Shown here in pieces: positions 1 through 52,134 of a DNA stretch of 52,134 nucleotides. Where the stretch lies: the NCBI GenBank assembly GCA_038881635.1, contig JAVZPJ010000001.1, forward strand, positions 234,852-286,985. The letters run 5' to 3'. Numbering within the stretch: the stretch's first letter is position 1; each line of letters begins with the position of its first letter. The notes under the pieces were generated by a model. That model saw only the letters and a program-made list of their open reading frames with translations. It had not been told where the DNA came from and searched no databases. The position numbers were made by a program, and so were the translations under genes. The DNA comes from Sulfolobales archaeon. GTDB lineage: Archaea; Thermoproteota; Thermoprotei_A; Sulfolobales; AG1.

Positions 1-1047
1 ATGTTAGAGTTAGATAGTGATGAGGGTAAAGCGTTAAATGATCTGGCAGACGATCGTGGGAGGATAGATAAGAACTTCGTATCTATGGATTTAAATAGAT
101 CTGATAGATCTACAAAAGACATCAGAACAGAAGATTCTAGGATTCAAGCAATAGAAGTAGGAATTTCTAGAGATGAAAAATCGGAGACAGATGAAATAAA
201 AGATCTAGAAGTGAAGGAAAATACTATGAAAAATAGAGTGAAGAGCGTGTTTATAAAGTTTCTCGAGAGAATTTATTGGATCCTGTTAAAACCTGTGTAT
301 AAGGTGTATGAGTGGAAGCTCTATAGAAGTGTTAAGAAAGGCATTATACCAGGTCATGTCGCCATAATACCTGATGGGAATAGGAGATGGGCTGAGAGAA
401 TGGGTTGGGAGAGAACTTCAGGTCATTATTATGGATATAATAAGCTGAAGGAAGTCTTAAAATGGCTCGACGAGCTAGGTGTTAAAGCTGTTACTATATA
501 TGCAATGTCTTATGAAAACTGCCTATATAGATCTGATGAGGAGAAAAGGAATTTATTTAATATTATTAGAAGAGGTCTTAAAGAACTTGAGAGTTATAGT
601 AGAGAGAAGAAGGTAAGAGTGAAAGTTATGGGAAGACTCGATCTAGTCCCAAGAGATATAATAGATCTAGCTATGGATCTTGAGAAAAGCACAAGTACCT
701 ACGATGAGAAAATGCTTAATATAATGCTCTGCTATGGAGGAAGGCAGGAGATAGTTGATGCTTTCAAGAAGATGTATGAAGACATAAGAAGAGGAGTTCT
801 GAAAATTGATGATGTAAATGAAAACACATTATCAAAATATCTCTATACAGGATACATGGGAGAACTTCAAGAACCAGATCTTGTTATAAGAACCTCTGGA
901 GAGATCAGAATAAGTAATTTTCTCTTATGGCAATCAGCATACTCAGAACTGTTCTTCTGCGAGGCTTTATGGCCTGAGTTCAGAAAGATCGATCTTTTAA
1001 GAGCTTTAAGATCTTATCAGCGTAGAGAAAGACGTTTTGGAAGATAG
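1..1047 (+). CDS. uppS: Isoprenyl (undecaprenyl-type) diphosphate synthase, cis-prenyltransferase
   Basis: The protein condenses isopentenyl diphosphate onto an allylic primer in cis, making the long polyprenyl carrier used for archaeal protein glycosylation. The family signature IIPDGNRRWA with its catalytic Asp lies near residues 120-130, followed by the GHYYGY segment, and a C-terminal RTSGEIRISNFLLWQ motif closes the fold. The core from residue 76 onward has normal family length (about 270 aa). The first 75 residues are a charged Asp/Arg-rich extension outside the fold. The reading frame is open to the window edge, so the true start could lie upstream, at base 1, or at the ATG at 226, which has a GAAGGA-like site before it. 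Function is clear; the start is not. Confidence 0.88.
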   Translation: MLELDSDEGKALNDLADDRGRIDKNFVSMDLNRSDRSTKDIRTEDSRIQAIEVGISRDEKSETDEIKDLEVKENTMKNRVKSVFIKFLERIYWILLKPVYKVYEWKLYRSVKKGIIPGHVAIIPDGNRRWAERMGWERTSGHYYGYNKLKEVLKWLDELGVKAVTIYAMSYENCLYRSDEEKRNLFNIIRRGLKELESYSREKKVRVKVMGRLDLVPRDIIDLAMDLEKSTSTYDEKMLNIMLCYGGRQEIVDAFKKMYEDIRRGVLKIDDVNENTLSKYLYTGYMGELQEPDLVIRTSGEIRISNFLLWQSAYSELFFCEALWPEFRKIDLLRALRSYQRRERRFGR

Positions 1048-1093
1048 AAAATCGAGTAAAGAAAGTATGGCATGATCATATTAGATAGCAGGT

Positions 1094-2140
1094 CTACCTT
1101 CTAACCCACTTGTCTAACCCTGTGCTTCTACCTGCCTTAAGAGCTTTAGAAAGTCTCTCGACATGCTTCTCAACACGTTCTCTTGAAAACTCGTATTCTT
1201 CAACCAGTAATTCTATTATCTTATTCTGGTCAGGTTCTTTCCAAACCAGCTTATAGTTATCAGTCGTAGGTGGTTTTAGGAAGAAATTTCTTATCTCTAT
1301 AGGATCTGTTGGGAATAAAGCTCTAGGTAGCGTTTTAAGAGCCTTCTCTAGAGATCCGTATGTCTTGATTATATTAAGAGCTGTTTTAGGACCTACACCT
1401 TCTACACCATCTGGATTAAAATCTGTGCCTATTAGTATGGCTATATCTATGAGTTGCTCTCTGGTTATTGACAGGATCTTCAGAAGATCTTCTAGTTGTA
1501 TAAGTTCTGGAGGTGTCTCCACATAGATCTCCTTACCAGGAAGCTTCCTCTTACCTGATATAGTTAGGTTCCTCACAAGTCTTAGAGATCCGAATAGGAG
1601 CGAGTCATAATCCTGGCTTACAGTACACCAGGCATCTCCCTTGATAACCATGTACGCAGCCTGAGCTTCACCCTCAGAAGGAGCCTGAACCCATGGAACT
1701 CCCATGGCGTCTAGAAGCTTTCTAGATACTTCTATCATCTCATTTGTTAATCTTGATGTTGCCTGAGCATATCTCCTCATAAGCTCTGTGTCTCCCTTCT
1801 CTCTAGCCTCTCTATATTTTTCTTCAGCTTTCTGCTTTGAAAGGCTTCTGCTAGCTATCTCAGCATACTTGATCTCAGGAGGCTTCCCATCGAAAACATA
1901 CACAGGTTTAAGACCACTTTCTATAAGATTGATAGTTCTGTAGAAAAGTCCTGAGAGATGACTTGTAACCCTTCCTTTACTATCCATTAGAGGTGTTCCA
2001 TCAGGCTGTCTTATTGCTGAGAGAAACTGATATAATGCGTTATAAGCATCTATAGCTACAATCTTTCCAGAAAGCTCTCTTATATCGCCTAATATTCTGA
2101 TAGCCTTCTCAGGTATTATATCTCTAAGATTAACACCCAT
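1094..2140 (-). CDS. fen: Flap endonuclease 1 (FEN1/XPG family)
   Basis: This structure-specific nuclease removes 5' flaps during Okazaki fragment maturation and base excision repair. At 348 aa it has the usual archaeal length. The N-terminal region carries the metal ligand stretches IAIDAYNALYQFL-like (about residues 28-40) and VYVFDGKPPE (about 80-90). The internal region has APSEGEAQAA and SQDYDSLLFG with the acidic active-site residues, followed by the helix-hairpin-helix segment GVEGVGPKTALNII. The C-terminus (STGLDKWVRR) resembles a PCNA-interacting PIP box. The gene is transcribed toward uppS, with the two 3' ends 46 bases apart. The ATG start gives the conserved MGV N-terminus whose glycine is needed in this family. 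Confidence 0.95.
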   Translation of the reverse strand: MGVNLRDIIPEKAIRILGDIRELSGKIVAIDAYNALYQFLSAIRQPDGTPLMDSKGRVTSHLSGLFYRTINLIESGLKPVYVFDGKPPEIKYAEIASRSLSKQKAEEKYREAREKGDTELMRRYAQATSRLTNEMIEVSRKLLDAMGVPWVQAPSEGEAQAAYMVIKGDAWCTVSQDYDSLLFGSLRLVRNLTISGKRKLPGKEIYVETPPELIQLEDLLKILSITREQLIDIAILIGTDFNPDGVEGVGPKTALNIIKTYGSLEKALKTLPRALFPTDPIEIRNFFLKPPTTDNYKLVWKEPDQNKIIELLVEEYEFSRERVEKHVERLSKALKAGRSTGLDKWVRR

Positions 2141-2371
2141 AGAGATGTATCCATATAAAAACTATAGTGGAATAAATAAATATGTTTTACGATCAAGATC
2201 CCTAGGATCCAGATCTCTTCCCCGCCCTGAAGGATGAGATTTTTGCATTGCGAAGGTGATTATTAGAGTCTATGCTAGATTACATCAACCAATATAAACC
2301 AAAACGGTTGTGATAGGCTCAAGATTTTCTAGTTTATATTCATTATGGAATAATATCTTTGGATGAGGTTT

Positions 2372-3469
2372 ATGAGTCTGAGAGTTCCTCTACACGATCT
2401 TTTAGTTGAACTAGGAGGAGATATGGGCGAGTTTGCAGGTTTTAGAACTGCTCTAAGTTTTGGAGATCCTATTTCAGAGCATAATGCTGTGAGAAATAGT
2501 GCAGGCGTCTTTGACATAAGTCATATGGGCAGGATCTATGTGATAGGATCTAGATCTTTTGATCTTTTGGATAAGCTTATTCCAAAAGATCTTTCAAGTT
2601 CTGAGAATGGAAGAATGATAGGTCCTACAGCGTTTTTAAACGAGAGAGGAGGGTTTAAAGATGATGTGATGATCTATAGGTTTAATGAGAGTAGGTGGCT
2701 TATAGTATGCAACGCGGTTAACAGAATCAAGATTCTATCATGGCTTCGAGAATGGAGAGACAGACTGGGTTATTCAGATATTATAATAGATGATGTGACC
2801 CTGAATACAGCATTCATAGCTCTTCAAGGTCCCGAGGCTGCGAGTTATCTTGAGAAGATAAAGGATTTAAAAGACTCTCTATCTCTGAAACATCTTGAGT
2901 TTCATACGGGAGTAGCTTCAGAGTATGGAGTCATAGATCTTATAAGTAGAAGTGGGTGGACTGGTGAAGACGGGTTCGAGATACTAGGAAAACCGAGAGT
3001 TATAGGAGAGATCCTGAGAAGACTAAAAACTCTAGGTGTGAAACTTGCAGGATTGATAGCCAGAGATACTCTGAGACTTGAAATGGGATTTGTCCTCTAT
3101 GGAAACGACATTGATGAAGATACGAATCCTTACGAGGCTAGATATTGGGTTTTTGATGATGATAAGAGAGAATGCATAGGTTGTGATGCACTTAGAGAAC
3201 TAGGTTTAAGAGGTGTGTCAAGAGTTAGATATGGTATTAGAACTAAGAAGGGGGTGAGATTCATACCTAGACATGGGTATGAGATCTTATACAGAGATAA
3301 TGTTATAGGTTATGTGACTAGCGGAGGCTACTCCCCATATCTCGATAGAGGAATTGGAATGGGCTATATAAAAGCTTCCCACGCTCTACCAGGCTTGAAT
3401 GTGGTTGTGAGATTTAAAGGTAGAAGTGTTGAGGCTAAAATAGTTGATTTTCCATTAATTAAGAGGTGA
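2372..3469 (+). CDS. gcvT: Aminomethyltransferase, glycine cleavage T protein
   Basis: The T protein transfers the methylene group from the aminomethyl-lipoyl arm of H protein to tetrahydrofolate (or the archaeal pterin) and releases ammonia. The N-terminus (PLHDLLVELGG then EFAGF) and the motif NAVRNSAGVFDISHMG are diagnostic. ALQGPEAASYLE, RSGWTGEDGFEI and RDTLRLEMGFVLYGNDID follow in the family order. The C-terminal barrel ends with GYSPYLDRGIGMGYI. I place the start at the ATG at 2372 because GAGG lies six bases upstream; an in-frame ATG at 2363 has no such site. gcvH follows six bases after the stop, so the two are one operon. The glycine dehydrogenase (P protein) genes are not in this window. 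Confidence 0.93.
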   Translation: MSLRVPLHDLLVELGGDMGEFAGFRTALSFGDPISEHNAVRNSAGVFDISHMGRIYVIGSRSFDLLDKLIPKDLSSSENGRMIGPTAFLNERGGFKDDVMIYRFNESRWLIVCNAVNRIKILSWLREWRDRLGYSDIIIDDVTLNTAFIALQGPEAASYLEKIKDLKDSLSLKHLEFHTGVASEYGVIDLISRSGWTGEDGFEILGKPRVIGEILRRLKTLGVKLAGLIARDTLRLEMGFVLYGNDIDEDTNPYEARYWVFDDDKRECIGCDALRELGLRGVSRVRYGIRTKKGVRFIPRHGYEILYRDNVIGYVTSGGYSPYLDRGIGMGYIKASHALPGLNVVVRFKGRSVEAKIVDFPLIKR

Positions 3470-3474
3470 AGTGA

Positions 3475-3888
3475 ATGAGCGAGGAAATCAATGTTAAGGG
3501 GTATAAAGTTCTTAAGAACCTTCTCTACACAACTCAAGACGAATGGATCAAGATCTTGGGAGATACAGCTATAATAGGAGTTACAGATTATGCCCAGAAA
3601 AAGCTTAAGAACATAATAAGCGTAGAACTACCAGAACCAGGTAGAAAAGTATCTAGAGGAGAAGTAATAGCAACTATTGAAAGCATTAAGACAATAGCAG
3701 ATGTCTACGCACCTCTATCAGGAGAAGTAATAGAAATTAATGAAGCTCTAAAGCAGGAACCCGAGAAGGTAAACCACGACCCTTACGGAGAAGGCTGGTT
3801 AATAAAGATCAGAATAGAATCAAAGGAGGAGATTTCATCACTTATAAAACCTGAGGATTACGCGAGAAAGATAATGGAATCAGAGTAA
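3475..3888 (+). CDS. gcvH: Glycine cleavage system H protein (lipoyl carrier)
   Basis: H protein carries the lipoyl arm that shuttles the aminomethyl group between P, T and L proteins. The lipoylation lysine sits in ESIKTIADVYAPLSGEV (about residues 63-79), the family hallmark. Upstream the TQDEWIKILGDTAIIGVTDYAQ segment and downstream the DPYGEGWLIKI segment match the whole family. Length (137 aa) is normal. The ATG follows a GAGGTGAAGTGA stretch that also contains the gcvT stop, so the pair is translationally close. Confidence 0.95.
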   Translation: MSEEINVKGYKVLKNLLYTTQDEWIKILGDTAIIGVTDYAQKKLKNIISVELPEPGRKVSRGEVIATIESIKTIADVYAPLSGEVIEINEALKQEPEKVNHDPYGEGWLIKIRIESKEEISSLIKPEDYARKIMESE

Positions 3889-3938
3889 ATTACTTTCCTT
3901 AAAAGAATTTTTAGCTCTGAACATATAATAGAAAGGAT

Positions 3939-4041
<103 letters not shown>

Positions 4042-4159
4042 TATAAAGATGAGATAGCATTAACGCTTTCAATATTTTCACCCACCTCCCTCTCTCCCGG
4101 TATGATTATTTCAGTTATGCAATAAATGAAGTTCGTGGGGAGTATAACTAGGGTTTCAC

Positions 4160-4831
4160 ATGCATCTATGTCCATCATGCGGGTCTAGTGATATCATTTG
4201 GGATAACTCTCGTGGAGAGATTGTATGCTCTTCCTGCGGTCTTGTAATAGATGTGATCTATGAGCAGAAAACCTCTTTTAATAGTGATCTTCGTTCTACA
4301 AAAACGAATGAGAGGAGGGTGTCGGATAGAAGAAAATATCATAAGCCTGGGAGTATTGTTAGAGCATACTCTAGACTCTTCGGATGGTGGAGACTTCGAA
4401 AGAATCTAGAGGTAGATCCTGAATCTCTTTTTAGAGCCTCTGAAGGTGGGTATTCATTCAGAGTCTTGAGGCATGTTAAAGATGGTGAACTTATGAAACT
4501 ATTAGAAGTCTCTCCTACGATGAAGAAAATCTTTGATCATCTAACTATGTATCCGAGACTTTCATCTAGAACTTTTAGAGTTAAAATGCTTATATCCTAC
4601 ATGATTTTTAAAGAACTCAGTGGAATTCCTGCTAATGCAAGTATTATTAGTAGAGCTTTCTCTATAAGTAGGAATCATCTTCAAAGGATTCGAAAAGAAT
4701 TAAATAGATATCCGGAGATACTGAAGTATGTGAGCGATCTAAAGATAAGTAGCGTAGAATTGACACAAGTAGATTCTCTAGTGAAACAGCTTGCTCTAGA
4801 AAAATATGTTGAGGTGGGGAGAAGATTATAA
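4160..4831 (+). CDS. TFIIB-like zinc-ribbon protein (divergent TFB paralogue)
   Basis: The protein begins with a four-cysteine TFIIB ribbon, CPSC at residues 4-7 and CSSC at 23-26, in the spacing typical of archaeal TFB. A basic linker (RRVSDRRKYHKPG) resembling the B-reader region follows. The rest is one all-helical domain ending with ISRAFSISRNHLQRIRKELNRYP, which looks like a helix-turn-helix as in the second cyclin repeat. At 223 aa it is about 80 residues shorter than a normal TFB, and I cannot see two full cyclin repeats. It is therefore likely an accessory or specialised initiation factor, comparable in concept to crenarchaeal TFB3. It lies 77 bases upstream of a HerA-class ATPase gene on the same strand. 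Confidence 0.72.
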   Translation: MHLCPSCGSSDIIWDNSRGEIVCSSCGLVIDVIYEQKTSFNSDLRSTKTNERRVSDRRKYHKPGSIVRAYSRLFGWWRLRKNLEVDPESLFRASEGGYSFRVLRHVKDGELMKLLEVSPTMKKIFDHLTMYPRLSSRTFRVKMLISYMIFKELSGIPANASIISRAFSISRNHLQRIRKELNRYPEILKYVSDLKISSVELTQVDSLVKQLALEKYVEVGRRL

Positions 4832-4908
4832 GGATACCCAGCATAAGTATATCAAAACTTGATAGAAAAGATCCTAGATCTGGAAATAAAGATTCGGAAA
4901 AAGATCAA

Positions 4909-6348
4909 ATGTTCATCCACGGAGATCTCATGATTTACGGGTATGAACTTGTTAGAAAGAATAATGGCAGAGAAGAGGAGAATCTGGATCAGAATTTAAT
5001 GACATCTTTTATAGATATAATCAGAGATAAAATCCCTAGAAATATGTCTGTGTATATTGTCACTCTAGTAAGGAAATACTACGGAGGATCTTATCTGATA
5101 TGTTCGGGGAAAGACGAGCATGTGAAAGAATTATGTGAGCTCGCTGTGGCAACACTAGAGACTCTCTCTAGAGGAAAGATCAGATCTAAGAAATTAAGAG
5201 ATGGAGAGATCAGAGATATAATACTTTTGAACAGAAAGCAGATGGGAGAAGTACCAGAACTACACGCGCTATATGCAGATATAATAGATCCTGGCGAGAT
5301 AAGTTATTCTATTAAAACTACTAATAACGTTGTCGAAAGAGATTCTATACTCATTGGAGAGACTTCTAGAAGTAAGATCAAAACTCCTTATAGTATACCA
5401 CTAAGAGATCTAATAAGGCATGTAGCAATATTCGGCTCAACAGGCTCTGGAAAAACTACGACAGCAGCAACCTTAGCATATAGAGCTCATGAGAAGAATG
5501 CAGTAGTATACATTTTAGACTGGCATGGTGAATATAGTAGGATCCTGAGAGATTCTGCTGAGGAGTATAAGATAAGAACTATGTCATCTATGAGAAGATT
5601 ACCTGTATTTAAAGATCCGGAACAGCTTCTCGAGGTCTTAGAAGCAGTATTCGATCTAACGCCTGCTCAGAGCTATATACTTAGTAGAGTTCTGAGGAGA
5701 ATGAAGAATTTCGAGATAGATTTCAGAAGAATATACGAGGAGATCTCCATGTTTCCTGAGGAAGCTAGATGGGTTTCAGAATCTAAGTTATCTCTCTTAA
5801 GAAGATTCGAAACATTTATCGATGAAGAAGAGTATGAAGCCGATGACACGTTATCTATTCTCGAAGATGGGAAAGAGAGGATCATAACCATAGACCTCTC
5901 GCAGATTGATAGAACCTCGATGAGGTCTCTCGCCTCACTTTTAATAATAAAATCGATAGCCTACATAAACTCTAGAAAAGATATCTCCAGAAAAGATTTG
6001 ATGAAGATAGTGGTAGTAGACGAAGCTCATCATGTGTTTAGAAGACATGAAGGATCTAACGTAATTAGAGATACTCTTGCTGAGATAAGAAAATACAATG
6101 TAGGTATGATCCTAGTGACACAATCTCCAAGTAGTATTGGTGAGGATATTTTAAAGAATACGAATACAAAGATAATTCACAGCATAAGATCGGATATGGA
6201 TAAGAAGATCCTTAGAGAATCAACTTCTCTACCGAAAGAATTTGAAGATCTAATGCCTCTACTAGACGTAGGAGAAGCTATAGTTGTGTCGGCATCAAAT
6301 TCATATCCTATGATAGTAAGGGTAATCCCGATAACCAATTCCTCATAA
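4909..6348 (+). CDS. HerA/VirB4-class ATPase (DUF87-type DNA-translocating ATPase)
   Basis: The Walker A motif GSTGSGKTTT lies near residues 176-185 and Walker B with its glutamate is VVVDEAHHVF near 367-376. ILDWHGEY shortly after Walker A and a C-terminal ILVTQSPSSIGEDILKN segment are characteristic of the HerA/FtsK/VirB4 group. Such ATPases pump DNA, for example HerA in end resection or CedB in crenarchaeal DNA uptake. The roughly 150-residue N-terminal region does not look like the usual HerA barrel, and no NurA gene is adjacent. No membrane segment is visible. The first ATG is at 4909; an ATG at 4930 has a clear GGAG five bases upstream and may be the real start. A TFB-like gene precedes it. 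Confidence 0.78.
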   Translation: MFIHGDLMIYGYELVRKNNGREEENLDQNLMTSFIDIIRDKIPRNMSVYIVTLVRKYYGGSYLICSGKDEHVKELCELAVATLETLSRGKIRSKKLRDGEIRDIILLNRKQMGEVPELHALYADIIDPGEISYSIKTTNNVVERDSILIGETSRSKIKTPYSIPLRDLIRHVAIFGSTGSGKTTTAATLAYRAHEKNAVVYILDWHGEYSRILRDSAEEYKIRTMSSMRRLPVFKDPEQLLEVLEAVFDLTPAQSYILSRVLRRMKNFEIDFRRIYEEISMFPEEARWVSESKLSLLRRFETFIDEEEYEADDTLSILEDGKERIITIDLSQIDRTSMRSLASLLIIKSIAYINSRKDISRKDLMKIVVVDEAHHVFRRHEGSNVIRDTLAEIRKYNVGMILVTQSPSSIGEDILKNTNTKIIHSIRSDMDKKILRESTSLPKEFEDLMPLLDVGEAIVVSASNSYPMIVRVIPITNSS

Positions 6349-6490
6349 TAGTATGTGAGTATAAAGTCTAGTAGAGTCTCATATTCAATATATATTTTTA
6401 TTTATTCTTACTTATTCTCGTCACCTGCTAGAGGATAGATGCTAAAGTTTATAAGACGACAAACTCTTGAGCTATAGTAGCGGGTTTCCT

Positions 6491-6760
6491 ATGAAGATAG
6501 TCACAGTTAAAATACCTAGGTCTTATATCGATGATATAGATAAACTTGTGAAGAAAGGATATTATGCTTCGAGAAGCGAGTTCATAAGAACCGCGCTGAG
6601 GATCCTCTTAGATAAGGAATTTAACAGATTAATACAAGATGATGCTACGAGTACTAGGTCGGGTGTTGCCGGTAGTGAGAGAAATTATAATAATGAGTCT
6701 TTATTTTCATCCTCCTCTGAAAAGATCATATCAGCTAGAAAGGTTGAGGTTTTAATATAG
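6491..6760 (+). CDS. Ribbon-helix-helix (CopG/Arc-type) DNA-binding protein
   Basis: A short beta strand (MKIVTVKIP) followed by two helices with the pattern YIDDIDKLVKKGYYASRSEFIRTALRILLD is the classic ribbon-helix-helix fold, which dimerises and reads DNA with the strand. The last 45 residues are low-complexity and Ser-rich with no visible domain. The start is set at the ATG at 6491; a TTG eight codons upstream would only add non-conserved residues. No partner gene is adjacent in a toxin-antitoxin arrangement. A TATA-like stretch (AATATATATTTTT) lies about 100 bases upstream. Its target is unknown. Confidence 0.82.
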   Translation: MKIVTVKIPRSYIDDIDKLVKKGYYASRSEFIRTALRILLDKEFNRLIQDDATSTRSGVAGSERNYNNESLFSSSSEKIISARKVEVLI

Positions 6761-6888
6761 TTAAATCTTAGATCTAAATTATCTTAATAGCTAAGTAATC
6801 CATGCTCTGAATTGATAGCGATTAATAGTTTTGAGGCAATGAAGGAATTTTAATAGGTATGCTTAAAATCTGGGAAATAGATTAAAGG

Positions 6889-7257
6889 CTACACCAATAT
6901 CTTCTCCCAAGAATCTCCGAGTACAATGCAGAAAGTATTAGCGCTACCACCACTATCTATTGATAATGCTAAGGCTTTCCCAGGGTTTAAGATCTTATCA
7001 ACCTGTTTCTCCACATAGCTGGTATCATTCATGCTGTAGCATATGATCTTAGAGACGTATACGTCTTTGTATCCGTAATTTAATACTATTATAAGGGTCT
7101 CACCCGTACCATTCGAAATCTTGTAGGTGGCTATGTTAACAGGATTGATCTTTGGTATATTTTCTTTCGAGGTTGAGGTATTAAGATCTCTTATGAGGGT
7201 GGAGCCTACTCCAACTAGTATCACAAGGATCAGAAGAGATACAAGTAGATTATTCAT
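6889..7257 (-). CDS. Small membrane-anchored extracytoplasmic protein, pilin-like architecture
   Basis: I do not recognise this family. The N-terminus (NNLLVSLLILVILVGVGSTLI) is one uninterrupted hydrophobic helix, followed by about 95 residues rich in Asn, Ser and beta-branched residues with two cysteines that could form a disulfide outside the cell. That layout resembles archaeal pilin-like proteins, but there is no clear class III signal peptidase site. The start is taken at the ATG at 7257, which has GGGGTG five bases upstream; a TTG at 7269 is less likely. The gene stands alone and faces away from the ubiX gene. Confidence 0.6.
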   Translation of the reverse strand: MNNLLVSLLILVILVGVGSTLIRDLNTSTSKENIPKINPVNIATYKISNGTGETLIIVLNYGYKDVYVSKIICYSMNDTSYVEKQVDKILNPGKALALSIDSGGSANTFCIVLGDSWEKILV

Positions 7258-7344
7258 TAAACACCCCAATACATATTATAGGCTTAAAATATGGTTCTAA
7301 GGATCTTAATATGCAGTTGAAGAAACAATATTCTGGGAGTACAA

Positions 7345-7962
7345 TTGAGATTCGTAGTAATGATAACAGGTGCTTCGGGAACCATATATGCGCTCAGACT
7401 TCTTAAATTCCTTAGAGAGTTAGGTCACTATACAGAGACTATTATTAGTAGAGAAAGTTACGAGGTTTCAGATTCTGAATGTATGGATAAAGAATCTTTT
7501 CTTGCATTTCTCAAAAATACGTCAGATAAGATCTATGAAGAACATATGTTGAGCGCCCCTCTAAGCTCTTCTAGTTATCTAGCGATCTTCGATGGCTTCA
7601 TTGTAATACCCTGCTCGATAAACACCCTCGCTAAAGCTGCTCATGGTATAACTGATAACCTTATAAATAGAGTTATTGCCAATGCTCTTAGACTTAGAAA
7701 GAAGATCATATTTGTTATCAGGGAAACCCCTCTAGGAGTTATAGAGCTTCGTAATGCTCTAATACTAGCTAGAGCAGGTGCATATATACTACCAGCATCT
7801 CCAGGCTTCTACCAAAATCCTAGAGATGCTCTGGATCTAGTGGACTTCGTTGTTGGAAAGGTTTTAGACTTGCTCGAGGTCAAACATGATGTGTACAAGA
7901 GATGGACTGGATCTAGTACAGGTCGAGATCTTTGCCGCCACGTTTTTTCAAGAGATCTCTAA
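7345..7962 (+). CDS. ubiX: UbiX/Pad1-type flavin prenyltransferase
   Basis: UbiX joins dimethylallyl phosphate to FMN, giving the prenylated FMN cofactor of UbiD-type decarboxylases. The N-terminal GASGTIYALRLLKFL motif binds FMN, and IPCSINTLAKAAHGITDNLINR and RETPLGVIELRNALILARAGAYILPASPGFYQ are the family signatures. The length (205 aa) is normal. It starts with TTG, supported by GGGAG six bases upstream. In archaea the cofactor is needed for the anhydromevalonate phosphate decarboxylase step of the modified mevalonate route, which fits the aconitase-X gene at 28 kb. Its 3' end overlaps the convergent Cys-rich gene by 50 bases. Confidence 0.93.
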   Translation: MRFVVMITGASGTIYALRLLKFLRELGHYTETIISRESYEVSDSECMDKESFLAFLKNTSDKIYEEHMLSAPLSSSSYLAIFDGFIVIPCSINTLAKAAHGITDNLINRVIANALRLRKKIIFVIRETPLGVIELRNALILARAGAYILPASPGFYQNPRDALDLVDFVVGKVLDLLEVKHDVYKRWTGSSTGRDLCRHVFSRDL

Positions 7963-8383
7963 GGTTCCTAGCTTCTTTCTCCTCCTTATCAAGTTCTCTA
8001 AACATGTCTAAACTTTCTCTCCTTTTTGCTTTTTCAATTGCATAGAGGCATCTATTACCAGGGAGTAGAAATCTCTTTTCACAGTACGCGAATTGGCATT
8101 GACCGGCAATACATTGATCTCCTACCCAGAGACAGTATCCTACAACTTTTCTCTCAGATCCTATAATCATAGATCTTACATCTAGAGACTTTCTACCGCA
8201 TCTGAAGAAAGGACATAGAGGATTACAGTTCAAACCTGAGGGTCTTGGCTCGAGCTCGCCTTCTCTCAGGGTAGCTCTATCAGCAACCTCTCTATAAGGC
8301 CTTCCAAACCTTTCATCCCTTCTAGGATCTCTAGAGTTTCTTCTCTCTCTTGTATCCATTCTATCACTTCTATCTCTACTCAA
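7913..8383 (-). CDS. Cys-rich hypothetical protein downstream of endA
   Basis: I cannot assign a family. The first 50 residues are a basic, Arg/Asp/Glu-rich low-complexity tail. The middle holds about nine cysteines in the order NC, LCPFFRCG, YCLW, QCIAGQCQFAYCEKR and RCLY, a spacing that suggests a zinc or Fe-S centre. The last 40 residues are a charged helix (EKAKRRESLDMFRELDKEE), perhaps a coiled coil. It lies 19 bases downstream of endA on the same strand and is probably cotranscribed, so a role in RNA processing is possible but unproven. TTG at 8383 and ATG at 8359 are alternative starts. Confidence 0.7.
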   Translation of the reverse strand: MSRDRSDRMDTRERRNSRDPRRDERFGRPYREVADRATLREGELEPRPSGLNCNPLCPFFRCGRKSLDVRSMIIGSERKVVGYCLWVGDQCIAGQCQFAYCEKRFLLPGNRCLYAIEKAKRRESLDMFRELDKEEKEARNLRDLLKKRGGKDLDLY

Positions 8384-8402
8384 GAATTATATCACATCCT
8401 CT

Positions 8403-8981
8403 CTAGAATTTTATCCACCCAAAAGATATATATTTAATAGTGCTATCATAAACCACGGCTATGATAAGAGTCTTTCTAACACTATGACTTAATCTTCCTA
8501 CTCTCACTATATATATAGGGTTGATCTGTTCATCATACTTCATAACCTGAACTAGATACGGTGCATGCTCCATGCCAGGACCTTTCTCATACACTGTAAA
8601 GTCAACACCATACTTCATACCAGATCTAACTATAAATCCTCTATCTCTAAGATCTCTGAAGACTTGATATGTTTCTCTAAATCTAGGATCCTGAGATGCA
8701 GCATACTGTCTAAGATCCTCACAAGAGATTTTCTTCAGATTTAATAAAGGTATGGCTATACCTTTCTCACAGATATAGAGAGATTCGAGAAGTGATATTT
8801 CTAGAGGTCCTTTAAATCTCTCACCACTTCTAGGTTTTTTAACCCCGAAAGGCTTTCCGAAGAAGTGTTTTGAATAAAGCTCGTTAACGGCATCTTGATC
8901 AAATATAACGGCTTTTCCACCTAGTATATGCATCTCAAGTAGTTTCTCGCTTGATTGAAGCTTATATGGTTTATCGCTCAT
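8403..8981 (-). CDS. endA: tRNA-splicing endonuclease, catalytic subunit
   Basis: EndA cuts the bulge-helix-bulge motifs at archaeal tRNA exon-intron borders. The C-terminal half has the catalytic Tyr in MKYGVDFTVY, the His in MEHAPYLVQV and the Lys in SVRKTLIIAVV, in the expected order and spacing. The N-terminal half (residues about 1-85) is the structural domain. At 192 aa it matches the crenarchaeal catalytic subunit, which pairs with a second, non-catalytic subunit to make a heterotetramer with broad substrate range; that partner gene is not in the window. The ATG gives the MSDKP N-terminus. Confidence 0.93.
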   Translation of the reverse strand: MSDKPYKLQSSEKLLEMHILGGKAVIFDQDAVNELYSKHFFGKPFGVKKPRSGERFKGPLEISLLESLYICEKGIAIPLLNLKKISCEDLRQYAASQDPRFRETYQVFRDLRDRGFIVRSGMKYGVDFTVYEKGPGMEHAPYLVQVMKYDEQINPIYIVRVGRLSHSVRKTLIIAVVYDSTIKYISFGWIKF

Positions 8982-9167
8982 AGGTGTCAGCCTTACAGGT
9001 TATATCCTCCTAATGCTATATTTCTAGCTATATTATGAAATTTGCTCGCTAATTAACTATACCTCTCTTATCTTAATATCTTAGAGAGATACAGTTGTAT
9101 AAGATCTCTTAGTACTTGAGGTTTATCTCTATTCTCTAGAAATCATATAGATGCTATCAGAATATTT

Positions 9168-9590
9168 CTATCTCGTTGAGATCCTGTTTATAAGATTTCG
9201 TAGAGCTCTTATTTCTTCAAAATCTCTTCTAATATAACCCTCTATAGAAGGCTTTCTAGAGATCATCAATCTCAGAACTCTCTCTTCCTCGATTAAGCCG
9301 CTCATCTCAAAGAATCTAATTATAAGTTCTGTATCTTCCACATTCTTGCCTATCCTAAGGTATTCTGGGTATTTATTCATGAGATCATTTATTATCTTTG
9401 TAAGCTTAGATCTAAGTATTCTCATTTTATCTAGAGTTAACTCAAGTTTTTCTAAGTTCTCTTCAGGCTTATTAAGATCTCTTGCTACTCTTCTAAGTCT
9501 TTTCACAAGTTTAATATGAATGACAGCTAGATCGCTTAACTCTCTTACTATTTCATTATACTCTCTATCCAAATTCTCTTCGAGACTCAA
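9168..9590 (-). CDS. Predicted coiled-coil protein of unknown function
   Basis: No family is recognised. The protein is almost entirely charged amphipathic helix with no Cys and a conspicuous lack of Gly, ending in a second helical block (RRDFEEIRALRNLINRI). The heptad-like spacing of Leu and Ile suggests a coiled coil. The TTG start overlaps the TGA of the upstream gene (TTGA), so translation of the two is coupled and they may act as a pair. A 186-base gap separates it from endA. Confidence 0.65.
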   Translation of the reverse strand: MSLEENLDREYNEIVRELSDLAVIHIKLVKRLRRVARDLNKPEENLEKLELTLDKMRILRSKLTKIINDLMNKYPEYLRIGKNVEDTELIIRFFEMSGLIEEERVLRLMISRKPSIEGYIRRDFEEIRALRNLINRISTR

Positions 9591-9934
9591 CCTCTTCTCA
9601 CAACCACTAGGCTATTATTAGCGATGCCATATCTTGTAAGCTCATTTCGATTTCCTATAAGATTTTCCTCTGGACACTCATCACTTACAACAGCCTTAAA
9701 TCTGATTCTTCTACCTTTTACAGAGATCTCTAGATAATCTTTTATACCCAGCTCCTGAGAGAGTTTGGGATTAATGATCATTGAACCCTCCTCTACATGA
9801 TCAGAATGAAGAACTCTAATTCTCTTCTCTGAGACTTTCTTCTCTTCTCTGAGCATATTGGGTGGTGGAATAACTCTGAGCAACTCCTTCACAGATAACT
9901 TGGGAAGATCTTCTTCAGATTTCTCCTCGCTCAT
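9587..9934 (-). CDS. Small hypothetical protein with a double-psi/AbrB-like beta domain
   Basis: Residues 1-45 are charged and helical. Residues about 50-113 alternate short strands and turns (SMIINPKLSQELGIKDYLEI, then RRIRFKAVV, then GIANNSLVVVRR), a rhythm seen in AbrB-like and VAT-N double-psi barrels. That is a shape-level impression only. The ATG has GGGAG four bases before it, and the stop overlaps the start of the coiled-coil gene. Together they form a two-gene unit between tRNA-Asp and endA. Confidence 0.65.
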   Translation of the reverse strand: MSEEKSEEDLPKLSVKELLRVIPPPNMLREEKKVSEKRIRVLHSDHVEEGSMIINPKLSQELGIKDYLEISVKGRRIRFKAVVSDECPEENLIGNRNELTRYGIANNSLVVVRRG

Positions 9935-10017
9935 ATATCTCCCTTACAATATTATCGTTTTCCAAGATAAATATCTCTCGATCGATTTAGATGAAAGGTT
10001 AAGACGGCTATGCCAAG

Positions 10018-10092
10018 CGCCGCGGCCGGGATTTGAACCCGGGTCACGGGCTCGACAGGCCCGCATACTAGGCCGGGCTATACTACCGCGGC
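10018..10092 (-). tRNA. tRNA-Asp(GTC), no intron
   Basis: On the minus strand the acceptor stem is GCCGCGG/CCGCGGC with G as discriminator. The T arm is CCGGG-TTCAAAT-CCCGG. The anticodon stem CGGGC/GCCCG encloses CTGTCGA, placing GTC as the anticodon. The D arm GTATAGCCCGGCCTAGTAT is typical for archaeal tRNA-Asp. There is no encoded CCA and no room for an intron. A TTATAA-like box (minus strand) is about 30 nt upstream of the 5' end. Confidence 0.95.
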
Positions 10093-10176
10093 TCCCTTAA
10101 TATGTTGTAGGTGTGAGAGTTATAAGCATTACGTTTTTAATCTTCTCAGACATATGCTTAAGTAGTGTGAAGTAAG

Positions 10177-10467
10177 ATGAAGATCCCCAAGATTATAAAC
10201 ACCTACTGCCCTCGTTGTAAGACTCATACAGAGCATAGTGTGGTTATATATAAGAGTGGTAAGAGAAGAACTCTTGCAGAAGGTCAGAGAAGATATTTAA
10301 GAAAACAAGAAGGATACGGATCTAAGAGAAAACCTGAGCAGAAGAGGTTCGCGAAAATTACTAAGAAAACTGTTTTAAAGCTTAAATGCCAGAAATGCGG
10401 CATGATAATCCATAGGAAGGGTATAAGACTTAAGAAAGCAGAGCTGGTCGAGGTGATTAGAAGATGA
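10177..10467 (+). CDS. rpl44e: Ribosomal protein eL42 (L44e)
   Basis: A basic 96-residue large-subunit protein near the ribosomal E site. It begins with [21 protein letters not shown], has the [25 protein letters not shown] block, and ends with a second zinc pair (CQKCG), all diagnostic. Its stop overlaps the start of rps27e by four bases, an arrangement conserved in archaea. Confidence 0.97.
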
Positions 10468-10661
10468 AAAAGAGGAAAATACTCATACCGGAACCTAAAT
10501 CAAGGTTTCTCAGAGTTAAATGCCCTCAATGCGGTAATGAGCAGGTTGTTTTCGATCATGCCACATACCCTGTGAAATGTCTTATATGTGGTTATCAATT
10601 GACTGTTCCGAGAGGAGGTAAAGCTATTATAAGGGGGGAGATAGTAAGGATATTAGGCTGA
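10464..10661 (+). CDS. rps27e: Ribosomal protein eS27
   Basis: A 65-residue zinc-ribbon protein of the small subunit. The ribbon is formed by [14 protein letters not shown] and CLICGYQL, followed by the PRGGKA segment that marks the family. It is translationally coupled to the upstream rpl44e and lies 35 bases before the aIF2 alpha gene. Confidence 0.97.
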
Positions 10662-10696
10662 TCTGATTCAGACCTCTCTAGAAGATAGGGTAGGTG

Positions 10697-11512
10697 ATGG
10701 ATCTGGTTCTGAAGAGAAAAAGCATTCCAGACGTGGGAGAACTAGTCATAGCTACAGTAGATAAGATATTCAATTATGGAGCATATGTTAAGCTTGACGA
10801 ATACGGAGGCTATACCGCGTATCTTCCCTGGAGCGAGATTACAACCAAGTATTTTAAAGATATTAAGGAGGTTATCAGAGAGAATCAGAAGATCGTTGCA
10901 AAAGTGATCAGAGTTGATAAGAAGAAGAACCCGCCTGCTGTTGATATATCATCTAAGAGAGTTAAACCTGAGGAGCAGAGAGAGAAGATCATAGAATGGA
11001 AAAGAGCTCAGAAAGCTCATAATATTCTCGAGCTGATAGCAAACAGAGTTGGAATGAAGATAGAAGATATCTACAGAGAAGTAGGTTGGAAACTCGAGGA
11101 TAAATACAGAGAGATTATGAGAGGATTAGAGGAAGTAGCTATTAGAGGTCCTGAAGCAGCTGTGAATGCTGGAGTGGATAAGAACCTAGCGGAAGTGGTT
11201 TACGAGATATCTAGGAAGTATATAGAGATTAAGAAGGTAAGTATAGCAGGAGTTTTAGGTTTGAAGAGTCAGGAGCCTGATGGTATTGATAGGATTAAAG
11301 AGGTTTTGAAGACATTCTACGAAGTTGCGTCGAGTTATAGAGAGAATGAGATTAGAAGAGTTTCAATATATTCTATAGGTGCGCCTAGATATAGAGTAGA
11401 GCTTGAAGGATACGAATACAAAGTTTTAGAGAAGATACTTAGCACAGCTCTGGAGAAAGCTGAGAAAATAGCTTCTAATCTTCATGTGGAATTTTCTTTT
11501 GAGAGGATCTAA
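10697..11512 (+). CDS. eif2a: Translation initiation factor aIF2, alpha subunit
   Basis: This subunit helps aIF2 carry initiator Met-tRNA to the small ribosomal subunit. The N-terminal S1 (OB) domain is visible in GELVIATVDKIFNYGAYVKLDEY (about residues 12-34) with the family YLPWSEI segment. A helical middle domain and an alpha/beta C-terminal domain follow, for a normal length of 272 aa. I set the start at the ATG at 10697; the GTG immediately before it could also serve. nop10 follows after three bases. Confidence 0.96.
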   Translation: MDLVLKRKSIPDVGELVIATVDKIFNYGAYVKLDEYGGYTAYLPWSEITTKYFKDIKEVIRENQKIVAKVIRVDKKKNPPAVDISSKRVKPEEQREKIIEWKRAQKAHNILELIANRVGMKIEDIYREVGWKLEDKYREIMRGLEEVAIRGPEAAVNAGVDKNLAEVVYEISRKYIEIKKVSIAGVLGLKSQEPDGIDRIKEVLKTFYEVASSYRENEIRRVSIYSIGAPRYRVELEGYEYKVLEKILSTALEKAEKIASNLHVEFSFERI

Positions 11513-11515
11513 TAA

Positions 11516-11698
11516 ATGAAGCATCTTATGAGAAAATGCCCTAGGTGTGGTAGATATACTCTGAGAGAGAACTGCCCTGTATGTGGTTCTCCTACCACCT
11601 CTCCACATCCTCCCAGGTATACTCCAGAGGATAAGTACGTGAGATATAGAGTGCTAGCCAGGAGATCTATAGATGAATCCAAGAATTCTGCTACTTAG
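11516..11698 (+). CDS. nop10: H/ACA ribonucleoprotein protein Nop10
   Basis: Nop10 is the small zinc-binding subunit of the H/ACA pseudouridylation particle. The 60-residue protein has the ribbon CPRCGRYTL and CPVCGSPT, then PHPPRYTPEDKYVRYR, which is the family signature for contact with Cbf5. It is the last gene of the rpl44e-rps27e-aIF2 alpha operon, as in many archaea. Confidence 0.96.
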   Translation: MKHLMRKCPRCGRYTLRENCPVCGSPTTSPHPPRYTPEDKYVRYRVLARRSIDESKNSAT

Positions 11699-11710
11699 AA
11701 TCGGGAGAGA

Positions 11711-12592
11711 CTAGCTGTGTTTAACTAGCATTCTCAATATCTGATCTATACTATACTTTACTCTAGATCCATTTCTGTTAATTAGATAAAGGCTGTCGCC
11801 TGATATCTCCTCGAATATGTAAGGTTCTCCTTTTATCACAACTCTCTCTCCTTTTCTAAGATCCAGTATTCTGATAGATATAACTTTTTTAGAAGTCCTA
11901 CCTCTGGGTGTTTCTCTGACATCCTTGTCTGTGACACTACTTATGACACCTCCATACTCTTTCGTAATTAGATTGGCTATGTATAAAGCTATATTCTTAG
12001 AACTTACCATAAGATCCAACCCTTCTTTCTCCTGATCTATTCTAGTAATGAGATCTCTCACATTCTCCGGTAGAGAGCTTATATACTCTAGTATCTCCTC
12101 ATACTTCTCTCTAGAGAGTTTTGGGAATCCTCGAACCTGGATCAGAGCTTCATAACTTTTACCCTTTCGCGCCATGCATATAGGGCATAGGTTCTTCTCT
12201 AGAACAACTCTTTTCACATACTTCTTTGAGAGAATCACATCATTTACCTTACCTTCAACTAGGATCTCAGCGTTCAAACCTCTCTCTGTTTTCACTATAT
12301 CTATAGATCTGATCTCGATCTCTCTAACAAATTCGTTTGCAGGTTTGATCTTTGTGCTAAGCATTATAGATAAAGGAATTCTGAGATCACTATTAAAATC
12401 TCTTTGTGAAATCCATGAATCTCCTATCTTCATAGATCCGCATGAAGGACATATCACTAATCTCAGTTCGGATGGCATGTAGGCTAGCTCCTTCTCCTTG
12501 AGAAAGCAGTTCTGACAGAGATATCCTATTATTTTAATCTCTCTACTCTCCTCCACACCACATCGAGCACAGAACCTAGCCATCTTCACCAT
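11711..12592 (-). CDS. nmd3: NMD3-family ribosome-associated protein
   Basis: This is the archaeal counterpart of eukaryotic NMD3, a 60S maturation and export adaptor. Four-plus-four cysteines occur as FCARCG/LCQNC (about residues 8-32) and ICPSCG with a later CPICMARKGKSYEALIQVRG, the core family motif. After that come alpha/beta repeats and a C-terminal OB-like part (KGERVVIKGEPYIFEEI). The first ATG is at 12592, but the ATG at 12583 has GGTGA just upstream and gives MARFCARCG, so it is the more likely start. It is cotranscribed behind DUF424 with one intervening base. Confidence 0.9.
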   Translation of the reverse strand: MVKMARFCARCGVEESREIKIIGYLCQNCFLKEKELAYMPSELRLVICPSCGSMKIGDSWISQRDFNSDLRIPLSIMLSTKIKPANEFVREIEIRSIDIVKTERGLNAEILVEGKVNDVILSKKYVKRVVLEKNLCPICMARKGKSYEALIQVRGFPKLSREKYEEILEYISSLPENVRDLITRIDQEKEGLDLMVSSKNIALYIANLITKEYGGVISSVTDKDVRETPRGRTSKKVISIRILDLRKGERVVIKGEPYIFEEISGDSLYLINRNGSRVKYSIDQILRMLVKHS

Positions 12593-12593
12593 C

Positions 12594-12935
12594 CTACTCC
12601 ATGGTTATTATCTGAAGATGTTTAACGCCTCTTATCGTGATAAAGTTCTTATCATTATCATCTATAAATCCCGCTTCTATAAGCCTGCTCACAATCTTAT
12701 TGCCTATCACATTCACTACCGTAGCCTCTTTCAGTAGAGGTATGATCTCATCGAATTCAAGTAGTTCTCCTCCGTAAAAGTTAGGATCCACTCTTATAGT
12801 GATAGAATTTTCAAGGTCTACCAGAGTAGTTCCTAGAAGATCTTCGTCGCATATAGCTACTAAAACCTCCGAATCTATTTTGAACACTTTAACCCAGAAC
12901 CTTTCTATATTATTCGAGTATTTATCTGGATCCAA
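12594..12935 (-). CDS. DUF424 family protein
   Basis: The segment WVKVFKIDSEVLVAICDEDLLG near the N-terminus and the central FYGGELLEFDEIIPLLKEATVVNVIGNKIVSRLIEAGFID block identify DUF424, a small archaeal family of unknown biochemistry that usually sits with the aIF2 beta and NMD3 genes. It does so here, nine bases after aIF2 beta, which supports a translation or ribosome role. It appears to start with TTG. Confidence 0.88.
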   Translation of the reverse strand: MDPDKYSNNIERFWVKVFKIDSEVLVAICDEDLLGTTLVDLENSITIRVDPNFYGGELLEFDEIIPLLKEATVVNVIGNKIVSRLIEAGFIDDNDKNFITIRGVKHLQIITME

Positions 12936-12944
12936 TTCTCAACC

Positions 12945-13361
12945 CTAGACATATTTGGTAGTAGTCTCAGCACCGCATGCCAGACATTTTATTATAAAGA
13001 TCTTGCCTTGTCTAATAAGTTTTGTATCTATTGATCCGCATGTAGGGCATCTGACATATGTTTTTATAAACTTATCGAAAAGCTCGGTAAGAGACTTCGC
13101 TGATATCCTATCAAATATCTCCAGAGAACCTGAGGGTGTTAGAGTTCCTGGTTTTCCCAGCTCTTTCAGGAAGTATCTTGATATAATTCTAGGATCTCTG
13201 TCTAGTCTTTCTGAGATCTGCTGGAGATTTCTTATTATGGTTTTATTACTCACATGTTCTACATCAAGCTCTGGCAAGTCTACTGTTTTAACCTCCTTTC
13301 TCTCAGGAAGCTTTCGGTAGAGTCTTTCGAGGAGTTCGAGATATTGTGAATATGTGCTCAT
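12945..13361 (-). CDS. eif2b: Translation initiation factor aIF2, beta subunit
   Basis: The N-terminal helix (SQYLELLERLYRKLPE) docks on aIF2 gamma. The central domain holds KTIIRNLQQISERLDRDPRIISRYFLKELG, and the C-terminal zinc ribbon is VRCPTCGSIDTKLIRQG with CLACG. Length (138 aa) is normal. It is the first gene of an aIF2 beta-DUF424-NMD3 operon that faces the aIF2 alpha-Nop10 operon, so both aIF2 alpha and beta are encoded within 2.7 kb. Confidence 0.96.
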   Translation of the reverse strand: MSTYSQYLELLERLYRKLPERKEVKTVDLPELDVEHVSNKTIIRNLQQISERLDRDPRIISRYFLKELGKPGTLTPSGSLEIFDRISAKSLTELFDKFIKTYVRCPTCGSIDTKLIRQGKIFIIKCLACGAETTTKYV

Positions 13362-13426
13362 ATCCTGACATCCATATTAAAATCTGCTAGCACGATTTTA
13401 TATGCGAGTAATCTGATACTATTAGG

Positions 13427-14752
13427 ATGAAGATGAGAGTGTATATAGAGACTTACGGTTGTGCTCTTAATAAAGCTGATAGCATGATAATGGCTGCAGA
13501 GATCGAGAGAGAGGGAGGTGTTATAGTGGATAATGCAGATGAAGCAGATGTTATTATAGTGAATACGTGTGTTGTGAGAAGAGAGACTGAGGAGAGAATG
13601 ATCCTAAGACTTAGAGAGATTAGAGAGAAGTACTCTAATAGTAAGAAAATAGTTGTTGCAGGATGCCTACCCTCTTCCCAGCCTGCTACGACTAGAGAGG
13701 TAATACCTGAGGCTTCTATGATAACTACTGAGGCTGTTAATAAGATAACATATGTGATAAGATCTAGTGAGAGAGTAGATCTAGGTTTTGATAGAAGGAT
13801 CTATTATAGAGATTATGATACGATTCTCATACCGGTAAACTCAAGGATCGGAGGAGAAGATCTCTCGATCCCAATACCTATAGCACAGGGATGTCTTAGC
13901 GATTGCAGCTTCTGCATAACAAAGTATTCGAGACCTATTCTAAGAAGCTATAAGCCTAGAGCTATTATCAGAGCTGTTGAGAAAGCGGTTGAATCAGGTT
14001 TTAAAGAGATAGAGCTCACAGCGCAGGATACAGCTGTTTACGGATTTGATCTCGAGAAAAGATTTATGCTACCAGATCTAGTGGCTGAGATATCAGAAAT
14101 TCCTGGAGATTTCATGTTAAGGATAGGCATGATGAACCCTCAATGGCTGGATAAGATCATAGACGGTTTAATAGAGGTTCTTAAAAAACCAAAGGTGTTT
14201 AAATTCGTGCATATACCTATCCAAAGCGGAGATAATAGAGTGCTTAAGATCATGAAAAGAGGATATACCGTAGAGGATTTTATAGGATACGTGAAAGAAT
14301 TCAGAAATAAAATTCCTGATATTAATATAGCTACAGATATTATAGTAGGACATCCAGGAGAAGATGAGGAGGCCTTTAACAATACAGTAAACCTACTCAA
14401 GGAAATAAAATTTGATAGGATTCATATAGCTCAATACAGTATAAGGCCTTTTACAGAATCTGCTTCAATGCCTCAGATTAAGGAAAGTGTGAAGAAACAG
14501 AGATCCTCATATCTTCAGAAGCTTCAGGAAGAGATAGGTCTGAGCATAAATAAGAGTTTCATAGGATCTAGAGTGAAGACCTTGGTAGTTAAGAAAGGAT
14601 ACAGAGATGAGACACTAATAGGAAGAAGTACTAGCTATAGAACTGTTGTTCTCAAAAAAGAGGATTGGGTGAAACCTGGAGTGTGGGTTGATGTAGAGAT
14701 CTCAGACGTTTCATTCTTTGATCTGAGAGGAAAACCTCTTGAACCCGATTAG
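13427..14752 (+). CDS. tRNA threonylcarbamoyladenosine methylthiotransferase (e-MtaB/CDKAL1 type, radical SAM)
   Basis: The enzyme adds a methylthio group to t6A37 in tRNAs that read ANN codons. The N-terminal domain holds three cluster cysteines (ETYGCALNKAD, NTCVVRRETE, AGCLPSSQP). The radical SAM motif is GCLSDCSFCITKYSRP near residue 155, and the C-terminal 70 residues form the RNA-binding TRAM domain. At 441 aa it has family length. The absence of bacterial MiaB features and the archaeal setting favour the e-MtaB branch. KEOPS subunit Pcc1, needed for the t6A precursor, is encoded at 34 kb. Confidence 0.9.
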   Translation: MKMRVYIETYGCALNKADSMIMAAEIEREGGVIVDNADEADVIIVNTCVVRRETEERMILRLREIREKYSNSKKIVVAGCLPSSQPATTREVIPEASMITTEAVNKITYVIRSSERVDLGFDRRIYYRDYDTILIPVNSRIGGEDLSIPIPIAQGCLSDCSFCITKYSRPILRSYKPRAIIRAVEKAVESGFKEIELTAQDTAVYGFDLEKRFMLPDLVAEISEIPGDFMLRIGMMNPQWLDKIIDGLIEVLKKPKVFKFVHIPIQSGDNRVLKIMKRGYTVEDFIGYVKEFRNKIPDINIATDIIVGHPGEDEEAFNNTVNLLKEIKFDRIHIAQYSIRPFTESASMPQIKESVKKQRSSYLQKLQEEIGLSINKSFIGSRVKTLVVKKGYRDETLIGRSTSYRTVVLKKEDWVKPGVWVDVEISDVSFFDLRGKPLEPD

Positions 14753-14754
14753 AT

Positions 14755-15231
14755 GTGATGTCTATGCGGTATGAAGATCTGAAAAAGCATATTGAAAGAT
14801 ATATAATATATATTCTGATAGATCTCTTGATTCTTCTTACAACCCTCAATATACTCAAGCTATTGCTAAGCAATTTAGGTATAGATGTTGACTTCTCTTC
14901 GTACAGTTGTGCTACCTATTGCTATCCATATTATCTGATAGCTGCATCATCATACATAGACCTACTTCTACTCGCTCTAATGCGAATTCTCATCACCTCC
15001 AGTATTCTCACAGAAATGATTCTGATTATGCTACCTATGTCATCTGTATTGTTCTACCTAGATCTCTTCACTAGGAAAGGGCTTTCACTTACAATACTTC
15101 CATTTATAGTTATCTATTCAAAGGATTCTTTTCAATCCTTAAGCATAGACCTAGGACAACTCTCTCTTCTAATATTTACGATAATATTAGTCTTAAGATT
15201 CAGATCCAGAATAGATCTGAGAAAAACCTAG
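14755..15231 (+). CDS. Small polytopic membrane protein of unknown function
   Basis: No family is recognised. I see about four hydrophobic segments, near residues 18-42, 55-75, 80-110 and 125-152, separated by short loops. A short Cys/Tyr-rich loop (SYSCATYCYPYYL) lies after the first helix. It starts two bases after the methylthiotransferase stop (GTG at 14755 or ATG at 14758), so it may be read on that transcript. It converges on the leftward membrane operon, with the stop codons overlapping by four bases. Confidence 0.62.
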   Translation: MMSMRYEDLKKHIERYIIYILIDLLILLTTLNILKLLLSNLGIDVDFSSYSCATYCYPYYLIAASSYIDLLLLALMRILITSSILTEMILIMLPMSSVLFYLDLFTRKGLSLTILPFIVIYSKDSFQSLSIDLGQLSLLIFTIILVLRFRSRIDLRKT

Positions 15232-15632
15232 AAGGAAGAAAGAGATCTTTTCACGGTAATCCTGTTGATATAATATAATAATATGAAAGAAGGTATTAAA
15301 AGCCATGGACTTATGATTCCTGCCACTATCATGGTGTAAAGAGGGATCATGGATATTAGTGTTGATATAGCTATAGATAGATTATAATGTTTCCTGCTTC
15401 CTCCTACATATGCCAGAGCTTTATAGAATCTTTCTAGAGGAACTCTGACACTTACCGATATCTCTATTGAAAGAAGAATAGAAACCACATATGGTATGAG
15501 AGGATCTCTATATCTCGCTACGAGAATTAATGCTACGAGTATAAGTGAGAGAAACACTGAGAAAATGATCATGTTATTTCTAAGCCATATATTTATGTTC
15601 CTTCTTATAAACTCTAAGGCCATGTTGAACAC
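15228..15632 (-). CDS. Small membrane protein, last gene of the membrane operon
   Basis: Three or four hydrophobic segments are visible in 134 aa (about residues 20-40, 45-60, 85-105 and 107-123) with a basic N-terminus (RRNINIWLRNN). I cannot place it in a family; its pattern would suit an ABC-2-like or accessory permease piece. It follows the 549-residue FtsX-like gene by five bases and is surely cotranscribed with it. Confidence 0.6.
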   Translation of the reverse strand: MFNMALEFIRRNINIWLRNNMIIFSVFLSLILVALILVARYRDPLIPYVVSILLSIEISVSVRVPLERFYKALAYVGGSRKHYNLSIAISTLISMIPLYTMIVAGIISPWLLIPSFILLYYINRITVKRSLSSF

Positions 15633-15637
15633 GCCCG

Positions 15638-17287
15638 CTAAGAAGTCTTTGTTGGAAATGATTCTGAGAGAGCCTGAAGTATGCTTATCATTAGTCTCGA
15701 CACGCTTTCTAGATCCTCTCTGGGTATGTCTTCAGCACTCCAAGGGTCTATGTCAGTTACTATTTTCAACTTATCACTATCATGGTAATAGATTTGAATA
15801 TATAGATCGATTCCCACTCCAATTGTAATAGCATAAATGGTTCTGAGAAGAGCTTTGAGAGATCCTTCCGTCTTAATTTTATGTTCTTCTATCACTTTAA
15901 AGAACTCACTAGATTGAATAGTGTTAACTATACTCATATAAACCTCTTCTAGATTTCTGCCTTGTAGCTCGTATTCTATATAAGCTTTAGAAGGTATCTT
16001 CTCTACATGATAGATAGCTCCTTCGGATAGAACCCTTGAGAGATAAATTGTTGAGATTCCTACACCTGTCAAGCTTCCGAAGAATAGTATGGTTGTGTTA
16101 AGAACTGGGATCTCTTGCTTTAATATGAATATATATAGAAAAACCGATGTCACTATGGAAAGAATGCTAAGAGCTAGTCCATAGAGCATGAAGCTTACCA
16201 AGATAGATCTTCTAGCAATCCAATCGGTTGCACCAGAGATCATTGCAGAGCTTGAGTATCTGGTATAACTCTCTCTATAAGCCTTGAGATAAATGATCAT
16301 CACCATCGCAACGTAGATTCCATATAGAATTATAAGAACTAGGATCTGGTATATATCCACGGAAATTAATCTGAGAATATAAACGGTAGATCCTGTGTAG
16401 ATCACAATGTTATCTACATTGTCTCTGACCATGAGATTTCCAAGAAATTCTATGTTATCTCGGATCCTCATATCAGCGTTAGAACGAATCTCTTTAATTT
16501 CTACAACAGATATTGTAGGGGTAAGCTCTTTAGCTAGATCTCTGAATAAAGAGTACGCATTACTACTAGAGCTAATTATAATCTCAGCATTAGGAGTTAT
16601 AATGAAGTTAAATATATTCGTATATCTGAAGTCAAGCAGATCTTCTAAGCTGTATAGGTTAGAGATAAATGTGTTGTTGGAAGGAAGCATATATGATTCT
16701 AGAGATACTTCATATCTTGAGTTCTCATAATATATGAAACCTCTTTCAGGAGTTTTTCTTCCTAAAACTAGTACTCTGTCTCCGCAGATAATGTCAAAGA
16801 AAGAGTTGAACTTCTCTAACAGAGACTTATTATAGCACTCTACCACTATGATGCTATCGCTTCTAATAAAGAAATTTTGATCCTTAATAACAAGTGGTGT
16901 ATCCAGATAGATCCTATATATATCAAGTATCTTACTATAATTAAATAGCATGATATTATCTAAAACACTTCCAGAAGTTATGAGCACAGGTGCTGGAAGT
17001 CCTTTTAGATCTTCAACTTCTAGATTTATCCTCGGAGTTGCGACCCAGCTTATTAGTATTAGAGATGTTAGTACTAGAGCTATGCTTATTACTATGGTGA
17101 GTTCTTTAAATAGAAAGAGTTTAAATTGTGTGAGAATGATCCTAAGTTTGGCACCTAGAGAGATCAGTTCTAGATCTCTTCTAAACAAATCTTCGAATCC
17201 TCTTCCCTCATCGCTTGTGCTCTCAGCTTTTCTGTATATAGATATTGCTATAATGAGAATCAGGAAATACAATGCTATATAGATCAT
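15638..17287 (-). CDS. Membrane protein with FtsX-like permease topology
   Basis: Hydrophobic segments lie near residues 1-16 and 60-80, then a domain of about 230 residues without long hydrophobic runs, then three or four segments between about 310 and 430, and finally a soluble tail of about 120 residues. A central stretch (SSAMISGATDWIARRSILVS) recalls the loop of FtsX/MacB permeases that couples to the ATPase. No ABC ATPase gene is nearby, so partner and substrate are unknown. It lies between an OPT-like gene 21 bases upstream and a small membrane gene five bases downstream. Confidence 0.55.
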   Translation of the reverse strand: MIYIALYFLILIIAISIYRKAESTSDEGRGFEDLFRRDLELISLGAKLRIILTQFKLFLFKELTIVISIALVLTSLILISWVATPRINLEVEDLKGLPAPVLITSGSVLDNIMLFNYSKILDIYRIYLDTPLVIKDQNFFIRSDSIIVVECYNKSLLEKFNSFFDIICGDRVLVLGRKTPERGFIYYENSRYEVSLESYMLPSNNTFISNLYSLEDLLDFRYTNIFNFIITPNAEIIISSSSNAYSLFRDLAKELTPTISVVEIKEIRSNADMRIRDNIEFLGNLMVRDNVDNIVIYTGSTVYILRLISVDIYQILVLIILYGIYVAMVMIIYLKAYRESYTRYSSSAMISGATDWIARRSILVSFMLYGLALSILSIVTSVFLYIFILKQEIPVLNTTILFFGSLTGVGISTIYLSRVLSEGAIYHVEKIPSKAYIEYELQGRNLEEVYMSIVNTIQSSEFFKVIEEHKIKTEGSLKALLRTIYAITIGVGIDLYIQIYYHDSDKLKIVTDIDPWSAEDIPREDLESVSRLMISILQALSESFPTKTS

Positions 17288-17308
17288 TTCAAGTTGAAGA
17301 ATACTCTC

Positions 17309-19090
17309 TCACCCAGACCCCGTAAATGCTGATATTAATGTGTACACAGGAATTGAAAGACCGCTTCCCACGAGAAGTGCTGTTGCGTATATAGAGATCC
17401 TCTCTTGAGCTTCTATTCCAAAGCGAGATACAAATAGCCGAATGAACGAGCCTAATAAGAATAGTATTCCATAGTCTGGTGTAAGAGAAAATCCTATGAT
17501 AAATGGTATAGGTGAAACTCTTAAAGGCGTTACCAAACCTACTAGCAATATTAATAGCATGTATAGAAAGCCTACTAGAATACCCCCGCCCAGTACTGAG
17601 AGATCTAGCTGTCCTTTATAGACTAATATAGACCAGTTAACATAAGGAAGCCATCTTATTAGAGAAGTAGGATTTGTTTCAGGTCTGAAGATATAATCTA
17701 GAAGTATCACGCCGTAGAAGAGTGTGGTCTGAAGTCCTATCAGAAATGATATCACGAAGATTGATAAAAGCTTTACTACTGATACTCTCAGCATTCGCGA
17801 TAGCTTGATTATATTGCCTGTAGCACCGCTGAGACTGCCGGGCATAGGTATCCCAAGGTAGTGATCCATGAAAACATATGGTGTGAATCCTCTGAATCCT
17901 GTTACATATAGATATACAGTGTTAAATGGATAGAGAGATTGAGCTGCTATTCCGGCTTCACCGACAGCTATTGTAGTTACCATTATAAGTATAGGAAGTA
18001 GTATTAGAACCCATACAAGCGAAAATATTATATATTCATATGTGATAGGTTGACGAGCGTATAAGTATGTTGCAAGGAACAGAGAGATAAATCCCAGGAT
18101 CATTAATACGAATAATATTGCATCTCTACCTTTCAAACTTATCCTACTGATAGAAGTTATGGCATCTCTAAGTTTGTAGACATAGAGAAAGGCTATGGTC
18201 ATGACAGAACCAAATATCACCGAAGCTTCATACCATGAAGCATGGTACATTATGTTATCAATACCTACCTCACCTCCTCCCAGCTCAAATAATCTCAGGC
18301 TGTATCCTAGAGGTAGTATTAACAGGGCTGCTAGAATGCTGCTGAGTCCTATACTTGCGGATGTTCTGGGAGGAATGATCATTGATATAAAAAGAATTAT
18401 AAAGTTAAGGGATAAAGCCATTACAGACCCTTTTATAATAGTGTTAAGATCGCTACTAAGATCTATGGAAGGTTCGTTGAAAATAAATACTAGTAGCTGA
18501 AGTATGAAGCCTATGAGAATAGCTCTATATATGCCTCTGAAATTTCTGATGTTATTTAGAAAACCTGATATTATAAATGAGGTCACAGCTATTGGATACG
18601 GTAGGTTCATTTTATCGATAAACACATGTCTATAGAGATATGCTAGTAAAACTCCTGAAAGACTTAGCAATCCTATGAACACATATGTAGGCATATAAGA
18701 GCATAGAATACCGTAAAAACATCCTTCTCTGCTATAAAGCCATGTAGGAAAATCTGTTCCGTAGAAGAATCTCTCATAAACGTATTTCGTATAGGCATTA
18801 GTTATGAGCATACCTGATGTTATTATAGTCGAAAAAGAAATTCCATAAGCTGCTACAGAACCAGCTATAATAGATCTTAGAGAACTTCTTCTTCCAAGTA
18901 TTATTCTCACAAGTATTGGAGTTATTACGAGAGAGATCTCAGCTGTAGTGTATCCTGTGGTTGCATAGCCATATGTATCAATAAAACCCATTAAAAGTCC
19001 TACTAGAACCCCGTATATAAAACCTCTCTTAAGCTCGTTTCTAATCCTAGTCTCCTCTGATAAGATTCTTTCTTGAATCTCTTTTTTCAT
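17309..19090 (-). CDS. Polytopic membrane transporter, OPT (oligopeptide/metal-chelate) family-like
   Basis: At 593 aa it has roughly 14-16 hydrophobic segments. The segment NLPYPIAVTSFIISGF resembles the conserved proline motif of OPT transporters, and the C-terminal part (FSLTPDYGILFLLGSFIRL, then ERISIYATALLVGSGL) matches the usual OPT ending. OPT proteins import peptides or metal chelates using the proton gradient. The assignment rests on pattern resemblance, not full alignment. It is the first gene of a leftward operon with an FtsX-like protein and a small membrane protein. Confidence 0.55.
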   Translation of the reverse strand: MKKEIQERILSEETRIRNELKRGFIYGVLVGLLMGFIDTYGYATTGYTTAEISLVITPILVRIILGRRSSLRSIIAGSVAAYGISFSTIITSGMLITNAYTKYVYERFFYGTDFPTWLYSREGCFYGILCSYMPTYVFIGLLSLSGVLLAYLYRHVFIDKMNLPYPIAVTSFIISGFLNNIRNFRGIYRAILIGFILQLLVFIFNEPSIDLSSDLNTIIKGSVMALSLNFIILFISMIIPPRTSASIGLSSILAALLILPLGYSLRLFELGGGEVGIDNIMYHASWYEASVIFGSVMTIAFLYVYKLRDAITSISRISLKGRDAILFVLMILGFISLFLATYLYARQPITYEYIIFSLVWVLILLPILIMVTTIAVGEAGIAAQSLYPFNTVYLYVTGFRGFTPYVFMDHYLGIPMPGSLSGATGNIIKLSRMLRVSVVKLLSIFVISFLIGLQTTLFYGVILLDYIFRPETNPTSLIRWLPYVNWSILVYKGQLDLSVLGGGILVGFLYMLLILLVGLVTPLRVSPIPFIIGFSLTPDYGILFLLGSFIRLFVSRFGIEAQERISIYATALLVGSGLSIPVYTLISAFTGSG

Positions 19091-19202
19091 AAATGTCCTT
19101 GTAGATATATAATTCTCCTAGAAATAATATTTTCAAAAGATCTTCAGAAGAGAAGGTCAAACGGTTCGTGAATTCATCATAACTCAGTTAACCCGGCTTC
19201 TA

Positions 19203-19316
19203 TCATCCCTTTTTCTGCTTCTTCTCTTCCTTACTTTCTTTTTCAGATTTACCTTTTGCTTCAGATTTTTTCTCCTCTAGCCCCATAAATATAGTGGTTC
19301 TCTGTCTTCCTCCCAT
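19203..19316 (-). CDS. Possible 37-residue Lys/Glu-rich small protein
   Basis: A short open frame on the minus strand reads MGGRQRTTIFMGLEEKKSEA and then alternates Lys and Glu/Ser to the stop. It has GGGAG seven bases before the ATG. It occupies an otherwise empty 384-base gap (19091-19474). Low-complexity Lys/Glu runs can arise by chance in AT-rich DNA, so this is a candidate only. It resembles the flexible N-terminal tails of some small crenarchaeal ribosomal proteins, but no folded part follows. Confidence 0.35.
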   Translation of the reverse strand: MGGRQRTTIFMGLEEKKSEAKGKSEKESKEEKKQKKG

Positions 19317-19423
19317 TCCACATCTCCCTAGTATTTTTTCTTATCTCTTAAATATTATTTTTCACATAAACCTATAAAGATCTAGATGAGGTAATACCTA
19401 ATAATCCCATTATTCTATACTAG

Positions 19424-19458
19424 ATATGCTAGATGTCATTATATATATCCTAGCATAT
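19424..19458 (+). promoter_or_regulatory. Dyad-flanked TATA region upstream of the nitrilase-like gene
   Basis: Perfect 9-base inverted repeats, ATATGCTAG at 19424-19432 and CTAGCATAT at 19450-19458, flank a 17-base spacer that contains TATATATAT. The TATA centre is about 30 bases before the ATG at 19475, so the transcript would have almost no leader. A protein bound to both arms would cover the TFB/TBP site, which suggests an operator. Confidence 0.5.
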
Positions 19459-19474
19459 GTCACAGTAGAGCATT

Positions 19475-20374
19475 ATGAGCGAGATATCTTCGGAAGATCT
19501 GAAGCTCACCCGCAGGGAGTTTCAGGAGAATAAAAGAGAGGATTCTATAAACATAGCAGTACCTCATATAAGAGTGTATCATAAGTCTAAGAGAGGAAAT
19601 CTAAGTAGAGTATATGATCTGATGAGAAGAGCGAGAGAGGAGAGTAATGTAAATATATTTCTGCTCCCTAGCGGCTTTCTCTATGGTCCTTTAACCGAAT
19701 CGCATGAATATTCACAGCATGGCTTCAAAAAATATGCTGAGAGAATCCCTGGAGACGTTACGGCAATTCTAGAAGAGCTTTCCAAGAAATTTGGAGTCTA
19801 TATTATCACAGGATCTATATTAGAGAAGGCGGGGCCAAGAATTTTCTCTACATCAATAGTAATATCACCTTTCCAAGAAGGAGTTGTGTATAGATATAGG
19901 AAAATGACTTTAAGTGATAATGAGATCTCATATCTATCACCTGGAAGAGAGCCTGGGATAGTAGAGATAGCGAATCTAAGAATAGGTATTCTTCTCGAAG
20001 AAGATCTGTTCATGCCTGAGATAGCTAGGGTGCTAGCTTTAGAAAGAACAGATCTTCTCATTTTTTTCAGTAAGCTTGTGAAGAAGTTTACAGAGGTTAA
20101 ACCTCTGGTTATATCAAGAGCTCTGGAGAATTCTACTACTGTGATAAATGTTGGAGGAATTCTAAATATCAATGGAGAAGACGTGGTTAATGTAAAGACA
20201 CTAATTGTAAGAGGAAATGGAAGTATAGAAGGTGAGAGCAGAGACGATGGTGAAGAGATTTTCTACATGACTATAAGAATAAAAGATCCTAAGAAGAGAA
20301 TAAGCAAGAGAGTGAATAATGATGTGATAAAGAACCTGATAAGATATATGAGAAAACGTAAGCTGTTAGTATGA
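19475..20374 (+). CDS. Carbon-nitrogen hydrolase (nitrilase)-fold protein lacking catalytic residues
   Basis: The overall nitrilase plan is present: IAVPHIRV strand, a PGDVTAILEELSKKFGVYIITGS block, VVYRYRKMTLSD with the family lysine, RIGILLEEDLFMPEIARVLA and a later SRALENSTTVINVGG. Two of the three catalytic residues are missing. The glutamate of the usual FPE is a serine (LLPSGF), and the cysteine of the usual ICYD is a glutamate (LLEED). It should therefore be unable to hydrolyse amides and may be a binding or regulatory pseudoenzyme. The ATG at 19475 is close behind a dyad-flanked TATA box. Confidence 0.78.
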   Translation: MSEISSEDLKLTRREFQENKREDSINIAVPHIRVYHKSKRGNLSRVYDLMRRAREESNVNIFLLPSGFLYGPLTESHEYSQHGFKKYAERIPGDVTAILEELSKKFGVYIITGSILEKAGPRIFSTSIVISPFQEGVVYRYRKMTLSDNEISYLSPGREPGIVEIANLRIGILLEEDLFMPEIARVLALERTDLLIFFSKLVKKFTEVKPLVISRALENSTTVINVGGILNINGEDVVNVKTLIVRGNGSIEGESRDDGEEIFYMTIRIKDPKKRISKRVNNDVIKNLIRYMRKRKLLV

Positions 20375-20697
20375 TAAATCTTATGAAGAGACTTCCAATC
20401 GAATTCTAGAGATTAGAGAGATTAGAAACTTAAAGATCAAGAGATTCGAATTTTTTCTCAGTCGATGAAGACCTCTGTTATCTTAAGCTGTGCATTCTAG
20501 ATCATGATCATTTACTATCTAAGGATCTTATGGTGTATTCCAGGAATATGCTTTCGCTAAATGACTTCTAGTCGTGGAAATAAGAATGAGATACAAGATC
20601 CATTGTATGCTACGCTGATCTATTCATATTATTATCTCTCTATCCACTATCTTAGAATAAATAATTGAGAGTAAACTATAGAATGTGGGGATTGTAA
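20375..20697. other. Intergenic stretch before the aconitase gene
   Basis: I see no gene here. All frames carry frequent stops, and no tRNA-like or box C/D pair is evident. There is a 10-base palindrome GATCATGATC at 20500-20509 and a TATA-like AGAATAAATAATT about 40 bases before the aconitase ATG. Confidence 0.5.
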
Positions 20698-23415
20698 ATG
20701 CTAGGATATGACAGGAGAAGGTTTCTACGAGAGCTGTATATAGATGGTGTTACTTATAGATACTATTCTCTCAAGGCTTTATCTGAAGCAGGTTTTGATA
20801 GGATAAACAGGCTTCCTCTCAGCCTAAGAATAATTCTTGAATCTTTGCTGAGAAATTATGATGGAAAGACTGTTGCATGGGAGGATCTGGAGCATGTTAT
20901 TAACTGGAGTAAGAACCCTACTGAGATCAGAGAGATTCCTTTCAAAGTTGCCAGGGTTATTATGCAGGATTTCACAGGAGTACCAGCGATATTAGATCTA
21001 GCTGCTATGAGAGATGTAGCTAAAGATCTTAATATGGATCCAAGTATTATAAATCCTCTAGTTCCAGTGGATCTTATAATAGATCACTCTATTCAAGTAG
21101 ATTACTGGGGTTCTGCAGATGCTTTAAGACTTAACATAAAAGCTGAGATGGAGAGAAATATAGAGAGATATAGATTTCTTAAGTGGGCTCAGAACGCCTT
21201 TAAAAACCTTAAAGTGTATCCGCCAGGCATAGGTATAATACACCAGATAAACCTCGAGTACATAGCTAAGGTAGTCATGGCATCTGAAAGCGAGGAGGGT
21301 CTTGTAGCGTACTTCGATACCGTGATAGGTACAGACTCTCACACGACAATGATTAATGGATTAGGAGTTTTAGGATGGGGTGTGGGAGGTATCGAGGCTG
21401 AGGCAGCCATGTTAGGAGAACCTGTTATAGTTCCTACTCCAGAGGTTTTCGGAGTTCAAGTATATGGTGAGCTAAGGCCGGGGGTTACTGCTACAGATAT
21501 AGTGCTTCATGTTACAGAACTTCTAAGGAGACATGGTGTTGTAGGACGTTTTGTAGAGTTCTTTGGCGAGAGTGTAAAGCATCTGGATGTTCCTACTAGA
21601 GCTACTATAGCTAACATGGCTCCAGAATACGGATCTACAACAGCTTTATTTCCTGTAGATGAAGAAACGATCAGATATTTAAGAATGACTGGAAGAAGCG
21701 AGCATCAGATTAAACTTGTTAAAGCATATTTCGAGGCTCAGGGCATGTTTGGAATTCCTGGGGAAAATGATGTAGAGTATACGAAAGTAATAGATCTAGA
21801 TCTGAGCGAGATAGAACCCATAGTATCAGGCCCTACACTACCTTGGCAGAAGAGAAGGCTTTCCGAAGTTAGAGAGAGCTTCCTAAAGCTAGTTGAGGAG
21901 AGGAATAAGAAGAGAGGTCTTCCTGCCTCAGCCATTATTAGTAGACAGATAAAGCTTGACGGAGCTCTTCACGAGATTAGAGATGGAGATATACTTATTG
22001 CGGCTATAACAAGCTGTACCAACACAAGTAATCCCGAGGTAATGATAGGGGCTGGAATACTCGCCAGAAAAGCTGTTGAAAGAGGTTTGAAAGTGCCTAA
22101 GCATGTTAAAACAAGTCTTGCACCGGGTTCCAGAGTTGTGACAGAGTATCTATCGAGATCAGGATTGCTAGAGTATCTAGAGAAGCTAGGATTCTACGTC
22201 GTAGGATATGGATGCACTACATGCATAGGCAACTCAGGTCCTCTACCAGAAGATATAAGCAAAGCCTTGAGCGAGGGAGATTTACTGGGTGTTTCTGTTC
22301 TTTCCGGCAACAGAAATTTCGAGAGCAGAGTTCATCCTGATATAAGAGCTAACTATCTTATGTCTCCCATACTCGTAGTAGCATACGCTATAGCAGGAAA
22401 CATAATGAAAGATCTCTCTAAAGAACCTTTGGGTGTGGATCCTAGTGGGAAACATGTTTATCTTAAAGACATATGGCCTTCTAGAGAAGAGATAATAGAA
22501 TTCATGAACAAATATATATCTAGAGAGATCTTCGAAGAGAAATACTCTAGAATAAATGAAGAAGCACCAGAAGAATGGAAGAAGCTTGAGGCACCTCTAG
22601 GAGAAACATATGAGTGGGATGAGAAGAGTACCTATATAAGAAAACCTCCTTTCTTTGATGATTTTAAACTTGAGGAAGTTCCAGGAATAAAAGATATTAA
22701 GGGTGCTAGAATACTTCTTCTACTCGGAGATTCTATAACAACAGATCACATATCTCCTGCAGGTGCTATAGATCCTAAAAGTCCAGCAGGTCAGTATCTC
22801 ATATCTAAGGGTGTTAAGGTGTCTGAATTTAACACCTATGGAGCTAGAAGAGGAAATCACGAGGTCATGGTTAGAGGTACTTTCGCTAGTAAAAGCCTTA
22901 GAAATCTTCTTCTAGCAGACAGGAATATATTGGGAGGATACACCTTATACGCACCTACTGGAGAGATTATGAGCGTGTATGATGCATCGGTAAGATACTC
23001 TGAGAGAGGAGTGCCTTTGCTAGTTATTGCAGGCGAGAATTATGGTGCTGGGAGTTCTAGAGATTGGGCTGCTAAAGGACCTAAGCTACTTGGTGTAAAA
23101 GTTGTTATAGCTAAGAGCTTTGAAAGAATCCACAGATCTAATCTTGTTGGCATGGGTATAATACCGCTTCAATTCCTTGAAGGAGAAGGCTTTGAAGATC
23201 TAAGGTTAGACGGATCTGAGGAGATAGATATAATAGGTCTTGAGAATGCTAAGCCAAGGGATATTGTTAGAATGATTGTGAAGAAACCTAATGGGGAGAT
23301 CATCGAGAAAAAGCTTCTCCTCAGAATAGATACAGAGACTGAGATGGAGTATGTGAGGAATGGAGGAATACTGCCTTATGTGCTGAGGAAGATACTGAAG
23401 AGAGTTCAGAAATAA
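20698..23415 (+). CDS. acnA: Aconitate hydratase (AcnA/IRP type)
   Basis: The enzyme interconverts citrate and isocitrate in the cytoplasmic TCA cycle. The 4Fe-4S cluster cysteines are Cys440 (SCTNTSNP) and Cys506/Cys509 (CTTCIGNSGP). The swivel domain at the C-terminus has GAGSSRDWAAKGP and a catalytic-site region with FERIHRSNLVGMGIIPLQF. At 905 aa it has normal AcnA length. The ATG is preceded by GTGGGGAT. A DUF371 gene starts one base after the stop. It is distinct from the aconitase-X gene at 28 kb. Confidence 0.97.
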   Translation: MLGYDRRRFLRELYIDGVTYRYYSLKALSEAGFDRINRLPLSLRIILESLLRNYDGKTVAWEDLEHVINWSKNPTEIREIPFKVARVIMQDFTGVPAILDLAAMRDVAKDLNMDPSIINPLVPVDLIIDHSIQVDYWGSADALRLNIKAEMERNIERYRFLKWAQNAFKNLKVYPPGIGIIHQINLEYIAKVVMASESEEGLVAYFDTVIGTDSHTTMINGLGVLGWGVGGIEAEAAMLGEPVIVPTPEVFGVQVYGELRPGVTATDIVLHVTELLRRHGVVGRFVEFFGESVKHLDVPTRATIANMAPEYGSTTALFPVDEETIRYLRMTGRSEHQIKLVKAYFEAQGMFGIPGENDVEYTKVIDLDLSEIEPIVSGPTLPWQKRRLSEVRESFLKLVEERNKKRGLPASAIISRQIKLDGALHEIRDGDILIAAITSCTNTSNPEVMIGAGILARKAVERGLKVPKHVKTSLAPGSRVVTEYLSRSGLLEYLEKLGFYVVGYGCTTCIGNSGPLPEDISKALSEGDLLGVSVLSGNRNFESRVHPDIRANYLMSPILVVAYAIAGNIMKDLSKEPLGVDPSGKHVYLKDIWPSREEIIEFMNKYISREIFEEKYSRINEEAPEEWKKLEAPLGETYEWDEKSTYIRKPPFFDDFKLEEVPGIKDIKGARILLLLGDSITTDHISPAGAIDPKSPAGQYLISKGVKVSEFNTYGARRGNHEVMVRGTFASKSLRNLLLADRNILGGYTLYAPTGEIMSVYDASVRYSERGVPLLVIAGENYGAGSSRDWAAKGPKLLGVKVVIAKSFERIHRSNLVGMGIIPLQFLEGEGFEDLRLDGSEEIDIIGLENAKPRDIVRMIVKKPNGEIIEKKLLLRIDTETEMEYVRNGGILPYVLRKILKRVQK

Positions 23416-23416
23416 A

Positions 23417-23884
23417 ATGATAATAGTAGAAAGCTTTAGAGCTAGAGGTCATGAGAATATAAGAGCAAGACATAGGACAACTCTAGAGATAACGAGAGAG
23501 AGTGATCTAACTCCGAGAGGAGATTGCATTGTAGCAGTATCTTCAGAGAAGAGTGTAGCAGATCTAAGTCAGGATATTAAGGAGGGTATAAGAAGAGGGT
23601 TTCACGTGGCTCTGATAATTAGAACAAGAAATGCATGGGATTATGTGATAGGAAGGGGGAGTCCTATGCTTGTATTAAGTGATCCTTTTAGAATAGTTGT
23701 GAGGAGAAGTGGTTTCATAGATCAGAAGACTCTCATGATTCATGCATCGAAGGCAGCGTCAGATCTAGATAGAAAATTGATAGAAGATCTAAGGGCGAGA
23801 GATAGCATTGTTGATATAACAATTATAGTATCAAAATCTTTAGATGATTTGATCAAAGAGATCAATTATAGTATAGAGAGATGA
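23417..23884 (+). CDS. DUF371 family protein
   Basis: The N-terminal block FRARGHENIRARHRTTLEIT and LTPRGDCIVAVSSEKSV define this small archaeal family of unknown function. The rest is alternating strands and helices ending in a lysine-rich region; no metal or nucleotide motif is visible. It follows acnA by one base and is probably read from that promoter. Confidence 0.85.
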   Translation: MIIVESFRARGHENIRARHRTTLEITRESDLTPRGDCIVAVSSEKSVADLSQDIKEGIRRGFHVALIIRTRNAWDYVIGRGSPMLVLSDPFRIVVRRSGFIDQKTLMIHASKAASDLDRKLIEDLRARDSIVDITIIVSKSLDDLIKEINYSIER

Positions 23885-23903
23885 AAAAGATTTATTTTGA
23901 GAG

Positions 23904-24608
23904 TTATTTAGAAGGTTTTTTAGAAGCTCTCTCCAGGAATCTTCTTGCGGCTTCTGCTTCCTCTGCTGGGATCTCTTTGTGACAGAACCACCAGTCAAAA
24001 CATGTATACTGTTTAAGTCTTTCAGAGGCTTGATCCACGGTTGAAGCCGGTGGAATTATAACTCTCTCTCCTATAACTTCATTGTTAGGCCAGTTTGCAG
24101 GTATCGCAACCTTGTATTTGTCACTTACCTGCAGAGCTTTGACCATTCTCAGTATTTCATCTATATTTCTTCCAAGTTCTGCTGGATAGTAGAGGATAGC
24201 TCTTATAATGCCATTAGGATCTACTATAAATACAGATCTAACAGTATGTGTTGCAGATGCAGCATGTATCATTCCAAGCTTGTTGGCAATAGATCCTGTA
24301 GGATCTGCTATTATAGGGAATGGGATCTCTTTTCCTAGTTTTTCTTTAATCCACTCACTCCACTTAATATGACTATACGAGCTATCAATACTTAGTCCTA
24401 TAAGCTCTGTATTTAGCTCTTTGAAATCGTTGTAGCGACTGGCAAATGCATAGAACTCTGTAGTACATACGGGGGTGAAATCTGCTGGATGGCTGAATAG
24501 AACGAACCATTTACCTTTATAGTCGTCTGGCAGAACCTTCTTACCATGGGTTGTTAGCACGTCTAGTGTTGGGAATCTCTCGCCTATTAAAGGTATTGAA
24601 CCAGGCAT
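23904..24608 (-). CDS. Peroxiredoxin (archaeal Prx6-like, 1-Cys/2-Cys type)
   Basis: The enzyme reduces hydrogen peroxide and alkyl hydroperoxides. The peroxidatic cysteine is Cys48 in [10 protein letters not shown]. Two further cysteines, Cys203 and Cys209 (YTCFDWWFC), lie near the C-terminus, the arrangement described for the Aeropyrum enzyme where the last cysteine resolves the disulfide. Length is 234 aa. The ATG has GGTGG a few bases before it. Its gene converges on the acnA-DUF371 pair. Confidence 0.95.
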
Positions 24609-24812
24609 GCAACCACCTTATCAGTCATATATGCTTTGAAGGCTTATAAGGTTGTTCTTTCTCATTCCCATATTTAACAGGATCTTTTGTTAATTCCAAG
24701 ATTTTTAATAAGAAGATCTAGAAATTTTAGATCAGAATTCTATAGATTCCTTAGAGTAATACATAGTAGTACTATGACATGTTTTTTAAGGCATCTCGAG
24801 TAAGGTGTGAAT

Positions 24813-25056
24813 ATGGTGAATAAGCTTAACAATTATATATGCTTGTAAGAATTGTGGTCATGTCTTATACGTATACTCTAGAGTAAACCATGAGAACTTT
24901 AGTATACTAACTCCTTACGAGCTTAAATACAGACTTCTAAAAACCAGATGTCCTAATTGCGGGAGAGAGATTATAATAGATAAAATAGATCCTATCAATG
25001 ATCTGATAATTTTGAGAAGAGGAGAAGCCGAAAAGATCTTAAAGATCGCTAGGTAG
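24813..25056 (+). pseudogene. Small zinc-ribbon protein gene interrupted by a one-base frameshift
   Basis: Starting at the ATG at 24813, which has GGTG upstream, the frame reads MVNKLNNYI and then stops within three codons. In the frame shifted by one base from 24841, a clean 71-codon stretch reads ACKNCGHVLYVYS and later RCPNCGREI, a two-CxxC zinc ribbon, ending at the TAG at 25054-25056. That second frame has no start codon near its beginning. Removing one base in the run ATATAT (24837-24842) fuses both into an 80-residue protein. It is either a recent frameshift, a sequencing error or a recoded gene. I do not recognise the family. Confidence 0.7.
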
Positions 25057-25067
25057 AAGAAGTTTTG

Positions 25068-25448
25068 CTAAGTACGTATATTTAGACGTCCTGTGCTAAT
25101 AATATTATATAGAGTTCTAGAGGGATCTTCTACTTCTAGATCCTTGAAGAAACTACTCCTTCTAGTAGCTATCTCAACACTTCTTAGATGTAAACATGAG
25201 CTCCTCTTCTTTTTTAAGACCACGTTAATTATAAAGTCTTTGCATGTGCACATAACACGTGGTATGATGAGATAATCTCTCTCACCACCTCTATATATAA
25301 AATAGGTTTCACTTCCATGTCTTAACCTGTAGAGTCTTCCGCTTAAAAGGATCTCTAGAACTCTCTCATCTTTTAAAATGATGTTATCCTCTAGATCTGA
25401 GAGCTCTCTCTCAAGAGATTCAATACTCATATCGATAGATATCTCCAA
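25068..25448 (-). CDS. SWIM-type zinc-finger protein
   Basis: The SWIM pattern CxC...CxH is present as MCTCKDFIINV and CLHLRSVEIA, with the intervening 15 residues rich in Lys and Arg. An N-terminal acidic helix (MSIESLERELSDLED) precedes it. SWIM domains bind DNA or proteins, and archaeal and eukaryotic Sws1-like proteins assist RecA/Rad51 paralogues. No recombinase gene is adjacent. The start is the first ATG. Confidence 0.78.
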   Translation of the reverse strand: MEISIDMSIESLERELSDLEDNIILKDERVLEILLSGRLYRLRHGSETYFIYRGGERDYLIIPRVMCTCKDFIINVVLKKKRSSCLHLRSVEIATRRSSFFKDLEVEDPSRTLYNIISTGRLNIRT

Positions 25449-25701
25449 ATTAGAGTCTTAGCATGTCTCCTTAATATGGATTGAAACAGAGCTGAGCTTC
25501 TATGACGTGTAAGAACAAGAGATCTTAGAATGCTTTTGAAGACCTCTAGTACTAGTACATATGGTAGCATAGAGGAAGAAATATGACAATAATGCTATAT
25601 AAACAAATAGATATTTATCAGATATAGAACCTTCTATATTTGGAGTATAGTTGGGAAACCCTTATATGTTGCTTATATTATGGATATAGTGAGAGGTTTC
25701 T

Positions 25702-26034
25702 ATGGGGAGGAGAAAGAAGAGATCTGTTAGGAAAACTCATTGGAGAGATAGGAAGCCTCCTAAAGTATTTCAATGTCCTTTATGTGGTGCAGTCTCTGTT
25801 GTTGTGAGAATCGAAGATGAGAATGGTAATAGAATTGCCTATATATCATGTTCAAATCCTAGATGTAGAATGAGGTCTAGAATATCTGGTATTCCACCGC
25901 TTTACACTCCTATAGATGTGTATTCGAGATTCATGGATCTCTATACTGAGGGTAAGGCAGAGATATGGTTTGAAGAGGCGGGGAGAGATGTGGAGAGGGA
26001 GAGTGGAGGAGTATCTGAGGAAGAGGAAAGCTGA
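25702..26034 (+). CDS. Transcription elongation factor Elf1-like zinc-ribbon protein
   Basis: A basic N-terminus (GRRKKRSVRK) is followed by the ribbon FQCPLCGAVSV and CSNPRCRMRS, then PPLYTPIDVYSRFMDLY, matching the Elf1 family that binds RNA polymerase with Spt4/5. The acidic C-terminal tail is lineage-specific. A TATA-like CCTTATATG (25660-25668) lies about 35 bases before the ATG. The last 47 bases overlap the start of the GGGP synthase gene. Confidence 0.85.
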   Translation: MGRRKKRSVRKTHWRDRKPPKVFQCPLCGAVSVVVRIEDENGNRIAYISCSNPRCRMRSRISGIPPLYTPIDVYSRFMDLYTEGKAEIWFEEAGRDVERESGGVSEEEES

Positions 26035-26752
26035 TGGTAAAAAGACTGTTTTTGCATTAATAGATCCAGAGAAGATATCTGATGATCTTAGGGATCTAGA
26101 GTATACCAGCAAGATCTTATCAAGTGAAGGTTTAGATCTATTTCTCGTAGGAGGAAGTCTAGGAGTAGCTGGAGAGAAGCTTGATGAAGTGGTAAAAATA
26201 TTGAGAGAGACAAAATTACCAGTAGTACTCTTCCCGGGAAGTGTAGCTGGCATATCTAAGTATGCTGATGCAATACTCTTTATATCTTTATTAAACAGCG
26301 ACGAGCCTTACTATATAATAGGAGCACAAGTTGAAGGAGGTATCATAGTAAGAAAGCTAGGTCTAGAAGCACTACCTACAGCATATATAATCATAGGAGA
26401 GGGCGGGGCTGCAGGATATATAGGAAGAGCGAGACCGATCCCATGGAATATGAGTAGCATAGCACTCGCATACGCTATAGCTGCTGAGCTTCTAGGCATG
26501 AGACTAATATATCTAGAAGCAGGGTCTGGAGTAGAAAGATCTGTTCCTAAAGAAATGGTTAGCCTTATAAGAAAGAATACAAATCTCTACATAATAACTG
26601 GCGGAGGTATTAGAAATCCTAGCACAGCATGCGAACTACTTGAAGCAGGTTCAGATGCTATAGTGCTGGGAACTATCATAGAAAAAGATCTTGAGAAAGC
26701 AGTAGAGATCCTGAGAACCATTAAAAACAACAGATGTAGCTCCTCTTCGTAG
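25988..26752 (+). CDS. Geranylgeranylglyceryl phosphate synthase
   Basis: This enzyme joins geranylgeranyl diphosphate to sn-glycerol-1-phosphate, the first step of archaeal membrane lipid assembly. The TIM-barrel motifs are FALIDPEKISDD, FLVGGSLGV, VLFPGSV, YLEAGSGV and IITGGGIRNPSTACELLEAGSDAIVLGT. I choose the ATG at 25988, giving 254 aa, because GGGGAG lies directly before it; upstream codons from 25916 belong to another frame of the Elf1 gene. It overlaps that gene by 47 bases. Confidence 0.95.
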   Translation: MWRGRVEEYLRKRKADGKKTVFALIDPEKISDDLRDLEYTSKILSSEGLDLFLVGGSLGVAGEKLDEVVKILRETKLPVVLFPGSVAGISKYADAILFISLLNSDEPYYIIGAQVEGGIIVRKLGLEALPTAYIIIGEGGAAGYIGRARPIPWNMSSIALAYAIAAELLGMRLIYLEAGSGVERSVPKEMVSLIRKNTNLYIITGGGIRNPSTACELLEAGSDAIVLGTIIEKDLEKAVEILRTIKNNRCSSSS

Positions 26753-26826
26753 TTATTTTCTCACAAGAACTTCTACAAGCTAAGAGATAAGATTATAAGC
26801 TTTCTCATAAAATCTATTCAGTGGCT

Positions 26827-26918
26827 GGGCCCGTAGCTCAGCATGGTAGAGCGGCGGGCTCTTAACCCGTAGGCCAGGTAATGGGCGGAAGTCCCGGGTT
26901 CAAATCCCGGCGGGCCCG
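26827..26918 (+). tRNA. tRNA-Lys(CTT) with an 18-nt intron in the variable loop
   Basis: The acceptor stem GGGCCCG/CGGGCCC and the T arm CCGGG-TTCAAAT-CCCGG are perfect, and CCA is encoded at 26919-26921. The anticodon stem GCGGG/CCCGT encloses CTCTTAA, giving CTT at 26861-26863. Between AG and GTC of the variable loop there are 18 extra bases (26873-26890). They fit a bulge-helix-bulge: CCGT pairs with GCGG (one G-U), the cut bulges are AG|G and AA|G, and CCA/TGG closes the intron. Removing them restores a standard AGGTC variable loop. TTATAA lies about 30 bases upstream. Confidence 0.92.
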
Positions 26919-26921
26919 CCA

Positions 26922-27219
26922 CATAATGTTCTACCTTAATTATAGTCCTTTGTTAATAGAGTTCAGCAGAGCTTCAAAGATTGCAGTGGTAGAGGCGTGC
27001 CAACTGCTACAGCTAATGTAGTTGTTTAAGGGTTTAGATATGATATAGCTTTTGATATTATTACTTTCAGCATGGATCAAGTGTGGAGATATCTTAGCAT
27101 TTATTTCGGAGATCATGCAAACGATAATGCGTAGAATAGATACTATTCTGAAGGTAGCAGGGTTTTAAGTGCTTATATTTTTAATAACTTAGTGAATTAA
27201 ATTAAAGTGGTAGATAAGC
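26922..27219. other. Intergenic stretch between tRNA-Lys and the DUF1028 gene
   Basis: About 300 bases with no gene I can support. Short open frames of 20-40 codons occur, but stops interrupt each. A TATA-like TTATATTTTTAAT lies about 50 bases before the ATG of the DUF1028 gene. Confidence 0.5.
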
Positions 27220-28113
27220 ATGGAAAGTGGTTATAGAGTGGTTGCTACTTTCTCTATAGTCGCTGCAGATCCTTCTGTAGGTGATGTAGGAGTTGGTGTA
27301 GCGTCAAAGTTTCTAGCCGTAGGTCATATAGTTCCGTGGGCTGAGACTGAGGTTGGCGCTGTAGCTACACAGGCTTGGGCTAATGTAAGGTTCGGTCCTA
27401 AAGCTCTTCAGTATCTGAGGAAAGGATTGAAACCTGAGAATGTGTTAGAGAAGCTAATAAGCGGTGATCCAAGGCGTGAGCATAGACAGATAGGAATAGT
27501 AAATGCTAGAGGTGAGAGTGCGGCATATACAGGAAGTCAATGTCTACCTTATGCTGGTCATATTAAAGGAGATGGCTACACTGTCCAAGGCAATATGATT
27601 GTTGGTCAAGAGGTTTTAGAGGCGATGGCTAAAGCCTTTGAAACCACTAGAGGTGAACTTGTTGATAAGATTCTTGCTGCTCTAGAAGCAGGCGATAAGG
27701 CTGGCGGTGATAGAAGAGGTAAACAGTCTGCAGCTATACTAGTTCTCAGAAGATGTGGTGGCTATGGAGGTTGTAGAGAGGGTGTTGATAAATATGTAGA
27801 TATAAGAGTTGATGATCATCAGGAGCCTGTTCAGGAGTTGAAGAGAATATTTAAACTTTGGGAAGCTTTTCTTCTGAGAAGAGAACCTGAGACAGAACTA
27901 TATGAATGGGATCAGGTGTGGAAAGATATTGCAAGAGCACTCATAAAGCTGAATTATCTGCATAGAATGCCTAGAAGCCCTAGCAGTAGAACTCTGTATA
28001 AAGCATTTGAGAGATGGGCTGCCGAGAATAATCTGGAGAACAAGATAAGAAGAGATAAAAAGATCTGGAAGTCTGTGTATAAGTATATAATTGAAGTTGC
28101 AGGAATAGAATGA
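27220..28113 (+). CDS. DUF1028 family protein (Ntn-hydrolase-like fold)
   Basis: The N-terminal two thirds carry the whole DUF1028 signature: ATFSIVAADPSVGDVGVGVASK, GAVATQAWANVRFG, GSQCLPYAGHIKGDGYTVQGN and KAGGDRRGKQSAAILV. Members have an Ntn-hydrolase-like fold, but their reaction is not known to me. The last 90 residues are helical, with a Trp-rich end, and look like a family-specific extension. The ATG has GTGGTAG about ten bases upstream. It stands alone between tRNA-Lys and aconitase-X. Confidence 0.88.
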   Translation: MESGYRVVATFSIVAADPSVGDVGVGVASKFLAVGHIVPWAETEVGAVATQAWANVRFGPKALQYLRKGLKPENVLEKLISGDPRREHRQIGIVNARGESAAYTGSQCLPYAGHIKGDGYTVQGNMIVGQEVLEAMAKAFETTRGELVDKILAALEAGDKAGGDRRGKQSAAILVLRRCGGYGGCREGVDKYVDIRVDDHQEPVQELKRIFKLWEAFLLRREPETELYEWDQVWKDIARALIKLNYLHRMPRSPSSRTLYKAFERWAAENNLENKIRRDKKIWKSVYKYIIEVAGIE

Positions 28114-28266
28114 AGACTATGAAGAATTTGAAGAGATGGTCAAAGGCTCTACAGTAGGAGAGCATCATAGCATCTTATTTTTTGTACATGCATTTATATG
28201 CTAATCTAATATCTTAGCAGGTTGCATTAAAATACCTACGAGGAACACTATACGGTGAGTAGATAG

Positions 28267-29478
28267 ATGTATCTAACAAAGATCGAGGAGAAAATGTATA
28301 ATGGTGAATATGGTGAGTATGTTTCAAAAGCTATTAGAATCATAGTGAAAGTAGGAGAAAGCCTGAATGCGTCAAGATTAATCAATATAAGGCATGCTCA
28401 CATCTCAGGAGTAGGATACTCTAACCTAGGTGATGCAGGTCTTACATTTTTAAAAGATCTAGCTAGAGAGAATGTTAAGTTCAGAACCTATACAACCGCT
28501 AACCCTGGCTCGGTTGATATTGAAAGCTATAACTATTTCAGCTATGGAGAGGAGTTTCTGAAGAAACAGATAGAGATATTAGAGCTTTATAGAAGCATGG
28601 GTGTTAACACATTCACATGCACGCCTTATCACATTAGAACGCCTAGATTCGGAGAACATCTTGCATGGGCTGAGAGTAATGCTGTTCTTATTGCCAACTC
28701 TATTTACGGTGCCAGAACTAATAGAGAGGCAGGTCCTCTCGCATTATTCTCGGCTATAGTAGGTAAAACATATTATAGCGGCGTTCATATTAAAAGCGGA
28801 AGGATACCTAGAATCAGATTTCTCGTAAGAGATCTTAAGGATAGCTTTGTAGAAGCAGGTTTACTAGGACTCATGATCGGAAGGATCTCTCGAGATAAGA
28901 TACCACTTCTCTCAGGAGCTAGCAGACTGGGTTTTGAAAGATTGAAAACGCTACTTGCTGCGGCAGGGAGTACAGGGTCTATGAGCATGATCTTAATTGA
29001 AGGAGTCACACCCATGGAAATTCCTATGTCTGAGATCCTGGAGAATATAGAAGATACTATAGTGATAGATAGGAAAGATATAAAGATATATCATGATGAA
29101 GAACCCTTCCTATGTGATGATCCTGAGGCGTATCTCATTGGATGTCCTCACAATTCTATCGAGGTATTAAAAGAGTTGAGAAACATTGCGACCAGATTCT
29201 CTGGGAAAACTAGCAAACCGGTATGGGTTTTAATACCCCCGGAGTATGAGAGTAATCAGGTAATCAGAGATGATCTAGAGTTTCTCAGGTCAAAAGGCTT
29301 CATAATATTAAAGGGTATCTGTCCTGTTATATCACCGTTATCTCAGCTAGGTTTTAAGTGTATAGGAACTATATCTTCTAAAGCACTATTTTATATGCCG
29401 AAACTATCTGGTGTTAAGGTTCGCTTACTAGATCTGTATGATCTTGTTGCGGAAGCTTTCAATTATAAAACTTCTTAA
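28267..29478 (+). CDS. Aconitase-X large subunit, probable phosphomevalonate dehydratase
   Basis: Members of this family (DUF521) dehydrate mevalonate-5-phosphate in the modified archaeal mevalonate pathway, using an Fe-S cluster. The motifs HAHISGVGYSNLGD, NPGSVD, TFTCTPYHIR, SNAVLIANSIYGARTNREAGP, GCPHNSIEVL and LKGICPVISPLSQLGF follow in family order; the three cysteines shown are the likely cluster ligands. The small subunit (DUF126), which usually completes the enzyme, is not next to it. The length (403 aa) is normal. UbiX at 7 kb makes the cofactor for the next enzyme in this pathway. Confidence 0.9.
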   Translation: MYLTKIEEKMYNGEYGEYVSKAIRIIVKVGESLNASRLINIRHAHISGVGYSNLGDAGLTFLKDLARENVKFRTYTTANPGSVDIESYNYFSYGEEFLKKQIEILELYRSMGVNTFTCTPYHIRTPRFGEHLAWAESNAVLIANSIYGARTNREAGPLALFSAIVGKTYYSGVHIKSGRIPRIRFLVRDLKDSFVEAGLLGLMIGRISRDKIPLLSGASRLGFERLKTLLAAAGSTGSMSMILIEGVTPMEIPMSEILENIEDTIVIDRKDIKIYHDEEPFLCDDPEAYLIGCPHNSIEVLKELRNIATRFSGKTSKPVWVLIPPEYESNQVIRDDLEFLRSKGFIILKGICPVISPLSQLGFKCIGTISSKALFYMPKLSGVKVRLLDLYDLVAEAFNYKTS

Positions 29479-29480
29479 AT

Positions 29481-30155
29481 CTATAGATCTCTATTTAAAC
29501 CTCCTTTCCATAGCTTCAGATTCTCTAGAAGCATATCGAGAATCTCTTTGTATTCAAACACGTACCTTTCATGAGATCTGCTTCTAATAAGTTTCTTTCC
29601 AAAACATTCATAGAAGTACTTATTCTGAAAATCTATCACGGCCAAGAAGCTAACAGGAGTATAATTCATGATCCTAGGCCTAACAGTTTTATCCTCTATG
29701 CAAAGACTTTTAATCATCTCGCTGAACAAGCTGTTCAAGATCTCCTCTTGAATCTCTTTTCTAGGACGTGTAAGCACAGGTCTTCTTAGTATCCTGCCAA
29801 AACCCTTCTGAGGCTGATCGCTTTTCTCCTCCTCCTTATACATGGACTCGATCTCTCTCTTAACGTAGTAACTTTTATTTACCACAAGTTCGTGAAGAGC
29901 GCTCTCAATAGAACTAGACCCTACGCTTACAATAATATGAGGAGCTCTTGCCTCAGGTTCGCTAGAGTATTTAATCCCAGAATCTATCTTGCGTGCTGTG
30001 AGAAGCAGAGAAACAGGATCTCTAGTATAGTAGTATATCACGAGATCGAACAAGAAAGATTTTTTAGGACATCTCTCAAAAGAAACGATTGCTGAAGACC
30101 ACCAGAAAGGTTCTCCATATCTTCCACAGCTCTCTATAGAAGCTCTTATATACAT
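29481..30155 (-). CDS. Conserved-looking hypothetical protein, 224 aa
   Basis: I do not recognise this family. It has an alternating strand-helix N-terminal part with Trp and Cys (CGRYGEPFWWSS, FERCPKKSFLFDLVIYYY), a charged middle (KREIESMYKEEEKSDQ) and a helical end. No signal peptide or membrane segment is visible. The start is set at an ATG with GGTGGTGA just upstream; GTG codons 4-12 bases earlier are less likely. Its 3' end lies two bases from the convergent aconitase-X stop. Confidence 0.7.
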   Translation of the reverse strand: MYIRASIESCGRYGEPFWWSSAIVSFERCPKKSFLFDLVIYYYTRDPVSLLLTARKIDSGIKYSSEPEARAPHIIVSVGSSSIESALHELVVNKSYYVKREIESMYKEEEKSDQPQKGFGRILRRPVLTRPRKEIQEEILNSLFSEMIKSLCIEDKTVRPRIMNYTPVSFLAVIDFQNKYFYECFGKKLIRSRSHERYVFEYKEILDMLLENLKLWKGGLNRDL

Positions 30156-30247
30156 ATTCACCACCACTAAACTATAATTTTATACTTCATTTAACTAAAT
30201 CGTTTATAAAATTATGTATGATCTTAAGGGGTAGAAGGTGGTAAGAA

Positions 30248-30333
30248 TGCCGCCGAGGGGATTCGAACCCCTGACCGCCCGGTATCTGATAAGCTACTTC
30301 AGCCGGGCGCTCTCCCAGCTGAGCTACGGCGGC
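30248..30333 (-). tRNA. tRNA-Phe(GAA) with a 13-nt intron
   Basis: On the minus strand the acceptor stem is GCCGCCG/CGGCGGC with A as discriminator and no encoded CCA. The T arm is AGGGG-TTCGAAT-CCCCT. The anticodon loop reads CT-GAA-G, a 13-base intron (30284-30296) and A, between CCCGG and CCGGG. The bulge-helix-bulge is textbook: CTGA of the exon pairs with TCAG of the intron, with cut bulges AG|T and AT|A. A TATA-like AATAAATAAATC lies about 30 bases upstream. The first 27 bases differ from those of the tRNA-Thr gene at one position only. Confidence 0.94.
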
Positions 30334-30507
30334 ATTCTCCTATAACTAATTCCTATGTTAGGATTTATTTATTTTCTATATAGATCTTTCTTCTGTTAAA
30401 ATAGATGTTTCATGCGTTGGTTAGATCCTGAGATCTGTTAGTGTTATAACCATATATGCTTATTTCTAGCAGAGAGAATCAGGGATATTATGAATTGCTT
30501 CTTCTTA

Positions 30508-32328
30508 TTATTTTAATGATCTGAGTTTCAGATATATAGAGAGAGCGTATGTCTTATCAACTTTTCTCTTAATTTCTACTATCTCCTTTAGAACGAGTTT
30601 CTCATCATCGCTTATGTAGTTCCAGAAGCGCTCTACAAGGTCTATAGCGTGTTTCTCTGGTATGTCTGTATATAGTATATCTCCTTCGTCAAAATGTCTT
30701 CCTACTAATACATTACCTCTAATAGATATAGCTACAGACGAGCCTGTTCGAGCTATATCAAGAGCCTTTCCTCTCTCTTGAATCTGCATAATAATACCAA
30801 TTCTCTTACCATCTTCTCTCATGAGAGGGTATCCAGGTCTTATAACTCCTCCTAGAACTTCTACACCTACTATTGCAGGCTCGCTTCTTCTGAATACATA
30901 TCCTGGTAGAACTCTGATCTTGCCTGGTCTGTATATGTTGTCAAGTTCTCTCCTAATCTCCTCATTCTTCTCTCTCTCAACCCACTCTAGATAATCCTCT
31001 ACTAATCTGTAAATTATGTTATTAGAGAAGACTGGTATCCTGTTAACCTCAACGATCTCTTTAGCATCTTTATGCATTCCAACATTGAAGAGCATGATAA
31101 CACCATAGTACTTATTACTCTCTCTAGTGATCAGAGCTTCTAGAGCTTCATTTTTATTTAGAGGACCTACATCAGCTATTCTAATAGGTATAGATCTTCT
31201 TCTGAGCATGCTTACCAAAGCCTCGAGAGTTCCAAGAGTATCAGCCTTAAGCACAACTCCTGCCGTATCTGGAGAGAATATTCTGAGTTCTCTAACTTCT
31301 TCGTAAACCTCCTTCATTACGCTCTCAATATCTTCTTCACTCCATACAACTCTTAGAGGAGCTCCCGCGATACTGCTCTCAACATCAGGTGCAACGATCT
31401 TAACACCTGAAGCAGCGTAAACAGATTCAATGCTTAGAAATCTATCTGTAGGAGCTCTCATTTCATCAAGAGGTTTAGGAAGTAGCAGTGCTCTCACACG
31501 ACTTCTTATAGGACCTTCAACACCTGCTGTTACAAATAGATCTCCTCTTCTTATTATCCCATCATATATTATCACATCAAGCGTTGTACCTAGTCCAGGC
31601 TCTTCTTTAACCTCTAATATAACGCCTTTGGCAGGTCCTTCAGCATATCTAAGCTTCTCCGACATGTATTGCTGTGTTAGACCTGCGAGTACTGCTAGAA
31701 GTTCGGGTATGCCTTCTCCTGTTTTCGCTGATACCGGAACTATTGCCACAGTCCTCCTGAAATCTCTCACTCTATCGAATCTCTCGGCATTGAAATTTAA
31801 TGTGAGAAGAGATCCCGCTATACTATATACCTTATCATCTAGAAGTTTTTGAACTTCTCTATCTTGCATTTTAATAGATTCTAGGAAGGGTTTATCTATA
31901 TAAGGTCTCCAACCAGGGATCTTATCTATCTTATTAGCTGCTACTAGAAAGGGTACTCTTCTAGATCTTAAAATCTCTATACTCTCAATAGTTTGGGGTT
32001 TCACACCATCTATAATATCGATCACAAGTATGGCTATATCAGCTATAGAACCTCCTCTAGCTCTTAGATTGGCAAATGCCTCATGTCCTGGCGTATCTAT
32101 AAATAAAAGTCCTGGTATCTGAAGCTTGAAGTTTATTATTTTTCTGAGAGGTTCTGCAATACTTTCTATGACATGAGCTGGAACAAAGCTTGCTCCAATA
32201 TGCTGTGTCATCTCACCAGCTTCCTTCTTAACGACAGCTGTTCCTCTGATCTTATCTAATAGAGATGTTTTGCCATGATCTACATGTCCTAACACGACTA
32301 CTATAGGAGACCTTAGTCTTCTCTCCAT
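30508..32328 (-). CDS. infB: Translation initiation factor aIF5B (IF2/eIF5B GTPase)
   Basis: aIF5B is the GTPase that promotes subunit joining during initiation. The G motifs are GHVDHGKTSLLDKI (residues 14-27), FIDTPGHEAFANLRARG and AANKIDKI. The switch I region (KEAGEMTQHIGAS) and the later beta-barrel and C-terminal domains match the archaeal 600-residue form, which lacks the eukaryotic N-terminal extension. The start is the ATG that gives ERRLRSPIVVVLGHVD. It is divergently arranged with rps15, with about 95 bases between. Confidence 0.97.
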   Translation of the reverse strand: MERRLRSPIVVVLGHVDHGKTSLLDKIRGTAVVKKEAGEMTQHIGASFVPAHVIESIAEPLRKIINFKLQIPGLLFIDTPGHEAFANLRARGGSIADIAILVIDIIDGVKPQTIESIEILRSRRVPFLVAANKIDKIPGWRPYIDKPFLESIKMQDREVQKLLDDKVYSIAGSLLTLNFNAERFDRVRDFRRTVAIVPVSAKTGEGIPELLAVLAGLTQQYMSEKLRYAEGPAKGVILEVKEEPGLGTTLDVIIYDGIIRRGDLFVTAGVEGPIRSRVRALLLPKPLDEMRAPTDRFLSIESVYAASGVKIVAPDVESSIAGAPLRVVWSEEDIESVMKEVYEEVRELRIFSPDTAGVVLKADTLGTLEALVSMLRRRSIPIRIADVGPLNKNEALEALITRESNKYYGVIMLFNVGMHKDAKEIVEVNRIPVFSNNIIYRLVEDYLEWVEREKNEEIRRELDNIYRPGKIRVLPGYVFRRSEPAIVGVEVLGGVIRPGYPLMREDGKRIGIIMQIQERGKALDIARTGSSVAISIRGNVLVGRHFDEGDILYTDIPEKHAIDLVERFWNYISDDEKLVLKEIVEIKRKVDKTYALSIYLKLRSLK

Positions 32329-32422
32329 TTTACTCTCTCTAAAATACTATCTAGTTATAATAGTAAAATAAAAGGATCTCATAGGTTTTTAAGTTAGAAT
32401 AGTATTTTTAGTATGGATTAAA

Positions 32423-32896
32423 TTGGCTGGGAAGAGAAGAGATAAAGGACAGTCCCATCAGACAAGACCTGTGAGAGCAGGTCCTCCTAAGTGGGTTAGA
32501 ATGAGTCCGGAAGAGATTGAGGTTCTGGTAGTAGAACTAGCTAAAATGGGTTATCCTCCGTCAATGATAGGGATAATACTAAGAGATCAGTATGGAATTC
32601 CTCTTGTAAAGAGTGTGACTGGGATGAGGGTGACAGAAATACTTGAGAAACATGGTTTAAAACCTGAGATACCGGAGGATCTAGCTAATCTAATTAGAAG
32701 AGCAGTAAACTTGAGAAGACATTTAAGTGAGCATCCTAAAGACAAGCACAGTCAGAGAGGTCTTATAGAGATAGAATCTAAGATAAGAAGTCTAGCTAAG
32801 TATTACAAGAGATCAGGAAAGTTGCCTCAGGATTGGGAGTACGATCCTGAGAAGGCTAAGACTTTAATAGCTAGAATGCTCTCATCGAAGACCTAG
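32423..32896 (+). CDS. rps15: Ribosomal protein uS15
   Basis: The N-terminal [16 protein letters not shown] stretch and [37 protein letters not shown] are diagnostic for archaeal uS15, and the C-terminal [20 protein letters not shown] contacts rRNA. The length is 157 aa. No suitable ATG exists, so it begins at a TTG. A RecJ-like gene and pcc1 follow on the same strand. Confidence 0.96.
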
Positions 32897-32968
32897 ATCT
32901 ATGGATTAAGAATCTCTATCATCCCCAAAATATAACTTCTCAATATATTCATTAATTAGGCTGTTAAA

Positions 32969-34168
32969 TTGTCTGAGGAGATTTCAGGCTACATCAAGAA
33001 AATGATCGACAGAATCGCTAACGAGGGATATTTTACAGAGATATTAGTACATCCAGATATAGACTCAGTTCTTGCCGCGTCTATGATACTTAGACTGGCT
33101 AGTTTGAAGGATTACGAGATCGGTGTCTCGGCATCAGAGCTTTCTGAAGAGCCTTCTGAGAAAACTCTTGTTATAGGTTTTTCAAGGCCTAAGACTTTTT
33201 TTAGAGGGTATATAATCGGTAAGAATAAGGTTTTTTCATCCAGAGAGGATAGAATCATTCTAATACCACATGCCTCTAGCATAGCAAGATATGTCGCCGA
33301 GAGTATCCAGAAGATCTATACCATACCTAGGGAGATGAGAAGTCTCGCGCTAGCCTCCTATCTCTATACATCAACGGATAACGGTATGCTACATAACTTG
33401 AGCGATGAAACTGTAAGAACGTCTTCGGACATTTTTGGTGTAGATGCTGCTAGAATAGTTGTAGGTTTGAAGATGATGGGTTTCTATGACGAAAGTTATA
33501 TAGATAGGAATCTTATAAACACTATAGATCCTTTTATTCCAGGAATTTCCGGAAGAAGAAATGTAGTTAGCGAGTTAATGAAAGAAATAGGTTCTGGAAG
33601 AGGTAGAGATTATATTGAGAAGGTATCTGAGATTATTAATACCAAGATTAATCTTAGAATACTTGAGGTAGGGAATAAACCATACTATGAGCAATCATAC
33701 CCCTTCATAGATCCTTATGAGGCTGTGCATTGTATAAACATGGCTATCAACAGAGATCCTGTAATGACAACGCTATACATAGCAACCGGGTTGTCGGGTA
33801 TAAGCATGATTTCTATTAAATGTAAAGATGATCTCGTTAAAGTTATAGAGACGGTATACAAGATCATAGAAAGAGAAGGTTCTGAGATCGGGTATCACAA
33901 GATCGATAACACTAGATTGGTTGAAATAAGTATTGGAGAGTGCTCTAGAGAGATTTTATATGAAGTCTATCTAATACTCAAAGATCTAAAGATGTTTCAA
34001 GAAACTCTAGTCTTCAGATGTGGCGGCAGATATCTATATCCTCTAAGAAAACCACTGCCCTACTCAAGAGATCTCTTGAAACAAATGCAAGGCATGTTTA
34101 TAGAAAGCGATGAATTAAAGAAGATCTCTGAGGTGCACAGGCTGATTGAGGATTTATATGGAGACTAG
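32969..34168 (+). CDS. RecJ/Cdc45-like (DHH-family) protein without the DHH motif
   Basis: The N-terminal segment EILVHPDIDSVLAASMILRLAS corresponds to the first motif of RecJ-type phosphoesterases, normally HxDxDG, but the downstream DHH motif is absent. The middle holds helices with DPFIPGISGRRNVV and the C-terminal half resembles the DHHA1 region. In crenarchaea a catalytically inactive RecJ-like protein binds GINS and acts like Cdc45 in the replicative helicase, and its gene often lies next to rps15. The identification rests on this motif and context. It starts with TTG and overlaps pcc1 by 11 bases. Confidence 0.7.
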   Translation: MSEEISGYIKKMIDRIANEGYFTEILVHPDIDSVLAASMILRLASLKDYEIGVSASELSEEPSEKTLVIGFSRPKTFFRGYIIGKNKVFSSREDRIILIPHASSIARYVAESIQKIYTIPREMRSLALASYLYTSTDNGMLHNLSDETVRTSSDIFGVDAARIVVGLKMMGFYDESYIDRNLINTIDPFIPGISGRRNVVSELMKEIGSGRGRDYIEKVSEIINTKINLRILEVGNKPYYEQSYPFIDPYEAVHCINMAINRDPVMTTLYIATGLSGISMISIKCKDDLVKVIETVYKIIEREGSEIGYHKIDNTRLVEISIGECSREILYEVYLILKDLKMFQETLVFRCGGRYLYPLRKPLPYSRDLLKQMQGMFIESDELKKISEVHRLIEDLYGD

Positions 34169-34397
34169 AATTGAATTAGATGATGAGAGAAAAGCTAGAG
34201 CTATAATAGCATCTCTTGAGCCGGATAACATAGGGATACCAGAAGGAATATCTCTAGAAGTACTCCAGGATCAAAGCGAAGTCGTGGTCAGACTTATCTG
34301 CGAAAGTGAGAGAATTCTAACATGCAGATCTACACTAGATGAGATATTAATGTTAATAGATAAGACTAGAAAAGTACTTTTCGAAGATCTACAATAG
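34158..34397 (+). CDS. pcc1: KEOPS complex subunit Pcc1
   Basis: A 79-residue protein of the KEOPS complex, which makes threonylcarbamoyladenosine (t6A) at position 37 of tRNA. The pattern (strand, helix, two strands, long helix; METRIELDDERKARAIIASLEPDN, then DEILMLIDKTRKVL) is that of archaeal Pcc1 dimerisation subunits. The ATG at 34158 is preferred; a TTG at 34146 would add four residues. It overlaps the RecJ-like gene by 11 bases. Confidence 0.83.
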   Translation: METRIELDDERKARAIIASLEPDNIGIPEGISLEVLQDQSEVVVRLICESERILTCRSTLDEILMLIDKTRKVLFEDLQ

Positions 34398-34452
34398 GTA
34401 GACTATTTAATATTTATAAATGGTTTATAGATAAATCTAACGGTGTTCCGAT

Positions 34453-35838
34453 TTGAAGAAGAGAATTATACCTACAGCGCTAACCATCGCAGGTGTTGAC
34501 AGCGGAGGAGGTGCAGGAATAGCGGCGGATCTTAAGACTTTTGCCGCTATAGGAGTTCACGGACTTGTCGCGGTAACCAGTGTAACAGCTCAGAACACCT
34601 ACTCTGTAATGGGGATTCAAGATATATCTCCTCAGATGGTGGAGCTTCAGATAAGAGCTGTAGCTGATGACATGGGTGTTGATGCTGCTAAGACTGGTAT
34701 GCTTAGCAATCCTGAGATTGTGAGAACGGTTGCAAGAGTTGTAAGAAGCTATGGATTTCCGCTGGTAGTAGATCCTGTTATATATGCTAAGAGTGGTGCT
34801 AGACTTCTACTAGAAGAAGCTGTAGAAGTATTAGAGAGAGAACTTCTACCAGAAGCTCTGATAGTAACTCCTAATAGAATGGAAGCTGAGAAGCTTGCAG
34901 GTATGAAGATACATTCTCTAGAAGATGCCGAGATAGCTGCTACAAAGATCTCTAGAGAGTATGGGGTTAGAGCGGTTGTTGTGAAGGGAGGTCATATGGA
35001 AGGTAGTAGCAGTGTTGATGTTCTCTACTATGAAGGTACCATCAGAAGGTTTGAAACTCCAAGAGTTGAGGGATGCACGCATGGTACCGGGTGCTCATTC
35101 TCAGCGGCTATAGCAGCGTATATTGCCAAAGGCTTTGATCTCGTTGAATCTGTTAGAAGAGCCAAGGAGTTTATATACAATGCTATACTTAGATCTTATA
35201 AAATTGGTAGAGGGCACTGTCCTGTTAACCCATCTGCAAATGTGGATCTTGACGCAGAGATCTATAGAGCTCAGAAAGCTCTTAATGAAGTAGTAGAAGA
35301 GCTTATATCAAAAAGATCCGAAGAACTGGCAAGATTAATACCAGAGGTTCAGATGAACATAGTATACTCACCACCAGCATACCTAGCTAAAGATATAAAA
35401 GATGTAGTAGGCATACCTGGTAGAATAGTCAATTATATGGGAAGAGCCAAGGCCTCAGGATATCCTCAGCCTGGTGCTTCGAGTCACATGGCTAGAGCTG
35501 TGCTTACAATGATGCAATTTGATCCAGAGATCAGATCGGGAGTTAACATAGCATATTCTGAAGATATTATAAGAGCTCTAAAAGAACTTGATTTCAAGAT
35601 ATCATATTTTGATCGCAGAGAAGAACCTGAAGAGATCAAAAGAATTGAAGGTGGAACAACTAGATGGGGTATTGAACAAGCTGTGAAGAGGATCAACAAC
35701 ATACCAGATGTTGTGATAGACTTTGGAGAGCATGGTAAAGAACCTCTTATAATGATCTTCGGAAAAGATCCAAGAGATGTAGCAGATAAGTTAAATAGAT
35801 TAATCGATAAGCTGATCTCCTCTTCTCAGAAAAATTAA
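34453..35838 (+). CDS. thiDN: ThiD-ThiN fusion: hydroxymethylpyrimidine kinase / thiamine phosphate synthase
   Basis: The N-terminal 255 residues are a ThiD kinase, with AGVDSGGGAGIAADLKTF, VVDPVIYAKSG and the catalytic GTGCSFSAAIAAYI. The C-terminal 190 residues are a ThiN domain (VQMNIVYSPPAYLAKDI, GRAKASGYPQPGASSHMARAVL, PDVVIDFGEHGKEPLIMIFGKDP), which in archaea makes thiamine phosphate instead of ThiE. The gene starts with TTG and sits only about 55 bases after pcc1, with a TATA-like TTATAAATGG between, so it may have its own promoter. I see no TPP riboswitch before it. Confidence 0.95.
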   Translation: MKKRIIPTALTIAGVDSGGGAGIAADLKTFAAIGVHGLVAVTSVTAQNTYSVMGIQDISPQMVELQIRAVADDMGVDAAKTGMLSNPEIVRTVARVVRSYGFPLVVDPVIYAKSGARLLLEEAVEVLERELLPEALIVTPNRMEAEKLAGMKIHSLEDAEIAATKISREYGVRAVVVKGGHMEGSSSVDVLYYEGTIRRFETPRVEGCTHGTGCSFSAAIAAYIAKGFDLVESVRRAKEFIYNAILRSYKIGRGHCPVNPSANVDLDAEIYRAQKALNEVVEELISKRSEELARLIPEVQMNIVYSPPAYLAKDIKDVVGIPGRIVNYMGRAKASGYPQPGASSHMARAVLTMMQFDPEIRSGVNIAYSEDIIRALKELDFKISYFDRREEPEEIKRIEGGTTRWGIEQAVKRINNIPDVVIDFGEHGKEPLIMIFGKDPRDVADKLNRLIDKLISSSQKN

Positions 35839-35942
35839 TTCAAGATAGATCTCTAAATGCCGTAGTAAAAGCTTCTTCCAGATTAGAATAGAGGAAGAGA
35901 GATCTAAGGGTTTATTTTCATCTATTATCATACGATGTTTTC

Positions 35943-36215
35943 TTATGCTCTTCTAACACTATTCTCTATAATTCTATAAGGGCATTTATCCCAGTTTCTC
36001 ACACATAATTCAGCCTCGTATATTGTGAGGTATCTTCTTAGAGATTTGCAATATGCTGCAGTTATTATCGTTTCTTTTCTTATCTCAACACTTCTGAGCT
36101 CGTAATATGTGCAATCAGATCTATACTCTCTAGGATTTCTAATAGCATATATATGAGGATAGAGTCTTGTTTTATCCGGCACTGTTTTAGCATTGCTATC
36201 AGAGGATTCAGCCAT
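35943..36215 (-). CDS. Small Cys-containing hypothetical protein downstream of alba
   Basis: I do not recognise this 90-residue protein. Four cysteines occur as SDCTYYELR, AAYCKSLRRYLT, AELCVRN and DKCPYRI, in an arrangement that could bind a metal. The N-terminal 20 residues are polar and disordered-looking. It starts nine bases after the alba-like gene, so it is very likely cotranscribed with it. Confidence 0.65.
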   Translation of the reverse strand: MAESSDSNAKTVPDKTRLYPHIYAIRNPREYRSDCTYYELRSVEIRKETIITAAYCKSLRRYLTIYEAELCVRNWDKCPYRIIENSVRRA

Positions 36216-36224
36216 TATATGCTT

Positions 36225-36530
36225 TCACGCTCTTCTTGATATCATTATTGCTATGTATGAGACAAGTCTTCTTCCACTACTCTCTATAGATCCTATTATT
36301 ATATCTTCTGTATTGATAGCATCTTTAAGTCTGCTTCTGATTATATTATATACAGTAGCTGTTTTACTTATGTTTTTCCCTCTTCCTACTAGAACTAATT
36401 TCTCGATACCTTGATTAAGTCTTACTATAGCTTCTGTAGCGTAGGTCATAGGTCTTTCTCTTCCTATGATCAGAATTGGATGCTTGCTTACAAACTTACC
36501 GTTTACTACTGAGAACTCTTTCTCACTCAT
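36225..36530 (-). CDS. Alba-family nucleic-acid-binding protein
   Basis: Alba dimers coat DNA and RNA in crenarchaea. The segments HPILIIGRERPMTYATEAIVRLNQGIEKLVLVGRG, ISKTATVYNIIRSRL and ESSGRRLVSYIAIMI follow the Alba fold order. The lysine pair that Sir2 deacetylates in Sulfolobus Alba (GKKPVMNY) is replaced by Arg-Glu (GRERPMTY), so regulation by lysine acylation at that place is unlikely. That suggests an Alba2-like paralogue. It heads a two-gene leftward unit. Confidence 0.85.
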   Translation of the reverse strand: MSEKEFSVVNGKFVSKHPILIIGRERPMTYATEAIVRLNQGIEKLVLVGRGKNISKTATVYNIIRSRLKDAINTEDIIIGSIESSGRRLVSYIAIMISRRA

Positions 36531-36650
36531 ATAGTAAGACCATTATCCTATCTTAGATTGAAGTTAATAAGCTCAAGAACACATGAGGAACATAAGATTC
36601 CACATGATTAATCTTAAAAATATTAATATATATCGTTAGCAGGGAGGCTA

Positions 36651-37565
36651 TTGAGTATAAGAGTAGGATTGATCGGAGCAGGATATTGGGGCAGGAATAT
36701 TGCAAGAGCAAGTATAGATTCCAAGATACTACATCTTGATAGAGTCTATGATATAGACTATGGGAGGGCTTTAGAACTAGCTCGTATGTACGGTGTGAAA
36801 GCATATAGAGATCTAGAGAGATTTATAGAGGAAGGAGACCTAGATGCTATTCTAATTGCTGTGCCAGCAGATCAACTTTATCCAGTAGCTTTGAAAGTTA
36901 TCGAGAGAAAAAAGAATCTTTTTATCGAAAAACCTGTTGGAGTAAACCTGAGAGAGGTTAGAGATCTAAGAATTAAATGCGAGAATTATGGATTAGTAGC
37001 TGTACCGGGATTCATCTCTAGATTTGATCCTGTAGTGAGATATTTCAGAGAACTTATCAAGGAGAGAGGTTCTCCAACTTATATAAGTATACAAAGATCT
37101 GGGAGAAGAGCTGAGAGGTATATAAGAACACATATACTACTGGATCTAGGAGTTCACGATATAGATATACTCTTCTTCTTGCTCGAGAAAGATATAGATG
37201 TTATTAATGCAGAGATAACAAAGATCAATAATGATCTAGCGTATACAGCGTACATGAAGTATGAAGGAGGGTTTGCAGTACTTCACTCAGATCCTCTGCC
37301 TCTCATGAAGATTAGAAAGCTTATTATTAATTTTGATGATAGAAGCTTTTACGAAGGAGATCTGGTTACATCTGAGGTCAGAGAGGTCTTCAGAGAGGGA
37401 ATTTCAAAATATAACAAGATTATAGCAGAGGAAGAACCCTTAATAGCTGAGCTGAAAGCATTCGCAGAAAGAGTTTTAGGAAGAGATTCCGAGGCTCCGA
37501 CTCTGCGAGATGCTGAAAGAGTTCATGAGATTGTTGAAAGAATATTAAGAATAGGTAGTAAATAG
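36651..37565 (+). CDS. Gfo/Idh/MocA-family NAD(P)-dependent oxidoreductase
   Basis: The N-terminal Rossmann domain starts at GLIGAGYWGRNIARA, and the catalytic-site segment FIEKPVGVNL is the family EKP motif. The LDLGVHDIDILFFLLEKDID motif in the middle holds the usual His/Asp. These enzymes oxidise sugars, inositol or related polyols; the substrate is not predictable here. Length is 304 aa. The TTG start is supported by GGGAGG four bases upstream. The rhomboid gene follows two bases after its stop. Confidence 0.9.
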   Translation: MSIRVGLIGAGYWGRNIARASIDSKILHLDRVYDIDYGRALELARMYGVKAYRDLERFIEEGDLDAILIAVPADQLYPVALKVIERKKNLFIEKPVGVNLREVRDLRIKCENYGLVAVPGFISRFDPVVRYFRELIKERGSPTYISIQRSGRRAERYIRTHILLDLGVHDIDILFFLLEKDIDVINAEITKINNDLAYTAYMKYEGGFAVLHSDPLPLMKIRKLIINFDDRSFYEGDLVTSEVREVFREGISKYNKIIAEEEPLIAELKAFAERVLGRDSEAPTLRDAERVHEIVERILRIGSK

Positions 37566-37567
37566 TT

Positions 37568-38953
37568 GTGGGTATTATCATGATGATACCAGGAGAAGTT
37601 CGGATACCGCGGAGAAAACATGCTTATATCACATATCTTCTCATAGCAGTTAATACAGTAATATACATGATCACATCATACAAAAGCTACTTCATTACAG
37701 CGGATACCAGAATTATATGGGATTACGGCTTTATCCCGGGATATCTGAGCTCTTTGGATGGATGGATCAGGATTCTCACGTCAATGTTTCTTCATGCAAA
37801 TATCCTTCATATATTCTTTAACATGTATTTCCTCTTCATATTTGGAAGAGATGTAGAGAATTTCCTAGGACCTTTTAGATATCTATTGCTCTACATGATC
37901 TCGGGATTCGTGGCCTCAATGACTCACACTTCTATGATTCCTGTCGAAGGTATGGAAAACCTAGGAATACCAGCGATCGGAGCTTCGGGAGCTATCAGCG
38001 GAGTTCTAGGAGCATTCTTACTTTTATATCCCGGAGCTAGACTAGTGCTATGCATACCTATTATAGTATTCCCTCTATGTGGTGTCACGTCGTCATCCTT
38101 CTTTATAATATTCTGGTTTATTCTCCAAATAGTCTCAGCATATCTTCAAGCAGGTTCTGTAGCTTTCTTCGCTCATGTAGGAGGATTTCTAGCAGGTATG
38201 ATGATGTTATATCTCTTAGGAAGAGATCTTGCTGAGAAGAACTTGACTTTACTTCCAGAAAGGATAGACTTTGACTACGTGAGATTCTCCGTAGATAAGG
38301 GGTATGGACTTATTAGAAGAGGTCTGGGGAGATTCTCGAGATCTATAATGATTATAATGATTATAGTGGTGATCAGCGGTCTTCTATATTCTGCATACGA
38401 TTCAACAAAGGATTATGCTGTATACGCTATAAGCGTTAAAGCATCTCTAACAGTATCTGGAGGTACTTACGAGTCTGAGGCAATAGTGATTATAGTAAGG
38501 AAGAATGCATCTCCAAGCTATGTGATAGCACCGATAGCTGATGACATAATTAGAGTTTTATTCAACAGACTCTACTCGGCAGGATACATAGTTAATAACT
38601 CGCTCGCTGATTTCAATGGCTCTATACAGCTTCAAAACCAGAGAGTAGTAATAGAAGGTTTAAAAGCACCTCCAGTATTTCTAGATCTATACATGCCTCT
38701 AGCATCCTATGATAGTAGCGGTGTTATAGTATATGGTTATGGAAATGCTACAACAGAGCTTCTCAGCTGCACAGCCGGCGGTTTTTGTACGATAGGTGGT
38801 GTATGGAAATATAATTATTTTGATCTAAGAAGAATAGGTGTAGAAGGAGTTAGAGAGCTTTTCACCATACCCATACTTATATCACTTATAGTTTCATTGA
38901 CGGTGTTGATAATACTTCTAAAGAGGTATGATTTAAAAATCTCTCTCATGTGA
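37568..38953 (+). CDS. Rhomboid-family intramembrane serine protease
   Basis: The core of about six membrane segments (residues 20-220) carries HANILHIFFNMYFLFIFGRDVE with the conserved Asn, the catalytic Ser in GASGAISGVLGAF, and the catalytic His in FAHVGGFLAGMM. So both members of the Ser-His dyad are present and the protease should be active. After a seventh segment near 260-280 it has about 150 extracytoplasmic residues and a final helix (about 430-455), unusual for a simple rhomboid. GTG at 37568 or ATG at 37580 could start it. Confidence 0.92.
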   Translation: MGIIMMIPGEVRIPRRKHAYITYLLIAVNTVIYMITSYKSYFITADTRIIWDYGFIPGYLSSLDGWIRILTSMFLHANILHIFFNMYFLFIFGRDVENFLGPFRYLLLYMISGFVASMTHTSMIPVEGMENLGIPAIGASGAISGVLGAFLLLYPGARLVLCIPIIVFPLCGVTSSSFFIIFWFILQIVSAYLQAGSVAFFAHVGGFLAGMMMLYLLGRDLAEKNLTLLPERIDFDYVRFSVDKGYGLIRRGLGRFSRSIMIIMIIVVISGLLYSAYDSTKDYAVYAISVKASLTVSGGTYESEAIVIIVRKNASPSYVIAPIADDIIRVLFNRLYSAGYIVNNSLADFNGSIQLQNQRVVIEGLKAPPVFLDLYMPLASYDSSGVIVYGYGNATTELLSCTAGGFCTIGGVWKYNYFDLRRIGVEGVRELFTIPILISLIVSLTVLIILLKRYDLKISLM

Positions 38954-39537
38954 GTCTTTATAAGAAACTAGATTACATGTATAAAAGCAATTTTAGAACC
39001 AAGTTTATTAGAGGGTATATGAGTGAAGAGGATTGGGTGACGGCATTGTCCTCCTACTATAGTGGTATCAAGGTTCCCTGGGTTCCTACAAGAGAGGAAT
39101 TCATAGAACAGGCTCTAGATCTTGCCCAGGTTGGTCCAGGCGATGTAGTATATGATCTAGGTTGCGGAGATGGTAGAATAGTCATAGCTGCTGCGAAGAG
39201 AGGTGCTAAGGCTGTATGTGTAGAGCTTAATCCAGATCTGATTGCAAGAGCTATGGAGAATGCTAGAAAGCATGGTGTTGATCATATGATCAGATTCATT
39301 CAAGATGATTTCATGAATGTAGATCTATCAGACGCATCTGTTGTCTATATGTATCTTCTTACAAGTGTTAATGAAATGTTGAAGCCTAAACTAGCCAAAG
39401 AACTGAAGAAAGGTGCTAGGGTTATCAGTCTCGACTTTGTAATATCAGGTTGGAAAGAATCTAAAGTTCTTAGAGTATCATCGCCAGCTAGATCTGGGGT
39501 CTACTACTTATATATAATAGGTTATAGTGATAGATAG
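38950..39537 (+). CDS. SAM-dependent methyltransferase, aKMT-like protein lysine methyltransferase
   Basis: The class I SAM motif is VVYDLGCGDGRIVIAAAKRG with the acidic VELN motif 20 residues later. The segments WVPTREEFIEQAL before it, and VVYMYLLTSVNEMLKPKLAKELKKGARVIS after it, closely follow the crenarchaeal protein lysine methyltransferase aKMT, which methylates many chromatin and other proteins in Sulfolobus. It overlaps the rhomboid stop by four bases and begins with GTG, so the pair is translationally coupled. The substrate is not determined. Confidence 0.82.
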   Translation: MSLYKKLDYMYKSNFRTKFIRGYMSEEDWVTALSSYYSGIKVPWVPTREEFIEQALDLAQVGPGDVVYDLGCGDGRIVIAAAKRGAKAVCVELNPDLIARAMENARKHGVDHMIRFIQDDFMNVDLSDASVVYMYLLTSVNEMLKPKLAKELKKGARVISLDFVISGWKESKVLRVSSPARSGVYYLYIIGYSDR

Positions 39538-39543
39538 AATCTT

Positions 39544-40119
39544 TCAAGAAAGAATCTTTATTTTAGCTATTTCAACTTTTCTAACAGGATATATTTTTTT
39601 AGCTACTTCGAATAGTTGAGACTGAATCTTTCCTGAGATCACGTCTTTAATAATTTCATCAAGAGTTGACTGCTTAGAGATCTCTGAAATCACATTATAC
39701 ATATTTCTTCTAATAAGTTTCTTCTGAGATGTTTTGCACGTATATGTTGTGAAAGCCACCGCAGAAATTCTCAGCTTAGAACCGTCTTTTGTCTCAAGAT
39801 TTGCTATGAGAGAGATCTTACTACTTTTCCTCTTTGTAAGACTTCTCAGATAATCTCTAGAGAGGTAGACTTCTCTAAAAGCGGTTCTGGCGGTGCTATC
39901 TTCTACTCCTATGATTTTCAAAATAAATCTCATGTGAAGCTGTGACACATCGCCTGTTAGATCGTATAATGTGACCTCGATACTTCTATTTAAAATCTTC
40001 GAAGAATCATCGGCAGGTATTGTTGCTACAGGTATCTCGCCGAGTATAGATGGTGATAATACTGTGAACCACTTCTTATACTTCCACTTTTCACGACCAG
40101 ATACACGTGGCGCAGGCAT
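39544..40119 (-). CDS. rps3ae: Ribosomal protein eS1 (S3Ae)
   Basis: The N-terminal GREKWKYKKWFTVLSPSILGEIPVATIPADD block and RFILKIIGVEDSTARTAFREVYLSRDYLRSL are the defining motifs of eS1. The C-terminal half (YPVRKVEIAKIKIL) is also typical. The length of 191 aa is at the short end for archaea. The gene is single, with 169 bases before the divergent direction of the SDR promoter region. Confidence 0.95.
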   Translation of the reverse strand: MPAPRVSGREKWKYKKWFTVLSPSILGEIPVATIPADDSSKILNRSIEVTLYDLTGDVSQLHMRFILKIIGVEDSTARTAFREVYLSRDYLRSLTKRKSSKISLIANLETKDGSKLRISAVAFTTYTCKTSQKKLIRRNMYNVISEISKQSTLDEIIKDVISGKIQSQLFEVAKKIYPVRKVEIAKIKILS

Positions 40120-40288
40120 TATTTACACACTATTAGAGTGATATCTCTGGAGACTATTAAGCATTACAATCTACAGATCTTATTAGTTTGAGGATTAAAG
40201 CTGGAAGGCTAAACATAAAAGAACTTGAAAACCTGTGAATAATCATTTGATGAGAAACGGTGAGAGTAGATAAGATCTATTTCATTAT

Positions 40289-41035
40289 CTAGAGAGCTCC
40301 AGGTATCTCTATGATAGCTCCGGAGAGATATGGGTTCTTCTCCTCGATAAGATAGTAAACTACCTTAGAAACCTCCTCAGGTTTAGCAGCTCGTTTCAAA
40401 GGCAGTTTTCTCTCTAACTCTCTTCTATATCTCTCTATCTCAGGCTTCTCGATCCATGAAGGTGCCACTCCGACTACTATAATATCTTTCTCGGCAAGTA
40501 TTTCTGCGAGGTATCTAGTTACAGCGTTTAAAGCGGTTTTCGAGGCTATATAAGCTGGTGAAGGTTTCAAAGGATCATATATTTTATGACCTCTCAAAGA
40601 TGAGAGGCATGATATGTTAACTATAACACCATCTCTCATATACTTTGAAGCTTCGATAGCTATTTGATATGGTATTATAAGATTGAGAGTTAACACTTCA
40701 ATCCATCTCTCATAGGTTATAATACGAGGATTCGTGTCATCCCACATAGCAGCACTATTTATCACAGCATCAATACCTTTAAAACAATTGTATGCGTTCT
40801 CAATAAGCCTACTCACATTTTTATCTCTAATCAGATCTTGTTCTACATAACATACCTTATCTTTCAAATCTTCGATAGATCTTCTTTTCTCAGGATCTAG
40901 TTTATCTAGAGATTTAAAAGATCTAACTACTGCAATAATTTTATGACCTCTTCTAATGCCTTCTAATAAGAGATGAGAACCTAGAAATCCTGTGGCTCCT
41001 GTTAAAAGCACTCGTAGAGAGCCCAAGAAAAACAC
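40289..41035 (-). CDS. Short-chain dehydrogenase/reductase family protein
   Basis: The Rossmann motif is LLTGATGFLGSH near residue 10, and the active-site YxxxK is YIASK, about 160 residues in, with the Ser in VNISCLSSL before it. The C-terminal LSGAIIEIPG segment is typical of classical SDRs. The GTGFLGSH form of the nucleotide motif resembles extended SDRs. Substrate unknown. A GTG at 41035 is the first start; a TTG at 41026 with GGTG upstream is a good alternative. It follows proS by 18 bases and probably shares its transcript. Confidence 0.88.
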   Translation of the reverse strand: MFFLGSLRVLLTGATGFLGSHLLLEGIRRGHKIIAVVRSFKSLDKLDPEKRRSIEDLKDKVCYVEQDLIRDKNVSRLIENAYNCFKGIDAVINSAAMWDDTNPRIITYERWIEVLTLNLIIPYQIAIEASKYMRDGVIVNISCLSSLRGHKIYDPLKPSPAYIASKTALNAVTRYLAEILAEKDIIVVGVAPSWIEKPEIERYRRELERKLPLKRAAKPEEVSKVVYYLIEEKNPYLSGAIIEIPGAL

Positions 41036-41053
41036 CTTCTATGGGTTTGAATT

Positions 41054-42520
41054 CTAATACTTTCTAGCCAGCCTAGCTATAGTTCTCGCAGGCCTACCGC
41101 ATATAATACACTTAAGATCTCCTACATCAACTTCTTCCAAAGGAGTTCCGAGAAGATCTACGCCATGCCATGTTTCAGAGAGTTTATGACCGCAAGAATT
41201 GGAGCCGCACCAAGGAACCTCTATGATTCCTCCATCTTCCTTCAAGATCTTTTCGACATCCTCCATATTATTTGCTCTTCTCACTCTAGACCTAAACTCA
41301 CTCCAAGATCTCCTTTTCATCTCTTCCTTCATTTCTCCGAAGACTTCTCTAATTCTTTTCAGGATCTCATCTCTTCTAATAGTCTCACGCTTCATAAGAT
41401 CTCTTCTGAGTATTGTGACGGTTTCACTTTTAATCTCTCTAGGCCCGATCTCTATTCTCACGGGAACGCCTTTTATCTCGTATTTATAGAACTTCTCAAA
41501 AGGTTTACTCTCTCTATCAAGATCTGCCAAAGCTCTTATACCGTTCTCTCTAAGCTCTTCCTCGATTGATTTCGCATGATTCCATACCAGATCCGTCTCA
41601 CTCTCGCTAGAGGTTGAGGGTATGGGTATTATTATAACCTGTATAGGTGCGAAATCAGGAGGTAGTATGAGACCTCTCTCATCTCCGTGGATTGCTATCA
41701 GAGATGCTACAACTCTATCTGAGACACCATAACTAGTCTGCCATCCATAGTCCATAGAGCCATCCCTGAGATGTATCCTGACCTCGAAAACTCTAGTGAA
41801 TGTCTGGCCTAGATGATGTACCGTGCCTATCTGGAGAGCTCTTCCATCAGGCATTAAAGTGTCGAATGCTATCGTATATATAGCTCCGGCAAACTTATCC
41901 CATTCAGGTCTCTTAGAGATCACATAGGGTATGCCTAGCTCATCAAAAAATCTTTTATAGATCTCTATAGCCTCTGCAACCTGTCTATCAGCATCTTCAA
42001 AACTCTCATGAAGTGTATGAGCTTCTTTAAATGTTGTCACCTCCCTTAATCTGATCATAGGTCTTGTAGCTTTGGTCTCGTATCTGAACATACTGACTAT
42101 TTGATAGAGTTTCTTAGGAAGATCTCTATAGCTATGATACCATAGAGACTCCATATATGTTATAGGAATCTCACTAGTAGGTCTTAAAGCTAGTTTTACA
42201 TCAAGAGGCTCCATACCTCCATGGGTAACCCAGTAGACTTGGTCTTCGAATCCTCTTATATGCTCGCTCTCTTTCTTCATCATATCTTCTGTGATCAGTA
42301 GAGGGAAAAGAACCTCCTCATGTCCTGTTGAGTTAAGAAGATCTCTGAGAAGCTTCAATACTAATTCTCTGATCTTAAAACCATAAGGCCTCCAAACACC
42401 CATCCCCTTTATAGGATATCTTCCATAATCATACACCTCAGCCGCATCTAGAACCCAGTCAAACCACTCACTAAAGTGATCTCCATACTTTGTAGGAGGC
42501 TTCTCTATTGTAACCCCCAC
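41054..42520 (-). CDS. proS: Prolyl-tRNA synthetase (archaeal/eukaryotic type)
   Basis: The class II core contains [28 protein letters not shown] (motif 2 area), [18 protein letters not shown] and [33 protein letters not shown] (motif 3). The anticodon-binding domain follows, and the C-terminal zinc domain ends in CIICGRPA. At 488 aa it lacks the bacterial editing insertion, as expected for the archaeal type. It begins with GTG and lies about 70 bases downstream of the atpK gene, in the same direction as the ATP synthase genes. Confidence 0.96.
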
Positions 42521-42589
42521 AAATGAGTTAGAATGCTAGAGCTAAAAAAGAAAAGAAATCAGAAAAACTCGTAGAGGATGTAAGATTCG

Positions 42590-42961
42590 CTAGCCTCCTA
42601 AGAGTATTAGTAGGATAGATACTATAAGCCCATAAATTCCTAGTCCCTCTGCTAGAACTATTATAAGAAATACCCTTCCAAACAGCTCCGGCTTTTCAGC
42701 CATTGCCGAGAAACCAGAAGCGCCAGCGATTCCTATTGCAAGTCCTGCTCCAATAGCAGCTAATCCTATTGCAAGTCCTGCTCCAATGAACTTACCTAAT
42801 CTATCTATTCCTGAGGGTGCTGCTGCTTGAAATGCTACTCCTCCTCCTGAGATCATGAGTGAGGATATTATTATGCCTATGAATACTATTATGAGTGCTG
42901 CGAATATTAGGCTTGCCGTCACAGCATCAAACTGCATTCTAGTCTGAGCTTTTAAAGCCAA
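42590..42961 (-). CDS. atpK: A-type ATP synthase subunit K (proteolipid ring)
   Basis: This is the membrane rotor subunit that carries the ion. The hairpin consists of FIGAGLAIGLAAIGAGLAIGIAG and VFLIIVLAEGLGIYGLIVSILLI, and the Glu in LAEGLG is the ion-binding carboxylate. An additional N-terminal hydrophobic helix (about residues 17-40) looks like a signal or leader segment, as known for crenarchaeal proteolipids. The TTG at 42961 has GGTG nine bases upstream; the ATG eight codons later is possible. It is the last ATP synthase gene before proS. Confidence 0.93.
   Translation of the reverse strand: MALKAQTRMQFDAVTASLIFAALIIVFIGIIISSLMISGGGVAFQAAAPSGIDRLGKFIGAGLAIGLAAIGAGLAIGIAGASGFSAMAEKPELFGRVFLIIVLAEGLGIYGLIVSILLILLGG
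42731..42787. repeat. Two exact 24-base direct repeats inside atpK
   Basis: The sequence TCCTATTGCAAGTCCTGCTC plus CAAT occurs at 42731-42754 and again at 42764-42787, a 33-base period. It encodes the repeated GAGLAIG glycine helix of the proteolipid. Identity at the DNA level, including third positions, points to recent duplication or gene conversion. Confidence 0.85.
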
Positions 42962-42969
42962 TTACTTAT

Positions 42970-43155
42970 TCACCTTCCACTATATATGTCTTTTATCTCT
43001 TTTAAAGCTCTCTCTCTGTATTCTCTTAGATTCTCTACTCTTTTCTTTCTATACTTATCTATGATCTTGATCAGCTCTTCAATGTATCTTCTCTCGTATT
43101 CTTCTCTTTTTCTCTCAAAAGATTCAATAAGATCTCTGAACAAATTATCTCCCAC
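42970..43155 (-). CDS. Small coiled-coil protein, probable peripheral stalk (subunit H/G-like)
   Basis: A 61-residue charged helix (ERKREEYERRYIEELIKIIDKYRKKR) with heptad-like spacing and no other feature. Its place between the D and K genes, overlapping atpD by 11 bases, suggests it is the peripheral-stalk helix that pairs with subunit E in the A-type ATP synthase. The sequence alone is too simple for a firm call. A GTG start is inferred. Confidence 0.65.
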   Translation of the reverse strand: MGDNLFRDLIESFERKREEYERRYIEELIKIIDKYRKKRVENLREYRERALKEIKDIYSGR

Positions 43156-43786
43156 TCCTTGTAAGCATTTTTGATTTCATAATCTTAAGCCTTATAAATT
43201 CTTCTCGAGATCTTTCTTCTAATGCTAGTCTGATCTTCTTTATTATACTCTGATATGTTGGGATTATATAGTAATCTAGAGAATTTATAAGTTTCTGTGT
43301 GTTTCTAAGCTCTTGGATCAATCTATTTATAGATGCCTCCAGCTCACTTAATTTCACTAGATCTATGATCATGCTTCTAAGTTTTTTAGAGAGAAGATCT
43401 ATATTAGGGGTTGCAAAAAGAAAACTAGGATAAGTCTCTGGAATACTCTTCTCCTCAACCTCAATTATAGGAAGTCTTATACCAAATGCTACTCTCTCCC
43501 CCACCACCAAGCTGAAGCTCTTTGGAGTACTCTCTCCGATAGAATTTAAGGTCATGAATCCTGTTTCAGCCATGGTTAGGAAGTACTGCTCATAGAGTAA
43601 TGAGAGTTCGTTGAAAACCTTCTTCCTAAGTTCTGTATATCTCTCTATGGAAACTCTTATATTGAGAAGTAGAACTTCTCTCTTATCCTCAAGGATCTTT
43701 CTCACTCTGTTAATTATAGAAAGACTTCGTCTTAAAGTGATTAGATTTATCTTCGTAGGAAGTGTTTGTCTAGGGTCTACAGCCAT
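43145..43786 (-). CDS. atpD: A-type ATP synthase subunit D (central stalk)
   Basis: Two long antiparallel helices frame a short beta hairpin. The conserved start (PTKINLITLRRSLSIINRVRKILEDKREVLL) and end (NTQKLINSLDYYIIPTYQSIIKKIRLALEERSREEFIRLKIMK) are those of the D/gamma-like rotor shaft. The length (213 aa) is normal. It starts eight bases after the atpB stop. Confidence 0.95.
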   Translation of the reverse strand: MAVDPRQTLPTKINLITLRRSLSIINRVRKILEDKREVLLLNIRVSIERYTELRKKVFNELSLLYEQYFLTMAETGFMTLNSIGESTPKSFSLVVGERVAFGIRLPIIEVEEKSIPETYPSFLFATPNIDLLSKKLRSMIIDLVKLSELEASINRLIQELRNTQKLINSLDYYIIPTYQSIIKKIRLALEERSREEFIRLKIMKSKMLTRSGR

Positions 43787-43793
43787 TCTCTCT

Positions 43794-45197
43794 TCAACTC
43801 GAAAAAGTGTTGGTTCTATACTTAGGATGATACTTCTTTATATTGCTTTCTTTAATATTAGTGAGCTCAGATTCAGGAAGTATAGAGAGAACATCCCATG
43901 CTATGTCTAGAGTTTCCTCAATACTTCTATTCTCGTAGAAACCTTGTGAGAGAAATCTTCTTTCGAAAGCTTCTGCAAATCTTAGATACCTTCTATCAGT
44001 CTCGCTCAAGCTCTCCTCGCCAACTATAACAACAAGACTTCTCAGCTCCTGAGCTCTTGCATAAGCTGCATATAGTTGATCCTTAACTTCCGAATGATCT
44101 TCTCTAGTCTTCCCAGGACCTATACCTTCTTTCATAAGTCTTGATAGACTCATGAGAACATTTATAGGCGGGTATATACCTCTGTTGTAAAGTCCTCTAT
44201 CAAGCACGATCTGACCTTCAGTTATATAACCTGTAAGATCTGGGATGGGGTGTGTGATGTCGTCGGCAGGCATTGTAAGTATAGGCATCTGAGTTATAGA
44301 TCCTTTCTTACCGTGAACTCTTCCAGCTCTCTCATATATAGATGCAAGATCTGAGTACATATAACCTGGGTAGCCTTGCCTACCTGGAACCTCCTCTCTC
44401 GCAGAGCTTATCTCTCGAAGAGATTCACAATAGTTGCTCATATCATTTAATATGACTAGCACGTGCATATCTCTTTCGAAGGCTAGATACTCAGCCAGCG
44501 TGAGAGCTACTCTAGGCGTTATAAGTCTTATCATCGCAGGCTCATTGGCTAGATTGATAAACATAGCAGTCTTCTTAATGGCGCCTGTCTCTTCGAAGAA
44601 CCTCCTAAAGAAGAGAGCTTCATCATATTTAACACCTATAGCAGCGAATACTACTGCGAATTCTTCTCCCTCTCTTCTCACAGTAGCCTGTCTAGCTATC
44701 TGTGCTGCTAGAGTGTTATGAGGAAGCCCTCCTCCACTAAATATAGGAAGCTTCTGACCTCTCACCAACGTATTCATACCGTCTATTGCTGATACTCCTG
44801 TTTGTATGAAGTCTTCTGGATAAGCTCTCGCAGATGGATTTAAAGGTTCACCGTTTACATCTCTTCTATCCTCAGCTATAATCTCAGGACCTCCATCAAT
44901 AGGTCTGCCTAATCCATCGAAGATTCTTCCAAGCATTTCTTCAGAGACAGGCATCTCCATTGTTTTTCCTAGAAATCTAACTCTAGTACCTCTAGGACTG
45001 ATCCCCATAGTACCTTCGAAAACCTGGATAACGGCGTATCCTAAACCAACTTCTAGAACTCTTCCACTGCGTTTCTCGCCATTAGGCAGCTCTATAGAGA
45101 CTAACTCATCGTATGCTACATCTGTTGTTTTCTCTACTATTAGTAGGGGTCCTCTTATCTCTCTTATAGTCTCATATTCTCTCAGCACATGTGTCAT
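43794..45197 (-). CDS. atpB: A-type ATP synthase subunit B (regulatory, non-catalytic)
   Basis: Subunit B has the family nucleotide-fold motifs [15 protein letters not shown] at the degenerate P-loop (GGGLPHNTL) and [48 protein letters not shown]. The [15 protein letters not shown] motif and C-terminal [20 protein letters not shown] are typical. Length is 467 aa. The ATG overlaps the atpA stop codon (ATGA), so translation is coupled. Confidence 0.97.
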
Positions 45198-48100
45198 CTA
45201 GATGCACCTCTCAATTCTTCAAATGCTTTCAAAAGTCTTCTCTCTAGTTCGTCTAGCTTGTCAAGTCTCTCATTTTCTACGGTGAATCTAGCCTTCACCA
45301 TCTCAGTAATAATACTCTGAATCTTATCCTTTATAGATCTCACACTATAGCCCGATTCTACAAGAGCTTTCGCGTTCTCGTAGAATACTATGAGGAGCTT
45401 CATAAGTTTAAATTGTTTAGCAGGGCTGGAGAAAGCATCTATAGGATCGTATGCGTTTTGCCTTAGAAAACCATCTTTAATCATTCTAGCAACCTCAACT
45501 ATAAGCTTATCTGATTCAGGAAGATTCTCAGAACCTACTAGTCTTATGACCTCGCGTAACTCATTCTCTCTTAGCAAGATATTCATAATCTGATCTCTAA
45601 TAGATCTCCATGAAGGATCTACCTCTTTAGCCCACCATTCGCTGACAAGATCCGTGTATGCCGAATAGCTTGTGATCCAGTTAATAGCTGGATAATGTCT
45701 TGAGTATGCTAGAGAAGCATCTAAAGCCCAGAAAACCCTTATAAATCTTCTTGTATGGGTTGTCACAGGCTCTGTAAAATCTCCACCAGGTGGAGATACA
45801 GCACCTATTATTGTTACAGAACCCGTTCTCTCAGGTCTTCCAAGAGCTATCACTCTCCCAGCTCTCTCGTAGAACTCTGCAATCCTACTCTGCAGATAGC
45901 TTGGATAGCCTTCTTCCGCGGGCATTTCTTCTAATCTTCCAGAGATCTCTCTCAATGCCTCAGCCCATCTACTAGTCGAATCTGCTACTAGAAGAACATC
46001 GTATCCTAGATCTCTATAGTACTCTCCTATGGTCACGCCAACATATATGCTAGCTTCACGAGCTGATACAGGCATGTTGCTCGTGTTTGCTATGAGGATT
46101 GTTCTCTCCATAAGAGGTCTTCCTGTCCATGGATCTTTTGTTTGCGGGAATCTTTCAAGTACCTCAGTCATCTCATTACCTCTCTCTCCACATCCTATAT
46201 AGATAACAACTCTTGCATCACTCCACATAGCTAGGCTATGAAGTGTCACGGTATTATGATATATTGATGGCATGAATCCTCCTACGAAATTATGTGTTCC
46301 TGGCACTGTTATGTCATATACAATCCAATCACCTTCTATAATCTCTATATCAACCACAGGATCTACGTCAACCACCTTGAATACTTCGGCGAGATTCTCG
46401 ATCTCTTTAGATTCCTCTTTTAAAACTCTCTTAAGCAAGAGAACCTGCTCTCCTTCGTTTGCAGACGCAACATACGTAGCTATATTATCTGATCTCTCTG
46501 TTATTCTTAGGAATACTTCCTCGGGTATGGAAAGATATTTAAGAGGTATTTTTCTGGTGATCTCGTTTTTAAATTCTTCAATTTCTGATCTTAGGATTCC
46601 TACATATTTGTCATACGATAAAACTCCTCTACTAAGAGGATCTTTCGAAAGAATCTTTTCAGAGAAGAGTATTAGATCATATGGTTTCTCAATTACTATA
46701 AGATAGATCTTTTTCTCAGGATCTTGAATTATCTCCTCGAATCTATAACCTATACCTATCCTAGTGAGAATATATGAGAGTCTATCTCTAGAAGTCTTAG
46801 AAAAGCTCATTAAATAGATCCTGCTATTCCTATAGTACCCTAGCACTCTGAAGTATCCTGCCAGGAAGTATTCGAGAGCGTTGTCACTGGATCTCATTAT
46901 TATAGATGGTATCTTTCTTTTACTTATCTCATTAGCTGTAATCCCTATTCTATTCATGAGATCTATGAGAACTCTAGAACTAATGTTAATCATCATGATC
47001 CTCCTACCTAAATGATCTTTAAGCTTACTAGCACTGATCCATCTTATACTCCTAGGTCTTGGATCGAATACTCTATCTATGAGATCTAGTAGAGATCTTT
47101 GATCCAATAGATCTGCAGGTAGCTGTATGCTTAAAACATCCTTACCCTCTATACTTCTAATAATACCACCGGCAGCTATCAAGCCTAATACGTATGCAAA
47201 ATCTCCCTCGATCTCTTTAGGTATCGAGATATTATGTCTATCGCCTTTACGAGAGATTTTCTCAGGATGAGGTGGTTTCAATCTCGCCATCTTATATACC
47301 TTCTCAACAACATGTAGCGGGGGATTTAGAAATCCCTCCACCATAAGTAGGAATCTTCTAGGATCTACACCTATCTCTAGTGCTATCTGAGTTAGCGTGA
47401 GATTTCTCTCTCTAGAAATCTTCTGAGCTAGTCTAGAAAACTCTTCCACGATCTTACGATCCCTCACAACAGCTTCTGGAATATACTTGTAGAGATTCAA
47501 GCTAGCCCTAGTTTCTAGAGTTATCTTCCGAGGCACTGTAATTAGATCACCTTTTCTGATGCTTATAGCTGGAACCTCTACGAAGCCTTTCTCGGGATCG
47601 AATACTAGTAGTTTATGAGCTGGGGTAACCTCGAATACTCTTCCTCTACCCGTTCTAATTCTCACAATTCTATCACTTCTACCTCTATACACGTGACTTA
47701 CAGGCATTCTAACGAAATTTCTTCCATTAAAACTATACACAGAGATCTCTTGCTGATAAACCTCGTAGATCTCTTCATCAACACTTGTATCAGGATCTCC
47801 TCCCTTTACCCTTTTAAATATTCTCTCTATAGGAACAAGTCTTCCACTCCCCAGAAGCACAGGAGTTCCTGGAAGCAGGCATTTACCGGTTCCAAAAGCA
47901 CCTGGAATAGCTCCTGTTCCTCCTTTTGCTATTGGAAATAGAGTATCTATTATCCTCATGCCAGTGATCAGAGGTAGTACAGGATCTAACTTAGTTTTAT
48001 AAGGTCTCGAAACTCTTGCAGGCCATCTTGTGAGCATTCTGACACTATATTTTTCTCCATCCCTCTCTAGAAAGGCTATGGGTTCCTCCACGCTATAGCT

Positions 48101-48607
48101 GCCCTCGGGATTTAGCTCTATTAGTCTACCTCTCATATTAGGGGGTATTATTATAGGATGCTTGATTAAGGGTGTCTCATCTACGTATCCTATTACATCT
48201 CCGGGTTCTAAAAACTCTCCTACCCTTAAATCCTCCTTAGGAATGAACTTGTACTTGACATCCCTAGGTAGAGAAGGAAGTTTCACACCTCTTTTCACGA
48301 AAATAGATCCTGTCTTTTCAATGATTCTTGAAAGAGGTCTCTGAACTCCGTCAAAGATCTGACCTATAAGACCGGGACCTAGCTCTACAGACAGAGGAGA
48401 TCCTGTAGCGTATACAGGATCTCCAGGTCTGAGTCCTGATGTGGATTCGTATACCTGTATATAAGATCTATCTCCACTAATTCTTATGATCTCTCCAATT
48501 AATCTTGATTCGCCTACTTCTGCAACCTCATACATCTGAGGTGATGGTATGCCTTCTGCAACTACCAAGCTACCGCTAACTCTTATAATTCTGCCGATCC
48601 TCTCCAT
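45194..48607 (-). CDS. atpA: A-type ATP synthase catalytic subunit A, interrupted by an intein
   Basis: The reading frame is 1137 codons. After removal of a 543-residue intein, 594 residues remain, the normal size of subunit A. N-extein residues 1-242 end in the P-loop GAFGTGK; C-extein residues resume with [12 protein letters not shown] and continue through [53 protein letters not shown] and [12 protein letters not shown], all catalytic motifs of this subunit. The intein thus cuts the ATP-binding loop between Lys and Thr, so splicing is needed for function. The stop overlaps the start of atpB. Confidence 0.97.
46253..47881 (-). mobile_element. Intein in AtpA (543 residues) with degenerate LAGLIDADG endonuclease
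   Basis: The intein begins with Cys1 ([10 protein letters not shown]), has block B TPAH at residues 86-89, and ends with block F ([17 protein letters not shown], from about 519) and YHN, i.e. penultimate His542 and Asn543, followed by Thr as the +1 residue. All residues needed for splicing are there. The central part holds a helix-turn-helix-like DNA-recognition segment (about 150-190) and two LAGLIDADG-like helices at 231-239 (VLGLIAAGG) and 340-348 (LAGYFRVLG). Both lack their acidic residue, so DNA cleavage should be lost. Confidence 0.93.
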
Positions 48608-48610
48608 AAG

Positions 48611-49249
48611 CTACTCAGCTCCAAAAAGGGTTTTGCTAATAACTATTTTAAGTTCTTGCTCTACAGAGTCTATGAGAGTATCAATATCATATCTATATAC
48701 GATCTCTCTGCCAGCACTATAAGTTCTAAAACCTTTTCTGATATCATTAGAAGCTTTCACATCTATATTATATCTCTTTATCAGATTTTCCTCTCCAAGT
48801 ATTTCACTGATCAGCTCAACCCCTACAGGATCTGTTTCTATGATAATACTCTCTTTCTCTCTAAACTCTCTTAGAACGCTTACCAAGTATATTCTTAGAA
48901 ATTTTTTATATAGATTCTTGTCCTGATTGAAAAGATTTATTATATCCTCTCTAGCTCTTCTATAGAGGCTCTCAATAGCTTTGCTTCTACTCTCTCCAAT
49001 ATTATTTTTGAGCTCTATTTCAAGTTTTGATCTCTTGCTCTCGATATCATACTCTATGCTTCTCAATCTCTCCTCGAAATCTCTTCTTATATCTGATGAG
49101 ATTCTTTTAATTCTTTCAGTGAATATTTTCTTCAGATCTTTCTCTAAGCTTTCGTATTTTTCTTCGATTCTCTTAACAGCTTTATCGATGGTGTACTCTA
49201 TGACTTTAGAAAGATCTCCATACAACTCCCATTTAGACACAAGGATCAC
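48611..49249 (-). CDS. atpE: A-type ATP synthase subunit E (peripheral stalk)
   Basis: Residues 1-100 are a long charged helix (YTIDKAVKRIEEKYESLEKDLKKIF), and the C-terminal half is an alpha/beta domain with IETDPVGVELISEILGEE, the usual architecture of subunit E. The GTG at 49249 is the first start; a GTG at 49240, giving SKWELYGDLS, has GGTGATC before it and is probably the true one. It overlaps atpF by four bases and precedes atpA by three. Confidence 0.88.
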   Translation of the reverse strand: MILVSKWELYGDLSKVIEYTIDKAVKRIEEKYESLEKDLKKIFTERIKRISSDIRRDFEERLRSIEYDIESKRSKLEIELKNNIGESRSKAIESLYRRAREDIINLFNQDKNLYKKFLRIYLVSVLREFREKESIIIETDPVGVELISEILGEENLIKRYNIDVKASNDIRKGFRTYSAGREIVYRYDIDTLIDSVEQELKIVISKTLFGAE

Positions 49250-49575
49250 CCTATTCCTAATGCTTTTCTTAGAACAGCTGATGCATCATACTCCTCGGTC
49301 TCACTCCATCTACTAGGGATCACTGTTATTATAGGCCATTTCTTGGTCATAGAAACCCTCTCAATATAATCTTTTATTAGATCTGCGAGATCCTTAGTTA
49401 TGTATATTATAGCATAATCTCCTGAATCTATATAAGCTTGAACGATCTCTCTAATTCTCTTAGGATCTCTATCATCGACTACAATACCTTTAATACCTAT
49501 TAGATTAAACATATTCACAGTATATCTATCTCCTATCACTAGCACTTTTCCTCTCTCCATAACTTCAGACTCCAC
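49246..49575 (-). CDS. atpF: A-type ATP synthase subunit F
   Basis: The central-stalk regulatory subunit. The strand-turn KVLVIGDRYTVNMFNLIGIKGIVVDD, IIYITKDLADLI and WPIITVIPS-like segments with a C-terminal helix (DASAVLRKALG) match the family, 109 aa. It is the first gene of the operon F-E-A-B-D-(H-like)-K. GTG at 49575 or ATG at 49560 (with GGAG nine bases upstream) may be the start. The TATA-like AATTTTAAT of the operon lies about 25 bases upstream. Confidence 0.92.
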   Translation of the reverse strand: MESEVMERGKVLVIGDRYTVNMFNLIGIKGIVVDDRDPKRIREIVQAYIDSGDYAIIYITKDLADLIKDYIERVSMTKKWPIITVIPSRWSETEEYDASAVLRKALGIG

Positions 49576-49646
49576 GGTATTATTAGTATGTCCAGATTAA
49601 AATTCTTATAGATCACTAAGAATCATATAAAGCATGAGAGATCCAG

Positions 49647-49695
49647 GCCTAAACTTTATTAGGCTTTCATCAAATATATACCAACATGTTGATAT
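49647..49695 (+). promoter_or_regulatory. Two inverted repeats over the pyrG promoter and leader
   Basis: GCCTAA (49647-49652) and TTAGGC (49659-49664) form a perfect 6-base inverted repeat around ACTTTA, within a TATA-like AAACTTTATTA. A second repeat, ATAcCAACATGTTGaTAT (49678-49695, with one mismatched pair), lies between it and the ATG at 49699. The first spans the presumed TATA box; the second falls in the leader. They may be operator sites for pyrG. Confidence 0.4.
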
Positions 49696-49698
49696 GAT

Positions 49699-51294
49699 AT
49701 GAGTAAGTATATATTCATCACAGGCGGTGTTCTGAGTAGTCTTGGAAAGGGTGTTCTCACAGCCTCGGTATCTCATCTTCTCTCGAGAATGGGTTATAAT
49801 GTTACGGCTGTGAAGATAGATCCTTATCTTAACGTTGATGCAGGAACTATGAATCCCTATGCACATGGAGAAGTTTTCGTAACTGAGGATGGTGGTGAAA
49901 CAGATCTGGATCTAGGACATTACGAAAGATTCCTGGGAAGATCTCTTTCCAAAGATAATAACATAACAGCCGGCAAGATATATCAGTCTATAATTGAGAA
50001 AGAAAGACGAGGAGACTATCTAGGTGAGACAGTTCAGATAATACCTCACGTGACCAACGAGATTAAAGAAAAGATCAGAGAGATCGGGAGGAGTCAGGGA
50101 AGCGATATAGTAGTTATAGAAGTAGGTGGTACTGTAGGAGATATAGAAGGACTTCCATTCCTTGAAGCTGCTAGACAGATGAGACTAGATGAAGGTGTTT
50201 CAAACACTCTATATATACATGTAGCTCTAACACCTTATCATAGAGTCGTAGGAGAGGTCAAGACAAAACCTCTTCAGCATTCTGTTCAAGAGCTTAGAAG
50301 GATCGGTATTCAACCAGATGTTATTATAGTTAGAAGCGAGTATCCTATAGACACGAGTATTATAAAGAAGATCTCGCTCTTCACAAATGTACCTCCAGAC
50401 TATATTTTTAACGATTATGATCTCTCAACAGTATACGAACTACCGTTAATACTCTACTCACAAGGATTTCTAAGAAAGATATCAGAGAAACTAGCTCTAG
50501 AATATAGAGAACCTCAACTTGATGACTGGATATCTTTCGTAGAGAGAATTAAGAATCCTAAGAAGAAAATTAGTATCTACATGATAGGTAAGTATACCAA
50601 GGTCAGAGATAGCTATGTAAGCATTATAGAGGCTTTAAAACATGCTTCTGCAGAGTATATGGTAGAACCAGATATCAAATGGATCGAGGCAACAGATCTG
50701 GAGAGTGGGAAGATCCAGTTCGAATACAATGAAAAAGCAGGATACCTAATACTCCCAGGATTCGGTAGGAGAGGTGCTGAAGGTAAGATAAAAGCTCTGA
50801 AGATCATTAGAGAGAATGAAGGTATAGCTCTAGGTATATGCTTCGGGCTTCAGCTAATGGCTGTTGAAATAGCCAGAAACATGGCTGGCCTTGATAAAGC
50901 TAACTCAACGGAAATAGATCCTTCAACACCTCATCCAATAGTAGATCTTCTTGAGGAGCAGAAGAGGATAGATAGACTTGGAGGAACTATGAGACTTGGT
51001 GCCAGCCTCAGTAGACTTGTTAAAGGTAGCAAGGTGTATGAGTTATATGGCTCCGAGATCATATATGAAAGACATAGACATAGATATGAGATAAACCCAC
51101 GCTATCTAGATCATCTTGAGAAGAACGGGTTCGTGGTTTCAGGCTATAATGAGAGAGGATATGTAGATTTTATGGAGATGAAAGACTATAGATTCTTCAT
51201 AGGAACCCAGGCACATCCAGAGTTCAAGAGCAGACCTCTCAACCCCTCACCATTATTCCTAGGTTTTGTGAGAGAGATCTTTAGAATAACCTAA
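49699..51294 (+). CDS. pyrG: CTP synthase
   Basis: CTP synthase converts UTP and glutamine to CTP. The synthetase domain starts with KYIFITGGVLSSLGKGVLTASVSHLL and has KIDPYLNVDAGTMNPYAHGEVFVTEDGGETDLDLGHYERFL. The glutaminase domain contains the nucleophile in ALGICFGLQLM and the His-x-Glu pair in GTQAHPEFKSRP. Length is 531 aa, complete. The gene is divergent to the ATP synthase operon; 123 bases separate their starts and hold both promoters. Confidence 0.98.
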   Translation: MSKYIFITGGVLSSLGKGVLTASVSHLLSRMGYNVTAVKIDPYLNVDAGTMNPYAHGEVFVTEDGGETDLDLGHYERFLGRSLSKDNNITAGKIYQSIIEKERRGDYLGETVQIIPHVTNEIKEKIREIGRSQGSDIVVIEVGGTVGDIEGLPFLEAARQMRLDEGVSNTLYIHVALTPYHRVVGEVKTKPLQHSVQELRRIGIQPDVIIVRSEYPIDTSIIKKISLFTNVPPDYIFNDYDLSTVYELPLILYSQGFLRKISEKLALEYREPQLDDWISFVERIKNPKKKISIYMIGKYTKVRDSYVSIIEALKHASAEYMVEPDIKWIEATDLESGKIQFEYNEKAGYLILPGFGRRGAEGKIKALKIIRENEGIALGICFGLQLMAVEIARNMAGLDKANSTEIDPSTPHPIVDLLEEQKRIDRLGGTMRLGASLSRLVKGSKVYELYGSEIIYERHRHRYEINPRYLDHLEKNGFVVSGYNERGYVDFMEMKDYRFFIGTQAHPEFKSRPLNPSPLFLGFVREIFRIT

Positions 51295-51336
51295 TCTTAT
51301 ATATTTCTACGATGTCAAAACAATTAGTGGGTTTAA

Positions 51337-51999
51337 ATGCTCGGAAGAAGTGGTAGTCCGAAGATTCAAATAGCCTTAGATCTTATAGATAGAAATCTTC
51401 TCATTGAAATGGCTTTGTACGCCTATAGAAGAGGTGTTGATATCATTGAGATCGGAACACCAGCTATAAAGAGATTTGGCACGGGAATCATAGGCGAGAT
51501 TAGAAGAGCCATAGGCGATGATGGCTTCATACTAGCAGATATGAAGATCGCTGACACCTCAAGACTTGAGATAGGATTAGCAGCTGATGAGGGTGCTGAT
51601 GCCGTCACAATCATGGGTGTAGCATATGATGAAGTTATCTCAGAGGCTGCTAAGTCTGGAAGAGATTATAACGTAGAGGTGTGGTGTGATCTAATATATG
51701 TGGAGAGGTATGTAGAGAGAGCTCTTAGAGTGAAAGAACTAGGTCTAGACACGGTAATACTTCACGTGGGAGTTGATATCCAGAGGAAGAGAGGAGTTAC
51801 AGCAGAGATTCTCGGAAGTGAGGTTGAGAAGATCTCTAGAGAAGGATTGCGAGTAGCTGTTGCAGGAGGATTAGATCCTGTCAAAGCAAGAGGTTTAATC
51901 TCTAGAGGAGCTTCTATAGTGATCATTGGAGGATGGATTACTCAAAGTGTTAATTGGAGAGAGAGAATTGATGAGGCCGTAAAGATTATCAAAGGCTAG
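51337..51999 (+). CDS. hps: 3-hexulose-6-phosphate synthase (OMP decarboxylase superfamily)
   Basis: The enzyme condenses formaldehyde with ribulose 5-phosphate; in archaea it is used in reverse to make ribulose phosphate for nucleotide synthesis. IQIALDLIDRNLLIEMA, IIEIGTPAIKRFG, the catalytic DMKIADTSRLEIGLAADEGADAVTIMG and VAVAGGLDPVKARGLISRGASIVIIGGWITQS are characteristic. At 220 aa it has normal length. The 6-phospho-3-hexuloisomerase gene that often follows is not identifiable in the last 120 bases. Confidence 0.92.
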   Translation: MLGRSGSPKIQIALDLIDRNLLIEMALYAYRRGVDIIEIGTPAIKRFGTGIIGEIRRAIGDDGFILADMKIADTSRLEIGLAADEGADAVTIMGVAYDEVISEAAKSGRDYNVEVWCDLIYVERYVERALRVKELGLDTVILHVGVDIQRKRGVTAEILGSEVEKISREGLRVAVAGGLDPVKARGLISRGASIVIIGGWITQSVNWRERIDEAVKIIKG

Positions 52000-52016
52000 C
52001 CAGGGTATGAAGCAAC

Positions 52017-52134
52017 ATGAATAGCATTGAAGCTGTGTGCGAGAACCTTTCTAGCAAAATTCGAGAGATATACCTGAGAAAATGCCTCAGATATGAAGAG
52101 TTAGATGTGGTAGACATAGAATCCTTATGTCGCG
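52017..52134 (+). CDS. 5' end of a gene cut by the window edge, unknown product
   Basis: From the ATG at 52017 an open frame runs to the end of the window (39 codons). It begins MNSIEAVCENLSSKIREIYL and is helical and Cys-containing, with no motif I can assign. It starts 17 bases after the hps stop and may be in its operon. A GGTATGAAG stretch precedes it. Confidence 0.45.
   Translation, partial: MNSIEAVCENLSSKIREIYLRKCLRYEELDVVDIESLCR

What the first reader, a model, noticed from the sequence alone, without database searches (positions are those of the whole stretch)
26827..26921. tRNA-Lys(CTT) intron in the variable loop, not the anticodon loop
The 18 bases at 26873-26890 lie between anticodon-stem and T-stem, after AG of the variable loop. 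Only this removal restores both stems and the common AGGTC variable loop, and it gives a bulge-helix-bulge (CCGT/GCGG). Noncanonical introns are known in crenarchaea and need a broad-specificity, heteromeric EndA. The helix has one G-U pair. A very short intron (18 nt) in this loop is unusual.
Basis: partly seen in the sequence, partly recalled or inferred. Interest (0 to 1): 0.65.

Follow-up and report, generated by a model that had tools for sequence, protein, structure and literature searches.

The report
Lysine tRNA gene with variable-loop intron
A lysine tRNA gene of a heat-loving archaeon carries an 18-base intron in an unusual but already known place; many relatives carry one at the same spot, and in Aeropyrum pernix the removal of such introns was shown by experiment.

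Summary
tRNA-Lys(CUU) at 26827-26921 carries an 18-nt insert, GCCAGGTAATGGGCGGAA (26873-26890), between positions 45 and 46. It forms a bulge-helix-bulge (BHB) in which CCGU of the anticodon stem pairs with the intron's GCGG. A same-site insert occurs in 89 of 229 genomes of the class, all within the window's order. The exons are invariant, and the 94 distinct inserts compared keep the inner helix by covariation (97% paired against 63% when shuffled). Relatives hold contiguous, intronless copies. The genome encodes both subunits of an Aeropyrum-type (alpha-beta)2 splicing endonuclease, the catalytic one inside this window, and RtcB. In A. pernix, cDNA work showed that both tRNA-Lys introns lie in the variable arm and are spliced (PMC4307357). 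So this is a new member of a known kind. New detail: the Lys(UUU) twin has an identical intron, and Lys introns are often homogenised within a genome. In passing, I found probable trans-split tRNA-Lys(CUU) genes, joined at 30/31, in another family of the order; the held papers report none there.

The parts
26827..26921 (+). tRNA-Lys(CUU) gene, interrupted, CCA encoded at 26919-26921
   Evidence: ARAGORN; Rfam RF00005 63.7 bits
26827..26872 (+). 5' exon (positions 1-45)
   Evidence: Sequence; identical or nearly identical to contiguous intronless orthologues
26861..26863 (+). anticodon CTT in a normal 7-nt loop (26859-26865), no intron at 37/38
   Evidence: ARAGORN
26867..26870 (+). CCGU: 3' strand of the anticodon stem, re-used as exon strand of the BHB central helix
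26873..26890 (+). 18-nt intron GCCAGGTAATGGGCGGAA at 45/46
   Evidence: identical intron in the Lys(UUU) twin, L039
26874..26884 (+). inner helix CCA/UGG with loop GGUAA
   Evidence: Covarying pairs across 94 distinct introns
26885..26888 (+). GCGG: intron strand of the BHB central helix, same sequence as anticodon-stem 5' strand positions 27-30
   Evidence: GCGG in 93 and ACGG in 1 of 94 distinct introns; kept in searches that did not require it
26871..26873 (+). 5' splice-site bulge AG^G
   Evidence: BHB geometry, (cleavage inferred)
26889..26891 (+). 3' splice-site bulge AA^G
   Evidence: BHB geometry, (cleavage inferred)
26891..26921 (+). 3' exon (positions 46-73 plus CCA)
8403..8981 (-). 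catalytic (alpha) subunit of tRNA splicing endonuclease EndA, 192 aa, with Crenarchaea-specific loop K49-P50-R51 aligned to A. pernix K44-P45-R46
   Evidence: TIGR00324 107.8 bits over cut-off; PDB 3p1z_B E 1e-46; PF01974 99.7 bits

Best explanation
The 18 bases are a non-canonical archaeal tRNA intron at position 45/46. In the precursor the intron's GCGG, a copy of the anticodon stem's 5' strand, pairs with CCGU of the stem's 3' strand and makes a bulge-helix-bulge. The (alpha-beta)2 EndA would cut after the second base of each 3-nt bulge (AG^G and AA^G), RtcB would join the exons, and CCGU would re-pair with GCGG of positions 27-30 to complete the anticodon stem. Shown here: the sequence, the motif, its covariation across relatives, intronless orthologues, and genes for both EndA subunits and the ligase. 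Inferred from A. pernix: actual cleavage and joining in this organism.
For: Same-site inserts in 87 of 214 genomes of the order with the strict pattern and 89 of 229 of the class with a looser one, all 89 in the order. 94 distinct inserts: the first two inner pairs are 97% paired against 63% (maximum 72%) in shuffles, with C-G, G-C, U-A and A-U all seen at the first pair. Searches that did not require CGG gave inserts with the same CGGA ending. Contiguous intronless orthologues at 96-99% identity to the spliced form. EndA alpha, EndA beta-like subunit, RtcB 578 bits. A. pernix tRNA-Lys(CUU) and (UUU): cDNAs of unspliced and spliced forms, introns in the variable arm (PMC4307357). G029 holds such introns, and its contig length of 1,669,696 fits A. 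pernix K1 (1,669,695 in the paper).
Against: No RNA data from this organism. At 37 C the lowest-energy fold of the precursor is not the BHB (-42.7 against -39.3 kcal/mol); at 85 C the unconstrained fold contains it. The cloverleaf stems form without removal, so the sequence of this gene alone does not force excision.
Confidence: 0.97

Rival explanations
1. The 18 bases are kept as a long, class-II-like variable arm in the mature tRNA.
For: All four stems form with the insert present and Rfam accepts it as a variable-loop insertion.
Against: Intronless orthologues with nearly the same exons. The insert's CGG strand pairs with the anticodon stem rather than forming only its own arm, and is kept across 94 inserts while the rest changes. 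A. pernix tRNA-Lys introns at this site are spliced.
Confidence: 0.02
2. The gene is a pseudogene or assembly artefact with a chance insertion.
For: The genome is a draft of 18 contigs.
Against: A second gene, Lys(UUU) on contig C6, has the same intron with different flanks. Same-site introns occur in dozens of independent genomes. These were the only two Lys genes recognised among 45 tRNAs, so both being dead is implausible.
Confidence: 0.01

Closest known systems
[quoted passage not shown]
   Same: Same tRNAs, variable-arm site, BHB around the splice sites; spliced and unspliced cDNAs sequenced.
   Different: If G029 is A. pernix, as its size suggests, its introns are 36 nt with a longer inner helix, and the two copies differ by 2 edits; here they are 18 nt and identical in both copies.
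Non-canonical crenarchaeal tRNA introns at 20/21, 29/30, 45/46 and other sites (review PMC4090602)
   Same: 45/46 is a listed site; BHB recognition by (alpha-beta)2 EndA.
   Different: Nothing essential.
Introns of similar sequence shared among tRNAs in Thermoproteales (Fujishima 2010, as cited in PMC4033280)
   Same: Identical intron in two tRNAs of one genome.
   Different: Here it is confined to the two Lys isoacceptors, at one site and with identical exons, so gene conversion of the whole gene fits better than intron transposition.
Split tRNA-Lys(CUU) at 30/31 in Staphylothermus and Nanoarchaeum (PMC3218864)
   Same: Same tRNA, interrupted; Staphylothermus is in the same order.
   Different: Different site, and trans- rather than cis-spliced.

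Membership tests
Archaeal BHB (EndA-spliced) tRNA intron, non-canonical site | Removal leaves a complete standard tRNA | tested here: met
   contiguous orthologues
Archaeal BHB (EndA-spliced) tRNA intron, non-canonical site | 4-bp central helix flanked by two 3-nt bulges at the splice sites | tested here: met
   CCGU/GCGG with bulges AGG and AAG, one G-U pair
Archaeal BHB (EndA-spliced) tRNA intron, non-canonical site | Structure conserved by covariation while the intron sequence drifts | tested here: met
   94 distinct introns
Archaeal BHB (EndA-spliced) tRNA intron, non-canonical site | Outer helix h of a full hBHBh' motif | tested here: inconclusive
   No stable outer helix directly next to the central helix appears in the forced-BHB fold at 37 C; relaxed BHB-like motifs are accepted by some archaeal endonucleases (PMC12397907)
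Archaeal BHB (EndA-spliced) tRNA intron, non-canonical site | Broad-specificity (alpha-beta)2 EndA with Crenarchaea-specific loop in the genome | tested here: met
   Alpha at window 8403-8981, beta-like at L242:1291-1785; both match chains of the heteromer entries 3p1z and 3ajv; K-P-R of the loop conserved
Archaeal BHB (EndA-spliced) tRNA intron, non-canonical site | Actual excision and exon joining | not testable with these tools
   Shown for A. pernix tRNA-Lys in PMC4307357, not for this organism
Group I or II self-splicing intron | Catalytic core of well over 100 nt | tested here: not met
   Insert is 18 nt; among Rfam families only tRNA matched in the window

The most novel reading that the evidence does not exclude
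The two tRNA-Lys genes of this archaeal order are a hot spot of repeated gene disruption. The 45/46 intron is old, has been lost and homogenised many times by gene conversion between the CUU and UUU isoacceptors, and the same CUU gene was separately interrupted at 30/31, where cis introns passed into trans-split genes in at least two families. The order would then give a dated series from whole gene to intron to split gene.
Probability: 0.5. Interest if true: 0.5.

Novelty: new member of a known kind. Interest (0 to 1): 0.25.

Why it matters
By itself it adds one gene to a class already proven in Aeropyrum. Its value is as a data set: dozens of species with and without the same intron in tRNA genes with nearly invariant exons, which lets intron loss, gene conversion between isoacceptors and the step from intron to split gene be traced.

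Tried and rejected
The plasmid collection gave only a weak, partial match in Curtobacterium. [quoted passage not shown] Intron transposition to the UUU gene was judged less likely than gene conversion, because the whole 95-nt genes are identical except for the wobble base while the flanks differ. The intron pattern is tied to one Lys exon sequence, so absence from a genome can also mean a changed exon or a longer intron; this matters most for family f11. I did not build a species tree, so the numbers of gains and losses are not counted. A recurring CCTGGCC or CCTAGCC stretch in many longer introns was not explained.

Full report
What is there. The window lies in a 1.4-Mb archaeal draft genome of 18 contigs, 97% complete. 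Its named relatives, found with the intron pattern, are Desulfurococcales and Acidilobaceae-type MAGs, Desulfurococcaceae archaeon AG1, Ignisphaera, Aeropyrum and Zestosphaera. At 26827-26921 ARAGORN and Rfam both find tRNA-Lys(CTT). The bases 26873-26890, GCCAGGTAATGGGCGGAA, follow A44-G45 and precede G46-U47-C48. Without them the tRNA is standard.

Is the site right? That is not so: every stem is already present in the unspliced gene, and a range of 18-nt deletions score alike. Three other facts fix the site. First, the BHB: CCGU (26867-26870) pairs with GCGG (26885-26888), with bulges AGG and AAG and a 3-bp inner helix; shuffled inserts make both helices about once in a thousand. Second, relatives carry the same tRNA without the insert as one contiguous 74-nt stretch, 96-99% identical to the spliced form in the best cases. 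Third, other relatives carry inserts of other sequence at exactly this point: 87 of 214 genomes of the order with a strict pattern, 89 of 229 of the class with one that did not require the CGG, all 89 inside the order and none in 15 genomes of sister orders.

Structure test. From the loci fetched I took 94 distinct inserts, 15 to 38 nt long (the upper end limited by the search). All end in CGGA plus A or G (GCGG in 93, ACGG in 1); the looser searches add a few ending in CGGAT. Beyond that the sequence varies, but the inner helix holds: the first two pairs are 97% paired (shuffled partners 63%, maximum 72%) and the first three 94% (57%, maximum 66%), with all four Watson-Crick types at the first pair. 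This is what selection for a BHB predicts.

How it works. The intron's GCGG repeats the 5' strand of the anticodon stem (positions 27-30) and competes for the 3' strand. The precursor can thus hold either the anticodon stem or the BHB, and excision lets the stem close. Predicted energies are close: at 37 C the BHB fold is 3.4 kcal/mol above the minimum; at 85 C it is part of the minimum. The enzyme is present. The catalytic EndA subunit lies in this very window at 8403-8981 (TIGR00324; PDB 3p1z_B E 1e-46) and keeps the K-P-R of the Crenarchaea-specific loop that in A. pernix contains K44 and R46. A diverged second subunit on contig C3 matches the structural chains 3p1z_A and 3ajv_A; that these entries are the A. 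pernix heteromer is my own knowledge. RtcB is on C3 as well. Cleavage and joining in this organism are inferred.

Known or new. In A. pernix, cDNAs of unspliced and spliced forms show that both tRNA-Lys introns lie in the variable arm (PMC4307357). Position 45/46 is a listed non-canonical site and archaeal introns of 11-129 nt are known, with medians mostly 12-25 (PMC4090602). So neither the site nor the 18 nt is surprising. The finding is a new member of a known kind.

What the comparison adds. The Lys(UUU) gene at G000:C6:77380-77471 is identical over all 95 nt (CCA included) except the wobble base, intron included, while the flanks are 55% and 27% identical. In 31 genomes with both introns, 10 have identical pairs, and in 11 of 27 genomes that have a same-genus partner the two introns of one genome are closer to each other than to either orthologue. 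In other genera the reverse holds (g40, g56). This points to repeated gene conversion between isoacceptors. A third 45/46 intron, also 18 nt, sits in tRNA-Glu(CUC) (L094).

A side finding. Within the order the Lys(CUU) gene can instead be interrupted at 30/31, by short cis introns (L050, L055-L057, L063-L064, L250) or by a split. The two halves of G023 fall on the coordinates published for S. hellenicus (PMC3218864). I found the same kind of split in family f8: G012 has the 5' half at 360,836 (+) and the 3' half at 272,858-272,901 (-), and G041 and G048 have their halves on different contigs. Each pair has complementary tails of roughly a dozen bases or more; they are specific to the genome, except that the closely related G022, G048 and G056 could exchange. 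G022 (f8) and G116 (f9) have the halves about 170 and 310 nt apart with long complementary tails. Fervidicoccaceae is my own reading of f8. The held papers give nothing for Fervidicoccus and split tRNA.

Noticed in passing
L279 and L272 (G012), L280 and L273 (G041), L277 and L271 (G048), L276 (G056, 5' half only): Probable trans-split tRNA-Lys(CUU) joined at 30/31 in family f8 (probably Fervidicoccaceae): halves 88 kb apart on opposite strands (G012) or on different contigs, with complementary tails specific to the genome or its close relatives. No held paper mentions it.
   Followed up: partly
L275 (G116) and L270 (G022): tRNA-Lys(CUU) halves about 310 and 170 nt apart with long complementary tails; a TATA-like TTTAAAAATA precedes the 3' half in L275. 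Either a long intron or adjacent split genes like A. pernix tRNA-Asp.
   Followed up: partly
L050, L055-L057, L063, L064, L250: Short cis introns at 30/31 of tRNA-Lys(CUU) whose 3' border reads CCGAG, as in the split genes of Staphylothermus and family f8; possible forerunner of the split form.
   Followed up: partly
L039:101-195 (G000:C6:77380): tRNA-Lys(UUU) identical to the window gene except the wobble base, intron included; a sign of gene conversion between isoacceptors.
   Followed up: yes
L094 (G000:C2:45951-46043): tRNA-Glu(CUC) also has an 18-nt BHB intron at 45/46: CCCG UG^A CGC GAGAG GCG CGGG AU^A.
   Followed up: yes
window 30247-30334 (-): ARAGORN names this tRNA-Leu(AAG); it reads better as tRNA-Phe(GAA) with a short intron at 37/38.
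   Followed up: partly
window 3939-4041 (+): tRNA-Thr(CGU) with a canonical intron of about 30 nt, found by Rfam but missed by ARAGORN.
   Followed up: partly
L059, L061, L062: tRNA-Lys(UUU) with an intron at the canonical 37/38 site instead of 45/46 in families f6 and f11.
   Followed up: no
introns of about 26 nt and longer at 45/46, e.g. L077, L078, L070, L075: Many longer introns share a CCTGGCC or similar stretch near the inner-helix end; function unknown, may mark common descent.
   Followed up: no
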